From Mesobacillus jeotgali (lineage in GTDB: Bacteria; Bacillota; Bacilli; Bacillales; Cytobacillaceae): a stretch of 64,000 nt of DNA. The notes beneath the pieces are model-generated. The model was not told where the DNA came from. It made no database searches and saw only the letters and a program-made list of their open reading frames with translations. The position numbers were made by a program, and so were the translations under genes. The number at the start of each line of letters is the position of its first letter. Within the stretch, counting starts at the first letter, position 1. Of the stretch, positions 1 through 64,000 are shown piece by piece. Location: assembly GCF_900166585.1 (NCBI RefSeq), contig NZ_FVZC01000009.1:1995444-2059443 (forward strand), given 5' to 3'.

Positions 1-367
1 CGATATTAGCAATCTCCATTCCTTGCTGTTCCATCAACTCCTCCTCTGCGGCTGTTTTCAATTGGACAGCCATTGTTTCTAAAATATATGCATGCTGAGA
101 GGCTTGTATTTCTTTTTTCTGAAATTCTATTGAATTTTTTATCTTTTCGTCTTCCCCGCTGCTGTATTTCCCCATTGAAGCTATCGCTGATTCAAAGTCA
201 GATGTAAATAGTTTCATGACCGGAGATAGGATGATAGCAATCAGAATCAAACCCGTTACGATTTTGGTATATTTCTGGAAACTTGAATTTGGCAGCAGCA
301 TATCCAGGACAGTTGCCAGGAGAACGAAAACGATAATATTCGTAACCCATTCTTTTATAAATTCCAT
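1..367 (-). CDS. spoIIIAF: Stage III sporulation protein AF (3' part outside window)
   Basis: Partial gene; its C-terminal end lies beyond base 1. The start ATG at 367 follows a strong AGGAGG. The protein begins MEFIKEWVTNIIVF and has two N-terminal membrane segments (about residues 5-25 and 33-55), then a polar region entering the forespore-mother cell space, as in the SpoIIIAF family. SpoIIIAF is part of the SpoIIIA-SpoIIQ channel, made in the mother cell under sigma-E and needed for late sigma-G activity. It lies 12 bases after spoIIIAE. Identity rests on the N-terminal sequence and the operon position. Confidence 0.93.
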   Translation of the reverse strand, partial: MEFIKEWVTNIIVFVLLATVLDMLLPNSSFQKYTKIVTGLILIAIILSPVMKLFTSDFESAIASMGKYSSGEDEKIKNSIEFQKKEIQASQHAYILETMAVQLKTAAEEELMEQQGMEIANI

Positions 368-379
368 TTCCTCTCCTCC

Positions 380-1579
380 TTACCTCACCATCATCGTTAA
401 ATTTCCTGCGGCGATAATGACCGTGATCGTCAGGAAAAACATCAAGGAAACAATCCCGAGTGCAGCAAAGACATAGATGATGCTTTTGCTGATAATATCG
501 AGACATGTTATGACCGGTCCTCCTCCAAGCGGCTGGAGAATCGCAGCGGCGAATTTATATATAAATGCAACCATCAGGATTTTAATTGCCGGAAAAGCTG
601 CAATAATCAGCAGTATGGCAACTCCTGCTATACCAACAGTATTTTTCAGGAGCATGGAAGCACTGATGACCGTATCAGTTGCATCTGTGAATACCCTGCC
701 AATAACCGGGATAAAATTGCCTGTGATGAATTTTGCTGTTTTTACTGTGACTCCATCCGTCACTGCGGAAGATGCCCCCTGTACAGAAATGACGCCTAGA
801 AACACAGTCAAAAGAATTCCCAGAAGCCCGACGCTCCAGTTCCGCAGCATGCTGGCCAGCTGCGTGACCTTGTAATGATCTGATAGAATACTGACTATAC
901 TTAAAAGTGTTGAAAGGAATAATAACGGTAATACTACATATTGGATAAACATTCCGCTGGTGTTCATCATGAAAAGGATGACAGGATGAAAAAAAGCTGC
1001 TGATATCAGTCCTCCGGAAGTTGCCATCAGTGCCAGTAACAGCGGGATCAAGGCAAGGATGAATTGAATCATCGTTCCAATCGCATCATTTGTGTAATCT
1101 ACCACCACATGGAAGCTGTTGAGCGCAATAATAATCAAAACCATGAACACAATTGAATAGGCAACCTTACTCACTGTGCTTTTTTCGAAGGAATTTTGCA
1201 GGGCTTGAAGGAACATGCTGAATACAGTCAGCAGAATCAGAGAGCCAAGCAGTTTTCCGTTGACAATAAATTCATGGAAAGCAAAGTTCAAAATCCCTTT
1301 AAACCAATCTTTCAATGAAAATTTCTTTTCACCACTCAAGAAATCATATAAGCTCCCTTTCTGGCTTTCAGGCAGATATCCATCATATTTGTTTATAATA
1401 TCTTCCCAGAAGCCCTTCAACTCATCGATATTCAACTCCTCAAGCTGGGCTCTCGCAATTTTATCCGGGTTAATCACCGTGTTTGTTTCCTGTTCGCCAC
1501 CCACAGCTTGTACACCCGGGATGAAAAAAAATAGCTGGATCAATATAATGCCAAGAATCAACTGCAGACGCTGCTTCAA
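380..1579 (-). CDS. spoIIIAE: Stage III sporulation protein AE
   Basis: 399 aa, the same length as B. subtilis SpoIIIAE. It starts at TTG preceded by GAGGTGA. A cleavable-looking signal peptide (residues 1-26, ending VQA) is followed by a polar segment and then at least six membrane segments between about residues 110 and 395. It is the large polytopic membrane subunit of the SpoIIIA channel complex in the outer forespore membrane. It lies between spoIIIAD and spoIIIAF in the canonical order. The family and operon assignment is secure. Confidence 0.96.
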   Translation of the reverse strand: MKQRLQLILGIILIQLFFFIPGVQAVGGEQETNTVINPDKIARAQLEELNIDELKGFWEDIINKYDGYLPESQKGSLYDFLSGEKKFSLKDWFKGILNFAFHEFIVNGKLLGSLILLTVFSMFLQALQNSFEKSTVSKVAYSIVFMVLIIIALNSFHVVVDYTNDAIGTMIQFILALIPLLLALMATSGGLISAAFFHPVILFMMNTSGMFIQYVVLPLLFLSTLLSIVSILSDHYKVTQLASMLRNWSVGLLGILLTVFLGVISVQGASSAVTDGVTVKTAKFITGNFIPVIGRVFTDATDTVISASMLLKNTVGIAGVAILLIIAAFPAIKILMVAFIYKFAAAILQPLGGGPVITCLDIISKSIIYVFAALGIVSLMFFLTITVIIAAGNLTMMVR

Positions 1580-1611
1580 CTTCTTTCACCTCTTTATGGG
1601 AGGGCCCTCGT

Positions 1612-2001
1612 TCAGCCCGGTATCAAGCGAATGATTGTTTCGATCATTACAGTGAGAATCGGAATGGCCATGGCCAGAATAAGAATCTTGCCGCCCAACT
1701 CAATTTTTGAAGCAATTGCTCCCTGACCTGCATCCTTGGTGATTTGGGCAGCAAATTCAGCAATATAGGCGATGCCAATTATTTTCAGGATCGTTTCTAC
1801 ATAAACTAGATTGACTCTCGCATTTGCCGCCAGCTTCTGAATCATGGAAATGATTTGATAGATTTGATCAACCAAAAAAAGAAAGATCGCTGAACCCGTA
1901 AACACTATAAGCAAAAAGGCAAAGTTAGGCTTTTGCTCTTTGACAATCAAGGCAAGAAATGTCGCAATCAGTGCTACACCTGTTATCTGAAGGATTTCAA
2001 T
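1612..2001 (-). CDS. spoIIIAD: Stage III sporulation protein AD, apparent ATT start
   Basis: Read from an ATT codon at 2001 it gives 129 aa beginning (M)EILQITGVALIATFLALIVKEQKP. The first ATG or GTG-type start in frame would be at 1950, inside the conserved first membrane helix (about residues 3-20), and would cut away the family-conserved N-terminus. GGGAGG lies 8 bases before the ATT, overlapping the end of spoIIIAC, and no ATG, GTG or TTG occurs in frame between them. The protein has three to four membrane helices and is a SpoIIIA channel component. The gene call is firm; the unusual start codon is inference from the ribosome binding site and homology. Confidence 0.93.
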   Translation of the reverse strand: MEILQITGVALIATFLALIVKEQKPNFAFLLIVFTGSAIFLFLVDQIYQIISMIQKLAANARVNLVYVETILKIIGIAYIAEFAAQITKDAGQGAIASKIELGGKILILAMAIPILTVMIETIIRLIPG

Positions 2002-2015
2002 GGCGAAGCCCTCCC

Positions 2016-2222
2016 TTAACCTTGAAATAGGAATACAGATTTAATTTTTTGAAAAAGGTCATCAACTATGGATGCAACCATAAAGAGAATATAGATGAAT
2101 CCAAACAGCGTTACCCACTGTGCATATTCCTTCTTTCCCACCTGATCGAGAATGGTGTGCAAAAACGCAACAACAATGCCTACACCTGCGATTTTAAAAA
2201 TAATATCCACATCAAGACCCAT
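2016..2222 (-). CDS. spoIIIAC: Stage III sporulation protein AC
   Basis: 68 aa with two hydrophobic helices (about residues 5-22 and 35-52). It starts MGLDVDIIFKIAGVG and matches the short SpoIIIAC family. GGAGGAGG precedes the ATG. It is homologous to the N-terminal part of SpoIIIAD and sits in the forespore-engulfing membrane as part of the feeding-tube channel. Only about 15 bases separate it from spoIIIAD, which suggests translational coupling. Confidence 0.96.
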   Translation of the reverse strand: MGLDVDIIFKIAGVGIVVAFLHTILDQVGKKEYAQWVTLFGFIYILFMVASIVDDLFQKIKSVFLFQG

Positions 2223-2241
2223 CTTGTCCTCCTCCTAAGCG

Positions 2242-2757
2242 CTACATCAATAAGATGATTAATAATAAGCCGGATAAAAAGCCGATGCTCTTCACCATTT
2301 TTTCGTATTTCATTTGTTTCTCGCAGGCGTCTGCTTCTTCTCTTTCCAGATGGGAGATTGTCAGGAGAATTTGTTTTTGCTGAGAATGCCTGTCATGCCG
2401 GCCAAGCGTTTCTCCAAATTGCTTCATGATCTCAAATTCCCCCTGTTTGAAGGCTGTAAGTTTCCAGACTTCTATCAGGCTCTCTTCCCAAGCGTTTTTC
2501 ACTGTAGTTTCAGTTTCAGTAAGTTTTTTCGAAAAAGTTTCAAAAAACCAGGATAATGGCTTTGTCAACTGCTCAGACAGCTTCCTGGAAGCTTCGTGGA
2601 GCGGGGTATGCCCATACATGATCTCCGCTTCAAGGGATTGCAATGCCGACTTCAAAAGCCGGAGCTGCCTTGGACGTTCGCTAAGGTGCCGTGATGCCTC
2701 AAAACCTGTCCAGGTCGTCGCCAGGATAATTAATATTGCACCAATTATTTTTATCAT
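2242..2757 (-). CDS. spoIIIAB: Stage III sporulation protein AB
   Basis: 171 aa, the standard length. An N-terminal membrane anchor (residues 3-20), a long alpha-helical, charge-rich central domain (about 25-145) and a C-terminal hydrophobic segment ending LLLIILLM match SpoIIIAB, a GspF-like channel subunit with both ends in the membrane. Its ATG directly follows the spoIIIAA stop codon with no gap (TAA-ATG), so translation is probably coupled. There is no sign of damage. Confidence 0.95.
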   Translation of the reverse strand: MIKIIGAILIILATTWTGFEASRHLSERPRQLRLLKSALQSLEAEIMYGHTPLHEASRKLSEQLTKPLSWFFETFSKKLTETETTVKNAWEESLIEVWKLTAFKQGEFEIMKQFGETLGRHDRHSQQKQILLTISHLEREEADACEKQMKYEKMVKSIGFLSGLLLIILLM

Positions 2758-3681
2758 TTATGTCACTCTCACTTTAGGGCGGATCTCTTTGCCGCTTCCT
2801 TCACGAATCGAAGTGATTGTACCAGGGCCAGAAATTCTTCCAAGCTCCACAAACCGGTCAAAGATACCCATTTCCAATATTGGTTTCAATGTCGGCCTTT
2901 TTTTGATATCCTCAAGAGAATCCCCATGAGTGGTCATGATCAACTTTATTCCTGCATTAACAGCTTCAAGTATCGCTTCAGCGTCTTCTTTTCTGCCTAT
3001 TTCATCCACGACCAGGATATCAGGGCTCATTGAACGAATCATCATCATCATGCCTTCAGCTTTAGGACAGGAGTCCAGTATATCCACCCTTGGCCCAAAG
3101 GTTAGCTGCGGCACACCCTTTACACATCCTGCTATTTCCGATCTTTCATCGACAATGCCAGCTTTTAATGGCGGAACTTTTTTCTCTGGAAGCCCGCTTG
3201 AAATCATCCTTGCTATATCCCTAAGCAATGTGGTTTTCCCTGTCTGCGGCGGGCCAATGATCATCGTATGCTTCCAGCCATTTTGATACAAATAAGGCAG
3301 CAGCGGGTCTGCAATCCCGATTTTTTCCCTGGCAATCCTGAAATTAAATGAAGAAATATCCCTGATTGCCTTTACACTGCCATTTTCAAGGATCACCTTC
3401 CCTGCAAGTCCGACACGGTGGCCACCTGCTATGGTTATATAGCCCCGTTTTAACTCTTCCTCCAGGGTATACATAGAAAAATGCCCGAGCTTATTCAACA
3501 GCTGGACAGCATCCTCAGGGGGAACAATATACGGCAGGAATTCCGGCTTTCCTCTTACCGTTATTTCAAGCGGCCGGTTGATCCGGATCCGCACCTCTTC
3601 CATCCCTTCTTTGTCATTAGGAGGCACTGCATCCAGCAATTCAGCAATTCGTTTCGGCAAAAAAGATAAGATATCATCCAT
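2758..3681 (-). CDS. spoIIIAA: Stage III sporulation protein AA, ATPase
   Basis: 307 aa from the ATG at 3681, the same length as the B. subtilis protein. A second ATG sits one codon upstream, but AGGAGG is spaced best (7 bases) for 3681. SpoIIIAA is the secretion-type AAA+ ATPase of the SpoIIIA machinery. Walker A is visible as GPPQTGKTTLL near residue 145 and Walker B as DILVVDEIG near 220. It is first in the operon, directly behind a sigma-E-like promoter. The protein is cytoplasmic in the mother cell. Confidence 0.96.
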   Translation of the reverse strand: MDDILSFLPKRIAELLDAVPPNDKEGMEEVRIRINRPLEITVRGKPEFLPYIVPPEDAVQLLNKLGHFSMYTLEEELKRGYITIAGGHRVGLAGKVILENGSVKAIRDISSFNFRIAREKIGIADPLLPYLYQNGWKHTMIIGPPQTGKTTLLRDIARMISSGLPEKKVPPLKAGIVDERSEIAGCVKGVPQLTFGPRVDILDSCPKAEGMMMMIRSMSPDILVVDEIGRKEDAEAILEAVNAGIKLIMTTHGDSLEDIKKRPTLKPILEMGIFDRFVELGRISGPGTITSIREGSGKEIRPKVRVT

Positions 3682-3711
3682 CATTGATCCTCCTGACATT
3701 CACTTACTTAA

Positions 3712-3739
3712 TATGTATGCCTGCTTGGCCACTTTATGA
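3712..3739 (-). promoter_or_regulatory. Sigma-E-like promoter of the spoIIIA operon
   Basis: On the minus strand TCATAAA (3733-3739) and CATACATA (3712-3719) are separated by 13 bases. This resembles the Bacillus sigma-E consensus (KMATATT, about 14 bases, CATACAHT) and lies about 30 bases before spoIIIAA. Sigma-E control is known for this operon. The spacing is slightly short. Confidence 0.6.
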
Positions 3740-3860
3740 CCTGCAGATTTGTCAAGCATTTTATGCGTTTTATGATTTTGTCACCTGAGTCCAATATCGC
3801 AAAAAAGAAAATAAATTATCTTTTCAATGAAAAGAATAGTATCGAAAGGAGTTGATAAAT

Positions 3861-4013
3861 ATGAATATGGATCACCAGAAGTTCCAGAAAGAACAAAAGG
3901 CTGACAGGGCTACTTACCTGGGAGGAGGAAGGAGTCCAAAGGAATCTCCAATGACAGACCCGAAATATAACAACAAGAACAATACGGATAAAGCACCCGG
4001 AGCAGGCGAGTAA
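3861..4013 (+). CDS. Small hydrophilic protein, 50 aa, unknown
   Basis: ATG preceded by AAAGGAG at good spacing. The 50-residue product begins MNMDHQKFQKEQKADRATY and is polar, rich in Lys, Asn, Gln and Gly, with no membrane segment or Cys. I do not recognise a family. It occupies the place where B. subtilis has yqhV, between spoIIIAA and the efp side, but is not similar to YqhV. The composition recalls small spore-associated proteins, but no specific spore motif is visible. The ribosome binding site and codon pattern support it as a real gene. Confidence 0.6.
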   Translation: MNMDHQKFQKEQKADRATYLGGGRSPKESPMTDPKYNNKNNTDKAPGAGE

Positions 4014-4014
4014 T

Positions 4015-4044
4015 TCATATCCTTTTGATCCGGTTGCATACATG
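4015..4044 (+). promoter_or_regulatory. Possible sigma-E-like promoter before the SIMPL gene
   Basis: TCATATC (4015-4021), a 15-base spacer, then CATACATG (4037-4044): a fair match to sigma-E elements. It lies about 78 bases before the ATG at 4122. It is seen by eye only and could be chance. Confidence 0.35.
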
Positions 4045-4121
4045 AAGGATGGCCGTTATTTGTTTTTCTTTCATTACATAAATATGGGTAATGGAAAGAA
4101 CAAATACGGAGGGATGATACG

Positions 4122-4790
4122 ATGGTTAATGTGGGATATACTCACAACGGGCACAATGACTCTGGAAACAGAAGAAAAATCAATGTCAGCGGTGAAGGCA
4201 TTGTTTTCTCAACGCCGAACAGAGCCACTGCCACCGTGGGGGTTCGGACAGAAAATCCAAACCTGCAAACTGCCCAGGGAGAGAATGCTGAAAAGTCAAA
4301 TACTATGTTACAGGCCTTACAAAACCTGGGGATTGCAAAAGAGGATATTAAAACGGCAGATTACCGGATAGACCCCGTCTATACCTACGAGGATGGCAAG
4401 CAGTTGTTTCAGGGATATCGTGTTACACATCTTTATACCGTTACAATCAGGAACCTTTCCCAGGCGGGTCAGGTAATAGATACAGCTGTTGATAATGGCG
4501 CGAACGAAGTTATGAACATACAATTCTCAGTTGCAGAGTCACAGGAATTGTATAAGCAGGCACTTTCCATGGCAGTGATCGATTCTTATAATAAAGCGCT
4601 AACAGTGGCAAGGACCTTGGGTATCAAAACTGCTATTTATCCGCTTGTCATTACCGAGGAAACCCAGAAAGGCTCGCCCGGACCGTTCCTGGTAGCTTCA
4701 AAGGACACAAGCAGTTCGAGCGGAACACCTATAGAACCTGGCAAACTCGAAATTAAAGCAACCGTGACAGGAACATATATTAGTCCTTGA
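4122..4790 (+). CDS. SIMPL domain (DUF541) protein
   Basis: 222 aa; GGAGGG precedes the ATG. The segment RKINVSGEGIVFSTPNRATATVGV (about residues 18-41) is the typical start of a SIMPL/DUF541 domain (YggE/BP26 family), which runs to the C-terminus ending in an EIKATVTGTYI strand. Family members are periplasmic or surface proteins of poorly defined role, some linked to oxidative stress. This one has no signal peptide, so if exported it uses another route; a cytoplasmic or spore role is possible. It stands alone between a possible sigma-E promoter and a clear terminator. Confidence 0.85.
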   Translation: MVNVGYTHNGHNDSGNRRKINVSGEGIVFSTPNRATATVGVRTENPNLQTAQGENAEKSNTMLQALQNLGIAKEDIKTADYRIDPVYTYEDGKQLFQGYRVTHLYTVTIRNLSQAGQVIDTAVDNGANEVMNIQFSVAESQELYKQALSMAVIDSYNKALTVARTLGIKTAIYPLVITEETQKGSPGPFLVASKDTSSSSGTPIEPGKLEIKATVTGTYISP

Positions 4791-4791
4791 C

Positions 4792-4820
4792 AAAAAGCCA
4801 GGCGGACAGCCTGGCTTTTG
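4792..4820 (+). terminator. Terminator of the SIMPL gene
   Basis: AAAAGCCAGG/CCTGGCTTTT hairpin just after the stop codon, followed by a T-rich end. Confidence 0.85.
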
Positions 4821-4979
4821 CGTGATATTTATAGAAAGCTGAAATACAATTCCTGCAATCTTTTTATTGAACACCAGTCGTTCACCACGAATTTTCAATC
4901 TGCGCTGACACATTTTGTCTATATCCATCGTAATGATTTTGCGTTAAAATACCTCTATAAGTATTATGGGAGGTTCAAT

Positions 4980-5342
4980 ATGAGAAAATTATTCGCAGCA
5001 TTCCTGTTTGCTGCACTGGTAATGACCGGCTGTTCAGGCGGCTCTTATAAAGATGTTTCAGTCGATCAGGCAAAAGAATTGATTGATAGCGGAAAAGTTC
5101 AAGTCCTGGACGTCCGTACCCCGGATGAGTTCGCTGCAGGCCATATCCCAGGCGCCAAATTAGTCCCCCTGCAGGTCCTAGATAGCATGCTTTCCGAGCT
5201 TGACGAGGAGCAAGAATATCTTGTCGTTTGCCGCAGCGGCAACCGCTCCACAGAGGCAAGCCAAATTTTGGCCAAAAAAGGCTTTAAGAAAATTTACAAT
5301 ATGACTGGCGGTATGAATGAGTGGAAATTTGAGATTGAATAA
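4980..5342 (+). CDS. Rhodanese-like lipoprotein
   Basis: 120 aa from the ATG at 4980, which follows GGGAGG; longer in-frame extensions upstream lack a ribosome binding site. Residues 1-20 are a lipoprotein signal peptide with lipobox VMTGC, so the mature protein should be anchored outside the membrane. A single rhodanese domain follows (about 27-118), with active-site loop CRSGNRST, so the catalytic Cys is present. It probably handles sulfane sulfur or thiol redox at the cell surface. A second, membrane-anchored rhodanese (YqhL) lies at 17.3 kb. The physiological substrate is unknown. Confidence 0.9.
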   Translation: MRKLFAAFLFAALVMTGCSGGSYKDVSVDQAKELIDSGKVQVLDVRTPDEFAAGHIPGAKLVPLQVLDSMLSELDEEQEYLVVCRSGNRSTEASQILAKKGFKKIYNMTGGMNEWKFEIE

Positions 5343-5352
5343 TCCTTTTTTA

Positions 5353-5384
5353 GGCATCTCGCGAATAATACGAGATGCTTTTTT
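5353..5384 (+). terminator. Terminator after the rhodanese gene
   Basis: GCATCTCG/CGAGATGC stem followed by six T. Confidence 0.85.
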
Positions 5385-5404
5385 AATAATTATGAACAAA
5401 TCTG

Positions 5405-5440
5405 AAAAAAGGAACCTGCTGACAAAGTGCAGCAGGTTCC
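5405..5440 (-). terminator. Terminator after efp
   Basis: On the minus strand GGAACCTGCTG/CAGCAGGTTCC followed by a T6 run; it ends the aroQ-papA-efp unit. Confidence 0.88.
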
Positions 5441-5449
5441 CCTAAAAAG

Positions 5450-6007
5450 TTATGCGCGTGATACGTAAGAAGCATCAGTGGTATTGATCACCAGTCTGTC
5501 GCCCTGGTTTACAAAGAATGGCACCTGGACTGTCAGGCCTGTTTCAAGAGTTGCTGGTTTTGTTCCGCCTGAAGCAGTGTCACCCTTGATACCCGGTTCT
5601 GTTTCAGTCACTTCCAGCTCAACTGTGTTAGGAAGCTCTACTCCGAGTGTTTCATGGCCGAATTGCATGATGTATACTTCCATGTTTTCCTTAAGGAATT
5701 TCAATTCATATTCAATAGAAGAACCTGGCAGTTCAATCTGCTCGTATGATTCATTATCCATGAACACATGCTGATCACCGCTAGCATACAGATATTGCAT
5801 TTTGCGGTTTTCAATTTGAGCTTTCGCAACTTTTTCACCAGCACGGAATGTTTTTTCCTGGATTGCTCCTGTACGAAGATTACGAAGCTTTGAACGAACG
5901 AAAGCCGCTCCTTTACCTGGCTTCACGTGTTGGAAATCAAGTACACGCCAAATGCCGTTATCTACTTCAATCGTCAAGCCCGTACGGAAATCGTTTACTG
6001 AAATCAT
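5450..6007 (-). CDS. efp: Elongation factor P
   Basis: 185 aa, the standard size. It begins [20 protein letters not shown] and has three beta-barrel domains. The loop that carries the modifiable residue reads [11 protein letters not shown], with Lys near residue 32. EF-P binds stalled ribosomes and relieves stalling at polyproline stretches. AGGAGG precedes the ATG. Only about 20 bases separate it from papA, an operon arrangement shared with B. subtilis (yqhS-yqhT-efp). Confidence 0.98.
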
Positions 6008-6029
6008 TGTTAGTCCTCCTAATGTCGTC

Positions 6030-7091
6030 TTATAGAATGATGAGTTCTTTCGTAGAATGCGTCAGTGACTCATTATGGTCAAGAGTAATCACAGTATCAT
6101 CCTCGATCCTTACCCCGCCGAGGCCAGCAATGTAAATTCCCGGCTCAACAGTCACAACCATACCTGTTTCAAGTATGGTGTCTGATCGGAATGAAAGACC
6201 AGGTCCTTCATGTACTTCGAGGCCAATCCCATGGCCTGTCGAATGGCCAAAATACTCGCCATAGCCTTTTTCAGTGATAAAGTTCCTAGTTAAAGCATCG
6301 GCTTCCCTGCCTGTCATTCCAGGTTTGATGCCTGCCATACCACGAAGCTGAGCTTCAAGCACAATATTATAGATTTCCTTCAGTTTTTCAGAAGGATTTC
6401 CCATCGATACTGTACGAGTGATATCTGATACATACCCTTTATAATATGCCCCATAATCCAGGGTTACGAAATCTCCTGTTTCAATCACCTTGTCACTTGC
6501 TACACCGTGGGGAAGGGCGGAACGATAGCCTGAAGCCACAATAATATCGAATGATGATGAGGCTGCGCCCTGTTTTCTCATAAAGAATTCAAGCTCATTC
6601 GATACTTCCAGCTCAGTCCTTCCTGGACGGATAAACTCAAGTATATGTGTAAACGCAGCATCTGCAATGGCTGCTGCTTCCTTTAATATCTTAATCTCTG
6701 AATCAGTCTTAATCAAGCGTAACTTTTCAATTCCACCTGATACAGGCACCAATTCAGCTTCCACGCCTTTATCAAAGGTTTTATAAGCAGAATATGTAAC
6801 ATGATTTTCCTCAAAGCCGAGCTTTTTGATTCCTAGATTTTTAGCTTGAGCCGCTACTTCATCCTGAATCAGTCCTTTATGAAGGACTACCTCATAACCT
6901 TCACATTGTTTGGCCGCCTGCTCCGTATATCTGAAATCAGTGATGAATAGAGCTCTTTCAGCACTAATCAGCACCATGCCTGCCGAACCTGTGAATCCTG
7001 TCATATACCTGCGGTTGAAATCGCTTGTAATGAGCATCCCATCAATCCCTAGATCTTGGAAGCTCTCGCGCAGTTTTTGTATTTTCTCCAT
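6030..7091 (-). CDS. papA: Xaa-Pro aminopeptidase family (M24B), YqhT
   Basis: 353 aa from the ATG at 7091 (AGGAGG lies inside the end of aroQ), the same length as B. subtilis YqhT. An N-terminal creatinase-like domain (about 5-125) is followed by a pita-bread metallopeptidase domain. Metal ligands are visible in [18 protein letters not shown] (two Asp), [16 protein letters not shown] (His) and VTVEPGIYI (Glu). It should be a cytoplasmic dimetal enzyme releasing N-terminal residues before proline. It is cotranscribed with aroQ and efp. Confidence 0.93.
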
Positions 7092-7095
7092 AACC

Positions 7096-7542
7096 CTATT
7101 CCTCCTCTTTTCCTTCTCTTTTGAAGACTTCAAGCGCCAATTCATAGCCAAGCAGGCCTAGACCTGCAATCTGCCCCTTCGCTACAGGAGCAATCACGGA
7201 TTTGTGCCTGAATTCTTCTCTTTCATATACATTTGAGATATGTACTTCGATAACAGGAAGTGTAATTCCTGCTATCGCATCCCTGATCGCGTAGCTATAA
7301 TGCGTAAAAGCTCCAGGGTTGAAAATGACTCCGTCTACGCCTGTGTCCTCTGCCTCATGGAGTTTGTCAATAAGTGCTCCTTCGTGATTGGATTGAAAAC
7401 AGATAACCTCTATCTTGTTCTCAGCCCCGAGCCGGACCATTTGTTCTTCCAGCTCCTTTAAAGTCGTAACACCATATATTCCAGGCTCCCTTTTCCCCAG
7501 GCGATTTAGATTCGGACCATTGAGCAACAGTATTTTTTTCAT
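7096..7542 (-). CDS. aroQ: 3-dehydroquinate dehydratase, type II
   Basis: 148 aa. The N-terminus KKILLLNGPNLNRLGKREP is the type II dehydroquinase signature, with Arg and Tyr (EPGIYG) of the catalytic lid. The later segments IFNPGAFTHYSYAIRDAI and VIEVHISNVYEREEFRHKS hold the active-site Asn and His. It converts 3-dehydroquinate to 3-dehydroshikimate. It is first gene of an operon with papA and efp; shikimate kinase lies further along at 25.4 kb. Confidence 0.97.
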   Translation of the reverse strand: MKKILLLNGPNLNRLGKREPGIYGVTTLKELEEQMVRLGAENKIEVICFQSNHEGALIDKLHEAEDTGVDGVIFNPGAFTHYSYAIRDAIAGITLPVIEVHISNVYEREEFRHKSVIAPVAKGQIAGLGLLGYELALEVFKREGKEEE

Positions 7543-7556
7543 GATCAGACTCCCGT

Positions 7557-7585
7557 AAAAAAAGAATGTTCTCTAAGAACATTCT
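7557..7585 (-). terminator. Terminator after figP
   Basis: AGAATGTTCT/AGAACATTCT stem followed by T6 on the minus strand, separating figP from aroQ. Confidence 0.85.
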
Positions 7586-7621
7586 ATCATAACTAATTTT
7601 GCGAAAACTACTTTGAATCGC

Positions 7622-8137
7622 TCAGGAAGTAATCTCCTCGTGACTTTTCTCCTTGTTGCGATTTTCATTTTCCTCATAAGAAATGGAGTAACCGACAAAT
7701 ACACCATAAAGTAAATAGAAGCAGATGGAAGTTATCAAAGTGTCTTTTGACAGGTCCCAGAATGGTTTAATGCCCGGGAACAGCGGATTTAGCACATAGA
7801 AAACGAGTAAAAACAATACCAAGCCAAAGGCTGCTCCAGCCCAGATAGAATTCAATTTCCTCATTGTTGCATAATATATAAGGGCAGCCCCGATGGAGAA
7901 AAGGCCAATCGCTATAATCGATATGACCGTCCCGAGCCATTGCTCCTTCCATTCACCAAGTGCCCACGGCTCAAGGATTACGTTTGGACGGATTTCAGTG
8001 AAATTGAAAATATAAGCCAGATATGCGAGCGCACTCCAAAAAATCCCGCCGAACAACCCGGTTATTATGCTCATTCCAATAAAAGACATCGGTTTTTCCC
8101 TTTGGTTCTGTTCTAGGTTTCCATGATTTTCTGCCAT
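7622..8137 (-). CDS. figP: YqhR/FigP-type spore germination membrane protein
   Basis: 171 aa from the ATG at 8137, placed 8 bases after GGAGG; a GTG further up lies inside the ribosome binding site. Four membrane helices (about residues 25-48, 75-98, 105-125 and 145-165) match the YqhR family. In B. subtilis YqhR was renamed FigP and reported to form a complex with SpoVAF that acts as an ion channel amplifying germinant receptor signals. A sigma-G-like promoter directly upstream fits forespore expression. A spoVAF gene is present at 40.9-42.4 kb. Assignment is by synteny (next to aroQ) and topology. Confidence 0.85.
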   Translation of the reverse strand: MAENHGNLEQNQREKPMSFIGMSIITGLFGGIFWSALAYLAYIFNFTEIRPNVILEPWALGEWKEQWLGTVISIIAIGLFSIGAALIYYATMRKLNSIWAGAAFGLVLFLLVFYVLNPLFPGIKPFWDLSKDTLITSICFYLLYGVFVGYSISYEENENRNKEKSHEEITS

Positions 8138-8155
8138 TTGTTGCACCTCCGTTTT

Positions 8156-8186
8156 TAGTATGTCCCGGAATGGCCAATGTTTTGCA
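8156..8186 (-). promoter_or_regulatory. Sigma-G-like promoter of figP
   Basis: Minus strand TGCAAA (8181-8186), 18 bases, then CATACTA (8156-8162), an exact sigma-G type -10 element 19 bases before the figP ATG. Confidence 0.6.
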
Positions 8187-8447
8187 TAGCTGGAAAAAAT
8201 GTTGCGGAGGCTTGTCCTTCATATAGAGGTTTTTGTTTCTTTTTAGTAAAATGAAATTAACAGAATTCTTTCTATCCAATAGGCTCATATATGATGAAAA
8301 TAGAAATCTTCCGTTTAAGACATTTATAAAAAGGAAAAAGTAGCAGGAGAAGAGTATAAAATCGAAGAATTTGTATAAAGTAATCGTTGGTAAGTTTAAA
8401 AGCTGATAAAATTGCTCATGATGCTATTAGGGAGGTGGCTTTCTTTT
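8187..8447. other. Spacer between figP and yqhP; yqhQ absent
   Basis: AT-rich divergent spacer of about 260 bases. I see no ORF with a ribosome binding site. B. subtilis has yqhQ (DUF1385) between yqhP and yqhR; no trace of it is visible here. Confidence 0.5.
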
Positions 8448-8813
8448 ATGAATCGAACTTTTAAGTATATTTTTTCAGGACTGATCGTCCTTGCAATCTT
8501 TGGATTTGCCTTTCAGTTATTTACTGACCCTGTAAGTATTCTTGTTTCTCTGGCAACCATTGCCTTGATTGGTGCTGCAATTTATTTCCTTGTTACCCGC
8601 TTTTCAGGCTCCAGTGCTGGCAGGGAGCAAAAGCGGGCTTTCCAAAAAGCAGCAAAGCGATCTAAGAAACGGTTCCAGACAAAAGAAGCAAATGCTTCCT
8701 CCAAGCGTTCAAAGATAAAATCCCTGGCATCAGCACGGAAAAAGAAGGACGCATCGCATTTAACAGTCATAGACGGTAAAAAGAGCAGGAAAAAAAATCG
8801 GGCTTCCTTTTAA
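8448..8813 (+). CDS. yqhP: SA1362/YqhP family membrane protein
   Basis: 121 aa from the ATG at 8448, the better start given GGGAGGTGG about 12 bases upstream. Two membrane helices (about residues 6-25 and 31-50) are followed by a strongly basic cytoplasmic tail rich in Lys, Arg and Ser. This matches the small SA1362 family (YqhP) of unknown function. It is convergent with yqhO, sharing a terminator hairpin, as in B. subtilis. Confidence 0.8.
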   Translation: MNRTFKYIFSGLIVLAIFGFAFQLFTDPVSILVSLATIALIGAAIYFLVTRFSGSSAGREQKRAFQKAAKRSKKRFQTKEANASSKRSKIKSLASARKKKDASHLTVIDGKKSRKKNRASF

Positions 8814-8828
8814 AAGCTCGATTTTTTA
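8792..8828. terminator. Terminator between yqhP and yqhO
   Basis: AATCGGGCTT/AAGCTCGATT stem with T6 on the plus side, overlapping the yqhP stop codon; A-rich on the other side, so possibly bidirectional. Confidence 0.65.
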
Positions 8829-8842
8829 TTTTTAGGAGGAAC

Positions 8843-9727
8843 TTAATAACACCACGACTTAAAAAACTTTTCGGCATTTTTCTTTCCCAGTTCAATCAAC
8901 TCAATTTTTTTCTCGTCCGACAGATGAAACTCAGTTGTCAAGTTCCCATCAGTCGGAATGAATATGATATTCTTTTCATGCTTCCGTGAAATATATCTCG
9001 AGTCATGCGCATCCTTCATAGTCTCAAATAATGCTTCGAACATTTGCAGCGCATTTTTTATTTTATTCGTGGGCTGCTGAATCATACTCTGGGTTAGCTT
9101 GACGCCAAGAACAGGGCGAACTTTTTTCACATTTTCCTTGTCGAATAACCACATAGGAAAATTGCTCAATACGCCCCCGTCAACTACTATATTCGCACCG
9201 ACTCTGTCACGGAGTTTCACTGGTTCAAAAAAGAATGGCAGGCTGCAGCTCATCCGGATCGCTCTTGCCACAGGAAAGGTCCTGGGATCGACACCATACT
9301 TCGGAAGATCGTCTGGCAAAATCAACAGCCGGCCGTTTGTGAGGTCTGAAGCAATGACCCTTAGAGCATCCGGTGCGAGATCGCCAAATGTATGAAGACC
9401 CCTGGCAGCTAGCTTCTCAGCAATCCAGCATTCCAATTCGTCTCCTTTATAGAGTCCCAGCCTCCAGTATACGAAGAGCCATTTTGTCAATGCGGATGGG
9501 AAGATCGTTTTCCTTGAATCAAGAAATTTTTTCAGGTCCAGATCATCCAAAATGGCGGCCATCTCCAAACTCGTATATCCAGCCGCAAGTAAACCGGCGA
9601 TCAACGAACCCGCACTGGTCCCCGCGACCCTTTTAAAACGGAATCCCCGCTCCTCAATTTCAGCACAGGCACCCACCAACGCCAATCCCTTGATGCCTCC
9701 GCCGGAAAAAACGCCATCAATATACAT
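8843..9727 (-). CDS. yqhO: Patatin-like phospholipase YqhO
   Basis: 294 aa from the ATG at 9727; the GTG at 9736 lies in the ribosome binding region. The patatin fold is clear: glycine-rich oxyanion loop GVFSGGGIKGLAL (residues 4-16), nucleophile GTSAGS (near 38) and catalytic Asp in VVDGGVLSNFP (near 183). It should be a cytoplasmic lipid acyl hydrolase with a Ser-Asp dyad; the substrate is unknown. It is convergent with yqhP. Confidence 0.92.
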   Translation of the reverse strand: MYIDGVFSGGGIKGLALVGACAEIEERGFRFKRVAGTSAGSLIAGLLAAGYTSLEMAAILDDLDLKKFLDSRKTIFPSALTKWLFVYWRLGLYKGDELECWIAEKLAARGLHTFGDLAPDALRVIASDLTNGRLLILPDDLPKYGVDPRTFPVARAIRMSCSLPFFFEPVKLRDRVGANIVVDGGVLSNFPMWLFDKENVKKVRPVLGVKLTQSMIQQPTNKIKNALQMFEALFETMKDAHDSRYISRKHEKNIIFIPTDGNLTTEFHLSDEKKIELIELGKKNAEKFFKSWCY

Positions 9728-9900
9728 ATGAGCCACTCCCGTCGATGTAATCCCATCTTTACATCTTTAAGCGCTCGATTTGTAAAATAGTACGGCGTAC
9801 AAGTTGAAAATTTTAACTAAGTGCACTCTAATTGCAAGGTAGCTAAAAACAATATTTTAAATAATGAACTTAGTGCCTTGTTAATAAAAGTACTGGCATC

Positions 9901-10926
9901 TCAAGTGAAGTATTGGATTTCCGCTTCTGGAAAAAACGAATGGATATAGCCCCTGATCGTTTCTTCAAGGTCCTTTGCTTCATCGGTTTGATAGACGTAC
10001 TTGCCAATACCGTAACGTCCCCATTTGTACTTACGTTTTTCCTCATTCATTTCCAGCTTCGATTTAGGATAACGTTTTTGAATAACATTTTTGGCAGGCT
10101 TGGTGAATCTATGTTGAATCAGCTCAAAGCTAAGGCCTGTCAGATCAATTCCTTCAAGCGACTGGCTCAGCCTTTCGAACAATTCCTGGTAACCCTCTCT
10201 CCAGCCTTCATGGATGTAGATTGGCGCAACAATGAATCCAAGGGGGTATCCTGCCTTTGCCACCTTCCTTGCAGCCTCTAGCCTTTCATCAAAAGAAGAA
10301 GTTCCAGGTTCAAAGTTTTTTATCACATAGCGGGCGTTAACACTGAATCGGAATCTTGTTTTTCCATTGTGTTTTGCATCGAGCAAATGGTCTACATGAT
10401 GGTATTTCGTTACGAAACGCAATTGGCCATACTCTGTTTTCCCGAAGAATTCAATCGTCTGCTTTAATGCGTGGGTTAAATGGTCTATACCCACGATATC
10501 GGATGTACAGGCAGCTTCAAACCTGGTGATTTCCGGTTTTCTCTCGTCCATGTATTTTTGTGCCTGTTCAAAAATTTCATCCAGGTTCACATAGGTGCGG
10601 ATATACGGTTTACTGCCTAAGGTCGTCTGCAAATAACAATAATGGCAATGGCCCATGCAGCCTGTTGCAAGCGGAATGGCATATTCCGCTGAAGGCTTAG
10701 ATGTGTCGAATTTCAACGTTTTTCTGATACCGACAACCAGCGTCGATTTGGCATTCCGATATTGCTGAAGTTCGTTGTCACCGGGGATGCCGCGAACCTG
10801 ATTGTGCGAGGTCGTCTCCCTGATTTCTAACCCCATTTTCTCGAATTTTTCTTTTAATTCCCGGCCCAGCGGGTAATCCAATGCTCTGGGCTCGATGTAA
10901 ACAAGCTGTGGTACAAAAGCTTTCAT
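9901..10926 (-). CDS. splB: Spore photoproduct lyase
   Basis: 341 aa from the ATG at 10926 (AGGAA upstream). It begins MKAFVPQLVYIEPRALDYPLG. The radical SAM motif CMGHCHYC (CX3CX2C, near residue 90) binds the 4Fe-4S cluster, and the conserved Cys in FEAACTSDIVG (near 140) is the hydrogen donor. It repairs the spore photoproduct (5-thyminyl-5,6-dihydrothymine) during germination. There is no splA upstream, unlike B. subtilis. A CATACTA hexamer upstream suggests sigma-G control. It is part of the block inserted between lipM and yqhO. Confidence 0.97.
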   Translation of the reverse strand: MKAFVPQLVYIEPRALDYPLGRELKEKFEKMGLEIRETTSHNQVRGIPGDNELQQYRNAKSTLVVGIRKTLKFDTSKPSAEYAIPLATGCMGHCHYCYLQTTLGSKPYIRTYVNLDEIFEQAQKYMDERKPEITRFEAACTSDIVGIDHLTHALKQTIEFFGKTEYGQLRFVTKYHHVDHLLDAKHNGKTRFRFSVNARYVIKNFEPGTSSFDERLEAARKVAKAGYPLGFIVAPIYIHEGWREGYQELFERLSQSLEGIDLTGLSFELIQHRFTKPAKNVIQKRYPKSKLEMNEEKRKYKWGRYGIGKYVYQTDEAKDLEETIRGYIHSFFPEAEIQYFT

Positions 10927-10964
10927 AATGAATTTCCTCATTTCATTCCATTAGTCATTATTGT

Positions 10965-10971
10965 TAGTATG
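10965..10971 (-). promoter_or_regulatory. Sigma-G-like -10 element before splB
   Basis: Exact CATACTA about 40 bases before the splB ATG. The -35 region falls in the terminator stem of the preceding gene and is a poor match, so this is weaker than the figP promoter. Confidence 0.4.
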
Positions 10972-10981
10972 AGCAGAAATG

Positions 10982-11014
10982 AAAAAAGAGGATGAAAAAA
11001 ATATTTCCATCCTC
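10982..11014 (-). terminator. Terminator after the DUF1646-like permease
   Basis: GAGGATG/CATCCTC stem followed by T6 on the minus strand. Confidence 0.8.
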
Positions 11015-11026
11015 CAGGTCAGCCAA

Positions 11027-12037
11027 TTAGAAAATAAACAAGATAATATAATAAAGGAACATTGTGGCCAGACCGACTGGAATCCCGATTGCCGCCCATT
11101 CCTTGCTGGTTATATTTAGTTTTCCTGCAGCGATAATATTCGGGATATTCCCCGGGATCAGCATGCCTCCACTAATGATCAGGCCAAGCAAAACCGCCCG
11201 GATTGTTCCAGAGTCCATTGCAGGACTGATTTCTGCTGCAGCAAGGGTAGCATTATCCAGGATCGCGGATATCATGTTAATCCAATATAACAGTGCTGGG
11301 GAAAGACCTATAACATATGTTTTGATAAGCGGTTCAAAACCATGTCCAAGAAATGTAAGGCCCATAACGAAGAGATAGATTTTAAAAGACCGAACAGCAA
11401 TCTCCTCGTACGACTCAGGACGGGATGCAGACTTCAAAGCGTTTTTTCCCCCGATGGGCCTTACAAGTATAATGGACATCACGCCAAAAATAAGTAATGC
11501 AGGAAGTACTTCTTTCCCGATCAATTCCAGTAAATAAAAGAAGTCCTTGTCCAGTCTGCTGATAGTGATCGTGGCTAATGGTTCACCAATCGGTGTTAAG
11601 GCAGCACCAAGGCCGATCGAGAAGCAGGCCAATACGGTAAAACGAACCTCTGATTTACGGTTGAGCGGAAGGACCTTTATAATCATAACCAGGATAATGG
11701 CAGCAATGATCGCGGTTATAATACTGGATGCCAGGCCAAGAAAAACAACCGTCAAACCGAAAAATATCCTGGGAGACAGTAATCTGCTTCCCCATAGGAT
11801 CGATTTTTCCAGCTCCGCCTTAAACCACTTGGCAAGCAAACCAGCTGATAATACCGCAATCGTGATATTGATAGGGTCAGTCACCGCTTTTTCAATGAGC
11901 TGACGATCCATTACGCCACTAATAGTTGCTGCCGCAAGTCCCATTGTAAATAAAAAAATCTCCAAGTTGTGCTCAATCGTTTTAATGGAAAAAGGCAATA
12001 ATAAAACCAACAGCAAAATTATAATTAATCCAATCAT
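11027..12037 (-). CDS. DUF1646-like membrane permease
   Basis: 336 aa from the ATG at 12037, which follows AGGGGAAG; longer upstream readings have no good ribosome binding site. About ten hydrophobic helices fill the protein. The repeated pattern and segments such as ACFSIGLGAALTPIGEP and LDNATLAAAEISPAM resemble the ion transporter (ArsB/NhaD-like) superfamily, and the overall sequence looks like DUF1646 membrane proteins. The transported substrate is not known. It is cut off from splB by a terminator and from nrdJ by a long hairpin, so it is probably its own unit. The family call is from memory. Confidence 0.7.
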   Translation of the reverse strand: MIGLIIILLLVLLLPFSIKTIEHNLEIFLFTMGLAAATISGVMDRQLIEKAVTDPINITIAVLSAGLLAKWFKAELEKSILWGSRLLSPRIFFGLTVVFLGLASSIITAIIAAIILVMIIKVLPLNRKSEVRFTVLACFSIGLGAALTPIGEPLATITISRLDKDFFYLLELIGKEVLPALLIFGVMSIILVRPIGGKNALKSASRPESYEEIAVRSFKIYLFVMGLTFLGHGFEPLIKTYVIGLSPALLYWINMISAILDNATLAAAEISPAMDSGTIRAVLLGLIISGGMLIPGNIPNIIAAGKLNITSKEWAAIGIPVGLATMFLYYIILFIF

Positions 12038-12157
12038 CGCTTCCCCTGTCCTTTTCTCTGCTTCTTTTACTATATAATAGGAGCAATCCAAGCATTTAGA
12101 ACATAAAGGTGGAATTCTTTTAAACATAAGGACCGGAGATGATAACAGGATTTAGCT

Positions 12158-12195
12158 ATAGAAATAGCCACGGCTTATGCCGTGGCTATTTCTAT
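12158..12195 (-). terminator. 17-bp perfect hairpin after nrdJ
   Basis: Perfect 17-bp stem (ATAGAAATAGCCACGGC and its complement) with a 4-base loop, 11 bases past the nrdJ stop. There is no T run after it, so it may act mainly as mRNA 3' end protection or as a weak terminator. Confidence 0.7.
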
Positions 12196-12205
12196 CAAGT
12201 CTATT

Positions 12206-13945
12206 TTATAAACCACACTTTAATTGTGCGTTACAGTTCGTACAAGTATTGCAACCGCCGATTTCCTTTACCTCACCTTTGCGGCAGACCGGGCAAGTGT
12301 TGCCGACTTCAGAGCCGATTGTCACGTTGGTTGAACGCAATTCATTGATCGTGTCTACAAGGACAACATGCTGCTTTTGTTTTTCTTTTTTATCGATTTC
12401 TTCTTCCATTGTGTTCTCTTCTGCTTTCAGCGTCAATACTTGTGAATCGCGGGATCCATCAACATAAACGGTACCACCCTTGGCTCCACCTTTATACAGA
12501 CGCTCATAAACCTTCTCAACCTGTTCAACGCTGTAGCCTTTCGGAGCGTTGACCGTCTTGCTGATCGAGCTGTCAATCCAGCGCTGAATGACACATTGTA
12601 CGTCAGCGTGGGCTTCAGGCGCAAGTTCCATTGCTGATACGAACCAGTTCGGCAGGTTCTCAGGATCAGCATCCGGATTGCGGTCCAGGTACTCCTGGAC
12701 GATATCTGCCTTGACTTCGATGAACTTGCCAAGACGGCCGCTTCGGAAGTAGGAGAAGCTGAAGTAAGGTTCAAGGCCTGTTGAGACCCCAACCATCGTC
12801 CCAGTTGATCCCGTGGGAGCAACAGTCAGCAAGTGCGAGTTGCGAATTCCATTTTCAATGATCGACTCACGAATATCTTCAGGCATTTTCTTCATGAAAC
12901 CAGTGTTTGTGAAAGCCTCGCGAAGTCTGTTTGTCTCTTCTTCAGTTCCACCCTCAAGGAATGGGAAGCTCCCTTTTTCCTTGCCCAATTCTACGGATGC
13001 TCTATAGGCAGAAGTAGCAATTGTTTCAAATACTTTATCAACAAGCTTGTTTCCTTCTTCTGAACCGTATTCTGTTTCACAGTAAATCAAAAGATCATGC
13101 AGTCCCATAACACCAAGACCGACACGGCGTTCGCCAAGAGCTTGTCTCTTATTATCTTCAAGGAAGTAAGGAGTCGCATCAATGACATTGTCCTGCATGC
13201 GGACACCCACTTCTACAGTACGCTTCAATTTTTCAAAGTTAACTGTTTTTGTTTCCTTGTCCGCCATTTCTGCAAGGTTAACAGCAGCAAGATTGCAGAC
13301 AGAATTTGGTGCGAGAGGCTGTTCCCCACAAGGGTTAGTCGCTACAACCTTTTGTCCATATGCCTGTGCGTTTGTCATGTCGTTGGCATTGTCGATGAAG
13401 AAAATGCCTGGTTCTGCTGAATATGTCGCACAGATATTGATCAGGTTCCAAAGCTCTTTCGCTTTGATCTTTCTGTAGGTACGTACTTTATAGCCGAGCT
13501 TTTCCCACTCTCGTACGTCCCCAATTTTATGCCATTCTTCGTTATAAACTTTCATAGTTTCACTATCATAGCTTTCCACGTCCGGGAAGCGGAGTTCATA
13601 TTCAGCTTCATTTTCGACTGCATCCATAAAGTCCTTTGTCAGAGTGACTGAGATATTTGCACCTGTAAGGAATTCTGAATTATGGACTGTATAATTTCCG
13701 CCTGTTGCAAGTTTTTCTTCTGCCGATCTTATGATATCTGCGCTGAAACCACCGTAGCCCGGGATGCTCTTATAGTTGACAATCCCCTGGTACATTGCTT
13801 CTTCCTGAAGTGTCAATGGAGTGAATTTCAATTTCTCTTTTGCCATTTTCTTGATTGACTCGTCGTTTGTGTTTTCAATCAGGAAACGAAGGATCCTTGG
13901 GTTTTGCATTTTTGAAATAATGAATTCTACAATGTCAGGATGCCA
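12206..13945 (-). CDS. nrdJ: B12-dependent ribonucleotide reductase NrdJ, exon 2
   Basis: Encodes the C-terminal 579 residues, starting WHPDIVEFIISK immediately after the intron. The NPCGEQPLAPNSVCNL segment carries the active-site Cys and Glu of the finger loop. The LTVAPTGSTGTM segment is typical of class II reductases. A C-terminal Cys-rich tail (CPVCRKG, CTNCNAQLKC) probably shuttles electrons or binds zinc. The enzyme makes dNTPs from NTPs or NDPs using adenosylcobalamin and no oxygen. Joined to exon 1 after GAT at 15080, the reading frame is restored (D-WHPD) and gives 852 aa, the size expected for Bacillus NrdJ. Function therefore depends on RNA splicing. Confidence 0.95.
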   Translation of the reverse strand, partial: WHPDIVEFIISKMQNPRILRFLIENTNDESIKKMAKEKLKFTPLTLQEEAMYQGIVNYKSIPGYGGFSADIIRSAEEKLATGGNYTVHNSEFLTGANISVTLTKDFMDAVENEAEYELRFPDVESYDSETMKVYNEEWHKIGDVREWEKLGYKVRTYRKIKAKELWNLINICATYSAEPGIFFIDNANDMTNAQAYGQKVVATNPCGEQPLAPNSVCNLAAVNLAEMADKETKTVNFEKLKRTVEVGVRMQDNVIDATPYFLEDNKRQALGERRVGLGVMGLHDLLIYCETEYGSEEGNKLVDKVFETIATSAYRASVELGKEKGSFPFLEGGTEEETNRLREAFTNTGFMKKMPEDIRESIIENGIRNSHLLTVAPTGSTGTMVGVSTGLEPYFSFSYFRSGRLGKFIEVKADIVQEYLDRNPDADPENLPNWFVSAMELAPEAHADVQCVIQRWIDSSISKTVNAPKGYSVEQVEKVYERLYKGGAKGGTVYVDGSRDSQVLTLKAEENTMEEEIDKKEKQKQHVVLVDTINELRSTNVTIGSEVGNTCPVCRKGEVKEIGGCNTCTNCNAQLKCGL

Positions 13946-14221
13946 CGTACATACCGTTCCTTTCGGAATATTTCGCTGCTTTGCAGCCGGACTAGACTAT
14001 ATCATCACCCTCAGCATAATCTGGTAGGGGTCGGGCGCTTGTGAGAGATTATTGTTGGGACTCACTCTCTAGTCGTTGAACCTTCGCCATTACCGTTTGC
14101 CCAATGACGCTTGGCTGCAGATTGTCCAATGCAAGCAATTTTTAGGCCTTCACGCTCACCGTTTCCAGTCACGTTGTGGCTTGCCTGCCTCTAAGGAGTT
14201 CCCTGCAATTCACCCGATTTT

Positions 14222-14872
14222 CTAGTCGTTCATTGTCTGAACGACGCGGACTAGTGCATCTATAAAGTTACTTTCTTTACCATAAGTTTTTTCATGACAG
14301 TTTTTACAGAGTGTGATTCCATTGTTTAAAAGAAATTGCTTTTCAGGGAAAAGCTTTTTAGGATAAATATGGTGAGCAGCAATATCTCTAGAATTAGAGT
14401 TACAACCAGGCATCTTACACCTAAAGTTATCACGAGTATATACTTTTTTACGCCATTCCTTATAGAGTGCAGAATCAGTTATATCAATTGTTTCCACTCT
14501 ATTTTCTTTCAGGTAATTCTTATAACAAGTATAAGTACAAAACCTCTTACCTGAACGGGAATATCCTGAGCGTACCCTTTCAGTAGTTTGACCACACTGG
14601 AAGCATTCAAAGTATACTCGTTTCTTTATCCTAGTCGACTTTATTCTCTCAATGGAAACTGGAGTATGTTTTGTCCCTCTTCTTGGAGCACCTTTATCAA
14701 TTTCATTATGGCCCCTCAACTCCCATCCAAAGAAAAGAATCCGATCTAAAATTGTTGAATAACTTACCCTTAGTTCATTAGCAAGTACAGTATATCCCTT
14801 TCTTTTAACAATGTATTCTTCATATAGCCAATCACGATTGTCGTATATCTCATTGCCCAGTTTAATTGGTTT
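14222..14872 (-). pseudogene. HNH homing endonuclease, main part, after an in-frame stop
   Basis: In-frame continuation of the intron ORF after a TAA codon at 14873-14875. It has a second helix-turn-helix-like segment (DWLYEEYIVKRKGYTVLANE), a CX2C...CX3C zinc-binding stretch (CFQCG...FCTYTC) and a C-terminal HNH nuclease: KVYTRDNFRCKMPGC, then AAHHIYPKK, then LCKNCHEKTYG. Without the stop the whole ORF would be 260 codons. The first usual start after the stop is TTG at 14719, with no proper ribosome binding site, so active enzyme is doubtful. The nuclease core itself looks intact. Confidence 0.85.
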
Positions 14873-15004
14873 TTATCTAATACCAAACCTTCTAAGCCTT
14901 GATTTGATTGTCGTAATTGGCAGCCCTGTTTCTTCAGCTATCTCTTTTAAGCTCATTTTGTCGTGAATATACTTTTGATAAAGAAATTCTCTGGTCAGAT
15001 TCAT
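14873..15004 (-). CDS. N-terminal fragment of the intron homing endonuclease
   Basis: 43 codons from an ATG with AGGAGG, ending at the in-frame TAA. The product MNLTREFLYQKYIHDKMSLK... is a helix-turn-helix (SLKEIAEETGLPITTIKSRL), the usual DNA-binding module at the start of HNH homing enzymes. It is in the same frame as the HNH part that follows. It is probably the remnant N-terminus of one nonsense-mutated gene; a separately made small DNA-binding peptide is possible but speculative. Confidence 0.75.
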   Translation of the reverse strand: MNLTREFLYQKYIHDKMSLKEIAEETGLPITTIKSRLRRFGIR

Positions 15005-15079
15005 GAAACGTCCTCCTTTTAACGAACGTTTGTTCTCACGTTAATCTTACCAGTTTTAACTTAGAATGTCATTTAGTTA

Positions 15080-15898
15080 ATCCGCCAGCATTATCATTTG
15101 CGCACCGCGTCTTGACCCGCCCTGCTCTACTAAATGCGTAAGCTTGGCGATGTCATCAAGCCATGAGACCGAACCGGATGATTTTCCGTTTACGCCTTTG
15201 GCAAGTGTGTTACGCGGCCTTAAAGTCGAACCATTCGTTCCCACTCCGCCGCCGCGGCTCATGATTTCCATGACCTGCTTGCGGTGCTCGGAGATCCCTT
15301 CACGTGAATCTTTTACAAATGGCATTACATAACAGTTAAAGTAAGTAACGTCTGTTTCTGCGCCTGCTCCGTAAAGGACGCGGCCTGCAGGGATAAAGTT
15401 CATGGATACTAGTTCCTGATAGAACTTCTCAAACCATTCCTGGCGCTTTTCTTCCGTTTTTTCAACAGCCGCAAGTCCTGTAGCATTTCGTTTAGCGATT
15501 TGCTCGTAAAATACTTCGAGCGGCTTCTCGATGACATCCAGAGATTTAGTAATCACTCCTGTTGCAGCTTCTTCCGCGTCATCGAGCACTCCTCGGAATT
15601 CTTCATCAACGAGAACCCTCGCCGTTTTGTTCTCCCAATCAATATCTTGTATGAACCCAAGTCCTCGTGCAGGGAACTTTGGATCCTCCTTGATGGTGAG
15701 GACTACAAAATCCCCGTTTGATAGAGTAATTTTTTCAGTGTCTTTAAAAGTGTAGCGATCTAGCATCACTAGTCGGGAAACGCCTTTGTGTGTAAGCTTC
15801 ATATCAGGTGTAATCGGATGAACCTGGGGGAACAACTTTATATCCTCGTTCAGGCTTTCAACATTAAGGCTCATTTTTTGTCCAATAGTAACAGACAT
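15080..15898 (-). CDS. nrdJ: B12-dependent ribonucleotide reductase NrdJ, exon 1
   Basis: N-terminal 273 residues. The start ATG at 15898 follows GAAGGAG. It contains YFNCYVMPFVKDSREGI, with the conserved N-terminal redox Cys, and EIMSRGGGVGTNGSTLRPRN with SRRGAQMIMLAD at the end, where the intron breaks the coding sequence between the conserved D and W codons. Unspliced RNA stops at TAA three bases into the intron. Two NrdR boxes lie upstream. This gene is absent from B. subtilis, which uses NrdEF. Confidence 0.95.
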
Positions 15899-16010
15899 TT
15901 CTACAACTCCTTCTCAGGTTTAAACTATTTCTTTAATGTCTTACTAGAAGTATGTAATTCTAGCTGCATTTTTGAATTACCCTTACGTTATCATATCGAA
16001 ACCTCAAAAA

Positions 16011-16057
16011 TCAATATATAGTATATTTAAAATTTTCGACAACACTATATATGGTGT
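16011..16057 (-). promoter_or_regulatory. Tandem NrdR boxes upstream of nrdJ
   Basis: Box A at 16042-16057 (ACACTATATATGGTGT) closely matches the NrdR palindrome; box B at 16011-16026 (TCAATATATAGTATAT) is weaker. Centres are 31 bp apart, three helical turns, the usual NrdR pair spacing. NrdR represses ribonucleotide reductase genes. The remaining 15.9-16.2 kb spacer is AT-rich; I see no cobalamin riboswitch in it. Confidence 0.75.
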
Positions 16058-16220
16058 TAAGGTCAAAGAAATACAAATTTGTCAAAAACGAAATCTATTA
16101 AAAAACAGAGGAAAAAAGAGAGATAGACAGAAATCCTCCAGTAAACGATAAAAAACAACAAATTTCGAGAGTTGCAATTTTTATGAGTCCAAAGACCCTT
16201 AGAAAATACTGGATAAAAGC

Positions 16221-16249
16221 AAAAAAAGCGGAAATCCGCTTTTTTTATT
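16221..16249 (-). terminator. Terminator after lipM
   Basis: AGCGGA/TCCGCT stem flanked by A and T runs, directly after the lipM stop codon. Confidence 0.88.
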
Positions 16250-16250
16250 T

Positions 16251-17087
16251 TTATCTTTTAAAATTCCATTCATCAGATTCGTACTTGTTTTTGGCAAGGC
16301 TATTTACATATTCCATCTCTTCATCACTTAGACTGTAAGGTTCCAAAATAATTCCAAGTCCATCCTCGAAACCCTCCTTGAAGGCATCCTTCGCTTCCTC
16401 GAGACCGATTTTGCGGTTGCTGATCTCATTGATCGCAACGGCCTTTGTTTTAAAGGCTCTCTGCATTCTTTCTTTGACCCTGTCATTAGGGTACTTGAAC
16501 AAACTGAAAAGCTTATCCTCATCCAAATCCAGCAAAATGGAACCATGCTGTAAAATAACCCCTTTTTGCCGAGTCTGGGCGCTTCCCGCAACTTTACGTC
16601 CCTCTACTACCAGCTCATACCAGCTTGGTGCATCGAAACAAACCGCAGAGCGTGGATTCTTCAGGGCGTCTTTTTCGGCAGCTGTTTTTGGCACAGCAAA
16701 ATAAGCTTCCAGTCCAAGCTTCCGGAATCCCTGTAAAATCCCCTCTGATATAATACGGTATGCCTCTGTTACCGTTTTCGGCATTTCAGGATGCTCTTCT
16801 GTGACGATGACACTATATGTTAGTTCATGCTCATGAAGGACTCCCCTGCCTCCAGTCGGTCTGCGTACAAATCCAAGACCATGCTTTTTTACGGCATCCA
16901 TATCGATTTCCCGTTCGATCCTTTGGAAATAGCCAACTGAAAGAGTTGGCGGATTCCATCCATAAAAGCGGACCACAGGAGGAAATTTGCCGGCACCATG
17001 CCAATCCAGCAATGCTTCATCAAGCGCCATATTGAATGATGGTGAATGATCACCTGAATCAATAAATCTCCATACCTCTTTTTCCAT
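16251..17087 (-). CDS. lipM: Octanoyltransferase LipM
   Basis: 278 aa from the ATG at 17087, the same length as B. subtilis LipM (YqhM). BPL/LplA-type fold: [15 protein letters not shown] near residue 15, [18 protein letters not shown] near 70, and the catalytic Cys in [12 protein letters not shown] near 145, followed by the conserved Lys in GRKVAGSAQ. LipM transfers octanoyl from acyl carrier protein to GcvH; LipL then moves it to other lipoyl domains. Its place beside yqhL and the gcv operon fits this role. It is divergent from yqhL. Confidence 0.97.
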
Positions 17088-17259
17088 ACGATTACCCCAT
17101 TTAAAATTGTTCAAAGCTACGATTTTTTTAGTCTAACAAAATAACTATCAAAAGCAAAGCAGCTTGTTTGAAAGAAATTTGTTAAATTCCTTTGCTCTGA
17201 GACAGGAAGGCTTATATAATTATAAGTGGCTCAGCTAAGCTTGAAAGGAGAAAGATGTT

Positions 17260-17640
17260 TTGGATACACTTATTTTTTTAATCGTCCTAACAGTTGCGGT
17301 AATTCTTTACTCTGTGTTTATGTATTTCCGCCAGAAGAAAATCCTCAAGACTCTGTCAGAGGAAGAATTTAAAGCAGGCTATCGCAAAGCGCAGCTAATT
17401 GATGTCCGTGAACCGAATGAATACTCCGGCGGACATATCCTTGGCGCGAGAAATATCCCGCTAACCCAGCTGAAGGCGCGCCTGAAGGAAATCAGGCCGG
17501 ACAAGCCAGTCTACCTTTACTGCCAGAGCGGCTCCAGAAGCGGCCGTGCTGCCCAGCTGCTATACAAAAAAGGCTATAAAGATCTGTATCACCTTGAAGG
17601 CGGCTTCAAAAAATGGGGCGGCAAAGTCAAAGCTAAATAA
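17260..17640 (+). CDS. yqhL: Membrane-anchored rhodanese YqhL
   Basis: 126 aa from a TTG start at 17260, 9 bases after AAAGGAG; the nearby ATG at 17254 is out of frame and soon stops. An N-terminal membrane helix (residues 3-20) anchors a rhodanese domain (about 33-124) with active-site loop CQSGSRSGR, Cys present. It is a cytoplasmic-side sulfurtransferase-like protein of unknown substrate. Synteny with lipM and gcvPB is as in B. subtilis. Confidence 0.93.
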   Translation: MDTLIFLIVLTVAVILYSVFMYFRQKKILKTLSEEEFKAGYRKAQLIDVREPNEYSGGHILGARNIPLTQLKARLKEIRPDKPVYLYCQSGSRSGRAAQLLYKKGYKDLYHLEGGFKKWGGKVKAK

Positions 17641-17661
17641 ACCATTTTTCCATAAAAACTC

Positions 17662-17695
17662 CCCCTCAGCCGGATTGGCTGAGGGGTTAGCTTTG
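17662..17695 (+). terminator. Terminator after yqhL
   Basis: CCCCTCAGCC/GGCTGAGGGG stem 21 bases past the stop, with a modest T-rich tail. Confidence 0.65.
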
Positions 17696-17768
17696 TATAG
17701 GCACATATATTGAAATGGAGGCATCCTCCCCTGATTTCTCATATGATTTTATCCGATCCGAAAACCGC

Positions 17769-17977
17769 TTCAGACAAAGTTCCAGATTTCCGCTTCTGGT
17801 TTTGTCGGAAGTAACCTTAGGTTCAGACAAATAAACAGTTTCCCTCTAAAGTTTTGCCTGAAGTCACACCGGGTTCAACACATACCGACTTTCCTCTTAA
17901 AGTTAAGTTAAGTTACACACCGGACTTTGACAAAATTCCAGCTTCCCCTTTTGCAATTGTCCCAAGTCCTCCCTATT
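17769..17977. repeat. Degenerate 52-bp tandem repeat, four copies
   Basis: Copies begin near 17769, 17822, 17874 and 17926 (period 52-53). Each starts like TTCAGACAAA and contains a TTTCC(G/C)CTTC-like centre and a 3' part like GAAGTNACACCGG. The copies are clearly related but heavily diverged. No ORF covers them. They fill most of the 396-base spacer between yqhL and gcvPB (convergent genes); the rest of the spacer is the two terminators. Confidence 0.75.
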
Positions 17978-17998
17978 CAGTACCAATAAATAAAAATA

Positions 17999-18028
17999 AA
18001 GTCCTGCCATAACTAACCGGCAGGACTT
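17999..18028 (-). terminator. Terminator after gcvPB
   Basis: AAGTCCTGCC/GGCAGGACTT stem followed by a T-rich tract on the minus strand. Confidence 0.85.
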
Positions 18029-18036
18029 CTATCTTT

Positions 18037-19500
18037 CTATTCTGCTTTCTGGTAGCGCAGGATTGGCTTCCTTGCGGCTGTTGTTTCATCCAGACGGCCA
18101 ATTACAGTGGAGTGTGGCGCTTCCTGGACGATTTCCGGATTCTCTTCTGCTTCCTTCGCAATCTGGATCATTGCGTCGATGAACGCATCGAGAGTTTCCT
18201 TGGATTCTGTTTCTGTTGGCTCAATCATGATAGCCTCTTCCACATTCAATGGGAAGTAGATTGTCGGCGGATGGTAGCCAAAGTCAAGCAGTCGTTTGGC
18301 GATATCCAATGTGCGGACGCCAAGCTTCTTCTGACGCTTTCCGCTTAGGACAAATTCATGCTTGCAATGCCTGTTGAATGGAAGATCATAGTATTCAGCA
18401 AGCCTTCTCATCATATAGTTGGCGTTAAGAACAGCATACTCGGTGACTGCCTTCAAACCGTCTGGTCCCATTGTGCGGATATACGTGTAGGCACGTACAT
18501 TGATGCCAAAGTTGCCGTAGAAAGGTTTGACCCTTCCGATGGACTGCGGGCGGTCGTAATCGAACTTGTACACGCCATCCTGCTTCGTTACGATTGGCTT
18601 TGGCAGGAATGGAATCAAATCTGCTTTTACACCAACAGGACCTGATCCTGGACCGCCGCCCCCATGTGGACCTGTGAATGTCTTATGAAGGTTCAAGTGA
18701 ACGACATCAAAGCCCATGTCGCCAGGACGTGCCTTGGACATTACAGCATTCAGGTTGGCTCCATCATAGTAAAGCTTTCCGCCTGCGCTGTGGACAATCT
18801 CGGCCATTTCAAGAATATTTTCTTCGAACAGACCAAGTGTATTTGGGTTTGTCAGCATTAGCGCAGCAGTGTCTTCTCCGACAACCTTCTTAAGGTCTTC
18901 CAGATCAACAAGACCGTTCTCATCAGATTTAACTGTGATTGTTTCGAAACCAGCAACTGTCGCTGATGCAGGGTTCGTTCCGTGAGCAGAATCAGGTACG
19001 ATGACCTTAGTACGGTTATGGTCACCGTTCGCTTCGTGGTAGGCACGGATCATCATCAAGCCGGTCCATTCACCATGTGCACCTGCTGCTGGCTGAAGGG
19101 TAACTTCATCCATCCCAGTGATTTCAATCAGGTGTTCCTGCAAGTCATACATTAGTTCTAGGGCCCCCTGCACTGAACTCTCATCCTGCAATGGATGCAA
19201 GTGTGCGAAGCCGTTGAAACGTGCTACATTTTCATTCATTTTCGGATTGTATTTCATAGTACATGATCCAAGCGGATAGAACCCTGAATCAACACCGTGG
19301 TTGCGCTTGGATAATGCAGTGTAGTGGCGCATGATATCAAGCTCGGAAGCCTCAGGAAGTTCCGGCTCCTCTTCACGGAGGAATCCTTCAGGCAAAAGCT
19401 CTGATAAATCCGTTTCCGGTACATCCATTTCTGGAAGGCTGTAACCGACACGGCCTGGTGTGCTTAATTCAAAAATGAGTGGCTGATCTTCCTTATGCAT
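18037..19500 (-). CDS. gcvPB: Glycine dehydrogenase (decarboxylating) subunit 2
   Basis: 487 aa. It holds the PLP site: [18 protein letters not shown] has the cofactor Lys (HK), near residue 272. With GcvPA it forms the P protein that decarboxylates glycine and passes the aminomethyl group to lipoyl-GcvH. Two-subunit P protein is usual in Firmicutes. It overlaps gcvPA by 8 bases, so translation is coupled. Last gene of the operon. Confidence 0.98.
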
Positions 19501-20839
19501 TGATATCCCCCATTTCCTTTACAAACGTATCAATTTCTTCTTTTGTTCTTAACTCGGTGACCGCAACAAGCATATGGTTCTGAAGTTCAGAATAATCGCG
19601 GCCCAGGTCGTAGCCTCCGATGATACTCTTCTCGAGAAGCCTTTGGTTCACTTCTTTGACCGGTTTATTCAGCTTGACAACGAACTCATTGAAGGATGGA
19701 CCCTCGTATGCAATTTCAAAGCCGTTCTCTTTAAAAGTCTTTTTCGCATAATGTGCTTTTTGGATATTGGCCACAGCCATTTCCCGAACGCCCTTTTTGC
19801 CAAGCGCTGTCATCGCAACAGAGGCAGCAAGTGCATTCAATGCCTGGTTCGAACAAATATTGGATGTCGCTTTATCACGTCGGATATGCTGTTCTCTCGC
19901 CTGGAGCGTCAAAACAAATCCGCGGCGTCCCTGGTCATCCTTCGTCTGGCCGACAAGTCTTCCCGGAACTTTTCTCATCAGTTTTCCGGAAACAGCGAAA
20001 TATCCGCAATGCGGTCCGCCAAATGCTGTCGGAATTCCGAATGGCTGAGCGTCGCCGGTAACGATATCAGCGCCGAATTTGCCTGGAGGCGTCAATGCTC
20101 CCAATGCAAGCGGATTGCTGGATACGACGAACAATGATTTATTTTCATGTGCAATTTGCTCAATTTCTTTCAGCGACTCAATTCCCCCGAAGAAGTTTGG
20201 ATACTGGACGATGACTGCTGCGAATTCTTCGCTTGCCATATCCTTCAGCGCATCAAGGTCTGTTACCCCGTCCCTGTGAGGAACTTCGATTACATCGATA
20301 TATTGTCCCTTAGCATAGGATCTGACAACATCCTTGTACTCTGGGTGGACAGCGCTTGAAATCAGCACTTTCTTTCTTCTTGTGTGGCCTGCACTAAGCA
20401 TTGCAGCTTCAGCAAGCGCTGTTCCTCCGTCATACATGGATGAGTTCGCAACTTCCATGCCTGTCAATTCACAAATCATCGTCTGGAATTCAAAGATTGC
20501 CTGAAGCTCACCTTGTGAGATTTCCGGCTGATATGGTGTGTATGCTGTATAAAATTCGGAACGGGACAGGACATGGTCGACGATTACCGGAATGTAATGG
20601 TCGTAAACACCTGCACCGATAAAAGAAGAATTCATTTTCAAGTCAGCATTCTTGGAAGCCATCAGTGCCAGTTCCTTCATAAGAGCTGTTTCCGGCTTGG
20701 CTTTCTTGATATTATATTCTCCGGCAAAACGGACTTTCTCAGGAATATCGCTGAACAGTTCATCGATCGATTTGACGCCGATGCTTTCCATCATTGCGTT
20801 TTTATCACTTTCCGTCAGCGGTAAATAGCGATGCTTCAT
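19493..20839 (-). CDS. gcvPA: Glycine dehydrogenase (decarboxylating) subunit 1
   Basis: 448 aa, typical length. Starts [21 protein letters not shown]. Conserved segments include [34 protein letters not shown] and [15 protein letters not shown], all characteristic of the N-terminal half of glycine decarboxylase. It lacks the PLP lysine, which GcvPB provides. The gap to gcvT is about 22 bases. It is cytoplasmic and expressed from the glycine riboswitch transcript. Confidence 0.98.
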
Positions 20840-20861
20840 AACTTTTTCCCCTCTCCGGCTT

Positions 20862-21968
20862 TTACTTTTTGTCTCTTTTATAAAAAGGTGTAGCTGAAAC
20901 AGCGGCCTTTAATCGTTTTCCGCGGATTTCAACTTCCACTTCATTCCCAAGCTCAGTTTCCCTGGTGTCAAGGAGTGCAAGTCCGATGTTTTTCTTTAGC
21001 GTAGGAGATTGCGTGCCAGTTGTAACCTCACCAATCCTTCTATCCCCTTTGTAAACAGGATATCCATGGCGCGGAATGCCCCGGTCGATCATCTCGATGC
21101 CGACAAGCTTTCTGGACAGGCCACTTTCTTTTTGCTGCTTAAGTGCTTGTTTCCCAATAAAATCAGCTTCTTTGTTTAATTTAACTGCAAAGCCAATCCC
21201 TGCCTCAAGCGGGCTGATTTCTGAAGAAAGCTCCTGGCCGTACAATGCAAGGTTAGCTTCAAATCGCAGTGTATCCCTCGCACCAAGACCGCATGGGATG
21301 ACTCCCTCCTCTTTGCCTGCCTCAAGAATTTCCCTCCAGAGGCTCACGGCGTCTTTGGCATCGCAGTATATTTCGAATCCATCTTCACCTGTATAACCTG
21401 TTCGGGAAACAAGGGCTTTCTTGCCATTCAGGTCGACTTCTTCACTGAACTTGAAAAATCCGATTGCACTGAGGTCGTGTCCGTTCGCCAGCATTTGGAG
21501 GACTTCTTCAGCCACTGGTCCCTGTATAGCAAGCTGTGCCATCCCTTCGGATAGATTTTCGATTTTTACATCACCTTTAAGATGGTTCTGCATCCACTCG
21601 AAATCCTTTTCGATATTGGATGCATTCACGACAAGGAGGTAATGCTCATCCTCGAGTTTATAAACCAGCAAATCATCAACAGTACCGCCAGTTTCATAGC
21701 ACATTGCTGTGTACTGGGCACCGCCATTCTTAAGCTTCGAAATATCGTTTGTCATCATTTTCTGCAAATAATTCAGACTATCAGGGCCTTTAACCTCGAT
21801 TTCACCCATATGGGAAACGTCGAATAAACCAGCTTTTGTTCTTACTGCTTCGTGTTCTTCCTTGATGCTTGAAAACTGGACTGGCAGCTCCCAGCCGCCA
21901 AAATCAACTGTTTTCCCACCATATTCCTTATACACTTCAAAAAGCGGTGTCCGTTTTAATTCCGTCAT
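20862..21968 (-). CDS. gcvT: Aminomethyltransferase (T protein)
   Basis: 368 aa. It begins with [22 protein letters not shown] and has the [15 protein letters not shown] and [15 protein letters not shown] segments of GcvT; the C-terminal beta-barrel carries [13 protein letters not shown]. It takes the aminomethyl group from GcvH, releasing ammonia and forming 5,10-methylene-THF. First gene of the gcvT-gcvPA-gcvPB operon, directly downstream of a tandem glycine riboswitch and its terminator. Confidence 0.98.
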
Positions 21969-22054
21969 TATGTATCCCCCTTCGTCCTGGCCTAAGAAAT
22001 TTCAGTTTGCCTTCAATCCTGTCCTATTAATAGCAGCGGTTTTCTGCTAGAGAA

Positions 22055-22102
22055 GCAAAAAAGGACAGAGCACCCCCTCAAATGCCGAGAAGGTCTCTGT
22101 CC
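22055..22102 (-). terminator. Riboswitch expression platform terminator
   Basis: GGACAGAG/CTCTGTCC stem followed by T6 on the minus strand. The left arm lies just after the second aptamer, so glycine binding is expected to prevent termination and switch the operon on. Confidence 0.8.
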
Positions 22103-22256
22103 TTTCACCTGAAAGTTTACCTGTAAAGGCTTTCCCCTTTGGTGGCTGCCATGAATGGAAGCGCTCTCCAGAGATGCGTCAAACAAGAGTTCTTTTGCCT
22201 GAGAGATTCACAAAGTTTGCTTGCTCCTTCGGCGCTACCAGAGTAGTCTCTCCCCT
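22098..22256 (-). ncRNA. Tandem glycine riboswitch
   Basis: Minus strand shows two glycine aptamers in series. Aptamer 1 (about 22186-22256) has GGGGAGAGACTACTC, then GCGCCGAAGGAGCAAG, then CTCTCAGGCAAAAGAACTC. Aptamer 2 (about 22098-22180) has ATCTCTGGAGAGCGC, then CACCAAAGGGGAAAGCC, then CTTTCAGGTGAAAGGACAGAG. This is the usual cooperative pair upstream of gcvT. The rest of the spacer up to yqhH (22257-22438) is promoter sequence with no gene. Confidence 0.93.
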
Positions 22257-22438
22257 TGTTGTCATCCGCATTTATATTATTTTCAAAATTGGGCATGCTA
22301 GACGTTATTACGCATGCCTGCAAACTGATTATTCTTGACCATATAGTGACAAATTTCAAAACATTCAAAAGCTAACTTCATCCTACCATTAGAAAGCCGA
22401 TTTCGGCAATATTTTTTATATTGATTGAGGTGGATTAA

Positions 22439-24127
22439 ATGACAGTGCAAATTAACTATGATTCCTCCTGGCAGGACGAAATGGCTGATAGAATTGAGAA
22501 CGATGGACCATGGGGGAATTGGGAACTTTACAAGCTTGCTGTTGAAATAGAAAAACATACCATAATCCCTGAATTCGAAGGTCTTCAGGCTCCGGTACAC
22601 CTTCCGGAACTGACTCCGCTGCCCCATCAGCTGGAGGTGGCAAAACAGGTTGTAGAAAATATGAACGGAAAAGCGATCCTTGCTGATGAAGTAGGCCTTG
22701 GGAAAACAATCGAGGCAGGATTGATATTAAAGGAATACATGATCAGGGGGCTGGTAAAAAAGGTGCTGATACTTGTTCCTGCTTCTCTTGTCTCTCAATG
22801 GGCGATGGAACTGAACAGCAAGTTCCATATCCCCGCGATTGCCCAGAAAAAAAGCTATGTATGGGAGCAATGCGATGTCGTCGTTTCATCAATCGATACC
22901 GCCAAACGAGCCCCTCACAGGGATATCATCAACAACCTGAATTATGACCTTATCATTATCGACGAAGCTCATAAATTGAAAAATAACAAAACAAAAAACT
23001 ATGAATTTGTCCAAAACCTGAAAAAGAGATTTTGCCTGCTGCTGACAGCAACTCCGATCCAAAACCGAATCGAGGAAATCTTCAACCTTGTATCACTGTT
23101 GAAACCCGGGCATCTAGGGAGCGAATCCGCTTTCTTCGATAAATATAAAAAGAAGGACAGATCTGTCAACGATGATGAACACCTGAAAGAACTTGTAAAT
23201 AAAGTCATGATACGCAACAGGCGTTCAGATACCGGAATTGAGTGGACAAAGCGGCATGTTGAAACGATCCCGATCGAGTTTACTAATGAGGAGCGTGCTT
23301 TGTATGATTCGATCCAGTCCTTAAGGTCTTCTGCTGGCGGCTTGGCGTCAAGCCAGTTCTCGCTGATGACTCTCCAGCGTGAAGCCTGCAGCAGCAGGGA
23401 AGCTGTTTTTTATACATTAAGGAATATGCTTCAAAGGCAGGAAAACCCATCGGTTGAATTTCAAAATATCATAGCTCAGCTCATAAAACGAGTCGAGGCT
23501 GTAACTAAAAACTCGAAGGCTGAGAAAGCTCTTGAGTTAATCAAGGGAATCAATGAAAAAGTCATCATTTTCACGGAGTACCGGGCTACCCAGCTATACC
23601 TACAGTGGTTCTTGAAGCAAAACGGCATCACCTCAGTTCCGTTCCGCGGCGGGTTCAAGCGCGGCAAAAAGGACTGGATGAGGGAGCTTTTCCAGAAGAA
23701 TGTTCAGGTGCTTATCGCAACAGAGGCTGGTGGTGAAGGAATCAACCTTCAGTTCTGCAGCCACATTATCAACTTTGACCTTCCATGGAACCCAATGAGA
23801 CTGGAACAAAGAATCGGAAGGATTCATCGTCTCGGACAGGAAAAAGATGTGAAGATATACAACTTTGCAACAAAGGATACGGTAGAGGAGCATATTCTGA
23901 AGTTGCTTTACGAGAAAATCAACCTGTTCGAAAAAGTAATTGGAGAACTGGATGATATCCTGACAAAATTGGAGTTTGGCAATATCGAAGACCACTTGGT
24001 TGATATCTTCGGAAAATCCTCATCAGATGGAGAAATCCGAATCAAGATGGAAAATCTGACATCCATGATTCAGTTCGCCGAAGAAATGAAGGAGGAGAAT
24101 CAGCGTGCAGCAACAGGAAATCCATAA
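22439..24127 (+). CDS. yqhH: SNF2-family DEAD/DEAH helicase YqhH
   Basis: 562 aa, close to B. subtilis YqhH. ATG follows GAGGTGG. SNF2/RapA-type ATPase core: Walker A DEVGLGKTIEAGL near residue 85, DEAH box IIIDEAHKLKN near 172, LLTATPIQNR near 205, and motifs V-VI EAGGEGINLQF and QRIGRIHRLGQ near 430-465. It is likely a cytoplasmic ATP-dependent DNA or RNA-polymerase remodeller of unknown target. It overlaps yqhG by 23 bases and is divergent from the gcv operon. Confidence 0.93.
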   Translation: MTVQINYDSSWQDEMADRIENDGPWGNWELYKLAVEIEKHTIIPEFEGLQAPVHLPELTPLPHQLEVAKQVVENMNGKAILADEVGLGKTIEAGLILKEYMIRGLVKKVLILVPASLVSQWAMELNSKFHIPAIAQKKSYVWEQCDVVVSSIDTAKRAPHRDIINNLNYDLIIIDEAHKLKNNKTKNYEFVQNLKKRFCLLLTATPIQNRIEEIFNLVSLLKPGHLGSESAFFDKYKKKDRSVNDDEHLKELVNKVMIRNRRSDTGIEWTKRHVETIPIEFTNEERALYDSIQSLRSSAGGLASSQFSLMTLQREACSSREAVFYTLRNMLQRQENPSVEFQNIIAQLIKRVEAVTKNSKAEKALELIKGINEKVIIFTEYRATQLYLQWFLKQNGITSVPFRGGFKRGKKDWMRELFQKNVQVLIATEAGGEGINLQFCSHIINFDLPWNPMRLEQRIGRIHRLGQEKDVKIYNFATKDTVEEHILKLLYEKINLFEKVIGELDDILTKLEFGNIEDHLVDIFGKSSSDGEIRIKMENLTSMIQFAEEMKEENQRAATGNP

Positions 24128-24899
24128 TTTTCTCGAAAGATACTTCACTGCAAATAATTGTGAACTGATCGAAAATGATAAAGGCCATATGACAGTCCAG
24201 CTAACTGTGGAGCTTGATAAGGAATTAATGAACCGTCCTTTTTATTGGCATTATCTTGAGAAAACGGGCGGAGTACCCAACCCAATGAAACTCACCTTCA
24301 TCACGAATAAGCAGCTGACTCCAGACAACTTGAAAGGTGAGGTGATCCATTTCGGATCCCCCCGCCTTCATCAAATCTTTGAGTCGACAAAGAACCTTGC
24401 AGGATTCATCCGATTATATGAAAAAATTGAGTTTCAGGCACAGACAGCTTTAATCCCATGGATAGGTATTAACCTAAAAGTTTCGTATCAATGTGACAGA
24501 AAACGAGATGTTTTCCATTCAATTGGCCTGCAGCTGATCAATGGCAGGATGGTGGAAGATTTTCATGATCAATTATTGAAACTGCCTCTTAGTACAAAAA
24601 TCCCTGACTATGCCTATACACTATCGCCATTAATCAGGCCGAAAAGCGGGGTAAACAGAATACAATCCTATTTGACAACTAGAATTGAGCAAGAGGACCA
24701 TGCCTGGGCAGAGGATGCACGTAAACGATGGCAGAAGGATCTGGACCTGCTGCATCATTTCTACGAGGATGAAGAAGAGAAGTCTGAAAGCTTTGAAACA
24801 GAAAAATCCGCATTACAGGAACAATATGAGCCGAAAATTAAGATCACAATCATAAATGGCGGATTATTTTATTTAACAGACAATGCCCGCCTTGATTAA
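24105..24899 (+). CDS. yqhG: YqhG family protein
   Basis: 264 aa from a GTG start preceded by GGAGGAG, inside the end of yqhH. Conserved features include RPFYWHYLEKTGGVPNPMKL (about 45-64) and a C-terminal acidic stretch. It has no membrane segment and no Cys cluster. It matches the YqhG family, always found after the YqhH helicase in Bacillus; the function is unknown, probably in the same process as YqhH. Confidence 0.88.
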   Translation: MQQQEIHNFLERYFTANNCELIENDKGHMTVQLTVELDKELMNRPFYWHYLEKTGGVPNPMKLTFITNKQLTPDNLKGEVIHFGSPRLHQIFESTKNLAGFIRLYEKIEFQAQTALIPWIGINLKVSYQCDRKRDVFHSIGLQLINGRMVEDFHDQLLKLPLSTKIPDYAYTLSPLIRPKSGVNRIQSYLTTRIEQEDHAWAEDARKRWQKDLDLLHHFYEDEEEKSESFETEKSALQEQYEPKIKITIINGGLFYLTDNARLD

Positions 24900-24914
24900 A
24901 CTGCATACATGCAG

Positions 24915-25175
24915 AACAGCGCCTTGGTCAGCCCCGAAATAGAAAAGTATAGCCGACTGCCCGGAAACGCAGAAACTGGAGATTCCGACAAAGAAGCACT
25001 TTTTGCTTCTGCCGGCGGAGTTGAAGTTTCGGAGTTTCTAGGAGGCGAAACTAGACAAGTGTCTTGAGGAGTTAGGAGCCGCAGCTAGACAAGCGTCTCG
25101 AGGGGCTAGGTTCTGGATCTGGATTAAGAAAACAATATATAGTTATCAACAACTCGGTTGATTTATAATTTTCTA
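24915..25175. repeat. Dispersed palindromic repeat, copy A (longest)
   Basis: Starts AGCGCCTTGGTCAGCCCC (24918-24935) and has the complementary end CTCGAGGGGCTAGG near 25099-25110, then a shared tail CTGGATCTGGATTAAGAA, ATATAGTTA and TTTTCTAAACAA (25113-25179). Inside are further partial repeats (CTAGACAAG twice) and a hairpin GAAGCA/TGCTTC. Copies B (30184) and C (51711) share the ends. It is non-coding and fills the yqhG-yqzE spacer. Confidence 0.75.
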
Positions 25176-25182
25176 AACAATG

Positions 25183-25217
25183 AAAAAGCCCGGCTATCAT
25201 TCTCAGCCGGGCTTTTC
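25183..25217. terminator. Bidirectional terminator yqhG/yqzE
   Basis: AAAAGCCCGGCT/AGCCGGGCTTTT stem between convergent genes. Confidence 0.88.
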
Positions 25218-25218
25218 C

Positions 25219-25404
25219 TCATCTGTTCTTTTTCTTTTTTATACCGGACATCAGCATAAATGGGAGGATTCCGAACCACCGGAATAGGAAGGTCGCTTCT
25301 GTTTCCTTTTTTGCCTGTTTGATTTTTCGGCGCTCCTCTTTGGGCTGATCAATATATTTCACAACGGTTTGTGTAAGGTATTTGACATAATCATTTGTCT
25401 TCAT
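25219..25404 (-). CDS. yqzE: YqzE family protein
   Basis: 61 aa from the ATG at 25404, preferred over an ATG six codons upstream because AAGGATGGTG lies before it. Begins MKTNDYVKYLTQTVVKYIDQP, typical YqzE. A basic middle is followed by a short hydrophobic helix and a KKKKNR tail. Function unknown; in B. subtilis it sits at the end of the comG region next to aroK, as here. Confidence 0.88.
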   Translation of the reverse strand: MKTNDYVKYLTQTVVKYIDQPKEERRKIKQAKKETEATFLFRWFGILPFMLMSGIKKKKNR

Positions 25405-25445
25405 GGCTACACCATCCTTCATACTTTATCAAGTATAACCATGTG

Positions 25446-25946
25446 CTATTTTTTCATACGCTGGATGATTTCATCGACGATGCGTGAAACAGGTTTACCA
25501 GATGTATCGATTTCAAGTTTAGCTGTCTCCCGGTACAATGGAATCCTGCTTGAGTACAGACTTTCAGATGATTTCCATTTATCCTTGCTTAATAATGGTC
25601 TGGTATCGTCATCCTTCAGCCTTTCTAGAATGAAACTGAATGCTGTATGCAAATATACAACATTCACTTTGTCTTTGAGGAACAATCTGTTTTTTTTTGA
25701 GATAATGATTCCTCCCCCTGTTGCGACTACCGCATCGGCTGAAGGCATGGAATACAAGACCTCAGATTCTAAAAGTCGGAACTGTGCCTCGCCGTCATGG
25801 GCGAATATCTCATTAATTGACTTACCTGCCTTATTGATAATCTCTTCATCTGTATCAATAACTGCCATATTCAGTCTTTGTGCTAATTCCTTTGATACAG
25901 TGGTCTTGCCCGAACCCATAAAGCCAATTAAATAGATTGATTCCAT
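25446..25946 (-). CDS. aroK: Shikimate kinase
   Basis: 166 aa from the ATG at 25946 (AGGTGAT upstream). P-loop GFMGSGKTTVSKELA at residues 8-22, shikimate-binding DTDEEI near 34, and VATGGGIIISKKNR near 77. It phosphorylates shikimate at the 3-hydroxyl. It is placed after the comG genes, as in B. subtilis (aroI). Together with aroQ at 7.1 kb it is the second shikimate-pathway gene in the window. Confidence 0.96.
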   Translation of the reverse strand: MESIYLIGFMGSGKTTVSKELAQRLNMAVIDTDEEIINKAGKSINEIFAHDGEAQFRLLESEVLYSMPSADAVVATGGGIIISKKNRLFLKDKVNVVYLHTAFSFILERLKDDDTRPLLSKDKWKSSESLYSSRIPLYRETAKLEIDTSGKPVSRIVDEIIQRMKK

Positions 25947-25961
25947 TTTTACAATCACCTG

Positions 25962-26336
25962 TCAATTCTTTTCCTTCCATTTTATCATGAGGCCCTTTTT
26001 CTTGTCATACTGTCCAAAGCCGATTATTTTTTCCCCACTGTCGAGTTCAAGATTAAATGTCACTTCATCAATGTTCGAAGTTAAAGACTGAGTTTGGAAC
26101 CATACTTTTCCAAATTTATAATTCATGATCCCATTTGCGGGCAATATTCCTTCTCTTAACAGGAGCTCGGCTTCTTTTCCCGAACACAGCAAATAGTATT
26201 CTTGGCGACGTATCGTTTCAGTTTCTTTGGTAAACCTTTTTTCTGCAATATACTGTTCTGTCAAAATCAATAAGAACAATGTCATCAAGAGTAAAAAGAT
26301 CATCGTTAATGGATAAATAAAACCTTTTTCACCTAT
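25962..26336 (-). CDS. comGG: ComGG, apparent ATA start
   Basis: Read from ATA at 26336 it gives 124 aa beginning (M)GEKGFIYPLTMIFLLLM, the same length as B. subtilis ComGG and including the conserved GFIYP. The first ATG (26303) would remove it. GGGGGTG lies 7 bases before the ATA, and ATA overlaps the comGF stop as ATAG. One N-terminal membrane helix (about 9-26) and a polar pilin-like body follow. ComGG is a minor pseudopilin of the competence pseudopilus. The gene is secure by position; the start codon is inference. Confidence 0.85.
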   Translation of the reverse strand: MGEKGFIYPLTMIFLLLMTLFLLILTEQYIAEKRFTKETETIRRQEYYLLCSGKEAELLLREGILPANGIMNYKFGKVWFQTQSLTSNIDEVTFNLELDSGEKIIGFGQYDKKKGLMIKWKEKN

Positions 26337-26806
26337 GGCTGTACACCCCCAGTTTGATGAAATTGATGAACTCTCACCGAATACTTGGTTTGATTTGAAT
26401 CCACGGCATTTATCATCACACCGTCCGCAATTTGTTCAAAGGTGAAGCTCGAAAGGTTCTGAAATAGAATCTCATGACCTTGATAATTCACTCTCCTCCG
26501 CATACTTGAAGCATATTTCTCGTAAAGAATAAATTGGCCTTCTACCTTCAATAACAGCTTGTCTGGTTGAACAGTCATCTGCTCGGCTGCACGGATTTCT
26601 TTTTTTACCTGGCTGCTGAAAACTTCCCATTCCATTCCTCTGATTCCCTTTTCGATAACACTGTCCTCAAGGAGGATACCCAATCCTAACGGGAGCAACG
26701 ATGCAATCATCAAGAATACCAGCATTGACAACAGCATCTCCAACATTGTAAATCCCCGCTCATTCCGTGATGACGCATTTTTGGCTTTGCTGTCTGGCAC
26801 TTTCAT
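26333..26806 (-). CDS. comGF: ComGF competence minor pseudopilin
   Basis: 157 aa from the ATG at 26806, 12 bases after GGGAGG. Prepilin motif ERGFTMLEMLLSMLVFLMIASLL (about 28-50): cleavage by ComC before F, Glu at +5. A pilin-like C-terminal domain follows. It overlaps comGE by 47 bases. It is part of the competence pseudopilus that brings DNA through the cell wall. The start could be further upstream, but no better ribosome binding site is visible. Confidence 0.88.
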   Translation of the reverse strand: MKVPDSKAKNASSRNERGFTMLEMLLSMLVFLMIASLLPLGLGILLEDSVIEKGIRGMEWEVFSSQVKKEIRAAEQMTVQPDKLLLKVEGQFILYEKYASSMRRRVNYQGHEILFQNLSSFTFEQIADGVMINAVDSNQTKYSVRVHQFHQTGGVQP

Positions 26807-27095
26807 ACTGAACGCATACCTCCCACGGAGCATTCTCCCCATTCTTTGAAATTGTCACTTCATAATGAGTTCCATTTTGAATAATCAATTTTCTTCCAGA
26901 GTCTTTGCCAGCTATTTTTAAATACATCATTTCATCATATAAAATAGTACTTGCTTCTCCGTCTTTCCTTAAATCTACAATCTGTCCAATCACCAAAATC
27001 GCCATTGGCAGCAATATTGCGGCGGCCATGACAAATGCTGCCAGAGATAATAGCATATCTGCGAGGAAAAATCCTTCATCCTTCTTCGACAACAT
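26760..27095 (-). CDS. comGE: ComGE competence minor pseudopilin
   Basis: 111 aa from the ATG at 27095, 9 bases after GGGAAGG. Starts MLSKKDEGFFLADMLLSLAAFVM: a prepilin-like N-terminus with GFFLAD, where an acidic residue takes the +5-like place. A membrane helix (about 10-35) is followed by a polar domain. It overlaps comGD by 20 bases and comGF by 47, so the four minor pseudopilin genes are tightly coupled. Confidence 0.88.
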   Translation of the reverse strand: MLSKKDEGFFLADMLLSLAAFVMAAAILLPMAILVIGQIVDLRKDGEASTILYDEMMYLKIAGKDSGRKLIIQNGTHYEVTISKNGENAPWEVCVQYESARQQSQKCVITE

Positions 27096-27531
27096 AGAAT
27101 CTGCCCTTCCCAATAAGAAACATCATCCGATATTTCTTATTGCCGGAAGAAACATAAATAGACCCGAAATTATCGATATTTCCATCCGGCATGTAGTGGA
27201 ACAATAAGTTCATTGTTCCTTTTTTCACTTTTATTTCTGGCGAATAATTTCTTTTCACGAGATATGCAGATCCATAATCGGTGCCTCGAATATAGTAGTG
27301 ATTATATTCCGGCATAATGTGTATCGTAATTTGCTCTTGGTGGGAAATAGCATACTGCTGACTGTACAAAAGGTCCGATTGGAGCTGGGAGAAAAAAAGA
27401 TCTTTTGCCAGTGCGTCATTATGCGGAGAAAACAGAAAGGCAGAGGAAAGGGAGAGCATGAAGAAAGCTGACAGCACAATGAGCATTTCTATCATTGTAA
27501 ATCCGCCCGTTGTTTTTATCTGGCAGTTCAT
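27076..27531 (-). CDS. comGD: ComGD competence pseudopilin
   Basis: 151 aa. Prepilin signature GGFTMIEMLIVLSAFFMLSL (about 9-28) with the type IV cleavage site and Glu+5. The ATG overlaps the comGC stop as ATGA. C-terminal beta-rich GspH-like domain. Exported and processed by the prepilin peptidase ComC; a structural part of the competence pseudopilus. Confidence 0.93.
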   Translation of the reverse strand: MNCQIKTTGGFTMIEMLIVLSAFFMLSLSSAFLFSPHNDALAKDLFFSQLQSDLLYSQQYAISHQEQITIHIMPEYNHYYIRGTDYGSAYLVKRNYSPEIKVKKGTMNLLFHYMPDGNIDNFGSIYVSSGNKKYRMMFLIGKGRFYVVEEG

Positions 27532-27833
27532 GACGCGGATTTCTGAACTGTGCCATCGGAAGTGATCTCAATATTGGTTCCGTCTGGACAAGCAGCTTCT
27601 GAGCTTTTTAAGTAGTGCCCGTCATAAAGCTGCTGAAATGTAGGTGTGGTCTTTTTATCCATCTTGTAAGACTGTACTTGGGCTTCGACCATTTTCATAT
27701 ATGCCTCACAGCCTTTTGTGTTGATTTTTGAATTATGGGAAGCGATATTCGGCACTGTTATAATCAAAAGTACAGAAATCACTAACAACACGATCATCAT
27801 CTCAATCAGGGTAAAACCTTTTTGATTTTTCAT
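27528..27833 (-). CDS. comGC: ComGC major competence pseudopilin
   Basis: 101 aa from the second ATG (27833); the first ATG at 27839 is only two bases from AAGGAG. Signature QKGFTLIEMMIVLLVISVLL directly after MKN. It has two Cys (EAYMK follows the first; AACPDG has the second) consistent with the intramolecular disulfide known for ComGC. It is the main subunit of the competence pseudopilus. Confidence 0.96.
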   Translation of the reverse strand: MKNQKGFTLIEMMIVLLVISVLLIITVPNIASHNSKINTKGCEAYMKMVEAQVQSYKMDKKTTPTFQQLYDGHYLKSSEAACPDGTNIEITSDGTVQKSAS

Positions 27834-27871
27834 TGTCATTTCTCCTTATGTGTTATAAAAAATCTGCCTAT

Positions 27872-28903
27872 TCAGATGCCTTTCATCATTTGAAACATCG
27901 GAAGCAGGATGGCGAGATACAGTGAAACGACTAGAAGGCCGATAAAACTGTATAGAAGCGGCTGCACTGTTTTCATTGCTTTTTCCGTTCTTTCTTCAAG
28001 CTCTTTCAGACAATGTCTGCTGTAAAAGTAAAGCTCCTGATCAAGCTTTCCATTCTTTTGTCCATGCCTGATGATTCTTGGCAATTCTGCTTCAAAAAAA
28101 GGATAATCTCCAACTGCCCTGTCAAACTCTTCACCTGCGGCCAATTTTGAGATGATGTCCCTTCCTATTGCACTTGAAAAAGGTTCATGGCTATTCTGCT
28201 CGAAAACTTTTAATGAATCGTGTACCGGAAGTCCCCCGGAAAATAAATAGCTTAATTGAACAGAGAAGGAGTGTGAGTAAACAAGCTTGAATAATCTTCC
28301 TGCAAACGGCAGTTTTACAAGTTTCATTTTTTGTTGCAGAATTGGCAGTTTCCTAAAACTGATCATGTAATAGAGGGTAAGAATGGCAACAAGACTAAGC
28401 AGAAAATAGAGCATGAAGGGAAGAAATGCAGCAGTTGCAGCGATGGCTTTCATGAAGATATTTGGTGCCATGTTCATATCTGAAAAAAGCGAGGTGAATT
28501 TCGGCAGCAAAATCCTGTTTACGAAGAAAAATAATATGAGAGTAAGCATGATTAGAAATATTGGATAAGCAGATAACTTTTTTAACCTCAGGTAATCTGC
28601 ATCCCTCTTTAAAACCATCTCACTGCCTTCAGCAACAGCATGTGCCAGGCCGCCATGCTGCTCGGCAAAATAAACGTAACTAATTAAATCTTTTTTAAAA
28701 TTCAATTCTGCAAGAATCAAATATAAAGGAAAGCCTTCACGGAGCTTATCGAGACTTCTTATGATATCGTCTTTCCTTCTGACTTCTAAATGGAAGGTCA
28801 TTGATTCAATCGCTTCGGCTAGGGAATACCCCTGAGCCAGCAGCTCACCAGTCCTCTTTAGGAACCGGGCCTGTTCAGCGACAGGCCAATTACTCCCCAT
28901 CAT
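27872..28903 (-). CDS. comGB: ComGB inner-membrane platform protein
   Basis: 343 aa from the ATG at 28903 (AGAGGTGG upstream, inside comGA). Two GspF domains: FLKRTGELLAQGYSLAEAI near residue 20 and the second near 230, with three membrane helices (about 145-165, 190-215 and 320-340). It is the membrane platform recruiting ComGA and assembling the pseudopilus. It overlaps comGA by 14 bases. Confidence 0.95.
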   Translation of the reverse strand: MMGSNWPVAEQARFLKRTGELLAQGYSLAEAIESMTFHLEVRRKDDIIRSLDKLREGFPLYLILAELNFKKDLISYVYFAEQHGGLAHAVAEGSEMVLKRDADYLRLKKLSAYPIFLIMLTLILFFFVNRILLPKFTSLFSDMNMAPNIFMKAIAATAAFLPFMLYFLLSLVAILTLYYMISFRKLPILQQKMKLVKLPFAGRLFKLVYSHSFSVQLSYLFSGGLPVHDSLKVFEQNSHEPFSSAIGRDIISKLAAGEEFDRAVGDYPFFEAELPRIIRHGQKNGKLDQELYFYSRHCLKELEERTEKAMKTVQPLLYSFIGLLVVSLYLAILLPMFQMMKGI

Positions 28904-29960
28904 TAAGAATCCACCTCTGGTATTCTGATTCCTTGACAAACCCAAGGGCGATGCCTTTCTTAATTGCATCCTTCAGGGTTTTATAATGATAATCCTGACG
29001 CTCACCTCTCGCTTCCTTCAATACCGAAGATAAATCCTTTCCCGTTAGAATTTCAAACACATTTCCCCTTTTACTGTTGCCTGAAGAGTAACAAAAAGGC
29101 GAGCAGGATCCTTCACAATAAGCACAGGTCAGTTCAACCAGCCTTTGTGCGGTTACTGCGATTAAGGTCTGTTCGATTTCCAGCCAATTGATCCCGAACT
29201 CAATCAGCCTGTAAATAGCTCCCCTTGCATCACGTGTATGCATGGTTGTAAGGACCAGATGTCCTGTCAATGCTGCTCTTATCGCTGTTTCTGCAGTCTC
29301 TTTATCGCGGATTTCCCCAACCATTATAATATCCGGATCATGCCGGAGAATGGCCTTCAAGCCGGAAGAATAAGAGATCCCGGCCCGTTCATTGACCTGA
29401 ACCTGAAGCGCAGTGTCACTTGGCTTTTCAATTGGATCTTCAAGCGTAATGACATTGCGGTTCACCATTTCTGAGGTTTCAGACAGCATTGAATATAATG
29501 TAGTTGTTTTGCCGCTGCCTGTCGGTCCCGTAAAAATAATCAGGCCGTGGGCATGTTTTAAAAGGGAAATCAGTTTTTTTGATGTAGATGGGAATAATGA
29601 TATTTGGTAGGAAGGGATTTTGTTTTGTTCGGGAAGTAAACGTATGACCATACTTTCGCTCTGGTAGGCTGGCAGCGTGGAGATTCTTAACCCAATTTTC
29701 ATATCATGATCCATATAGGTAAATGCACCACTTTGCGGCCTTCTTTTTTCGCCAATATCCATCGAAGCCGTAAATTTAAAGTGGGAGATGAGCCGATCAC
29801 AATCTGCCTGCTCAAGGGTATAACGGGGAAGCAGCTGATTACCGAGCCTGAATTTTATAAGGGTGTCTTTCTCGCGCGGGTTGATATGGATATCCGACGC
29901 GCCACTTCTTAAAGCATCTTTTAAAATATTGTCCGCTAATTGCTCAATTGATTTTACAAT
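28890..29960 (-). CDS. comGA: ComGA competence traffic ATPase, apparent ATT start
   Basis: From ATT at 29960 the product is 356 aa, exactly the B. subtilis length, beginning (M)VKSIEQLADNILKDAL. AAAGGTGG lies 9 bases upstream. The ATG at 30068 would add 36 residues with no ribosome binding site. GspE family: SGASDIHINPRE near residue 20, Walker A FTGPTGSGKTTTLYS near 150, Asp box VTLEDPIE, Walker B DPDIIMVGEIRD near 225, and a zinc-type CAYCEGSCSPFC near 295. It drives pseudopilus assembly from the cytoplasm. See the finding on its leader sequence. Confidence 0.93.
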   Translation of the reverse strand: MVKSIEQLADNILKDALRSGASDIHINPREKDTLIKFRLGNQLLPRYTLEQADCDRLISHFKFTASMDIGEKRRPQSGAFTYMDHDMKIGLRISTLPAYQSESMVIRLLPEQNKIPSYQISLFPSTSKKLISLLKHAHGLIIFTGPTGSGKTTTLYSMLSETSEMVNRNVITLEDPIEKPSDTALQVQVNERAGISYSSGLKAILRHDPDIIMVGEIRDKETAETAIRAALTGHLVLTTMHTRDARGAIYRLIEFGINWLEIEQTLIAVTAQRLVELTCAYCEGSCSPFCYSSGNSKRGNVFEILTGKDLSSVLKEARGERQDYHYKTLKDAIKKGIALGFVKESEYQRWILNDGE

Positions 29961-30101
29961 AGCGATGCACCACCTTTTTTTGTTATAAAAAAGAATTTCG
30001 ACACATTTCCTCCTGTTCCTGCGAAAAAAAAAGATTAAATATGTATAAATAGTGACAGTTCGATTCATAATAACTACCGTAGCAACAACAAGTCATCACA
30101 T

Positions 30102-30173
30102 TGGGCTATAGCCAAGCGGTAAGGCAACGGACTTTGACTCCGTCATGCGTTGGTTCGAATCCAGCTAGCCCAG
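30102..30173 (+). tRNA. tRNA-Gln (TTG anticodon)
   Basis: 72 bases. The acceptor stem TGGGCTA pairs with TAGCCCA; the D arm is GCCAAGCGGTAAGGC; the anticodon stem ACGGA/TCCGT holds the loop CTTTGAC, so the anticodon is TTG; the T arm is GTTGG-TTCGAAT-CCAGC. CCA is not encoded. Divergent from comGA, as trnSL-Gln2 is in B. subtilis. Confidence 0.97.
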
Positions 30174-30183
30174 TTAACAGAAA

Positions 30184-30298
30184 AGCGTAAGTGCCTTGGT
30201 CAGCCCCGGCAAGCGCTGGAGGTCCTGACAGTGAAGTCGCTTTTTGACTTCATTGGCAGGATTGAAGCGACTCGAGGGGCTAGGCACTGGAGCTGGAC
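30184..30298. repeat. Dispersed palindromic repeat, copy B
   Basis: Starts AGCGTAAGTGCCTTGGTCAGCCCC and ends CTCGAGGGGCTAGGCACTGG with AGCTGGACA; the ends are complementary (TGCCT..AGCCCC against GGGGCTAGGCA). The centre has an inner hairpin GTGAAGTCGC/GACTTCATT. It lies just after tRNA-Gln. It is the most symmetrical of the three copies. Confidence 0.8.
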
Positions 30299-30331
30299 AC
30301 TGCGAAGCAGGAAACATCCTCACTTGCAAAA

Positions 30332-30366
30332 TAAAAAAACGGAAGCGACCACTTCCGTTTTTTTAT
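30332..30366 (-). terminator. Terminator after mgsR
   Basis: AAAAACGGAAG/CTTCCGTTTTT stem with flanking A and T runs. Confidence 0.85.
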
Positions 30367-30716
30367 TTTGCAATTTTTTTCAATGCATCCGGGTTAAATC
30401 CAACAATAAGCTTTTTCCCATCTGTCAAGATCGGCCGCCTTAACAGCTTGGGTTCATTGATTACAAGATTGATCACTTCTGAAAGTGGCAATTCTTCTAC
30501 ATCCAGATTTAAATTCTTAAAGGTTTCGCCTCTTGTCGCAAGCAGTTCATCCACCCCTTCGGTTGTCAATGTCAATATTTCCAGTAATTCCTTTTGAGTT
30601 GGGGTATCTTTGAACAAATGACGTTCATTGAATTTCACACTGTTAGAGACCAGCCACTTTTTAGTTTTTCGACATGATGTACAGCTAGGATAAGAATAAA
30701 ACGTCAGCTCTTCCAT
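30363..30716 (-). CDS. mgsR: MgsR (YqgZ), Spx/ArsC-family regulator
   Basis: 117 aa from the ATG at 30716 after AGGAGG. ArsC-like thioredoxin fold with redox motif CTSC (residues 11-14) at the N-terminus, as in Spx-type regulators. LFKDTPTQKELLEILTLT and RRPILTDGKKLIVGFN are family-typical. B. subtilis MgsR controls a sub-regulon of the sigma-B response through a disulfide switch and RNA polymerase. Position before comGA/tRNA-Gln and after the yqgY side matches yqgZ. Confidence 0.9.
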   Translation of the reverse strand: MEELTFYSYPSCTSCRKTKKWLVSNSVKFNERHLFKDTPTQKELLEILTLTTEGVDELLATRGETFKNLNLDVEELPLSEVINLVINEPKLLRRPILTDGKKLIVGFNPDALKKIAK

Positions 30717-30757
30717 TAATTTTACCTCCTGGCGAACGAAATTATCTTCTAAATACA

Positions 30758-30786
30758 TTGTATAACTTTTGTATAATTTTTGTATA
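30758..30786. repeat. TTGTATA repeated three times at 11-bp steps
   Basis: TTGTATA at 30758-30764, 30769-30775 and 30780-30786, about 42-70 bases before mgsR. The 11-bp step places the copies on one face of the helix. The minus strand reads TATACAA, so the repeats also resemble -10 elements. Confidence 0.7.
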
Positions 30787-30836
30787 GTATTTTGTCATCA
30801 TTTCGCCATTTAGTTGTGAACATTTTCTAAACATAT

Positions 30837-30854
30837 AGTGTAAACAGTGTAAAC
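30837..30854. repeat. Tandem 9-bp repeat AGTGTAAAC
   Basis: Two perfect head-to-tail copies of AGTGTAAAC, 56 bases before the start of the HTH regulator at 30910. Candidate operator or part of the promoter. Confidence 0.65.
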
Positions 30855-30909
30855 CTTATTTTCCCTTGTATTATAATGAAGGCAAATTAGTGGTCAGAGG
30901 TGAAATAAG

Positions 30910-31611
30910 GTGGAGCAAACATTAAAAATAACAAGTGTATTGTCGGATCCAACTCGCTATTACATTTATCAATACATTACAAAAAGGCACAAAGATGTGA
31001 CCGTACAAGAAATCGCTGACAACTTTGATATACATCCAAACGTTGCAAGGCTGCATTTATCAAAGCTAGAAGATGTGAACATGTTGGTTTCGGAGACAAA
31101 AAAGACAGGCAAAGGCGGCCGTCCAAGCAGGCTGTATCGCCTATCGGACGAAGTCATCCAGCTGCATTTCCCTTTCCGTGATTATCAGCTTTTATCAAAA
31201 ATTGCGATGACGACAATGATGTCTCTGGGGGAAGCCGGTAAGACAGCTTTGTATATGACTGGGAAACGTTTTGGTGCAGAACTTATGGAGCAGGAGATGT
31301 CACGCCATCCCCAAATGTCAGAACAAATGACTTTTGAACATAAAATGAACTCAATCAAGAATGCTGCGACGCTTGCAGGTTTCTATCCTGAATTTGAAAC
31401 GAACACTGAGAAGACAAAGATTTACTTTCAGATTTTCAACTGTCCTTTCAAGGAAGTAGCAATGGAGCATACTGAAACAGTGTGCAATATGCATTATGAA
31501 TTTTTGCGGGGCATGTTTGAGTCACTGTTTGGCGATATTGAGCTGATTGAAAAAGAAAATATGTTCACTGGCTGTGATTCCTGTTCATATCAGGCTGTTA
31601 TCGCACAATAA
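30910..31611 (+). CDS. SufR-like winged-helix regulator with conserved cysteines
   Basis: 233 aa from a GTG preceded by GAGGTGAAA. The N-terminal winged helix (about 8-80: VTVEIADNF-like HTH then GKGGRPSRLYRLS wing) resembles ArsR/SufR regulators. The C-terminal half has FNCPFKEVAMEH, ETVCNMHYEFL and FTGCDSCSY, a Cys arrangement like that used by SufR to bind an iron-sulfur cluster. A redox or iron-sulfur sensing transcription factor is likely. The target is unknown; it may regulate itself or yqgY. Cluster binding is inference. Confidence 0.8.
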   Translation: MEQTLKITSVLSDPTRYYIYQYITKRHKDVTVQEIADNFDIHPNVARLHLSKLEDVNMLVSETKKTGKGGRPSRLYRLSDEVIQLHFPFRDYQLLSKIAMTTMMSLGEAGKTALYMTGKRFGAELMEQEMSRHPQMSEQMTFEHKMNSIKNAATLAGFYPEFETNTEKTKIYFQIFNCPFKEVAMEHTETVCNMHYEFLRGMFESLFGDIELIEKENMFTGCDSCSYQAVIAQ

Positions 31612-31690
31612 TCAATCCTTGTTTACTTTTCACTCCACTTTACTTTATAATATGATAGTGATGGACATGTAGGGTAAAGGAGGGATATCT

Positions 31691-31936
31691 TTGGATCGTA
31701 TGTACAGAGTTTTAGGGTTCTGGACGGGAATCTTTGCTGTCATGTTTTTCTTGGGTGACATGTATACAACGTCCTTGATTTTCTTTGGTCAAACTGGATT
31801 TTTCTTGCTTTTAAGTTATTTGAAACTGTCAGAGCGTATGTACATATACGTCTTCGGCGCATACTTAACAGTTTTCTTTGCAGGCTTTACTTACTGGTCA
31901 ACATTTATGATGCCACTAGGTGGAGCTGGGCATTGA
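31691..31936 (+). CDS. yqgY: DUF2626 membrane protein YqgY
   Basis: 81 aa from TTG at 31691 (GGAGGG 8 bases upstream; an ATG lies two codons later). Two or three membrane helices: VLGFWTGIFAVMFFLGDMY, LIFFGQTGFFLLLSYLKL and YIYVFGAYLTVFFAGFTYW. Matches the short DUF2626 family (YqgY) found in Bacillus; function unknown. Confidence 0.88.
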   Translation: MDRMYRVLGFWTGIFAVMFFLGDMYTTSLIFFGQTGFFLLLSYLKLSERMYIYVFGAYLTVFFAGFTYWSTFMMPLGGAGH

Positions 31937-31954
31937 TCCAATGTGCACGCTCAA

Positions 31955-31987
31955 TAAAAAAGCGATGGTCAACCATCGCTTTTTTTA
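31955..31987. terminator. Bidirectional terminator yqgY/methyltransferase
   Basis: AAAAAGCGATGGT/ACCATCGCTTTTT stem between convergent genes. Confidence 0.88.
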
Positions 31988-32003
31988 TTTTATCAAGTTT
32001 ATA

Positions 32004-33095
32004 TTAAAATAATTTACCTTCTGAGCGATCAAGTCCTTTCCCTTGAATAAGAACATCAAAGGACTGGCTTATCCCGCCAGGCAGGATCAGACTGCGTATA
32101 GCACGATTGCGCTTACTTGCTTCGGAGAATGGATTCGGGTCTTGATGCTGCCCAAGCTCCTCCAGGATGCCAGCAGCAATCAGGAATGCATCCTGCCTCA
32201 ATTTCTGCCAGAATTCCAGACCATGCTTTTCCCCTAAAGATTTGAGGGCATCAAAATGGACGTGGCTTGTGATATCCATCTCACCGGGAAACTGGAGGAT
32301 GTCATGGTGCATGTGATGCTGGTAATACCCCCTCAGACTTCCTTGTCTTCGGGCCGGATGCATCCATTCTTCCTTCGTATATCCGTAATCTACTGTTACC
32401 ATCAAACCTTTAGTGAAGTTATTCGCAATTGACTTAATGAATGGTTCCATTGCTAGTGGAATCTCAATCCTTTGCCCTTCGGAAAGAGTGAGCTGCTGTT
32501 CATCGAGAAACCTGATAATCCGCGGATCTGAAACCGGAACATTAATTTCTTTGAATTTTTCATTCTCCCAGCCTACAAACACTTCTTGCAAAAGACCCTC
32601 TTTCATTTCAACCACATGGACAGGAAAAGCATCGAATAACTCATTGGAAAAAATCAGCCCGTGGTCCATTGCTGTATCTGCGAACGTGTCGCCATAAACA
32701 ATCCTCACATGTTCTAATCGGCCCAATTCTGCTTCCTGCAAGCTGCGATGATAGGGACTGGTTTCGACGATATAGTATGTCAGCATTTCTGCTTTCAGTT
32801 CTTTCCACCCTTCTATGAATGCCCGGGCAAAGCGTCCGTTCCCTGCTCCTATTTCACAAACAAATGGAGGCAGTTCCAATGCACCGCATTCTTTTGCATA
32901 CCACTTCCCTATCAATTTGCCAAACACATCAGACACATTGCTGGAAGTATAAAAATCTCCCTCTCTGCCTATTTTCTGTCGTTCCTTTCTATAGTAACCT
33001 CCCTGCGGATGATAGAGTGCTAGCTCCATATAATCCGCATAAGTGATCATTTTCTTCGGGGAGGATTCAATAAATTCTTTGATTAGTTCCTTCAT
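32004..33095 (-). CDS. MidA/NDUFAF7-family SAM-dependent methyltransferase
   Basis: 363 aa; ATG after AAGGAG. ITYADYMELALYHPQGGYY at the start and GDFYTSSNVSDVFGKLIGKW (about 47-66) are MidA/DUF185 hallmarks. SAM motif I is VCEIGAGNGRFARAF near residue 80 and FSNELFDAFPVHVVE near 150 is a conserved catalytic segment. Eukaryotic homologues methylate an arginine of complex I; the bacterial substrate is unknown. It is cytoplasmic. Confidence 0.9.
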   Translation of the reverse strand: MKELIKEFIESSPKKMITYADYMELALYHPQGGYYRKERQKIGREGDFYTSSNVSDVFGKLIGKWYAKECGALELPPFVCEIGAGNGRFARAFIEGWKELKAEMLTYYIVETSPYHRSLQEAELGRLEHVRIVYGDTFADTAMDHGLIFSNELFDAFPVHVVEMKEGLLQEVFVGWENEKFKEINVPVSDPRIIRFLDEQQLTLSEGQRIEIPLAMEPFIKSIANNFTKGLMVTVDYGYTKEEWMHPARRQGSLRGYYQHHMHHDILQFPGEMDITSHVHFDALKSLGEKHGLEFWQKLRQDAFLIAAGILEELGQHQDPNPFSEASKRNRAIRSLILPGGISQSFDVLIQGKGLDRSEGKLF

Positions 33096-33207
33096 AAAAA
33101 TGCTCCTTGAAAAGGGTTTTCACTATTGACATAGTGTATTCTTTATTATATTGTTTTACTAGTAGCTTAACTATATCCCCTCCCATGATATGAATAGAAC
33201 ATCCCCC

Positions 33208-33241
33208 AGAAAAGCCCTTCTCTTTTGAGAAGGGCTTTTCT
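33208..33241 (-). terminator. Terminator after yqgX
   Basis: AGAAAAGCCCTTCTC/GAGAAGGGCTTTTCT stem. Confidence 0.85.
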
Positions 33242-33275
33242 AGTTTATCTGCCCGCTATTTTCATAACGACATGA

Positions 33276-33911
33276 TTAAAAGCCGTTTAAGAATGGGTTG
33301 GAATCTATTTCTAAACCAATCGTCGTTGTTGGGCCATGGCCAGGCAATACTTCTGTTTCCTCCGGCAATACCAGCAGCTTATCGTGAATGCTCTTAATTA
33401 ACTGATTATGATTTCCTCCTGGCAAGTCCGTTCTTCCGATGCTCCCTTGAAACAGCGCGTCACCGGCTACCACAAAATTCGCGATCGGGAAGTAAAGGGA
33501 TACACTTCCCGGAGAATGTCCCGGTGTCTCAAAAATTTCGAAGGCAAAATTGCCGATGGACATCTCACCTTCATTTTTGAACAAGTTATCAGCAGCTCTG
33601 GCTTTGATAGGCTCGTTGAGCATAAAATGTCTAGAACCATTAAGTGCCGGGTCAGTGAGCCAATCTTTTTCTTTTTCGTGAATATAAACCTTAATTCCAT
33701 ACTTATCCCTTATCCTGTCCACCGCTCCAATATGGTCGAAATGCGCATGTGTCAGTAAGATTGCTTCCGGCTTTAGTTTAAGCTGTTCAATCACTGAAGA
33801 CAATTTCTTGGGATTTTCACCAGGATCAATAATCAGGCAGGATAGAGTTTTATCATAAATGATATAACAATTCGTCTGTAAAGGCCCCAGGGGAACCTGT
33901 TTCCATTTCAT
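33276..33911 (-). CDS. yqgX: MBL-fold metallohydrolase YqgX (glyoxalase II-like)
   Basis: 211 aa from the ATG at 33911 (GGAGG 9 bases upstream), equal in length to YqgX. Begins MKWKQVPLGPLQTNCYI. Metal ligands: THAHFDHIG (HxHxDH), GHSPGS, and Asp in VAGDALFQGSIGRTD. Beta-lactamase fold hydrolase, probably a thioesterase for bacillithiol or glutathione-type conjugates such as S-lactoyl-bacillithiol, but the substrate is not shown here. Confidence 0.92.
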   Translation of the reverse strand: MKWKQVPLGPLQTNCYIIYDKTLSCLIIDPGENPKKLSSVIEQLKLKPEAILLTHAHFDHIGAVDRIRDKYGIKVYIHEKEKDWLTDPALNGSRHFMLNEPIKARAADNLFKNEGEMSIGNFAFEIFETPGHSPGSVSLYFPIANFVVAGDALFQGSIGRTDLPGGNHNQLIKSIHDKLLVLPEETEVLPGHGPTTTIGLEIDSNPFLNGF

Positions 33912-34069
33912 ACTAAGCAGCCTCCAGCTTCTATTGGTATTCTTCATGTATCTATTCTACACTATTGTCAGGGAAGTTTTAAGAAATTGCCAATAGAATG
34001 TGTATCCTGCACCGATAAGATGCAGTAATGTAATTTGAGAATAGATTAAAGATGATAAGGAGAAGTAAA

Positions 34070-34549
34070 ATGAATTTTGTCATTGGAACAGAAGCCAACC
34101 CCATACTTTCGGAACTGCCAGATTTTCAGGAGGTGCTTTTTGCAGTTGCTCCACCGCTTGTGGTTTATGAAAATATATACCTATACGGTGAACAGAGAAC
34201 TGCTGATGAAGCTATCGGATTGCTTCAGGAGGCGGACTTGCTCGAAGGAACGCACCTCTTGATAAAAACGGCAGGCTGTGCCGGTGAAGATTTTTATGAC
34301 TACGGTTTCCAATTGGAGGGAGATACTTATTTATTCGCTGGTGAACTATGCGCCTTCATTTTGTTTGAGGACAGCAAAATCCAGACTGAAATGGCTCTTA
34401 TCCAGCTGGAGGAACATCTGGTATTTAAGGCTGATGAAGGAACTTATTTTGCAGCCAAGCATTATACTGAACTAATATTGGGTATAGTAAAGGCATATGA
34501 AGTGAAAGTTGAGTTTTTAGACCTCGACAAATGGTTCAAAAAAATATAA
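34070..34549 (+). CDS. Hypothetical protein, 159 aa
   Basis: ATG at 34070 follows AAGGAGAAG. Begins MNFVIGTEANPILSELPDFQE. It is acidic and soluble, with one Cys pair-like spot (AGCAGEDF and GELCAF) but no motif I recognise, and no membrane helix. No family named. It stands alone between divergent yqgX and yqgW; there is no clear B. subtilis counterpart at this position. Confidence 0.8.
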   Translation: MNFVIGTEANPILSELPDFQEVLFAVAPPLVVYENIYLYGEQRTADEAIGLLQEADLLEGTHLLIKTAGCAGEDFYDYGFQLEGDTYLFAGELCAFILFEDSKIQTEMALIQLEEHLVFKADEGTYFAAKHYTELILGIVKAYEVKVEFLDLDKWFKKI

Positions 34550-34662
34550 AATAAAAAACGAGTGTATGCTTGTCATTACATACAGGCTGCCGCCTAAATT
34601 ACAAAAAACTTTTTCAGGCGAACAGGCTTATTGTCTGCCTAATTTATGAAGGGGGCTTTATC

Positions 34663-34836
34663 ATGGGATTGGCAATTATCTTCGCGTTAGTTACTCTGCT
34701 TGCCGGTTATGCAACTTTCTCGGCACTTAAAAACAAAAACGTCCTTGGAATCGTATTTGGCGGAGGAACGTTTCTGGTTCTTGGCTGGTTCACAGTCATG
34801 ACAATCCTTAACCACGGATTCCCAACAGCACACTAA
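34663..34836 (+). CDS. yqgW: DUF2759 membrane protein YqgW
   Basis: 57 aa from the ATG at 34663, after AAGGGGG. Two membrane helices (GLAIIFALVTLLAGYATF and VLGIVFGGGTFLVLGWFTVM) joined by KNKN. Matches the DUF2759/YqgW family, function unknown. Synteny with yqgV and yqgX is conserved. Confidence 0.88.
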   Translation: MGLAIIFALVTLLAGYATFSALKNKNVLGIVFGGGTFLVLGWFTVMTILNHGFPTAH

Positions 34837-34849
34837 GTTAAATCACAGT

Positions 34850-34879
34850 AAAAGACCACCTTTGCCAGGTGGTCTTTTT
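34850..34879. terminator. Bidirectional terminator yqgW/yqgV
   Basis: AAAGACCACCT/AGGTGGTCTTT stem between convergent genes. Confidence 0.88.
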
Positions 34880-34892
34880 GCATTCGTACCGT

Positions 34893-35207
34893 CTACTGCT
34901 TCAGCAGCTCGTTAACTCTGTTTACCTTTTCTTCCATCTTTCTTTTTACATCACGTCTGTCATCAATTCGAATATTAGTGGCTACTCGCTGGATACCTGC
35001 ATTGAATGGGGCTTCATGAATCGCCTGGATCACCTCAAATAACACAGGGAGTTCACCCTCGATCAGGGTATTCATCGGGGTAAGTTGATAACGGATAATG
35101 CCCTGCTCTTCATATTGTTTAAGGATTTTTTGGATATCTGCCACATAGGAACTTACACTTGGTGTCTGAGTTCCTATTGGAATCACAGTTACATCTACGA
35201 TTGCCAT
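34893..35207 (-). CDS. yqgV: MTH1187-family thiamine-binding protein YqgV
   Basis: 104 aa from the second ATG (35207), better spaced after AAGGAG and equal in length to YqgV. Ferredoxin-like DUF77 fold: MAIVDVTVIPIGTQTPSVS and YQLTPMNTLIEGELPVLFEV. Family members form tetramers and bind thiamine or HMP. Cytoplasmic; probably related to thiamine salvage, but no thiamine genes are nearby. Confidence 0.92.
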   Translation of the reverse strand: MAIVDVTVIPIGTQTPSVSSYVADIQKILKQYEEQGIIRYQLTPMNTLIEGELPVLFEVIQAIHEAPFNAGIQRVATNIRIDDRRDVKRKMEEKVNRVNELLKQ

Positions 35208-35231
35208 CATAATCTCTCCTTGCTGCCAATT

Positions 35232-36392
35232 TTATTTAACGAGTTCAATTATTTCCTTAGTTTCGATATTCAATACTCTTTCTAACTGGAACCCATAGAG
35301 GCACATCTTCCCGGAAGGGGAACAGGACAGTGGCTCATTTGATAATTCCGAGAAAATCATTTCCTCTTTTTTCGCCCCTAAGTCATAGCTCAACAGATCG
35401 AAGCCGCCATTATAGAGATCTGCTTCTCCCTGTTCCTTTGCCCGAAAATACATAAAAACCTTTTCATCCTCTATTAAATCATAATAAGGAACAACCCATC
35501 CAGAATAAGATGTTAGAAAAGGGGCAGTAAATTCAGCAACCGCAATTCCCCCATCCCTGGTGAAGGAATACAAGCCGAATCCAGGATTTTCGCCGTTTTC
35601 AACCTGGATGGTAAGTAAATACCTTCCTATAGAATCAAATTGATAAACTTCCTCGAACAATGTTTCAGAACCCTCTCCACTTACTGATACAGCTTTTAAT
35701 GGGGCTTTTAATGAGATTCCATCCTCATCCCACTGTTGATATGCAAGTACATCCTCTGTAATCCATCTGACGAAAGGCTCAGGCAAGTGAAGTTCTTTCA
35801 TGTTGGACTCTCTCAGGTCAAGTAAATGAGTGCTGAAATCCCATTCTTCACTAAAAGCAGAGATGACAAGCAAATTCTCATCGTATGGGTTCCATTCGAA
35901 GGTCAATTCATATGATTCAATATCCACTGAATACAATGCTCTGCCAGAAAAATCAATCACCGTAAGAATGCCTTTGTCCGATGCCGAACTGTGAATCAAC
36001 ACCTTTTCTTTTTTAGGACTTACTTCAGCCGCAATGATTGGATGTTCACTTTTATACAGAAGCTTCTTTTTACCTGTTAAAAGGTTATATAAATATAATA
36101 AAGAAGTGTTTTCGCTGTTATTCGATATGTAAAGAACCTCTGAATCACTCACCCATCCTGAAGCCTTATAAAACTCCTCTTGGGCGCTCATCTGGAGGGG
36201 AATGACCTCCAAACCTAAAAATGATGCCCCGGGAACTTCCTTCACTCGATCAGTGTTGTGCCTGGCATCTTCGTGCAGCGATGCGTCCAGCTGCCGGGAA
36301 CACCCGGAAAGGCTGTATGCAGAAGTGATGATGATTAATACTAACCATAAAATAAAAGGTGTATGATATAAATTCTCTTTCACTTGTTTCAC
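35232..36392 (-). CDS. yqgU: YqgU-like lipoprotein, beta-propeller
   Basis: 386 aa. A GTG at 36392 (AAAGGTGG upstream) is used; a second GTG three codons later is possible. Signal peptide (residues 8-31) with lipobox SLSGC. The rest has repeated beta-strand units (for example VLYISNNSENTSLLYLYN and VLIHSSASDKGILTVID) suggesting a propeller. It is anchored outside the membrane. Function unknown; B. subtilis YqgU is a similar lipoprotein at this place. Confidence 0.8.
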   Translation of the reverse strand: MKQVKENLYHTPFILWLVLIIITSAYSLSGCSRQLDASLHEDARHNTDRVKEVPGASFLGLEVIPLQMSAQEEFYKASGWVSDSEVLYISNNSENTSLLYLYNLLTGKKKLLYKSEHPIIAAEVSPKKEKVLIHSSASDKGILTVIDFSGRALYSVDIESYELTFEWNPYDENLLVISAFSEEWDFSTHLLDLRESNMKELHLPEPFVRWITEDVLAYQQWDEDGISLKAPLKAVSVSGEGSETLFEEVYQFDSIGRYLLTIQVENGENPGFGLYSFTRDGGIAVAEFTAPFLTSYSGWVVPYYDLIEDEKVFMYFRAKEQGEADLYNGGFDLLSYDLGAKKEEMIFSELSNEPLSCSPSGKMCLYGFQLERVLNIETKEIIELVK

Positions 36393-36618
36393 CTCTGCAC
36401 CACCTTTTAAACAATGTATATATCTGTACGTTGCTAAACGCTAAATGTTTCAATGAATTTTGAAAAATCCATTAAAATTTACAAATTTGAACAGTTATTG
36501 ATAACATACACCCCAGCAGTTAAAAATTCAATTTTAAAATACGGAAAAATTGCCTGAGTTAGGAATAATAGAACCACGAAGCCTATTCTTCCTAAATTGT
36601 GATTCCACTTCTCAACAA

Positions 36619-36650
36619 TAAAAACCTGCACCACAAGGGCGCAGGTTTTG
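36619..36650 (-). terminator. Terminator after the LtaS-type gene
   Basis: AAAACCTGC/GCAGGTTTT stem downstream of the stop codon. The spacer between yqgU and this gene (36393-36618) holds the yqgU promoter region and nothing else I can identify. Confidence 0.8.
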
Positions 36651-36658
36651 TTGATGTT

Positions 36659-38548
36659 TTACTTATCTGATTCAGGATCTGAACTCTCCTTGCCTTCTTT
36701 TTGCTCACCGTAGAATCTGAGTAAATCTCCGTAAATGATTTTATCGGAGTATTCAAGTTCATTCTTTGCTGACTCAAAGTATGGTTCACAAGATGCTTTT
36801 TCTGTCGGTTCACCTGTCGCTTTATCATAGCAAGTCTCACGTGTGAAGACATGATCCTTGGTGATGAAGCTTCCATCTCGAAGAACAGCAAAGTCACGTC
36901 GATCTTTAGAAAACAAGTCTGAGCCGAAATCGATGTTATCTTTCGTATCTATTCCCAACAAATGCAGGATTGTTGGCTTGATGTCTATTTGTCCTCCTAC
37001 AGTAGGAAGAACCTTGCCCTCCTGCCCAGGAATATGGACGATCAACGGAACTTTCTGAAGCTGGGTACTTTCAAATGGCGTAATTTCTTTACCGAGATAT
37101 TCACTCATCGCCTTATTGTGGTTTTCAGAGATTCCGTAATGGTCACCGTATAAAATAATGATGGAATCCTCGTACAGACCTTCATCTTTTAACTTTTGGA
37201 CAAACAGTTTAAGTGCTTCATCCTGATAACGGACAGTAGGGAAATAATTATTGACTGTCTTATCATTAGAGGTGTATGGCTGGATATAAAGGTCTTCCTC
37301 ATTCAGTTCAAATGGGAAATGGTTCGTCAATGTGATGAACTTTGAATAGAACGGTTTTGGCATCGCCTTCAAGTGGTCAACAGACTGCTGTAAAAACTCA
37401 ATGTCCTTCAGTCCCCACCCAATTGAGTTTTCTTCGTTTACTTCATAATCAGGAAGCGAATAAAAGCGTTCATAGCCTAATGATTGATACATGATGTCGC
37501 GGTTCCAGAAGCTCTTGTTATTTGCATGCAATGATGCTGTAAAATAGCCATTATCATTCAAGATTTCGGGAGTTGCGGTATATTCATTTCCGGAATGCGT
37601 AAAGAATACTGCACCACGGCTTAATGGATAAAGTGAGTTCTCAACCAGGAATTCAGAATCCGAAGTTTTTCCCTGGCCGGTCTGGTGATAAAAATTATTG
37701 AAATAATAACTTTCCTTAATAAAATCATTCAGGAATGGCGTGATTTCCTGGCCGTTCACGGTCTGGTTGATGACAAAGTTCTGTGTCGACTCCATGGAAA
37801 TAAGGATTACGTTCTTTCCTTTTGCAATTCCAAACATCTCATCATTTGGCGGCAGGTAATTTGCACGTACATAGTTATCAATATCTGCCAGTTCACTTCC
37901 GTCTGCCATTGCACGCTGTGCAGAAGACTTTGACTGGAGGAAAGCGTCATACAAGTGGTAATTGTATGTGCCTATGTTCTTCACTAACATCTCCCTGTCA
38001 AATGTCCTTGTCAATAGCTGTGGACGCTCTGTTTCCGCCATTCCCATGTTGAAAAAGGCAATGGCAATAGCTACAAGGAAAAAGGCTCTTCTGTCTACCT
38101 TGCTATATTCCCGATATCCCAACAAATTTGGTTTAATTTTCAGCAGAACGGCTAAAATGATGAAATCAGCAAAATAAAATAAATCACTGAAATTGATCAG
38201 TTCAGTCACACTGCTTCCAAGATCGCTCATGTTGCTTGTTTGGAAAAGTACAGGAATGGTCAGGAAGTCATTGAAGAAGCGATAAAACACTACGTTCGCG
38301 AACAATACTGCTGACACTATGAAGCTAGTAATCAAAATATAGCGTTTCTGAGTTTTCTCCTTCATGAACATACTGACTCCGAAAAGGATCATCAAGAAGC
38401 TCAGTGGATTTATGAACAGGATGATTTCCTGTCTCCAATTTTCAATTTTAATATCAAAGCTGGTCTTATAGGCGATATAAGTTTTTAGCCAAAGCAGAAT
38501 CGTGGCGATGACAACTAAGGACGCTTTTGGCCAGTTAATGTTTTTCAT
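36659..38548 (-). CDS. ltaS: Lipoteichoic acid synthase family protein (YqgS-like)
   Basis: 629 aa. Five membrane helices in the first 200 residues, then a large extracellular sulfatase-fold domain. Nucleophile Thr in [14 protein letters not shown] near residue 258, and metal ligands in [16 protein letters not shown] near 445-460. Uses phosphatidylglycerol to build polyglycerol phosphate. By synteny (yqgS, between yqgU and glcK) it corresponds to one of the accessory LtaS paralogues; YqgS is the sporulation-associated one in B. subtilis. Which LTA role it has here is inference. Confidence 0.9.
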
Positions 38549-38784
38549 CCGATTGCTACCTCCCTGTTAACAGTAACAGATATGGGAATTTTTAGGGTTA
38601 TTTTTCCATTCCTCAAGAATCAAAGATAATCTTAATACTTTTTTTTCTAAAAAGCAAACAAAATTAAAGCCAAAAAAGCCTAGACCACTCTCTGTGTTTT
38701 TCCACAATTATAGACGATTCAAACCTGGAAAAGTTTCAGGAACGTCCATTTTTCTAAAATTGAAACTTTTGGCATGAATTAAAT

Positions 38785-38811
38785 AGGGAGTTTTCTCATA
38801 GAAAACTCCCT
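38785..38811 (-). terminator. Terminator after glcK
   Basis: GGGAGTTTTCT/AGAAAACTCCC stem, 8 bases past the stop. Confidence 0.85.
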
Positions 38812-38818
38812 GACCTTA

Positions 38819-39796
38819 TCATATGTGACCAATCTTATTTTTAACCAGCCAGGCGGCACCGATCACTCCTGCATCATTTCCTAAAGTCGCGATACTGATT
38901 TCGGTTGATTGTGCCACACGAGGAAAGGAATTGCGCAAAAACTGTTCTTTCACAGGATTCAGCAAGACATCGCCCGCTTTTGATACCCCGCCGCCGAGTA
39001 CAATTTTTTCAGGATTTAGTGTATTGGCGATGTTTGCAAGAGCAATTCCCAAATGCAGAGCCACTGTATCAATAACTCTTAACGCCAATTCGTCATTTCT
39101 TTTTGCTGAATCGAATACATCCTTGGCCGTTACAAGACCCGTTTCCCTGTAAACTGCAGCCAGCTCTCCCTCAGATGATCCTGTATTCAATAATTCAACA
39201 GCAATCCTAACGATACCAGTCGCAGAAGCGATCGTTTCAAGGCAGCCTGTCTTTCCACAGTTACATGGAGCTCCGCCTTCAGCAAGAGAAGTAATATGGC
39301 CGATTTCTCCGGCAGCGCCGCTTACACCGTGGACAATATCACCATTCGTAATGACGCCTCCTCCGACACCGGTACCGAGCGTTACACATACCAGGTCTTT
39401 TGCGCCGTTACCGGCACCTTTCCACATTTCTCCCAGTGCCGCACAGTTTGCATCGTTATCGATTACTGCCGGCAGCGAAGTTTCTACTTCAAGCAAATCC
39501 TTTAGTGGGTAAGGTTCACGCCAGCCAAGATTCACCGCTTCGAAAATTACACCCGTTGCAAGATCTACAGGCCCAGGGGCTCCCATGCCGATCCCAAGGA
39601 TTTCGTTCTTGGAATGTCCCAGTTCCTCAAGCTTCGCGTCAATTGCTTTTGCGATGTTGACTGTTATGTTTTTCCCTTCATTTGAAACATCAGTGGGAAT
39701 CTCCCATTTATTCAGGATTTCTCCGTATAAACTCATGAAAGCCAATTTTGTTGTTGTTCCTCCTAAATCTACACCGACAATCCATTTTTCAGCCAT
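38819..39796 (-). CDS. glcK: Glucokinase, ROK family
   Basis: 325 aa. [15 protein letters not shown] at the N-terminus is the ATP-binding ROK motif; [20 protein letters not shown] (catalytic Asp) and [13 protein letters not shown] follow. Zinc motif [23 protein letters not shown] near residue 165-187. It phosphorylates glucose to glucose-6-phosphate in the cytoplasm. Six bases separate it from yqgQ, with its ribosome binding site inside yqgQ. Same pair as B. subtilis. Confidence 0.96.
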
Positions 39797-39802
39797 ACTG
39801 CG

Positions 39803-40018
39803 TCACCTTTTCTCATTTGCTTTTTTTTCTTTTTCCATCCGGATCTCCTGCCTCAAAAGCAAAATCGCGGATTGGTATTCTTTTGTCTCAATCATCTGGG
39901 AATCGTACAGTTCCTTAAGCTCGGCCAGCATGAGCTCTAAGTCCGCTACTCTGTCGCCTATGTAAATAAATGTCCCAAAATTTTTAAGGAACTGCTGGAT
40001 ATCATAAATTGTCTTCAA
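39803..40018 (-). CDS. yqgQ: YqgQ family protein (DUF910)
   Basis: 71 aa from a TTG start preceded by GAGGGG. The sequence KTIYDIQQFLKNFGTFIYIGDR is typical DUF910; two helices form a small three-helix bundle. Reported structural studies suggest single-stranded nucleic acid binding, but the role is unclear. Cotranscribed with glcK. Confidence 0.92.
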   Translation of the reverse strand: MKTIYDIQQFLKNFGTFIYIGDRVADLELMLAELKELYDSQMIETKEYQSAILLLRQEIRMEKEKKANEKR

Positions 40019-40273
40019 CTTAATCCCCTCAATGTTTGTGAAAATAAGAGCATGTTTAACATTTTAAGTATATAGGATACCCTTTGCCTCCTCAAGTAGG
40101 CTGTGAAGAATTTCATGACAAAATAGGGCAGTCAAAATAAAAACCACCCGTGAGAACGGGTGGTTTTCTCTGCGGCTGAAAGCCTTTGTTACTGACCAGA
40201 CCCTAAAGGGCTACTGAAAGGTTCGCCAATTGTACTACTTCTACTGGCCAGACCTCAAAGGCCTTCTCCCCTT

Positions 40274-40756
40274 TTAACTTCTTTTCTTTTTCTTCACTTC
40301 TTCTCCTGTGAATGGATCAATGTACTCCATCATCGTTAACTGCTCTGCGACTATATCATCCTGTATTTGATTTCGAATGTATTCTTCTATTACCTTTTTA
40401 TTTCTACCTACTGTATCGACATAATATCCTGTACACCAGAATTTACGGTTTCCATATCTGTATTTCAGGTTTGCGTGACGATCAAATATCATTAAACTGC
40501 TTTTCCCTTTTAAGTAACCGACAAAAGAGGACACACTTATTTTGGGCGGTATACTCACTAACATATGTACGTGGTCCTTACAGGCGGTTGCTTCAATTAT
40601 TTCTACACCTTTTCTTTCACATAATGTACGCAGTATTTCCCCAATATCTTTTTTGATTTTCCCATAAATGATTTGTCTCCTATACTTTGGGGCGAATACG
40701 ATGTGATACTTACAATTCCAGGTAGTGTGTGCTAAACTGTTATTGTCTTTAGACAT
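40274..40756 (-). CDS. tnpA: IS200/IS605-family transposase TnpA (Y1)
   Basis: 160 aa. HUH motif DHVHMLVSIPP near residue 63, catalytic Tyr in helix EEYIRNQIQDD near 130. Start KYHIVFAPKYRRQIIYG is typical of IS200 TnpA. It acts as a dimer on single-stranded DNA. The ATG follows GGAGG, but that site lies in a hairpin stem (40760-40822), which should keep translation low. The frame is intact, so the element may be active. Confidence 0.95.
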   Translation of the reverse strand: MSKDNNSLAHTTWNCKYHIVFAPKYRRQIIYGKIKKDIGEILRTLCERKGVEIIEATACKDHVHMLVSIPPKISVSSFVGYLKGKSSLMIFDRHANLKYRYGNRKFWCTGYYVDTVGRNKKVIEEYIRNQIQDDIVAEQLTMMEYIDPFTGEEVKKKKRS

Positions 40757-40759
40757 GGG

Positions 40760-40822
40760 ACTTCCTCCGTGCTGATATTTTTGGTTGGCGAACCAAAAAA
40801 TATTTTAGCACCGTGGGGAAGT
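40760..40822 (-). promoter_or_regulatory. Hairpin covering the TnpA ribosome binding site
   Basis: Minus strand: ACTTCC...GTGCT...TTTTTTGGTT pairs with AACCAAAAA...AGCAC...GGAAGT, so GGAGG is inside the stem. Same principle as known for IS200. Confidence 0.65.
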
Positions 40823-40885
40823 TTTTTTAATACCACGCTGAAAGCTTTTTGGAACCCCAGGCATAGCCCGGGGTTTTCATTTCCA

Positions 40886-40911
40886 CAAAAAAAGCAGCAA
40901 TCGCTGCTTTG
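40886..40911 (-). terminator. Terminator after spoVAF
   Basis: AAAGCAGC/GCTGCTTT stem with a T run on the minus strand. Confidence 0.8.
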
Positions 40912-40922
40912 GCTAAAACAAT

Positions 40923-42383
40923 TTAACGGTCAGGATCCTGCGGTTTTAAAATCCTTGGCCTCCTGTTCTTTAAAGGAATTGGTGACCTGACGAGTACATC
41001 CCTGAATGCCCGAGGATTGAAAGGGATGAACGGCCAGAGATAAGGGACACCAAACGATTTCATTCTCACAAGCAAGAAGATGAACAGCACTATGCCGATC
41101 AGGAATCCATAGAGATGGAATGCTGCTGTCATAATTAACAGAAATATCCTGACCAGCCGGTTTGCCAGGCTCATCTCATAACTTGGAGTCGCAAATGTAC
41201 CAATAGCTGCAATTGCAAGATAAAGGATCACTTCATTGGTCAGCAAGCCTACTTCAACTGCCACCTGTCCAATCATCAGTGCAGCAACAAGCCCAAGTGC
41301 GGTTGCCAGGGAGGTCGGGGTATGGATGGCTGCCATCCTTAGGACGTCAATGCCTATTTCAATCAGGAAAAACTGTAGGAATAAGGGAAGCTGACCGGGA
41401 TCATTTGGCCCGATAAAAGATAACCCTTTTGGGAGCAGTTCTGGTTTAACCGCGAATAAATACCATAATGGCAGCAAAAATATGGAGGACCAGACCGCCA
41501 TGAATCGAACCATTCGCAAATAAGCGCCAACAAGCGGCTTATTACGATACTCTTCAGCATGCTGCAAATGATGCCAGAAGGTTGTTGGCGTAATCAGGGC
41601 ACTTGGCGAGCCATCGACGATAATGCAGACATGCCCTTCATATAGATGGGTAGCTGCCGTATCTGGCCGCTCCGTGTATCTCACGGTTGGAAATGGGTTC
41701 CAATGGCGGCCTGAAATAAATTCTTCAATCGTTTTCTCCCCCATTGGCAAGCCGTCAGTATCAATTTTACTGATCGAATCCTTCACTTTCTTTACCATAT
41801 CGGGATCAGCGATATCCTCAATATAACAAACAACTATATCTGTTTGGGACCGCCTTCCGACCTGCATGTATTCCATTCTTAAAGTGCGGTCACGGATTCT
41901 CCTCCTCGTTAACGCCGTATTGAATACCAGGGTTTCCACAAAGCCATCTCTCGCACCCCGCACAACCCTTTCTGTATCTGGCTCCTGCGGTCCGCGGACA
42001 GGATATGTTCTCGCATCAATCAGAATGACTTCCGTAATCCCATCAACCGCAAGAGCCGTTGGGCCGGCCAGCACCATATCTGCTACTTTATCGAGATCAT
42101 CAGTCGTCTCCACCTCGACATAAGGAATATAGGTTTTGACAAGTTTTTTTAGTGTATCTACGTCCAGGGTCCCCGGCTCAAGTTTTGCCAGCAACTGCAT
42201 GATATAGAGTAATATGTCGTCTTTAACAAATCCATCAACCAGGAATAAGGCCATATCTCTGCCAGCATATTCCACATCAAGCTGAATCACATCGAAACTC
42301 TTGCCAATCCCTAATTCTTCTCTTAAAAATGCGATATTGTCTTTTAAGTTTTCATGCACTGGATGTTTCTTTTTTTCAGCCAT
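40923..42383 (-). CDS. spoVAF: SpoVAF spore germination ion channel subunit
   Basis: 486 aa from the ATG at 42383 (AGAGGTG upstream); an ATG further up has no ribosome binding site. GerA-A family: N-terminal soluble domain (1-270) with LFLVDGFVKDDILLYIMQ and LIDARTYPVRGPQEPDTERVV, then about five membrane helices (about 285-460). Closest in character to SpoVAF (493 aa in B. subtilis). SpoVAF with FigP is reported to work as an ion channel in germinating spores. Here it stands alone, outside any spoVA operon. A weak sigma-G-like element lies near 42472-42500. Confidence 0.85.
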   Translation of the reverse strand: MAEKKKHPVHENLKDNIAFLREELGIGKSFDVIQLDVEYAGRDMALFLVDGFVKDDILLYIMQLLAKLEPGTLDVDTLKKLVKTYIPYVEVETTDDLDKVADMVLAGPTALAVDGITEVILIDARTYPVRGPQEPDTERVVRGARDGFVETLVFNTALTRRRIRDRTLRMEYMQVGRRSQTDIVVCYIEDIADPDMVKKVKDSISKIDTDGLPMGEKTIEEFISGRHWNPFPTVRYTERPDTAATHLYEGHVCIIVDGSPSALITPTTFWHHLQHAEEYRNKPLVGAYLRMVRFMAVWSSIFLLPLWYLFAVKPELLPKGLSFIGPNDPGQLPLFLQFFLIEIGIDVLRMAAIHTPTSLATALGLVAALMIGQVAVEVGLLTNEVILYLAIAAIGTFATPSYEMSLANRLVRIFLLIMTAAFHLYGFLIGIVLFIFLLVRMKSFGVPYLWPFIPFNPRAFRDVLVRSPIPLKNRRPRILKPQDPDR

Positions 42384-42552
42384 TTTATCTTTAACACCTC
42401 TCATTAACGACGACCAATATTTTCCTGTCGATTCCTTTCTCCATCTTAGCCAAAACACTCTAAAAAAATACTTAGATGCATGTGTTCCGGACAAGTATCA
42501 TATAGTGTTTATACCGACCTGCCTACCTTAAAATCGAAAAAGGATGAGTATA

Positions 42553-43434
42553 ATGAAAAAGCTGTGGTTCTTAAGCATAAGCGCGCTGGCAATTGCTGTC
42601 TCTGCCTTGATAATCCAACTGCAAATCGTCAACACATCGACGGAGACCATTACATTTTTTCCCTTGAATGATGCGGTCCACTATAAAAGTGCCAGCACTG
42701 CATTGATTCTTCAAAGGGATAAAAAAAACAACCAGCACCTGGTTGATTGGAAGGTTCATTCTACGTTGGACCAAGCTGCCTATCTCAGACAGGATATGGG
42801 CCTCCTATTTGTAAATGGACTTTTAAAAGGTAAATTAGCTAAATGGGATCAGGATACAGCCGATTTAATTCAGGAAGAGTTTATTTCATATGGAGAAAGC
42901 GCAAGATATGACGCCATTACATTTCATTATGCAGAGCTGCATGGTGATGGGGACAGGATTACAAGCGCCCAAAGAATGTCTGATGATATGATTTATGTGG
43001 TCGACTCGCCGTTCAGCCCGCTTCAATCCTTCACAATAGCCAAAAGTAATCAGGAAAAGGAATGGAAAAAGGTGCTGGACCAGAGTGTAAAGAACAAGCT
43101 CTACCAAAGCCTGAGAAAAGCAGAAAACACATTCAGATTTAAAGCGTTGAATTATAGTGTCATTCCACTGGATACAATCAGAAGGTATGAAGATCAGCCT
43201 CTGAAAGGATTTACGCAAAAGGAGACTTCCAACATACTGGGGAAATTATGGGAAGGGTTGTATAAGAATTATTACCTGGGCATAAAAAAAAGCGATGGCA
43301 CTACCGTAGACCCGATTGATAGTACCATGCCCCTAATTTTGATTTCACGTGATAAGAGCCATCTGTTGGTCATCACCCAAACAAAGGCCGGGGAAAGCAT
43401 TGTCCTTAAGCAGCTTCTTCAAGATAGTAATTGA
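42553..43434 (+). CDS. Hypothetical exported or membrane-anchored protein
   Basis: 293 aa from the ATG at 42553 (AAAAGGATGAG upstream). N-terminal hydrophobic helix (residues 2-22), then a soluble domain of about 270 residues with no Cys and no motif I recognise (WKVHSTLDQAAYLRQDMGLLF, FRFKALNYSVIPLDTIRRYED). It is probably anchored with its bulk outside. It is divergent from spoVAF and its 3' end overlaps gluP by 29 bases. Function unknown; a germination link is only guilt by location. Confidence 0.75.
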   Translation: MKKLWFLSISALAIAVSALIIQLQIVNTSTETITFFPLNDAVHYKSASTALILQRDKKNNQHLVDWKVHSTLDQAAYLRQDMGLLFVNGLLKGKLAKWDQDTADLIQEEFISYGESARYDAITFHYAELHGDGDRITSAQRMSDDMIYVVDSPFSPLQSFTIAKSNQEKEWKKVLDQSVKNKLYQSLRKAENTFRFKALNYSVIPLDTIRRYEDQPLKGFTQKETSNILGKLWEGLYKNYYLGIKKSDGTTVDPIDSTMPLILISRDKSHLLVITQTKAGESIVLKQLLQDSN

Positions 43435-44953
43435 TCTGTTCAAGAGTCTTCTCGTAACTTTCTTTACCAGGATTAAGCTCAACAGCTTTTTTGGCATAAA
43501 TGCGGGCTAATTCAAGATTTTTTTCATCAAAATAAATCAAGGCAAGATTGTAATATGCTTCATGGAATTCTGGCTCCATATCGATCACCTTTAGAAGATG
43601 TTTTTTTGCATCCTCAAGCCTGCCCAGCTTGATTTCCGTAAACGAAAGCATGAATAAAGATTCCGACGAAAGCTCTTCCGACTCGCCATATTCGCTTAGC
43701 AGGTCATTTGCCTGTTGATATTCCTCTGCTTTTATATGCTGCTGAGCGAGCACTAATACAGATCTTTCATCTATCAGGTCAGCTTTTCCGCTAAAGCCAT
43801 ACTGCAATGAAAAAAAGATTACCGCAACGGCCACTGCCAGGAATGCACTTTGCAGCAAGGGGCGCCTTTTCTTTGGTAGATGGAAGATTCCTGCAGATAT
43901 AAATCCTCCAAACAGGCCTCCTATATGCCCGGCATTATCGATCCCAGGTATCGTAAAGCCGAAAGCGAGATTGATGCCAAGTACTACGAGGATATTGAGC
44001 CCCAACGTCCGCCAAAACAGCCGCGGCCTGGCAACCCCAAAATATAGTAATGCACCGAAGCAGCCAAATATTGCTCCACTGGCCCCGGCCGAAAGGTTTG
44101 GACTGTAAATGAAACTGGCAAGCACGCCACTGAAACCAGCTACGATATAAATGATTAAAAATCGAAAATTCCCGTACAGCCGTTCCACCATTGTTCCTAA
44201 ATAATATAAAGCCAGGGTATTCATGAACAAATGAAGCAGTCCTATATGGATGAATATCGGAGTGAAAAACCTCCACCATTCTCCCTTAAGGATCAGAGGG
44301 TTGAACTTTGCACCAAACTTAATCAGGGTGGAAGTATCTGTACTTCCTCCCGCTGCCTCAAGAACTAAAAACATTAATATCTGGATTGCAATGAATATAT
44401 AGGTAAAAAAGGGCTTTCCATAACGGAATACTGATTGCTCATCTTTCGCCCTTTCCACCGCCCTTAACAGAGCATTATTCTTGATTGTCTCAATAACCTC
44501 TCCTGACGGTTCTCCAGCATAATCAAAATTTAGCTGGTCATCAAATCTGCTTCCCAGCATCATTAATGACTCTTCGGCATTGGACCTTTCTACTATGACG
44601 GATTCAACTGTTACCTTTCCATTTTCAGAAAGATATGGCTTAGCCACGTGAAAATTATAATCATCAACAGGTGGATATGCACTAAAGTAAAGATTAAGTA
44701 CTTTTAACTCCCCTTTAGCAAACTTCCTGCGAATTCTTTCACCGTTTTCGGCAACCATCATGATGTCTCGCTGGAGCCAGTTGCTCCAATCCAAATTATA
44801 ATGAAGCAGGCGCACAACCTGCGAATGTTTGTTTTCTGTTTTCTCCAGCCACAGCTCTCCCTGATCCTGTGAAACCTGAAGGACTCGATACTCCTTCTTA
44901 ACAATCAGGAATTCCGCAGTTTTCCAAAACAAGTATTCTTCCAATAAAGCCAA
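43406..44953 (-). CDS. gluP: Rhomboid protease GluP (YqgP) with TPR tail
   Basis: 515 aa from TTG (GGGGAG upstream). An N-terminal cytosolic domain (about 1-190) is followed by a six-helix rhomboid core: FFTPIFIHIGLLHLFMNTLALYY, catalytic GASGAIFG and His in NAGHIGGLFGG. Two TPR units at the C-terminus (about 410-500). B. subtilis YqgP cleaves magnesium transporter MgtE and cooperates with FtsH in manganese stress. All catalytic residues are present. Confidence 0.95.
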   Translation of the reverse strand: MALLEEYLFWKTAEFLIVKKEYRVLQVSQDQGELWLEKTENKHSQVVRLLHYNLDWSNWLQRDIMMVAENGERIRRKFAKGELKVLNLYFSAYPPVDDYNFHVAKPYLSENGKVTVESVIVERSNAEESLMMLGSRFDDQLNFDYAGEPSGEVIETIKNNALLRAVERAKDEQSVFRYGKPFFTYIFIAIQILMFLVLEAAGGSTDTSTLIKFGAKFNPLILKGEWWRFFTPIFIHIGLLHLFMNTLALYYLGTMVERLYGNFRFLIIYIVAGFSGVLASFIYSPNLSAGASGAIFGCFGALLYFGVARPRLFWRTLGLNILVVLGINLAFGFTIPGIDNAGHIGGLFGGFISAGIFHLPKKRRPLLQSAFLAVAVAVIFFSLQYGFSGKADLIDERSVLVLAQQHIKAEEYQQANDLLSEYGESEELSSESLFMLSFTEIKLGRLEDAKKHLLKVIDMEPEFHEAYYNLALIYFDEKNLELARIYAKKAVELNPGKESYEKTLEQINYYLEEAA

Positions 44954-45068
44954 CTTCTCCCCTACTTTCTCGCCAGAGTCCAGCCACTAATATACTATAT
45001 TTTTTCCTCTCCAAAATTATTATAAACCAAATAACTTGTTGCGAGATATAAAGAGCCCTTTAAAGCAG

Positions 45069-45091
45069 AAAAAGACCCAACTAGGTCTTTT
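45069..45091 (-). terminator. Terminator after the yqgO-like gene
   Basis: AAAAGACC/GGTCTTTT stem. Confidence 0.75.
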
Positions 45092-45288
45092 CACTGGAAC
45101 TCTGAAGGTCCTGAGAATATTGAATTCATCATTTTGCTTCTGATTCCTGGCAGTCCCATGATTGAGCCTACAGCTACCCGGCGCAAAAACCTGTTTCCCA
45201 GAAGCATATTCATTACCCGATATCTGTTTTCAAAGACGAGATAGCCTGCCAGTCCAAGCATGAAAATCGAAACCATTTTCCTTACCAT
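45091..45288 (-). CDS. Small basic protein, YqgO-like
   Basis: 65 aa with one N-terminal membrane helix (about 3-18) and a basic body (ENRYRVMNMLLGNRFLRRVAV). AGGGAGGGA upstream of the ATG. It sits where B. subtilis has yqgO, between gluP and the yqgN side, and is similar in size and character; the exact homology is from memory. Function unknown. Confidence 0.75.
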   Translation of the reverse strand: MVRKMVSIFMLGLAGYLVFENRYRVMNMLLGNRFLRRVAVGSIMGLPGIRSKMMNSIFSGPSEFQ

Positions 45289-45408
45289 ATAGATCCCTCC
45301 CTTTTTTATTTTAGGAATAAAAACAGATTTCTATCCGTTCAGTTTAAAAAAACTGCTACAAAATACATATATAATAGAAGAAAGCGGTTACAAAGGTACG
45401 AATTTAAA

Positions 45409-45437
45409 ACAGGGCTGCTTTGTGAACAGCCCCTTTT
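45409..45437 (-). terminator. Terminator after ldh
   Basis: GGGGCTGTTC...GCAGCCC stem followed by a T-rich tract. Confidence 0.75.
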
Positions 45438-45440
45438 CTC

Positions 45441-46394
<954 letters not shown>

Positions 46395-46519
46395 TCATTC
46401 CCCCTTAAATTAAATTAAATTAATTTTAAATGGTTCTTACAATTAAAATGTACCCTGAGTGAACGTTATCATTATGAACATTTTATTGCCATCCCATCCT
46501 GCTATTTAAAGAATGATTC

Positions 46520-47308
46520 CTAAAGGATGTTATATAAAGACATTCCCATCATAGCGGCTGTAAAACATGATATAAAGTTTACAGCATCATTATTGATCTG
46601 GACAAAGCCGGATACAAGGCTGGTGGCTTCACCGCAATGGGTTGTTTTTTCTGTCAGCAAATTGCAGCGGCTGCACTTAAAGCCCGCTTGAAGATAGGCT
46701 CCAAGCAGGGTATCCAGCAAAGATCCCGTCAATCCCAAAAGCAAGACAGCCAATGTCCATCCCGACCCTAATCCGAATAGGAAATCAGCAGTCAGTGCGA
46801 TTAACAAAGAACCGGCACCAGATGCCGCTGTACCAAACCCAGAAATCGCACCAGAAGTCCCTCGTGGCACCCTTTTCATAGATTTGATCGAAATAGGCTG
46901 CTGTTTACTTAGCACGCCCAGTTCTGAAGCCCAAGTATCCGCATTGGCACTGGCCAGAGAAACAGCCAATACTATGAACCAGACAGGATCAGATGTAATA
47001 ACATTAGCCAGACCAGCAAATGCTGCCATTCCTCCATTTGCCGCTACCTGTGCCCAATCCCTTGCCGATCCCTTTTCATGCAGTTCGCCCAGTTTCTCCT
47101 TACGCTGGCTTCTATACTTGGACATCAGGCTTGAAGTTATAAAGAAAACTCCCAACAAGAAGAGTCCTTTAATTCCAAATCCTGCCCAGATTGAAGTTCC
47201 TGTAAAAAAAGCTGCTATCGCTCCTGAAGGTTTAAGAAGATGAAGAAAGGCGGGTGCTCCTGCAAATACGGCAATAAACCCTATTATCAGGAACTGGTCA
47301 ATTTCCAA
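46520..47308 (-). CDS. DUF92 family membrane protein
   Basis: 262 aa from TTG (AAGGGG upstream, inside fthC). About six membrane helices. The LASANADTWASELGVLS and PRGTSGAISGFGTAASG segments are the DUF92 (TMEM19) signature. Plant relatives act as phytyl-phosphate kinase (VTE6), so a polyprenyl-phosphate kinase-like role is possible. C-terminal CSRCNLLTEKTTHCG is a likely metal site. Coupled to fthC by an 11-base overlap. Confidence 0.88.
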   Translation of the reverse strand: MEIDQFLIIGFIAVFAGAPAFLHLLKPSGAIAAFFTGTSIWAGFGIKGLFLLGVFFITSSLMSKYRSQRKEKLGELHEKGSARDWAQVAANGGMAAFAGLANVITSDPVWFIVLAVSLASANADTWASELGVLSKQQPISIKSMKRVPRGTSGAISGFGTAASGAGSLLIALTADFLFGLGSGWTLAVLLLGLTGSLLDTLLGAYLQAGFKCSRCNLLTEKTTHCGEATSLVSGFVQINNDAVNFISCFTAAMMGMSLYNIL

Positions 47309-47867
47309 TGCTGACTACCCCTTCACTAAGGATAATTTTATGAACTGGTATGTCATGACTTTCTACTGGGATATCATTTACGATCTGTTCATTAAATGCC
47401 AAAGAAACTGTCTTTCCTTGATAGTTTGCCAGAAAACGGTCATAGTATCCTCCTCCAAAACCCAGTCTATAACCGTTTTTTGAAAACGCGAGACCGGGTA
47501 CGACCACTAAATCTATCCTATCAGGTGTTACTGAAATAGTTTTGTTAACAATGGGTTCCAATAATCCATAATAAACCGATTCAAGTTCTGAGAACCGCTT
47601 AAGTTCCCTGAAATCGAGGTGTTTTGATTTAGGTTCGCATTTCGGGATGACAATCCTTTTACCCTGCTCCCAGCCCTTCCTGATGATTTGGAAAGTATCT
47701 ACTTCAGGGGCTTTGGATACTGTGATTGCCACTGTTGTTGCCGTATTCCATTCCTCAGTCTGATAGAGTTGTTGTGCAATCTGGTAGGATTGGTCTTCGT
47801 ATACAGGAAGGCTAAGTTGGGATAATTTTGCTTTTATCGACTCTCTAAGGTTAATTTTAGCATTCAT
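47298..47867 (-). CDS. fthC: 5-formyltetrahydrofolate cyclo-ligase
   Basis: 189 aa. Binding motif RLGFGGGYYDRFLANY near residue 145 and LVVVPGLAFSKNGY before it are diagnostic. Converts 5-formyl-THF to 5,10-methenyl-THF with ATP. YqgN in B. subtilis. GGGGGA precedes the ATG. Complements the glycine cleavage genes in one-carbon supply. Confidence 0.96.
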   Translation of the reverse strand: MNAKINLRESIKAKLSQLSLPVYEDQSYQIAQQLYQTEEWNTATTVAITVSKAPEVDTFQIIRKGWEQGKRIVIPKCEPKSKHLDFRELKRFSELESVYYGLLEPIVNKTISVTPDRIDLVVVPGLAFSKNGYRLGFGGGYYDRFLANYQGKTVSLAFNEQIVNDIPVESHDIPVHKIILSEGVVSIGN

Positions 47868-47955
47868 ACTTATTCCCCCAATTTTGTTAATGACATCTGA
47901 GATCTATGTATTAACAATACCATTCACGCAAGGGGGGAGAAAGTTTTTTTGGCAA

Positions 47956-47988
47956 ACAAAAAAGCAGCTGGGAAAATCCCGCTGCTTA
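47956..47988 (-). terminator. Terminator after rpmG
   Basis: AAGCAGCGGGA/TCCCAGCTGCTT stem and T6 on the minus strand. Confidence 0.8.
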
Positions 47989-48135
47989 CTTTGTTTCGCG
48001 ATGTAAAGTTGGGCGCTTATCTCTTGAGCAATATTTCTTCAGTTCAAGACGATCTGGATTGTTACGCTTATTTTTTTTAGAAATATAGTTGCGCTCTCCG
48101 CATTCTGTGCAAGCTAAAGTAATGTTTACACGCAT
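47986..48135 (-). CDS. rpmG: Ribosomal protein bL33
   Basis: 49 aa from the ATG at 48135 (GGAGGG upstream). [19 protein letters not shown] and the KKYCSRDKR part define bL33. It has CxxC plus one further Cys, with Asp where the fourth zinc ligand of a classic zinc form would be, so it is between zinc-binding and zinc-free types. Position corresponds to rpmGA. Confidence 0.97.
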
Positions 48136-48191
48136 GTATTTTCCCTCCAAACTATTCAAGCTAGGTTCGTGCATACGACTTTTCTATAATA

Positions 48192-48824
48192 TCACTTTTT
48201 GTCGGGAATTGCTAGTGTGTTTTTTAAAAGCATTGCATTCAAATGAACAACCGTATTTTTTTCTGTTCCTTCAATCATCCAGCAGCTGCTTTTTTGTGTT
48301 TCCCGTGGGTTCATTTTTAAATCGAGTGAGAAAAGGCTGGCAGCAGCCCCTTTTGCCATCGGCTGATAATTCAGCTTCCCTGATTCCCGGCAATTCCAAA
48401 GGCGTTCAGTACTCAAATTCCAAACCGGCTGGACAGTGCACTGTTTCATCCTGCCCTTGCTGTTAAAACCATTTACGAGGTAAATTCGTTTATCGGCAAA
48501 GTGAAAAATGACATCTTCATTTGGTGATACAAAACTGAATTGCTCATTCGCACTTTCACGATGGCGCTGCATCAAAATCAACTTCGCTTCTTTATTTTGG
48601 CTCGAATGGTTCGTTACATAAAGCTCAAAAAATTCAACCCTTGAATGCACATTTGCCTGTTTGATTTTAATTGATAGATTTTCCTGCGGCAAAAGTTTTT
48701 CAGTCAGATTTCCCAGCCAGTACACCTTTCCATCGATCCAGATACCAGGACTGAAAATCAAAGGTTTCCTGATTGGTTCGTAGATCTCTTCATTGTCAAT
48801 TTGGAGATAAGCATTCATCTTCAT
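48192..48824 (-). CDS. Hypothetical protein coupled to the GT4 gene
   Basis: 210 aa from the ATG at 48824 (AAAGGAGG upstream), overlapping the glycosyltransferase gene by 29 bases. Begins MKMNAYLQIDNEEIYEPIRKP. Mostly beta-strand, soluble, no signal peptide, no known motif. The tight overlap suggests it works with the glycosyltransferase. Not recognised. Confidence 0.75.
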   Translation of the reverse strand: MKMNAYLQIDNEEIYEPIRKPLIFSPGIWIDGKVYWLGNLTEKLLPQENLSIKIKQANVHSRVEFFELYVTNHSSQNKEAKLILMQRHRESANEQFSFVSPNEDVIFHFADKRIYLVNGFNSKGRMKQCTVQPVWNLSTERLWNCRESGKLNYQPMAKGAAASLFSLDLKMNPRETQKSSCWMIEGTEKNTVVHLNAMLLKNTLAIPDKK

Positions 48825-50031
48825 TAAATACCCTCCTTTTGGCTTTGCTTGATAACAATCTTTTATATAATCGATTTGTTGCCTGTGCATTTTGTGCCCA
48901 ACTGAATCTCTGAGAGACTGTATCCCTGCCAGTCTTGGCGATTTCTTTTGCCAAAGATGGATTTCCTAGAATCCATTCAAGGCTGCTAGCCAGGCTTTTT
49001 TCATCGCCAGGCTGCATATAGAAGCCGGTTTTATACTCCTCAATCAATTCCTGCATGCCCCCTGTTTTTGCCAGGATGGTCGGGATGCCCAATGTAAGTG
49101 CTTCGGCAGCTGCGAGTCCAAATGGTTCATAATCACTCGGGAAAACAGCGATATGTGACTTCCTGAGTAATGCATCGCGGATTTCATCATTCACAAACCC
49201 GATTAAATAAACCCGTTCCTCCAGTCCCATCTGGGCTGCTCTTTCCCTGTAAGTCTCCAATAAAGGCCCATTTCCTGCTATCACAAAACACAAGTCTTGC
49301 TGCTTCCTCATTAGGTATGCAGCATCAAGCAAAGTGTCAAACCCTTTTTCCCGGACCATTCTTCCCATTGAAAAAATTAATTTTTTGTCTGTTAAAAAAG
49401 GATAGATTTCTGTAATCTCAAATTCTGGCTGATCATTCTCATCTAACCTTGCTCCATTGGGAATGACCGTGATTCTATCCTTTGGAACTTTAAATAATGA
49501 ATGAACCTCATTTTCCATAAAACCACTGCAAACGATTAATTCGTCCGCTTGATTGATAAGTTCATTTTCTTTTTTTAATATAAATTGCTGAAGTTCAGTA
49601 AAGATTCCGTTATTTCGGCCGAATTCTGTGCCATGGATAGTGGCAATTAACGGAATGTTCAATGTCTTGCTGATATACTCCGCCGCTGGTCCTGTCATCC
49701 AGTCATGGGCATGGACAATATCGAATTGTACATGCTTTGCTATCCGCGATGCTTCTTCAATAACGGCCAAATTAAATCCGCCAATCCATGAGAGGAAATC
49801 AGGATCCCTGACATTTAGCGGTGATACTCGATGGATATGAACCTCCCTGACTCTTTCATACCCTGTAGAATCAGAATGGCTGCTCGTCAAAATATGAATT
49901 TGCAGATCGATTCTTGCCAGTTCTATTGAGACCCCATGGACATGCCTGGCAAGACCGCCAATAATTTCCGGTGGGTATTCCCATGAGAGCATCAGGATCG
50001 TTTTTTTATCACAGTTTTCCGAGTCCTTCAT
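48796..50031 (-). CDS. GT4-family glycosyltransferase (YqgM-like)
   Basis: 411 aa from the ATG at 50031 (AAGGGAG upstream). GT-B fold with glycogen-synthase-like N-terminus LSWEYPPEIIGGLARHVHG, HAHDWMTG near 115, MGRMVREKGFDTLLDAA near 225, and donor site SDYEPFGLAAAEAL (E-x7-E) near 305. Retaining sugar transferase, cytoplasmic or membrane peripheral; the sugar and acceptor are unknown. Central gene of a three-gene operon; B. subtilis YqgM is a GT4 enzyme at this position. Confidence 0.88.
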   Translation of the reverse strand: MKDSENCDKKTILMLSWEYPPEIIGGLARHVHGVSIELARIDLQIHILTSSHSDSTGYERVREVHIHRVSPLNVRDPDFLSWIGGFNLAVIEEASRIAKHVQFDIVHAHDWMTGPAAEYISKTLNIPLIATIHGTEFGRNNGIFTELQQFILKKENELINQADELIVCSGFMENEVHSLFKVPKDRITVIPNGARLDENDQPEFEITEIYPFLTDKKLIFSMGRMVREKGFDTLLDAAYLMRKQQDLCFVIAGNGPLLETYRERAAQMGLEERVYLIGFVNDEIRDALLRKSHIAVFPSDYEPFGLAAAEALTLGIPTILAKTGGMQELIEEYKTGFYMQPGDEKSLASSLEWILGNPSLAKEIAKTGRDTVSQRFSWAQNAQATNRLYKRLLSSKAKRRVFNEDECLSPN

Positions 50032-50470
50032 TAAAGATGCTCCCTTCGAGGTTTTCATAATAAGTATAGGTACTCACATTGCCAGACCATGCGGGAAGAT
50101 ACTGCTTGTCCACTGGCTCCAGCATATTAGTGTTCTGGTTAATGACATTTGATCTAAGCATGGGAAAAAACTTATCAGTTTTAGTTTCAATCCCAATTTC
50201 AACCTGATAATTGCTAGTTGCCCTGATTCCTTTAAACAGCCAGCTGGATACTCCTTTTCGAAGACTGACTTCATGGATGACTCTTCCTGAAGGAAATTCA
50301 CATAAGCGCAATCTCATCATAAGCTGTTCTTCAGGTATATAAAAATACTTGCCAATGAAACGCAGTTTTTCGTCTTGCAGCTGCCAGTAAACATAAAGTT
50401 TGCCTGGCATAATAATGGTTGCAAATAAATGGTCTTCTATCTTAGTTTTATCCTGATTGCCATTTTCCAC
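50009..50470 (-). CDS. DUF4912 protein
   Basis: 153 aa from a GTG after GGAGG. KLYVYWQLQDEKLRF is the typical DUF4912 core, a small beta-sandwich like a carbohydrate-binding fold found next to GT4 and alpha-amylase-type genes. No signal peptide. Overlaps the glycosyltransferase gene by 23 bases, so it is probably an accessory factor of that enzyme. First gene of the operon. Confidence 0.78.
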   Translation of the reverse strand: MENGNQDKTKIEDHLFATIIMPGKLYVYWQLQDEKLRFIGKYFYIPEEQLMMRLRLCEFPSGRVIHEVSLRKGVSSWLFKGIRATSNYQVEIGIETKTDKFFPMLRSNVINQNTNMLEPVDKQYLPAWSGNVSTYTYYENLEGSIFNEGLGKL

Positions 50471-50799
50471 GATGGACCTCCAAATCAATCATTTTATGAT
50501 TGAAAGTTAAATTATATTCGTTAAATTTATGTTAGCACGTTCTTTTGAGAGCCACAATGAACACAAATTGTCGTAAATTGCAGCCCGTTGAATATGCTTT
50601 GCAGAATCGCTCAATTATTTTTCAGTAGTCTTTTAGCATTACAAATTTGGAGGGAATTCGACATTGTTTACAACGAATGGAAATCATAATAAGACAAATC
50701 TATCATTTTTTTTCAACAATAAAATATGAATCGAAATTTCGAACCCTGAATGGTAAACTAGTTCTATGTGTACCAATATAAGCTCGGGAGGAATTACAG
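50471..50799. other. Divergent spacer, promoter region
   Basis: 329 AT-rich bases between the DUF4912 gene and the next plus-strand gene. A possible 21-codon ORF (TTG at 50664 after GGAGGG, ending 50729) is visible but I do not count it as a gene. Nothing else is clear. Confidence 0.4.
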
Positions 50800-51174
50800 A
50801 TGGGCTCCATCATCATTAGCCTGATTGTCCTGGCCGCGCTCCTTTTCGCACTTTCTTTCTTTTTAAAAGATCCATACAAGGAACTGCGCGAGGAGATAGA
50901 CCAGCTGACAATCCAGCAAATACAGGATTTATATCAAATTAAGAAAAAGCTCAAAGTTCTTGAGGAAGAATTGCTCGTAGGGGATACAAACCTGGACAAG
51001 CAAACTTCATTTAATACAGGGAAAAAACAAATTCACGATATTATAAAAAATCAGGTATGGTCCCTTGCACAGCAAGGTATGGATCTAAACCAGATCGCAA
51101 AGCAATCATCACTTTCAACTCAGGAAGTACAGGAAATCATTAATGAATTCGTTGATAAAGGACAGATTGTATGA
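50800..51174 (+). CDS. Membrane-anchored protein with coiled coil and HTH (YqzD-like)
   Basis: 124 aa; GGGAGGAA upstream. N-terminal membrane helix (residues 3-22), a coiled-coil-like segment (about 24-62: LREEIDQLTIQQIQDLYQIKK) and a C-terminal helix-turn-helix-like part (LNQIAKQSSLSTQEVQEIINE). Function unknown. Its stop overlaps the next start (ATGA). The pair occupies the yqzC/yqzD position of B. subtilis; identity not certain. Confidence 0.75.
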   Translation: MGSIIISLIVLAALLFALSFFLKDPYKELREEIDQLTIQQIQDLYQIKKKLKVLEEELLVGDTNLDKQTSFNTGKKQIHDIIKNQVWSLAQQGMDLNQIAKQSSLSTQEVQEIINEFVDKGQIV

Positions 51175-51659
51175 ACAAACGAACAGCTCAAGCATTTGCA
51201 CTAGGACTACTTTTTGCGGCCGTGTTCCTCTGGGCCGGCAGCAGCGTATTTGCTGGAAAAGAAAAAGAAAAAGAACCAGAAAAGAAAGTTGCCGTTTCAG
51301 ATGCAAAAGAGATTCTTGAAGAAAAAGGATACAAAGTATTGAGCAGCGACGAGTTCGCCAAGCTCAACGAGAAGAAAACAGAAGCAGTAAAAGATGAAAA
51401 ACCAAAAGAAGAAGAAACCGCTGAGAAAAAAGAAGAAGTAAAAGAGGAAAAGCCATTCACACTGGTTATAGCAGGCGGCATGTCCCCTGCTGATGTTGCT
51501 ACAATGTTAGAGAGCCAGGGAATCATCGACGATCAAACAAAATTCGAACGATTCCTGATTGATAAGGGATATCACACAAAGGTACAAATCGGCAAGTATG
51601 AACTAAAACGCGGACTGGACTACGACCAGATCGCTAAGATCATCACAAAAAATAGATAA
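51171..51659 (+). CDS. Exported MltG-like small protein (YqzC-like)
   Basis: 162 aa. Signal peptide or membrane anchor (residues 1-28, ending VFAG), a Lys/Glu-rich linker (about 29-92) and a C-terminal domain (about 93-160) with FTLVIAGGMSPADVATMLES and GKYELKRGLDYDQIAKIITK. The latter resembles the LysM-like part of MltG/YceG lytic transglycosylases but lacks the catalytic domain. Probably a wall-associated protein. ATGA overlap with the gene before it. Confidence 0.75.
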   Translation: MNKRTAQAFALGLLFAAVFLWAGSSVFAGKEKEKEPEKKVAVSDAKEILEEKGYKVLSSDEFAKLNEKKTEAVKDEKPKEEETAEKKEEVKEEKPFTLVIAGGMSPADVATMLESQGIIDDQTKFERFLIDKGYHTKVQIGKYELKRGLDYDQIAKIITKNR

Positions 51660-51661
51660 CA

Positions 51662-51699
51662 CTGAAAAAGACCCTTATAATCGAGGGTCTTTTTTTCTT
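51662..51699 (+). terminator. Terminator after the YqzC-like gene
   Basis: AAAGACCCT/AGGGTCTTT stem followed by seven T. Confidence 0.88.
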
Positions 51700-51710
51700 C
51701 AGGAACAAAA

Positions 51711-51800
51711 GTGTAAGCGCCTTGGTCAGCCCCTTAAAATCGCTGGAGCTGGATTAAGAAGACAAAATATAGTTAAATTTAACCCGAATTTCCTAAACAA
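51711..51800. repeat. Dispersed repeat, copy C (internally deleted)
   Basis: Starts GTGTAAGCGCCTTGGTCAGCCCC, then jumps directly to GCTGGAGCTGGATTAAGAAG, ATATAGTTA and TTCCTAAACAA, the tail of copy A. The central palindrome is missing. Lies between convergent genes. Confidence 0.75.
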
Positions 51801-51833
51801 CAAAAAAAGAGCAAGGAATCCCCCCTGCTCTTT
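51801..51833 (-). terminator. Terminator after phoU
   Basis: AAAGAGCAGG/CCTTGCTCTTT-like stem with T7 on the minus strand. Confidence 0.75.
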
Positions 51834-51837
51834 AACC

Positions 51838-52497
51838 TTACTGATTTAAATCATATCTTTTCCCTTTTACTAGGTAAAAAACATTCTCGGCTATATTCGT
51901 TACATGGTCAGCTGCTCGTTCAAGATAGCGGCTGATGAATGATAACTGTGTGATTTGAGCCAGCTGTTCCGGTTTAGTCCGGGCAAGGCTCAATAGTTCC
52001 TTGATCGTTTGTCCGTATAAATCATCGACCTGGTCATCCATTTGGGCAACCTGCCTGGCTTTACCCAGGTCTTCTTCATTATAGGATTCCAGAGACAGCT
52101 TAAGCATCTCTACAGATAACTGGTGCATCTGCTTAATGTGCTCAATCGGTTTGACAAGAGGTTCATTTCCAATTCTGATTGTTGATTTCGCAATGTTGAC
52201 AGCGAAGTCTGCCATCCTCTCGATATCAGTCGCTATTTTAATCGCAACAATCAGCCTTCTTAAGTCAACTGCGACCGGCTGCTGTTTTGCTATTAAAAGA
52301 ATCGCGAAATCATTGATTTCTTCTTCCATTATATTAGCTTCTGCATCATCCTCTAGGATTTTCAGAGCTAGTTCAATATCCTTGTTTTCAAGTGAAACGA
52401 GTGACTGGTTGAGTGCGTTGACAGCAAAGTTTCCAAGCTCAAGCAATTTTTCATGCAAAGTTTTCAGGTCTTCGTCGAACTTCCCTCTTACTACCAT
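51838..52497 (-). CDS. phoU: Phosphate-signalling complex protein PhoU
   Basis: 219 aa. Two PhoU three-helix units; metal-cluster motifs ATDIERMADFAVNIAK near residue 90 and SRYLERAADHVTNIAE near 193 (ExxxDxxxN type). PhoU links the Pst transporter to the PhoR kinase. It is last in the pst operon here, about 40 bases after pstB. B. subtilis itself lacks a phoU here, so this is a difference. Confidence 0.96.
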   Translation of the reverse strand: MVVRGKFDEDLKTLHEKLLELGNFAVNALNQSLVSLENKDIELALKILEDDAEANIMEEEINDFAILLIAKQQPVAVDLRRLIVAIKIATDIERMADFAVNIAKSTIRIGNEPLVKPIEHIKQMHQLSVEMLKLSLESYNEEDLGKARQVAQMDDQVDDLYGQTIKELLSLARTKPEQLAQITQLSFISRYLERAADHVTNIAENVFYLVKGKRYDLNQ

Positions 52498-52535
52498 GGA
52501 TCCTCATCCTTCCAATGAAATTTCAAGATTAAACA

Positions 52536-53360
52536 TCAACCGAAACGTCCCGTGATATAATCTTCTGTCCGCTTGTCTGATGGGTTAGAGAATATTTTAT
52601 CCGTCTCAGCAAACTCAATGACTTCTCCATTCAGGAAGAATGCAGTTTTGTCGGAGATACGGGCAGCCTGCTGCATATTATGTGTGACGATTATGATGCT
52701 GTAATCTTTCTTTAACTCCTGCACCAGCTCCTCAACCTTTAGTGTTGAAATCGGATCAAGTGCGGAAGTAGGTTCGTCCATCAGGATGACATCCGGTTCA
52801 ATCGCAAGTGCTCGCGCTATACAAATACGTTGCTGCTGTCCGCCTGACAGGCCATATGCATTCTGGTTCAGGCGGTCTTTTACATCATCCCAGATTGCCG
52901 CCCCTCTTAAGCTTTTCTCAACAATTTCATCCAGCACTTTCTTGTCACGAATCCCGTGGATTTTCGGTCCATAGGCAATATTATCATAAATGGATTTAGG
53001 GAATGGGTTTGGCTTCTGGAACACCATTCCTACACTTGTCCTTAAGTCCTCGACTTGATATGACTTTTCAAGGATATTCCTTCCTCTGTATAAAATCTCA
53101 CCAGAAATTTTGACAGAGGGAACAAGTTCAACCATTCGGTTCAATGTTTTGATGTAAGTTGATTTACCGCAGCCGGAAGGACCGATGATTGCAGTTACTT
53201 CATTTTCGTTGATCGCCAGGTTGATATTTTTTAAAGCATGACCTTCTCCATACCATAGATTAAGGTCTTTTGTTTCATATACAACCTTGGAATTTTCTGA
53301 AGCATTATTCATCGTGTTGGATTTTACAGTTGCTTTTGTCTTTTCTGTCACTGCTGACAT
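52536..53360 (-). CDS. pstB: Phosphate ABC transporter ATPase
   Basis: 274 aa. Walker [18 protein letters not shown] near residue 57, signature [15 protein letters not shown] near 168, Walker [14 protein letters not shown] near 190. ATP-hydrolysing subunit of the high-affinity phosphate importer, bound to PstA and PstC on the inner side of the membrane. Single copy, where B. subtilis has two pstB genes. Confidence 0.98.
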
Positions 53361-53378
53361 AAGTTAAAACCTCCCAGA

Positions 53379-54263
53379 CTAATATCTCTTTTGGAATTTA
53401 TTACGTATCAAAATGGCAATTGAATTCATCACAAATAAGACAAATAACAAAATGACAATTGTCGCAGCAGCCAAATTGGCGTATTCCGCAACGAGGGCAG
53501 AGTCAACTGTCCAATAATATATTTGTACCGGCAGAATCGTGAACTTATCAAAGATTCCATCTGGAATAGGTATTAACAGCGCAGGAATACCAATTACAAC
53601 AAGTGGAGCCGTCTCACCAACCGCTCTTGAAAGGGCAAGGATTACACCTGTAAGAATTCCCGGTAATGCAGCCGGCAAAACAACATTCTTGATTGTCTGC
53701 CACTTAGTGGCACCCATACCGTAAGAAGCTTCCCTGAGGAATTGAGGCACTGCGCGAATCGCTTCCTGGCTTGCTACCACAACAACGGGCAATACAAGCA
53801 AGGCCATCGTCAAGCCACCGGCAAGTACAACGGACCCCAAATCAAGAGCTCTTGCAAACACAGTCAATCCAAGGATACCGAACACAACAGATGGAACACC
53901 AGCCAAATTGGATATATTCGTTTTAATAAAGGAAGAAATTCTTCCTTTTGTTGCGTATTCTTCCAGATAGATTGCTGTACCAATTCCAAGAAGCATCGTT
54001 ACTGGCGCAACAACAAGCATTAGCCATAAAGTACCAGTGATCGCTCCCCAGATACCAGCTCTTTCAGGGTCAGTCGATAATCGATTCATAATGAAATCCA
54101 TGTTGATCCATGGCAGTCCGTCTTTTAGCACTCGATAAATCAAAACGACCAATACAATGAGTCCAAACAATGTTGCCAGGAAAAAAAGCGCTTTTGCAAG
54201 ATTGTTTGTCAATAGACGTGTACCCATTTTTTTCTGGACTTGAGTTGAATCTACATATTTCAT
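53379..54263 (-). CDS. pstA: Phosphate ABC transporter permease PstA
   Basis: 294 aa, six membrane helices. The EAA loop is ASYGMGATKWQTIKNVVLPAALP near residue 185, which contacts PstB. The ribosome binding site GGGAGG is formed by the end of pstC, and only one base separates the genes. Forms the phosphate channel with PstC. Confidence 0.97.
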   Translation of the reverse strand: MKYVDSTQVQKKMGTRLLTNNLAKALFFLATLFGLIVLVVLIYRVLKDGLPWINMDFIMNRLSTDPERAGIWGAITGTLWLMLVVAPVTMLLGIGTAIYLEEYATKGRISSFIKTNISNLAGVPSVVFGILGLTVFARALDLGSVVLAGGLTMALLVLPVVVVASQEAIRAVPQFLREASYGMGATKWQTIKNVVLPAALPGILTGVILALSRAVGETAPLVVIGIPALLIPIPDGIFDKFTILPVQIYYWTVDSALVAEYANLAAATIVILLFVLFVMNSIAILIRNKFQKRY

Positions 54264-54264
54264 C

Positions 54265-55221
54265 TTAATATTCCTCCCTAAACTTTCGAGAGATATACTG
54301 GGCGACCAGGTTCATAACCAATGTGAAAACAAATAGAGTCATTGCGACTGCATAAAGACTGTAGTACAAAGTAGTTCCTGCAGCTGCTTCTCCTCCGGTA
54401 ACTTCAACAATGTAGGCAGTCATTGTCTGCATGGATTGAGTGACATCAAAGGTGAAGTTTTTCGAGCTGCCACTTGCAATTGCAACAATCATGGTTTCGC
54501 CGATTGCCCTTGAAATACCAAGCACAAACGATGCGATAATACCAGAGACCGCTGCAGGAATGACAACTTTCCATGTTACCTCCAGCTTTGTCGCTCCAAG
54601 GGCCAAAGCCCCTTCCCGCATTGCATTTGGGACTGAACTCATTGCATCTTCCGATAATGAAGCGACCATCGGGATAATCATGATCCCCATAACTATTCCC
54701 GGACTGAGGATATTTGTTGGTTCAAGTCCTGGGATAAATGACCTTAATAAAGGTGTTACGAAAGTAAAGGCAAAGAAACCATAAACAATTGTTGGTATCC
54801 CTGCCAAAATTTCAAGAATAGGCTTTAATAGTCTGCGTGTCCTTTCTGAAGCATACTCACTCAAGAACACTGCTGTCATCAAGCCAACCGGTATCGCAAC
54901 AAGCATTGCGATCGCCGTAGAAATAAGGGTTCCGGTAAGCAAAGGCAAAACACCGAATACCGCATTTTCTCCCAATGGCTTTAATTTAGTTCCGGTGAAG
55001 AAGTCCAGGAAAGGGACTTCTTTGAAAAAGGCGATAGTTTCCGTTAATAATGTAAGAACAATTCCGATTGTTGTTAAAACAGAGATTGCTGCAATTCCAA
55101 ATAATATCTTCGGGATTAACTTTTCAGTTGTATTAGTGAAGCTTTTGGTACTTTTCTTTTCCTGTATGAGTTCACGAACATTTACCTTTTGGCCGTGTTC
55201 CCGGACAACGCTTTTTGCCAC
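54265..55221 (-). CDS. pstC: Phosphate ABC transporter permease PstC
   Basis: 318 aa from a GTG at 55221, about 10 bases after AAAGGGG; an ATG at 55248 (327 aa) is the alternative but has no ribosome binding site. Six membrane helices after a basic N-terminus; EAA loop GALALGATKLEVTWKVVIPAAVSG near residue 205. Partner of PstA in the membrane. An mRNA hairpin lies between pstS and this gene. Confidence 0.95.
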   Translation of the reverse strand: MAKSVVREHGQKVNVRELIQEKKSTKSFTNTTEKLIPKILFGIAAISVLTTIGIVLTLLTETIAFFKEVPFLDFFTGTKLKPLGENAVFGVLPLLTGTLISTAIAMLVAIPVGLMTAVFLSEYASERTRRLLKPILEILAGIPTIVYGFFAFTFVTPLLRSFIPGLEPTNILSPGIVMGIMIIPMVASLSEDAMSSVPNAMREGALALGATKLEVTWKVVIPAAVSGIIASFVLGISRAIGETMIVAIASGSSKNFTFDVTQSMQTMTAYIVEVTGGEAAAGTTLYYSLYAVAMTLFVFTLVMNLVAQYISRKFREEY

Positions 55222-55310
55222 GCGAAAAACCCCTTTCATCCTTCTCATCCAAGGAAGAACTTTGCCTTATAGTACCCCAGGGACCATGTAATTATTTAAA
55301 ACACACACAA

Positions 55311-55338
55311 GAGATGAGAAGGTGTTACCTCTCATCTC
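55311..55338 (-). terminator. Intercistronic hairpin pstS-pstC
   Basis: GAGATGAG/CTCATCTC stem directly after the pstS stop. It probably stabilises the pstS message or partly terminates, giving more binding protein than permease. Confidence 0.65.
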
Positions 55339-55353
55339 CTCGTGGTTCAAGAT

Positions 55354-56307
55354 TTATTTCTTCATGCCATTTAATGCATCCAGAGTCGTTTTAACGTCCT
55401 CATCTGACAGTGGTGCGAATCCAGTTTCTTTCGCCACATCCTGTGCATTGTTCATCGTGTAAATTGCATAATCGAGAACTTGCGGCTTATCTTTAGCGTG
55501 ATTCACATTCAAGTATGTGAATACAGGACGAGTGAAAGGAGCGTATTCACCATCTTCTTTGATTGTATCCAGTGAGGGTTCAACAGGGCCGTTGCCAAAG
55601 TCTACTTTAACAGCAGATAGCTTGTCTTTGTTGCTCTCATAGTAACCATAACCAAAAAATCCGATTGCGTTTTTATCTTTTGAAACAAGGTCTACCAGAG
55701 TCGAGTAGTCTTGCTGCAAATTAATGTCTTCAGGAAGATCTTGTTCTTCTAGGATCGTTTCAAACATGAACTCATAGGTTCCGTGATTTTCATTAGGTCC
55801 GTAAGTCTTAATTTCTTCATCCGGGAAATCTGCGCGTACATCAGACCATTTTTTCTTCCCGGCACTTTCAAGGAAAATATCTTTCACTTCTTGTTCGGTA
55901 AGCTCTTTAGCCCAGTCGTTATCTTTATTAATAACGATTGTAATTCCATCAAGGGCAACCTTCATTTCCTGCACTTCGATGCCAAGCTCCTCTGCTTTGG
56001 CTTTTTCCTCATCCTTGATCTGACGGGATGCATCGTTGTAGTCAGTTCCATCTTTAGCAAGGAATTTCTTGAATCCTGCTGAAGTTCCAGAGCGGCTTAC
56101 TTCTACAGAAACATTCTCTTGTTCACCCATATAGTTTTCAGCCATGCGGGCCATGAATGGATAGACTGTACCAGAACCATCAACTACTACACTGCCTTCC
56201 ATTTCTTCACCGTTTCCGCCTTCGTTATCTCCACCGCCGCAAGCTGCAGTGAATAACATTACAGCCGCCAGCATTAAAAACAGGTTCATTTTTTTAAAAC
56301 TCTTCAT
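55354..56307 (-). CDS. pstS: Phosphate-binding lipoprotein PstS
   Basis: 317 aa. Lipoprotein signal peptide (1-22) with lipobox FTAAC. Conserved VVDGSGTVYPFMARMAENY near 40-60 and SRSGTSAGFKKFLAKDGTDYNDASR near 68-92 form the phosphate site. Outer-surface receptor of the Pst importer. First gene of the pst operon, directly behind a Pho box. Confidence 0.97.
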   Translation of the reverse strand: MKSFKKMNLFLMLAAVMLFTAACGGGDNEGGNGEEMEGSVVVDGSGTVYPFMARMAENYMGEQENVSVEVSRSGTSAGFKKFLAKDGTDYNDASRQIKDEEKAKAEELGIEVQEMKVALDGITIVINKDNDWAKELTEQEVKDIFLESAGKKKWSDVRADFPDEEIKTYGPNENHGTYEFMFETILEEQDLPEDINLQQDYSTLVDLVSKDKNAIGFFGYGYYESNKDKLSAVKVDFGNGPVEPSLDTIKEDGEYAPFTRPVFTYLNVNHAKDKPQVLDYAIYTMNNAQDVAKETGFAPLSDEDVKTTLDALNGMKK

Positions 56308-56368
56308 TCTTAATTCCCCCTACGACATGTGGTTGTTATGTCCTACAAGACCCAGAATACTGTTTTTC

Positions 56369-56407
56369 TTTTAAGGTTGTTTTAATTCAATGTAAAGGTT
56401 TTGTAAA
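56369..56407 (-). promoter_or_regulatory. PhoP binding region (four hexamers, 11-bp period)
   Basis: Minus strand: TTTACA (56402-56407), TTTACA (56391-56396), TTAAAA (56380-56385), TTAAAA (56369-56374), each 5 bases apart. The first two are exact Pho-box units (TTHACA). Expected to bind PhoP dimers and activate pstS under phosphate limitation. Confidence 0.75.
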
Positions 56408-56482
56408 TTTGCGACTCATGTATGCTTTTGTCGAAAAACAAAAATTTTTGGGTTTGCCGGTTATGCATAGTATTCCCAAATA

Positions 56483-56513
56483 ATAAAAAAAACTGCCTCT
56501 TAAGAGACAGTTC
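56483..56513 (-). terminator. Terminator after pbpA
   Basis: AACTGTCTCTT/AAGAGGCAGTT stem followed by T8 on the minus strand. Confidence 0.88.
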
Positions 56514-56520
56514 TGATGAT

Positions 56521-58701
56521 TTATTGCTCAATATCTTCCGCGATTTCTTCTAAAAGTTCAGTTCCTTCTTTTTTCTCTTCAACTTCCTGAACCGGCTGTT
56601 CCGGATTCATATTTCCTTCAAGGCGTTTCTTTTTCAATTCAAAATACGTATCGAAGACCCTCCGGCCGATATCATTATTGGCATGGTGTCCCTGATTTCC
56701 TTCATACGCCCACGGTACCATGACGGCCATGGCGATTTCAGGATTTTCGTGAGGTGCATAGGCAATCAGGCTCAAGTTCATGACTTCAGGGGGTTTATCA
56801 TAATTCTTTCTTTTTGGCCCATCATAGAATGCCTGTGCTGTACCGGTCTTTCCTGCAGGTTTGTAATCAGCAGTATAAAATGCTCCATATGCTGTTCCCC
56901 CGCGTTCCTGCATAACTCTTCTGAATCCTTCCTGGACCCTGTCAAACCATTCTGGCTTTGCATCAACCTTATTAAGGATGACAGGCTCGAATTCATTTAC
57001 AACAGGACCAACCTCATCATTTTTCATTACTGGTTCCCTGATTTCCTTTACAATCCTTGGCTGCAGCCGGTTTCCGCCATTCGCGATTGTGGAAGCATAT
57101 TGTGCTAATTGCAATGTTGTATACGTATCATATTGGCCAATTGCAAAGTCAAGCAATAGACCCGGCCTTTTTTCTGTACCCTTGAAACCCACCATCTCAT
57201 TAGGCAGGTCGATTCCTGTTCTTGCACCCAGGCCAAACTGGCTGAAATGATTCCTCATCGTATCAAATGCCTGTGGCTCCAGATACAGAGGCTGATCATA
57301 CTTATAATTTCCCTTACCAATATTTATGGCTGTCCGGAACATGTAAACATTGGACGATACCTTCAAGGCATTGCGGTCGTCCAGTGTCCCTAGTCCTGCC
57401 TTCCATGATTTCTTAGGGTTAGTGCCCTTGATTTTAATCGGTGTGTCATAAAATTGTGTACCTGGACTTATTGCGCCAGTACTAAATCCAGTTAAAATCG
57501 TAGCTCCCTTTACAGCGGATCCAACATTATAAGATGTTGTAAAGTTACCGCTGGCAAAATCCTGCATGACGGTCTTACCTGTCTCTTCATCTCTGACTAT
57601 CTGCTTTCCAGCGAGGGTCAAAATTTCTCCTGTATTAGGATCCATCAATACAACGAAAGCCCTGTCCAGGAGTCCTGTTCTTGGCGTCTGCTTTGCTTTT
57701 GACAATTCTTCTTCTATGATTTTTTCGACAGCGAGCTGCAGGTCCATATCAATCGTAAGCACAAGGTCCTTTCCTCGCTGACCATCAGAAATTACCTGAG
57801 TATCAAGAACATTGCCGCCTTTATCAGTAATGTTCTTTACCTTAGCTTTTTGTCCTTGCAAAATATCTTCATATTGCTGCTCGATATAACTCAAGCCCAC
57901 ACGGTCGTTCCTGCTGTACCCTCTGGCAAGATAATACTCAAGCTTCTCTTTAGGCAGGCCCTTTTCCGAGTCACTCACCTTGCCTAAAATGGACTTCAGA
58001 GTCTTATCATAGCTATATTTGCGCTCCCAATCTGTTGTTGTATCCACTCCAGGCAGCATTTCGAGGTTCTCGCTGACAATGGCGAACTCTTCAGGAGTTA
58101 CGTCTTTCTTAACAATTTGAGGTGACAGCGCATATCCGCTCATCATTTCACGTAAAATAGCAAGTATCTCAAGGTCATCCTTGGTTAATTCATTCAATTC
58201 ATTCTCAGTAATACGCTCAAGCTGAAGATTGTAAATCGCTTTATCATCAAGCTTTTTCTCATCATACTGCGCCCATTCTTCTTCTTTGATTTTATCCTTT
58301 GCACGTTCTTCATTTGTTAAAATCCAGTAATCCTTTTTGTCCCTTTCCCGGACCTTCTTCAGGTCTTCCTCTGAATCCTTAGCGATTAATTTCGCGAGTC
58401 GTTCCGCGACCATAAGCATTTCTTTCGTCTCAGTGCTCTGGCTCTTAGTATAAGTAATCGCCTTGCTAGGCGTATTGTCAACGATTGTCTTCATATTCCG
58501 GTCATACATTTTCCCTCTAGGAACAGGATTATTCACGGTCACATCTTCAGTCCGTTCGATTTCTCTTTTGAAGTCCTCACCGTAAACGATTTGAACAATC
58601 CCAAGCCTTAAAATCAGCATCGAAAATAAGACAAACACCGCAAAAAATAACATATTCAGCCTGAATGGAACATGCGTCTTCTTCTTTTTCTTCTTGTTCA
58701 A
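56521..58701 (-). CDS. pbpA: Class B penicillin-binding protein 2A
   Basis: 726 aa from TTG (GGGAGAGG upstream). Basic cytoplasmic start, one membrane anchor (about 14-34), a long dimerisation domain, and a transpeptidase domain with SxxK = SAVK in YNVGSAVKGATIL, SxN = SSN in LKVSSNVYM and KTG in PAGKTGTAQAF. Glu/Lys-rich C-terminal tail. Elongation-type peptidoglycan transpeptidase (rod shape). Position before yqgE and sodA as in B. subtilis. Confidence 0.96.
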   Translation of the reverse strand: MNKKKKKKTHVPFRLNMLFFAVFVLFSMLILRLGIVQIVYGEDFKREIERTEDVTVNNPVPRGKMYDRNMKTIVDNTPSKAITYTKSQSTETKEMLMVAERLAKLIAKDSEEDLKKVRERDKKDYWILTNEERAKDKIKEEEWAQYDEKKLDDKAIYNLQLERITENELNELTKDDLEILAILREMMSGYALSPQIVKKDVTPEEFAIVSENLEMLPGVDTTTDWERKYSYDKTLKSILGKVSDSEKGLPKEKLEYYLARGYSRNDRVGLSYIEQQYEDILQGQKAKVKNITDKGGNVLDTQVISDGQRGKDLVLTIDMDLQLAVEKIIEEELSKAKQTPRTGLLDRAFVVLMDPNTGEILTLAGKQIVRDEETGKTVMQDFASGNFTTSYNVGSAVKGATILTGFSTGAISPGTQFYDTPIKIKGTNPKKSWKAGLGTLDDRNALKVSSNVYMFRTAINIGKGNYKYDQPLYLEPQAFDTMRNHFSQFGLGARTGIDLPNEMVGFKGTEKRPGLLLDFAIGQYDTYTTLQLAQYASTIANGGNRLQPRIVKEIREPVMKNDEVGPVVNEFEPVILNKVDAKPEWFDRVQEGFRRVMQERGGTAYGAFYTADYKPAGKTGTAQAFYDGPKRKNYDKPPEVMNLSLIAYAPHENPEIAMAVMVPWAYEGNQGHHANNDIGRRVFDTYFELKKKRLEGNMNPEQPVQEVEEKKEGTELLEEIAEDIEQ

Positions 58702-58808
58702 GCCTCTCCCACCTCTTCAGTCTGTATGTCCTGATTTTACACTATCCTTTATTTTAACGAATTACGCCGCCTTTTTCTATTAAAAAACTCATAAGAATAT
58801 TTTTCCAT

Positions 58809-58845
58809 AAAAAGTCGGCCAGGCTATACGCCTGGCCGACTTTTT
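58809..58845 (-). terminator. Terminator after yqgE
   Basis: AAAAAGTCGGCCAGGC/GCCTGGCCGACTTTTT, very stable stem. Confidence 0.9.
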
Positions 58846-58866
58846 ATGAACAAGGCTTGCTACCTG

Positions 58867-60087
58867 TTATGCTGGAGCTTTTAACTGGATCTTTCTAATA
58901 AAGAAATAAATCAAGGTATGCCCGCTTCCCAGTAAGACAAGCAGGACAGGGATGGCCTGTCTTTCACTGAAAAGATGGATTGAGAGCAGGAAAAGCACAA
59001 TTGAAGTAATCCGGCCAAGATTTAAAAATAGTTCGCGGACCACGATATACTCTATCCTCATTTCCGCTGCTCTCCAGCCAAGGCCAATGACATCATATGT
59101 CATAGAAGAGTAAGGAACCAGAAGTAATGGATAAGCAACCGCAATCAGGGCTGCATATAAAAGAAGCCGCAGGTAGCTGAGATTGAAAACAAGCAGGAAA
59201 ATGGCAAGAAAAAGAATCAGTCCGCCAACAAGGATTGCCTTTTTCCTGTGTTCCTTTTTCAACGTACGGGATACAAAAAAATAAGCAAGAAAAGAAATCC
59301 CTGAATTAATCAATCCATATGTACCTAAGGCCATTTCGCTATCTGTGGCAATGAATACAAAGACGGAAACGATGAAGACAAATACACCTTCCCTAAGCCC
59401 CTGACAGAAGTGGGCATTCGTAACCATCCGCCAATTTTTATCGTTCCTTCTTTCTGTTATAATTCGCATAAACCAGTACTTTCCGTGGGCGGGTCTGCGT
59501 TTAAGGAAAAAACTAAGTAACACCGCGATTGAAAATAACCCCAGCGAAAGTCCAAACACCACTGTATAACCTGTCAGTTTTTCAAGCCTGGAAATAATGA
59601 ATCCAGCAGCCACCGGACCGATCATACCTCCAACAGATCCAAGGATGCCAAGAAATCCATTAAAGAAATCACGTGTCTCCGGTTCAGTGATCTCAAAAGT
59701 GAGGACATTGAAGGCCAGCCAATAAAAGCCATAGCCTATGCCCAAAAGGACACCCAGTAATAATAGGAATTCCGATGCTCTGGTGCCTACAAACAAAACG
59801 GTTACATAAAACATCGCGAGAAAGATGACACCAATGCGAAGAACAATGACCCTGTCGACTTTCTTTGCCCATCTCCCAGCAAGGATGAAGGTGAGAGGCT
59901 GTGCAATGACAATCGAAAGGTTATACATTGCCAAGTCTGCTAGCTCACCGGATTGTTTCCATAAATAGATATTAACGAAAGTATTGGAAAGGGCAATGCT
60001 TAATGAGTACAGACCCCCAATAATCAATAGGAGCGCCAAGTCCTTTGTCAGTTCAATGTCTCCTAATAATTTGTTTACTTTGCTCAT
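58867..60087 (-). CDS. yqgE: MFS transporter YqgE
   Basis: 406 aa, twelve predicted membrane helices. The MFS loop 2-3 motif is visible as LAGRWAKKVDRVIVLRIG near residue 70. AAAAGGGGAG before the ATG. Substrate unknown; family related to uncharacterised efflux-type carriers. Synteny with pbpA and sodA is conserved. Confidence 0.92.
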   Translation of the reverse strand: MSKVNKLLGDIELTKDLALLLIIGGLYSLSIALSNTFVNIYLWKQSGELADLAMYNLSIVIAQPLTFILAGRWAKKVDRVIVLRIGVIFLAMFYVTVLFVGTRASEFLLLLGVLLGIGYGFYWLAFNVLTFEITEPETRDFFNGFLGILGSVGGMIGPVAAGFIISRLEKLTGYTVVFGLSLGLFSIAVLLSFFLKRRPAHGKYWFMRIITERRNDKNWRMVTNAHFCQGLREGVFVFIVSVFVFIATDSEMALGTYGLINSGISFLAYFFVSRTLKKEHRKKAILVGGLILFLAIFLLVFNLSYLRLLLYAALIAVAYPLLLVPYSSMTYDVIGLGWRAAEMRIEYIVVRELFLNLGRITSIVLFLLSIHLFSERQAIPVLLVLLGSGHTLIYFFIRKIQLKAPA

Positions 60088-60185
60088 GATCGACTCCCCT
60101 TTTCTCTTGGGTAGTTTCTAACAAAGTAAACAGGGTTATTCAGTTTTTGCGCAGGGTCTTACAAAGGAAAACTTGTCAAAAAAAT

Positions 60186-60220
60186 AGAGAGGCTGCATTT
60201 ACTGCAGCCTCTCGTGTTTT
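60186..60220 (-). terminator. Terminator after sodA
   Basis: GAGAGGCTGC/GCAGCCTCTC stem followed by a T-rich end on the minus strand. Confidence 0.85.
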
Positions 60221-60227
60221 CAATCAA

Positions 60228-60836
60228 TTATTTTGCAGAAGTATAACGCTTGCTGACTTCTTCCCAATTAACTACATTCCAGAATGCGCCAATGTATTCT
60301 GGTCTTCTGTTCTGGTAATTCAGGTAGTATGCATGCTCCCAAACATCTAATCCAAGGATCGGAGTCTTGCCTTCCATTAATGGAGAGTCCTGGTTTGGAG
60401 TGCTAGTTACTTCAAGCTCGCCGTTGTTTACTACAAGCCAAGCCCAGCCAGAGCCGAAACGAGTGGTTGCAGCCTTTGAAAACTCTTCCTTGAAACCTTC
60501 AAATCCGCCGAACTTAGAGTTGATTGCATCAGCAAGTTCGCCTGTTGGCTCTCCGCCACCATTTGGAGAAAGGATTTGCCAGAATAAAGAGTGGTTAGCA
60601 TGTCCGCCGCCGTTGTTGCGAACAGCAGTGCGTGCCGCTTCTGGAACAGCATCCAGGTTAGATACGACTTCCTCAACAGATTTAGAAAGAAGTTCTTCGT
60701 TTCCTTCCAAAGCATTATTCAAGTTTGTTACATAAGTGTTATGGTGCTTTGTGTGGTGAATATTCATTGTTTCCTTGTCGATGTGTGGTTCTAGTGCATC
60801 ATATGCATACGGTAATTGTGGTAATTCAAATGCCAT
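60228..60836 (-). CDS. sodA: Superoxide dismutase, Mn type
   Basis: 202 aa from the ATG at 60836 (AGGAGG upstream). [37 protein letters not shown] (first metal His), [12 protein letters not shown] (second His) and [15 protein letters not shown] (Asp and His ligands). Gly-Gly near position 77 suggests manganese. Dismutates superoxide in the cytoplasm. Confidence 0.98.
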
Positions 60837-61200
60837 TATTAACATCCTCCTATGTATCGAGTTTCACTTTCCGAACAATCTTTCATACAATTCAGTATTT
60901 AGAATTGTTCTAAAAGTGCTTCATGTTTAGATTACCAAAGAACGGTAATCGTTTCAAATAAAATGCTTTGGCTTAACAAGTTTAAAGTATCCCAACTCCC
61001 TGCAGTTTATTCTGATTATACTCCGAATGCTGCTTTGAAAATTTCAGAAAATCGTCAATATTGCTTGAATGCAGTCCTGTCAACGATATATGTCGCATCC
61101 AGCCAAATCCTCAACCATTTATTACCAAAACACAATTGACACAGTAGAAACAATTCTTTTAAATCAAGGTATAGAGAGGCATAATAAGGAGTCGATCCTG
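60837..61200. other. sodA/fnr-like divergent spacer
   Basis: 364 bases. It holds the sodA ribosome binding site, an inverted repeat GATTACC-N7-GGTAATC at 60930-60950 (possible operator), and in-frame sequence before the Fnr-like gene with no better start. No gene is apparent. Confidence 0.5.
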
Positions 61201-61893
61201 GTGGACAAAAATATATCATTATACAGTTTGATTTTGCAGAATTTCATTGATAAGGAAACAATCCAAAAAATCAAGGCAGACACTATCCTTTTCCAGGAAG
61301 ACGAAAACGTCCAGAACGTTTATATCTTGCTGAGCGGAAGTGCGTCAGTGGGCCGTGTTCATATGAAGGGAAAGGAATTTATCCTGAAAATACTGAACGG
61401 CGAAGAGATGATCATAGAATATGAATTATTCAAGCATACGCCGCGATATCATTTTTCAGCCAAAACTCTCACTGATTGTGAAGTCCTGATGATCAGAAGA
61501 GAACATTTCGAAGAATTCATCCTCAATGATAAAACCGCTATGAATGCACTTGTTAATTGGTTAAGTACTAGATACCTCAAGGCACAAATGAAGTGTCAGG
61601 ACTTGATCATGAACGGAAAAAAAGGAGGGTTATACTCCATTCTGATCAGGCTGTGCAACAGCTATGGTGTAATGACAGATGAAGGCATCCTGATTGATTT
61701 GCCTCTCACACATCAGGAACTTGCCAATTTAACCTATGGAACCAGGGAAGTGATCCAAAGGATGCTGAAGGAATTGCGCGAAAAAGACATCATTTCCTAT
61801 GACCAGCTAAAATTCACTATCAAAAACCTTGCCTATCTAAAGCGGGAAGTTGATTGCCAGAATTGTTCTTTTGAAATTTGCGGGCTGAATTAA
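61201..61893 (+). CDS. CRP/FNR-family regulator, Fnr-like with C-terminal Cys cluster
   Basis: 230 aa from GTG at 61201, 9 bases after AAGGAG; starts further up to 61069 lack a ribosome binding site. A cyclic-nucleotide-like effector domain (about 25-125: NVYILLSGSASVGRV, RYHFSAKTLTDCEVLMI) and an HTH_Crp domain with TYGTREVIQRMLKELR as recognition helix near 190. The tail DCQNCSFEIC (CX2CX4C) matches the arrangement by which B. subtilis Fnr holds a 4Fe-4S cluster. An oxygen or redox sensor is likely; the exact name is left open. Confidence 0.82.
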   Translation: MDKNISLYSLILQNFIDKETIQKIKADTILFQEDENVQNVYILLSGSASVGRVHMKGKEFILKILNGEEMIIEYELFKHTPRYHFSAKTLTDCEVLMIRREHFEEFILNDKTAMNALVNWLSTRYLKAQMKCQDLIMNGKKGGLYSILIRLCNSYGVMTDEGILIDLPLTHQELANLTYGTREVIQRMLKELREKDIISYDQLKFTIKNLAYLKREVDCQNCSFEICGLN

Positions 61894-61921
61894 TTATCTG
61901 CTCCAACTCCAAAAAAACATA

Positions 61922-61954
61922 TAAAAAATCGTGCTCATTCAGCACGATTTTTTA
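61922..61954. terminator. Bidirectional terminator
   Basis: AAAAAATCGTGCT/AGCACGATTTTTT stem between the Fnr-like gene and yqgC. Confidence 0.88.
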
Positions 61955-62431
61955 TATGATCATAAAGAAAGATATGAGCATGATGACCATGATGATTGCT
62001 TTGGTCACTACACTGCTCACAAAGCCAACAACAGAACCAAAACCGATTTTAATTGCATCATTAAGATTCTTTTTATTGACCAGCAATTCAGCCAGGGCCG
62101 CTCCTATAAACGGACCGATCAGGATACCGACAATCGGAATTATAAATGGGCCGACTATCAGTCCCGCAGTGCTTCCCCATATACCAGCCTTACTTCCTCC
62201 GTACTTTTTGACTCCTATTATGTTTGCTATATAATCAGCGCCGAACAGCAAGGCCACAAACATGCCCTGAATGGACCAAAACAGCCAGTTGAATGGCTCA
62301 AAAGAATAAAAAACCCCATATAGAATGAAACCACCCAGCATCAATAGAACACCTGGAAGGATGGGTATAAATAAGCTGGCAAAGGCGCCAGCGAACAATA
62401 TTCCTATAATAGTCCAATATATCAAATCCAT
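61952..62431 (-). CDS. yqgC: DUF456 membrane protein YqgC
   Basis: 159 aa from the ATG at 62431 (AAAGGGTGG upstream). Glycine-rich membrane helices: LFIPILPGVLLMLGGFILYG, GSTAGLIVGPFIIPIVGILIGPFIGA (approximate borders) and the last helix at the C-terminus. Matches DUF456 (YqgC), function unknown. Position beside sodA as in B. subtilis. Confidence 0.9.
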   Translation of the reverse strand: MDLIYWTIIGILFAGAFASLFIPILPGVLLMLGGFILYGVFYSFEPFNWLFWSIQGMFVALLFGADYIANIIGVKKYGGSKAGIWGSTAGLIVGPFIIPIVGILIGPFIGAALAELLVNKKNLNDAIKIGFGSVVGFVSSVVTKAIIMVIMLISFFMII

Positions 62432-62471
62432 AAAATCCACCCTTTCCCTGCTTTTTGAGTTCATTTAGATA

Positions 62472-62505
62472 TAAAAATAAGCAAAGGTTTCCCCTTGCTT
62501 ATTTT
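62472..62505 (-). terminator. Terminator after the Na/Pi cotransporter gene
   Basis: AATAAGCAAGG/CCTTTGCTTATT stem followed by T-rich sequence. Confidence 0.8.
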
Positions 62506-62509
62506 ACCA

Positions 62510-64000
62510 CTATTTATGTTCTCCCAAAACGTACTCTGCGATATTTACTGCATGGTCGCCGATGCGCTCCAGGTTGCTGATGATATCGACAAACACGATG
62601 CCAGCCTGTCCAGAACACTGACCTTCATTCATTCGAAGAATATGCTGCTTTCTAAGTTTGCGTTCCATGCTGTCAATTTCGTCTTCTTTTGTTACAACTG
62701 CTCTGGCTGTTTCTAAGTTTTTCTGATCTAACGCCTGAAGTGCTTCATCAACTGTGCTCACTGTCAGGTTAAACATTATTTCAAGGTCATCCATTGCAGT
62801 ATCCGTCATTCTCACTTTATTAGATTGCTGGTACTCAATCAGTTCAATAATATTTTCAAAATGGTCCCCGATTCTCTCAATATCGCGAACAGTGTCCATC
62901 AGCATGGTGTGTTCTTCTGAATCATGTTCCGACAAAGAGCTGGTTGCCAGGTTTATTAGATAATCTGTAATTTTACGATCGAGATTATTAATTGCATCTT
63001 CCAATTGCATAGCATTGGCGGAATGCTTTGTATTTTTTGTTTTCAAAAATTCATTTGTTTCTTCAAGTCCCTTTAATGCAAACTTACCCATGCGAAGAAC
63101 TTCTTCTTTCGCCTGGCCAAGAGCGATTGTCGGTGACTGCTCAATAAAAACTGGATCAAGGTGCTGGGCCTTGTAATCTATTATCGAATCTTCCCCGGGA
63201 ATCAACTTTGTTACAATTAACGCCAATACGGCTACAAATGGCAGCTGTATCAATGTATTGGTTGAGTTGAAAATCCCGTGGGCAAAGGCGATCGTCATCT
63301 CAGGGTTTAACGAAAGATTATCCCTGATGAGTTCTATAAGCATAGTAAAAGGCTCTAAAACTATTAAAAACAGGATTGTACCAATCAAGTTGAATAATAC
63401 ATGTGTGGCCGCCGCTCTTTTAGCTGCAACAGAAGTACCGATGGCAGCCAGGACAGCTGTAATGGTTGTCCCTATATTATCTCCAAATAATACCGGAAGG
63501 GCTCCATTTAGGTTGATCAGGCTCTCAGCGTGCAGGCCTTGCAGAATTCCAATGGTCGCACTTGAACTCTGGACAATTACGGTGAAAACAGCACCAATGA
63601 CTACACCAAGAAATGGATTTGAACTGAGCTCAACCGTCAATTCATGAAACGATTCAAGAGTACTTAGCGGCTTCATTCCTCCACTCATCAACTCCAGCCC
63701 ATAGAATAAGCCACCGAAACCGAAAACAATTTGTCCTGCATTATGGATCTTTTTATTCTTAAAGAAAAATAAAAGGATAGAACCAACTGCAATAATTGGC
63801 AAGGAATTTCACCAACATTGATACCGATGATAAAGGCAGTAATCGTAGTTCCTATGTTGGCACCCATGATGACCCCAATTGCCTGGCGCAGAGTCATGAA
63901 GCCAGCACTTACCAGTCCGACTGTGATAACAGTCGTTGCTGAACTGCTCTGGATCAAAACTGTTACAATAAGGCCAGCGAGAACACCTATTACCGGGTTT
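62510..64000 (-). pseudogene. Na/Pi cotransporter family protein, frameshifted and cut by the window end
   Basis: Two reading frames encode one NptA-type protein. Upstream frame: window end to about 63808, with IQSSSATTVITVGLVSAGFM and VIMGANIGTTITAFIIGINVGEI. Downstream frame: LPIIAVGSILLFFFKNKK and onward, with the second VQSSSATIGIL repeat, GDNIGTTITAV, and a C-terminal PhoU-like domain with IERIGDH motifs (about 300 residues). Around 63803-63811 one base is missing (GAAATTCC where GAAATTTCC would keep the frame). Either a genuine inactivating frameshift or a sequencing error. Fits the phosphate theme of the pst operon. Confidence 0.88.

Follow-up and report, generated by a model that had tools for sequence, protein, structure and literature searches.

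The DNA analysed here (64,000 nucleotides of Mesobacillus jeotgali; hereafter the window) contains an interrupted ribonucleotide reductase (RNR) gene, nrdJ. The gene runs from 15898 to 12206 on the minus strand and is interrupted after codon 273 by an insert of 1134 nt; read unspliced, the GAT of this codon is followed by TAA, an immediate stop. An earlier note on this DNA had described a frame broken at MLAD/WHPD by these 1134 bases and had taken the insert for a group I intron inside a B12-dependent ribonucleotide reductase gene. The boundaries (15079..13946) are as described, joining the flanks gives the open 852-aa NrdJ that the note expected, and the match to the group I model RF00028, the joined frame, Pfam and the closest solved structure all agree with this identification. 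The joined protein is a class II reductase by its relation to that solved enzyme, the top PDB match being the B12-dependent 1xje (E 2.3e-68), and the splice junction adjoins the conserved HPDI motif. The parts of the gene are as follows.

15080..15898, minus strand: nrdJ exon 1, 273 aa, ends MLAD (Pfam PF00317 and the start of PF02867)
13946..15079, minus strand: group I intron, 1134 nt; TAA is the first codon past exon 1, the last base is G
13974..14303, minus strand: RF00028 (Intron_gpI) match, 80.7 bits, model positions 1-253
12206..13945, minus strand: nrdJ exon 2, 579 aa, starts WHPD (Pfam)

The covariance search proposed in the note returned RF00028 as a full-model match (14303..13974, E 6.5e-19 in 64 kb, well placed against a gathering score of 50 bits), which is the sole Rfam match within 13850-15180 at E<=0.1. 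Both core motifs that had been pointed out are present, CAACGACTA at 14078..14070 and GATATAGTC at 14003..13995, as are the T closing the 5' exon and the G closing the intron (base 13946). Sequence alone leaves a one-base uncertainty in the junction, as T is the first base of the intron and of exon 2 alike; the P1 pairing, together with the terminal G and the U.G rule, settles it in favour of the earlier placement. The splice aligner favours T and G at junctions, so these two bases are no independent evidence. The following elements were assigned to the ribozyme.

15080..15085, minus strand: GCGGAT, P1 5' strand (exon), with U.G at the splice site
14254..14260, minus strand: GATGCAC, weak candidate P10 partner of the 3' exon GCATC, by inspection
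14246..14253, minus strand: internal guide TAGTCCGC, P1 3' strand and also C-terminal codons of an endonuclease, the same in all 15 introns at site 273
14225..14245, minus strand: P2 hairpin (RNAalifold-based)
14211..14217, minus strand: P3 5' strand (RNAalifold), two pairs with both sides changed
14070..14078, minus strand: CAACGACTA, J6/7 and P7 5' strand (RF00028 alignment), GACTA invariant in 15 introns
14031..14038, minus strand: P3 3' strand (RNAalifold)
14007..14030, minus strand: P8 hairpin (RNAalifold-based)
13995..14003, minus strand: GATATAGTC, J8/7 and P7 3' strand (RF00028 alignment), invariant in 15 introns
13974..13990, minus strand: P9 hairpin (RF00028 alignment; RNAalifold pairs this stretch otherwise)
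13952..13970, minus strand: hairpin past P9 (RNAalifold), three pairs with both sides changed

Helices P3, P4-P6, P7 and P8 were found, the invariant P7 by sequence only. In the RNAalifold consensus of 15 cores, both partners are changed in at least one sequence for 25 of 79 pairs; neither P7 nor the P1 guide varies among these introns, so that no covariation comes from either. In this consensus, which was built without the 5' exon, five invariant pairs join the guide to the 3' exon in place of P1, and the minimum-energy fold of the window core joins the two as well. P1 forms in the predicted folds of three endonuclease-free copies, which were folded with their 5' exon. Compared with 100 shuffles, the window core is only mildly more stable (z -2.04), four of them doing as well. 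A P10 pairing of GATGC with GCATC is possible in the window by eye and is not invariant among the 15 introns.

Almost certainly, the insert is a group I intron with an HNH endonuclease gene that homed into nrdJ and is still spliced, its endonuclease now broken and the intron probably immobile. We infer the splicing chemistry, the endonuclease activity and the present immobility as follows. In the transcript, exon GCGGAU would pair with the guide UAGUCCGC to form P1. A guanosine bound by P7 would attack after the U of the 5' exon, and the freed exon would in turn attack after the terminal G of the intron, thereby joining the exons. The endonuclease gene lies within the P1 loop, as the sequence shows, and ends inside the guide and P2; its product would have driven the spread of the intron to intron-free nrdJ alleles, carrying little flanking exon along. 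In the window strain, the endonuclease gene is interrupted by an in-frame stop; the intron has therefore probably lost its mobility and is presumably still removed from the RNA.

The endonuclease frame, its in-frame stop and the guide are absent from the earlier note. The frame (15004..14222, minus strand) takes up 783 nt or 69% of the intron and is bounded by the 5' splice site and the guide.

15011..15019, minus strand: AAAGGAGGA, Shine-Dalgarno-like, ahead of the endonuclease frame
14873..15004, minus strand: endonuclease part 1, helix-turn-helix (Pfam), 43 codons and an in-frame TAA
14222..14872, minus strand: endonuclease part 2 with HNH (PF01844, E 3.3e-5), closing TAG at 14224..14222

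From its ATG at 15004 the frame reaches the TAA at codon 44 (14875..14873) and is then open to the TAG. The PF01844 match lies near the Pfam cut-off (24.4 vs 21.4 bits), and in the endonuclease of an intact relative both the helix-turn-helix and the HNH are matched by Pfam. A second helix-turn-helix-like and a zinc-ribbon-like stretch are seen by eye in part 2. Ten introns at site 273 bear the endonuclease; only the window copy is broken, the other nine being open from stop to stop, one of them (L083) without an ATG at the usual start. The closest copies are from Mesobacillus. In the named genomes, eight of nine loci with the endonuclease, including all full-length ones, show the site-273 nrdJ junction motifs and the guide.

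These data have to be weighed against other readings of the locus. If the intron were decayed and no longer spliced, nrdJ would be a pseudogene here and a class I enzyme would do its work. The broken endonuclease frame would fit such a state, as would two core bases unique to the window and the uninterrupted class I genes of its genome (large subunit at G000:C7:120172, small subunit at C7:121865, no stops or breaks; a further, weaker small-subunit match lies at C9:1250967). However, the unique bases are confined to the P6 loop, where one is inserted, and to L8, while at every other core position the window has the same base as one relative or more. The joined frame is open over 852 aa, and the constraint on exon 2 is not relaxed: its omega is 0.019-0.044 against 19 same-genus genes (median 0.026 for five carriers of an intron at site 273 and 0.027 for 14 non-carriers, the latter alone spanning the same range). 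Median omegas of the nrdJ exons are 0.015-0.027, which indicates purifying selection on both, strong in exon 2. Since exon 2 would be expected to decay if splicing failed, the low values indicate that NrdJ is kept and that splicing of the window intron is very likely functional; we give the decayed intron hardly any credence. The earlier note had also made dNTP synthesis by this enzyme depend on self-splicing. This holds for NrdJ itself and not for the whole dNTP supply of the cell, which need not depend on nrdJ splicing because the class I genes are uninterrupted. Loss of NrdJ might thus be survivable, and selection nonetheless suggests that the protein is maintained.

The endonuclease, in turn, could still be active if its pieces of 43 and 216 codons worked separately or if the stop were read through. 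The Shine-Dalgarno-like site precedes the first piece, a TTG-start frame of 165 aa holds the HNH, and few other changes have accumulated (dN 0.008 to the G004 copy). We nevertheless regard this as improbable, given that the nine other copies are single frames and that the first helix-turn-helix would be severed. Even less likely is a sequencing error in an intact gene: the stop occurs in one of ten copies, the window's, and is known from one assembly, but this assembly is listed as 100% complete and 0.1% contaminated. We retain the reading of a spliced intron with a broken endonuclease and turn to its match with the exon. GCGGAT and the first two bases of the intron together pair with the guide TAGTCCGC (14253..14246), U.G standing at the cut. 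The guide is constant in 15 of 15 introns at site 273, although the loop between the P1 strands spans about 10 to about 825 bases. The exon hexamer GCGGAT is found in all 15 carriers and in one of 80 non-carriers, which include the badly parsed L104 (Fisher 1.4e-16, overstated since the genes are related); among the 19 other parsed same-genus genes, it occurs in 5/5 carriers and 0/14 non-carriers. At the protein level, all 15 carriers have Ala as residue 272, and the 80 non-carriers have Ala (42), Ser (28), Thr (7), Asn (2) or Ile (1). Alternatively, the match could reflect co-conversion of flanking exon together with the endonuclease target instead of P1 pairing. Identity to the window is raised mainly in the last five codons of exon 1 (0.92 for the five carriers vs 0.67 for the 14 non-carriers); in the five codons before those it is 0.85 vs 0.76. 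But GCGGAT matches the guide base for base, with the U.G pair falling at the junction, and is kept by carriers in nine genera. Both processes can hold at once; co-conversion in place of pairing seems unlikely to us, though less so than the readings above. A long co-conversion tract was considered and dismissed, as raised exon identity lies mainly within five codons upstream.

The match of guide and exon, which the sequences show, suggests that one RNA guide holds codons of the host enzyme fixed. The guide also sits within the last codons of the endonuclease (L-V-R). Among the 66 endonuclease homologues listed, 61 are close (E<=3.8e-70), and VR[VI], encoded by the guide codons, stands near the end in 55 of these; the remaining six end early or differ there. 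At other nrdJ sites a tendency like that at 273 is observed with less force. The commonest exon hexamer occurs in 11/11 carriers and 2/83 others at site 263, in 8/9 and 13/85 at site 265, in 21/21 and 10/74 at site 480, in 2/2 and 3/93 at site 650, and in 6/6 and 2/89 at site 652; the lone carrier at site 264 is uninformative, its hexamer being common to 10/93 others.

The history of the intron can be read from its relatives. Between the window and the G004 copy, dS is 0.047 for the endonuclease and 0.67 for nrdJ, and for four same-genus endonuclease-bearing copies the respective ranges are 0.041-0.219 and 0.65-0.76. Because endonuclease dS is far below nrdJ dS, these comparisons show that the intron has moved between hosts after their nrdJ genes had split. 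Omega of the endonuclease is 0.11-0.38 across ten same-genus pairs, which shows that selection has maintained it, and the window copy seems to have been broken recently. The 15 copies at site 273 comprise nine with an open endonuclease, one with a broken one (the window), four without the frame and one (L106) with an extra loop of about 85 nt and no endonuclease frame. Intron-free alleles, which the note had proposed to look for in relatives, exist: site 273 is empty in 14 of 19 parsed same-genus genes besides the window's. This series fits the homing-cycle model, which is discussed together with its limits in PMC1654191. One mobile intron at one site, with open, broken and absent endonuclease and with empty same-genus alleles, thus forms a natural series on which the homing cycle could be tested within a chromosomal gene of a bacterium.

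RNR genes are well-known favoured hosts of introns and inteins (PMC3653736; PMC3984707), and insertion at conserved active-site codons is equally well known (PMC3943268). The earlier note named no described intron at this NrdJ position, and the open-licence papers listed in our searches likewise yielded no description of it, of any nrdJ intron in Bacillaceae, or of the endonuclease-guide overlap and the crowded host gene. The site may stand uncommented in a database, since RNRdb curated over 100 group I introns from RNR entries (PMC2795772) and a cyanobacterial RNR intron is in print. The nrdE, nrdF and recA introns described for Bacillus species in PMC3984707 are likewise group I introns in chromosomal genes, some of them for RNR; nrdE and nrdF encode class I enzymes, whereas the window intron lies in the class II gene nrdJ, and insertion sites were compared for SPbeta alone. 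The SPbeta bnrdE intron (NC_001884) is also group I (RF00028, 92.4 bits) and lies in the same conserved loop before HPDI. Its exon 1 frame ends ...YADQMG, which corresponds by eye to NrdJ 261, twelve codons upstream of the window site, so that identity of the two sites was rejected on this alignment (261 vs 273). Unlike the window's, it is short and has no endonuclease frame over 70 codons. The cyanobacterial RIR intron also belongs to group I and interrupts an RNR gene on a bacterial chromosome, that of a cyanobacterium (Meng et al. 2007, via PMC12702839); by the title of the article on it, it reportedly contains an insertion sequence element. The nrdJa intein of Azotobacter chroococcum is another self-splicing insert in a class II RNR gene, but there it is the protein that is spliced and in the window the RNA (PMC4465626).

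A phage origin was also considered. Phage endonucleases (PHROG 8446 and others) share the HNH with the window's and, in part, the helix-turn-helix. None of the 23 matching phage records covers 80% of the window endonuclease, and all 23 are below 60% identity; the 20 of these matches that were listed cover 22-37% of it, at the HNH end. With single-place coverage of 80% in 0/110 matching phage records for the core and 0/23 for the endonuclease, this origin was rejected. Endonuclease-like frames at 39 viral-contig loci match only residues 150-260, and none of the 39 has an NrdJ-like frame in the DNA fetched. Three viral matches to the guide pattern showed neither a group I match nor an NrdJ-like frame. 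Plasmids gave two weak partial matches of the intron core.

The interruption of nrdJ is not peculiar to the window. We compared 101 genomes including the window's own, 68 of which have RF00028 matches somewhere at E<=0.001. Of these 101, 93 gave 95 parsed nrdJ genes, with second copies in G032 and G054; left out were G021 (no match), G073, G074, G095 and G097 (weak matches only), G009 (contig edge), G075 (two contigs) and G082 (63% identity). Altogether, 45 of the 95 genes are interrupted. This number includes L104, which has no open joined frame and whose sites, among them one at 480, stand outside the per-site counts. Group I-type introns occur at aa480 (21 genes), aa273 (15), aa263 (11), aa265 (9), aa652 (6), aa650 (2) and aa264 (1), all seven sites falling between codons; a script placed the two introns of L074 by their junction motifs. 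Longer insertions (2.6-2.7 kb) occur at aa460 (L090), about aa481 (L080) and aa526 (L064). The one at 460 encodes a reverse transcriptase (PF00078, E 6.9e-36), and those at about 481 and 526 hold similar long reverse-transcriptase-like frames by eye. A 42-nt insertion in L064 resembles a coding repeat and not an intron.

One endonuclease frame per site was scanned by Pfam. It is HNH at 273 and LAGLIDADG (PF14528) at 263; the frame at 652 has a zinc-finger match below cut-off only and an HNH-like end by eye, and the one scanned at 480 has no Pfam match. The introns at 480, the commonest site, gave no RF00028 match at E<=1 in L063, L075, L096, L101 and L103, yet by eye they show helices and a pairing like P1 that make them look like group I introns (example: L075, 1837-2085 of its reverse complement). 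Seven genes (L074, L077, L083, L084, L086, L093, L097) carry introns at both 263 and 273, and the 30-nt exon between them must serve both splicing reactions. Origin of these two introns by tandem duplication was rejected, since in all seven genes the score of either intron is far higher with copies from the corresponding site of other genes than with its neighbour. The maximum is three introns per gene (L064, L087, L097). We consider it likely that nrdJ acts as an intron trap in these Bacillaceae: seven group I-type sites all fall between codons, three more hold group II-type insertions of 2.6-2.7 kb, and at least two unrelated families of endonuclease have reached the gene; a single gene can carry as many as three introns, and seven genes keep an exon of 30 nt between two of them; and at the window site one DNA stretch serves as both guide and endonuclease C-terminus, tied to the fixed Ala-Asp codons GCGGAT in every carrier seen.

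Apart from the nrdJ intron, the window contains a glycine riboswitch (Rfam RF00504; 22177-22265, minus strand) and a match to RF01405 (STnc490; 40764-40875, minus strand) that is doubtful here, with 56.1 bits against a gathering score of 56. Another group I intron lies at the 3' end of a flagellin gene in the window genome (G000:C8:471096-471507; about 3097-3508 of L062; L002), and a flagellin intron is known from Geobacillus (PMC3984707). The flagellin frame runs into this intron as NQMPQGVLQLLR and a stop, and the 3' exon encodes NQQPQGVLQLLR, also followed by a stop. Because the frame continues in this way, unspliced RNA would already give a full flagellin. Among the 30 flagellin intron loci examined (L002-L031), such a tail is present in 23 and both tails in 13; they were located by protein pattern, which biases them toward likeness. 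No two of the 13 upstream tails share a DNA sequence, and their protein sequences are almost the same; in one, the last residue is K against R in its exon, and at one locus Q ends both. It may be that the flagellin intron contains a replacement for its own 3' exon that is under selection.
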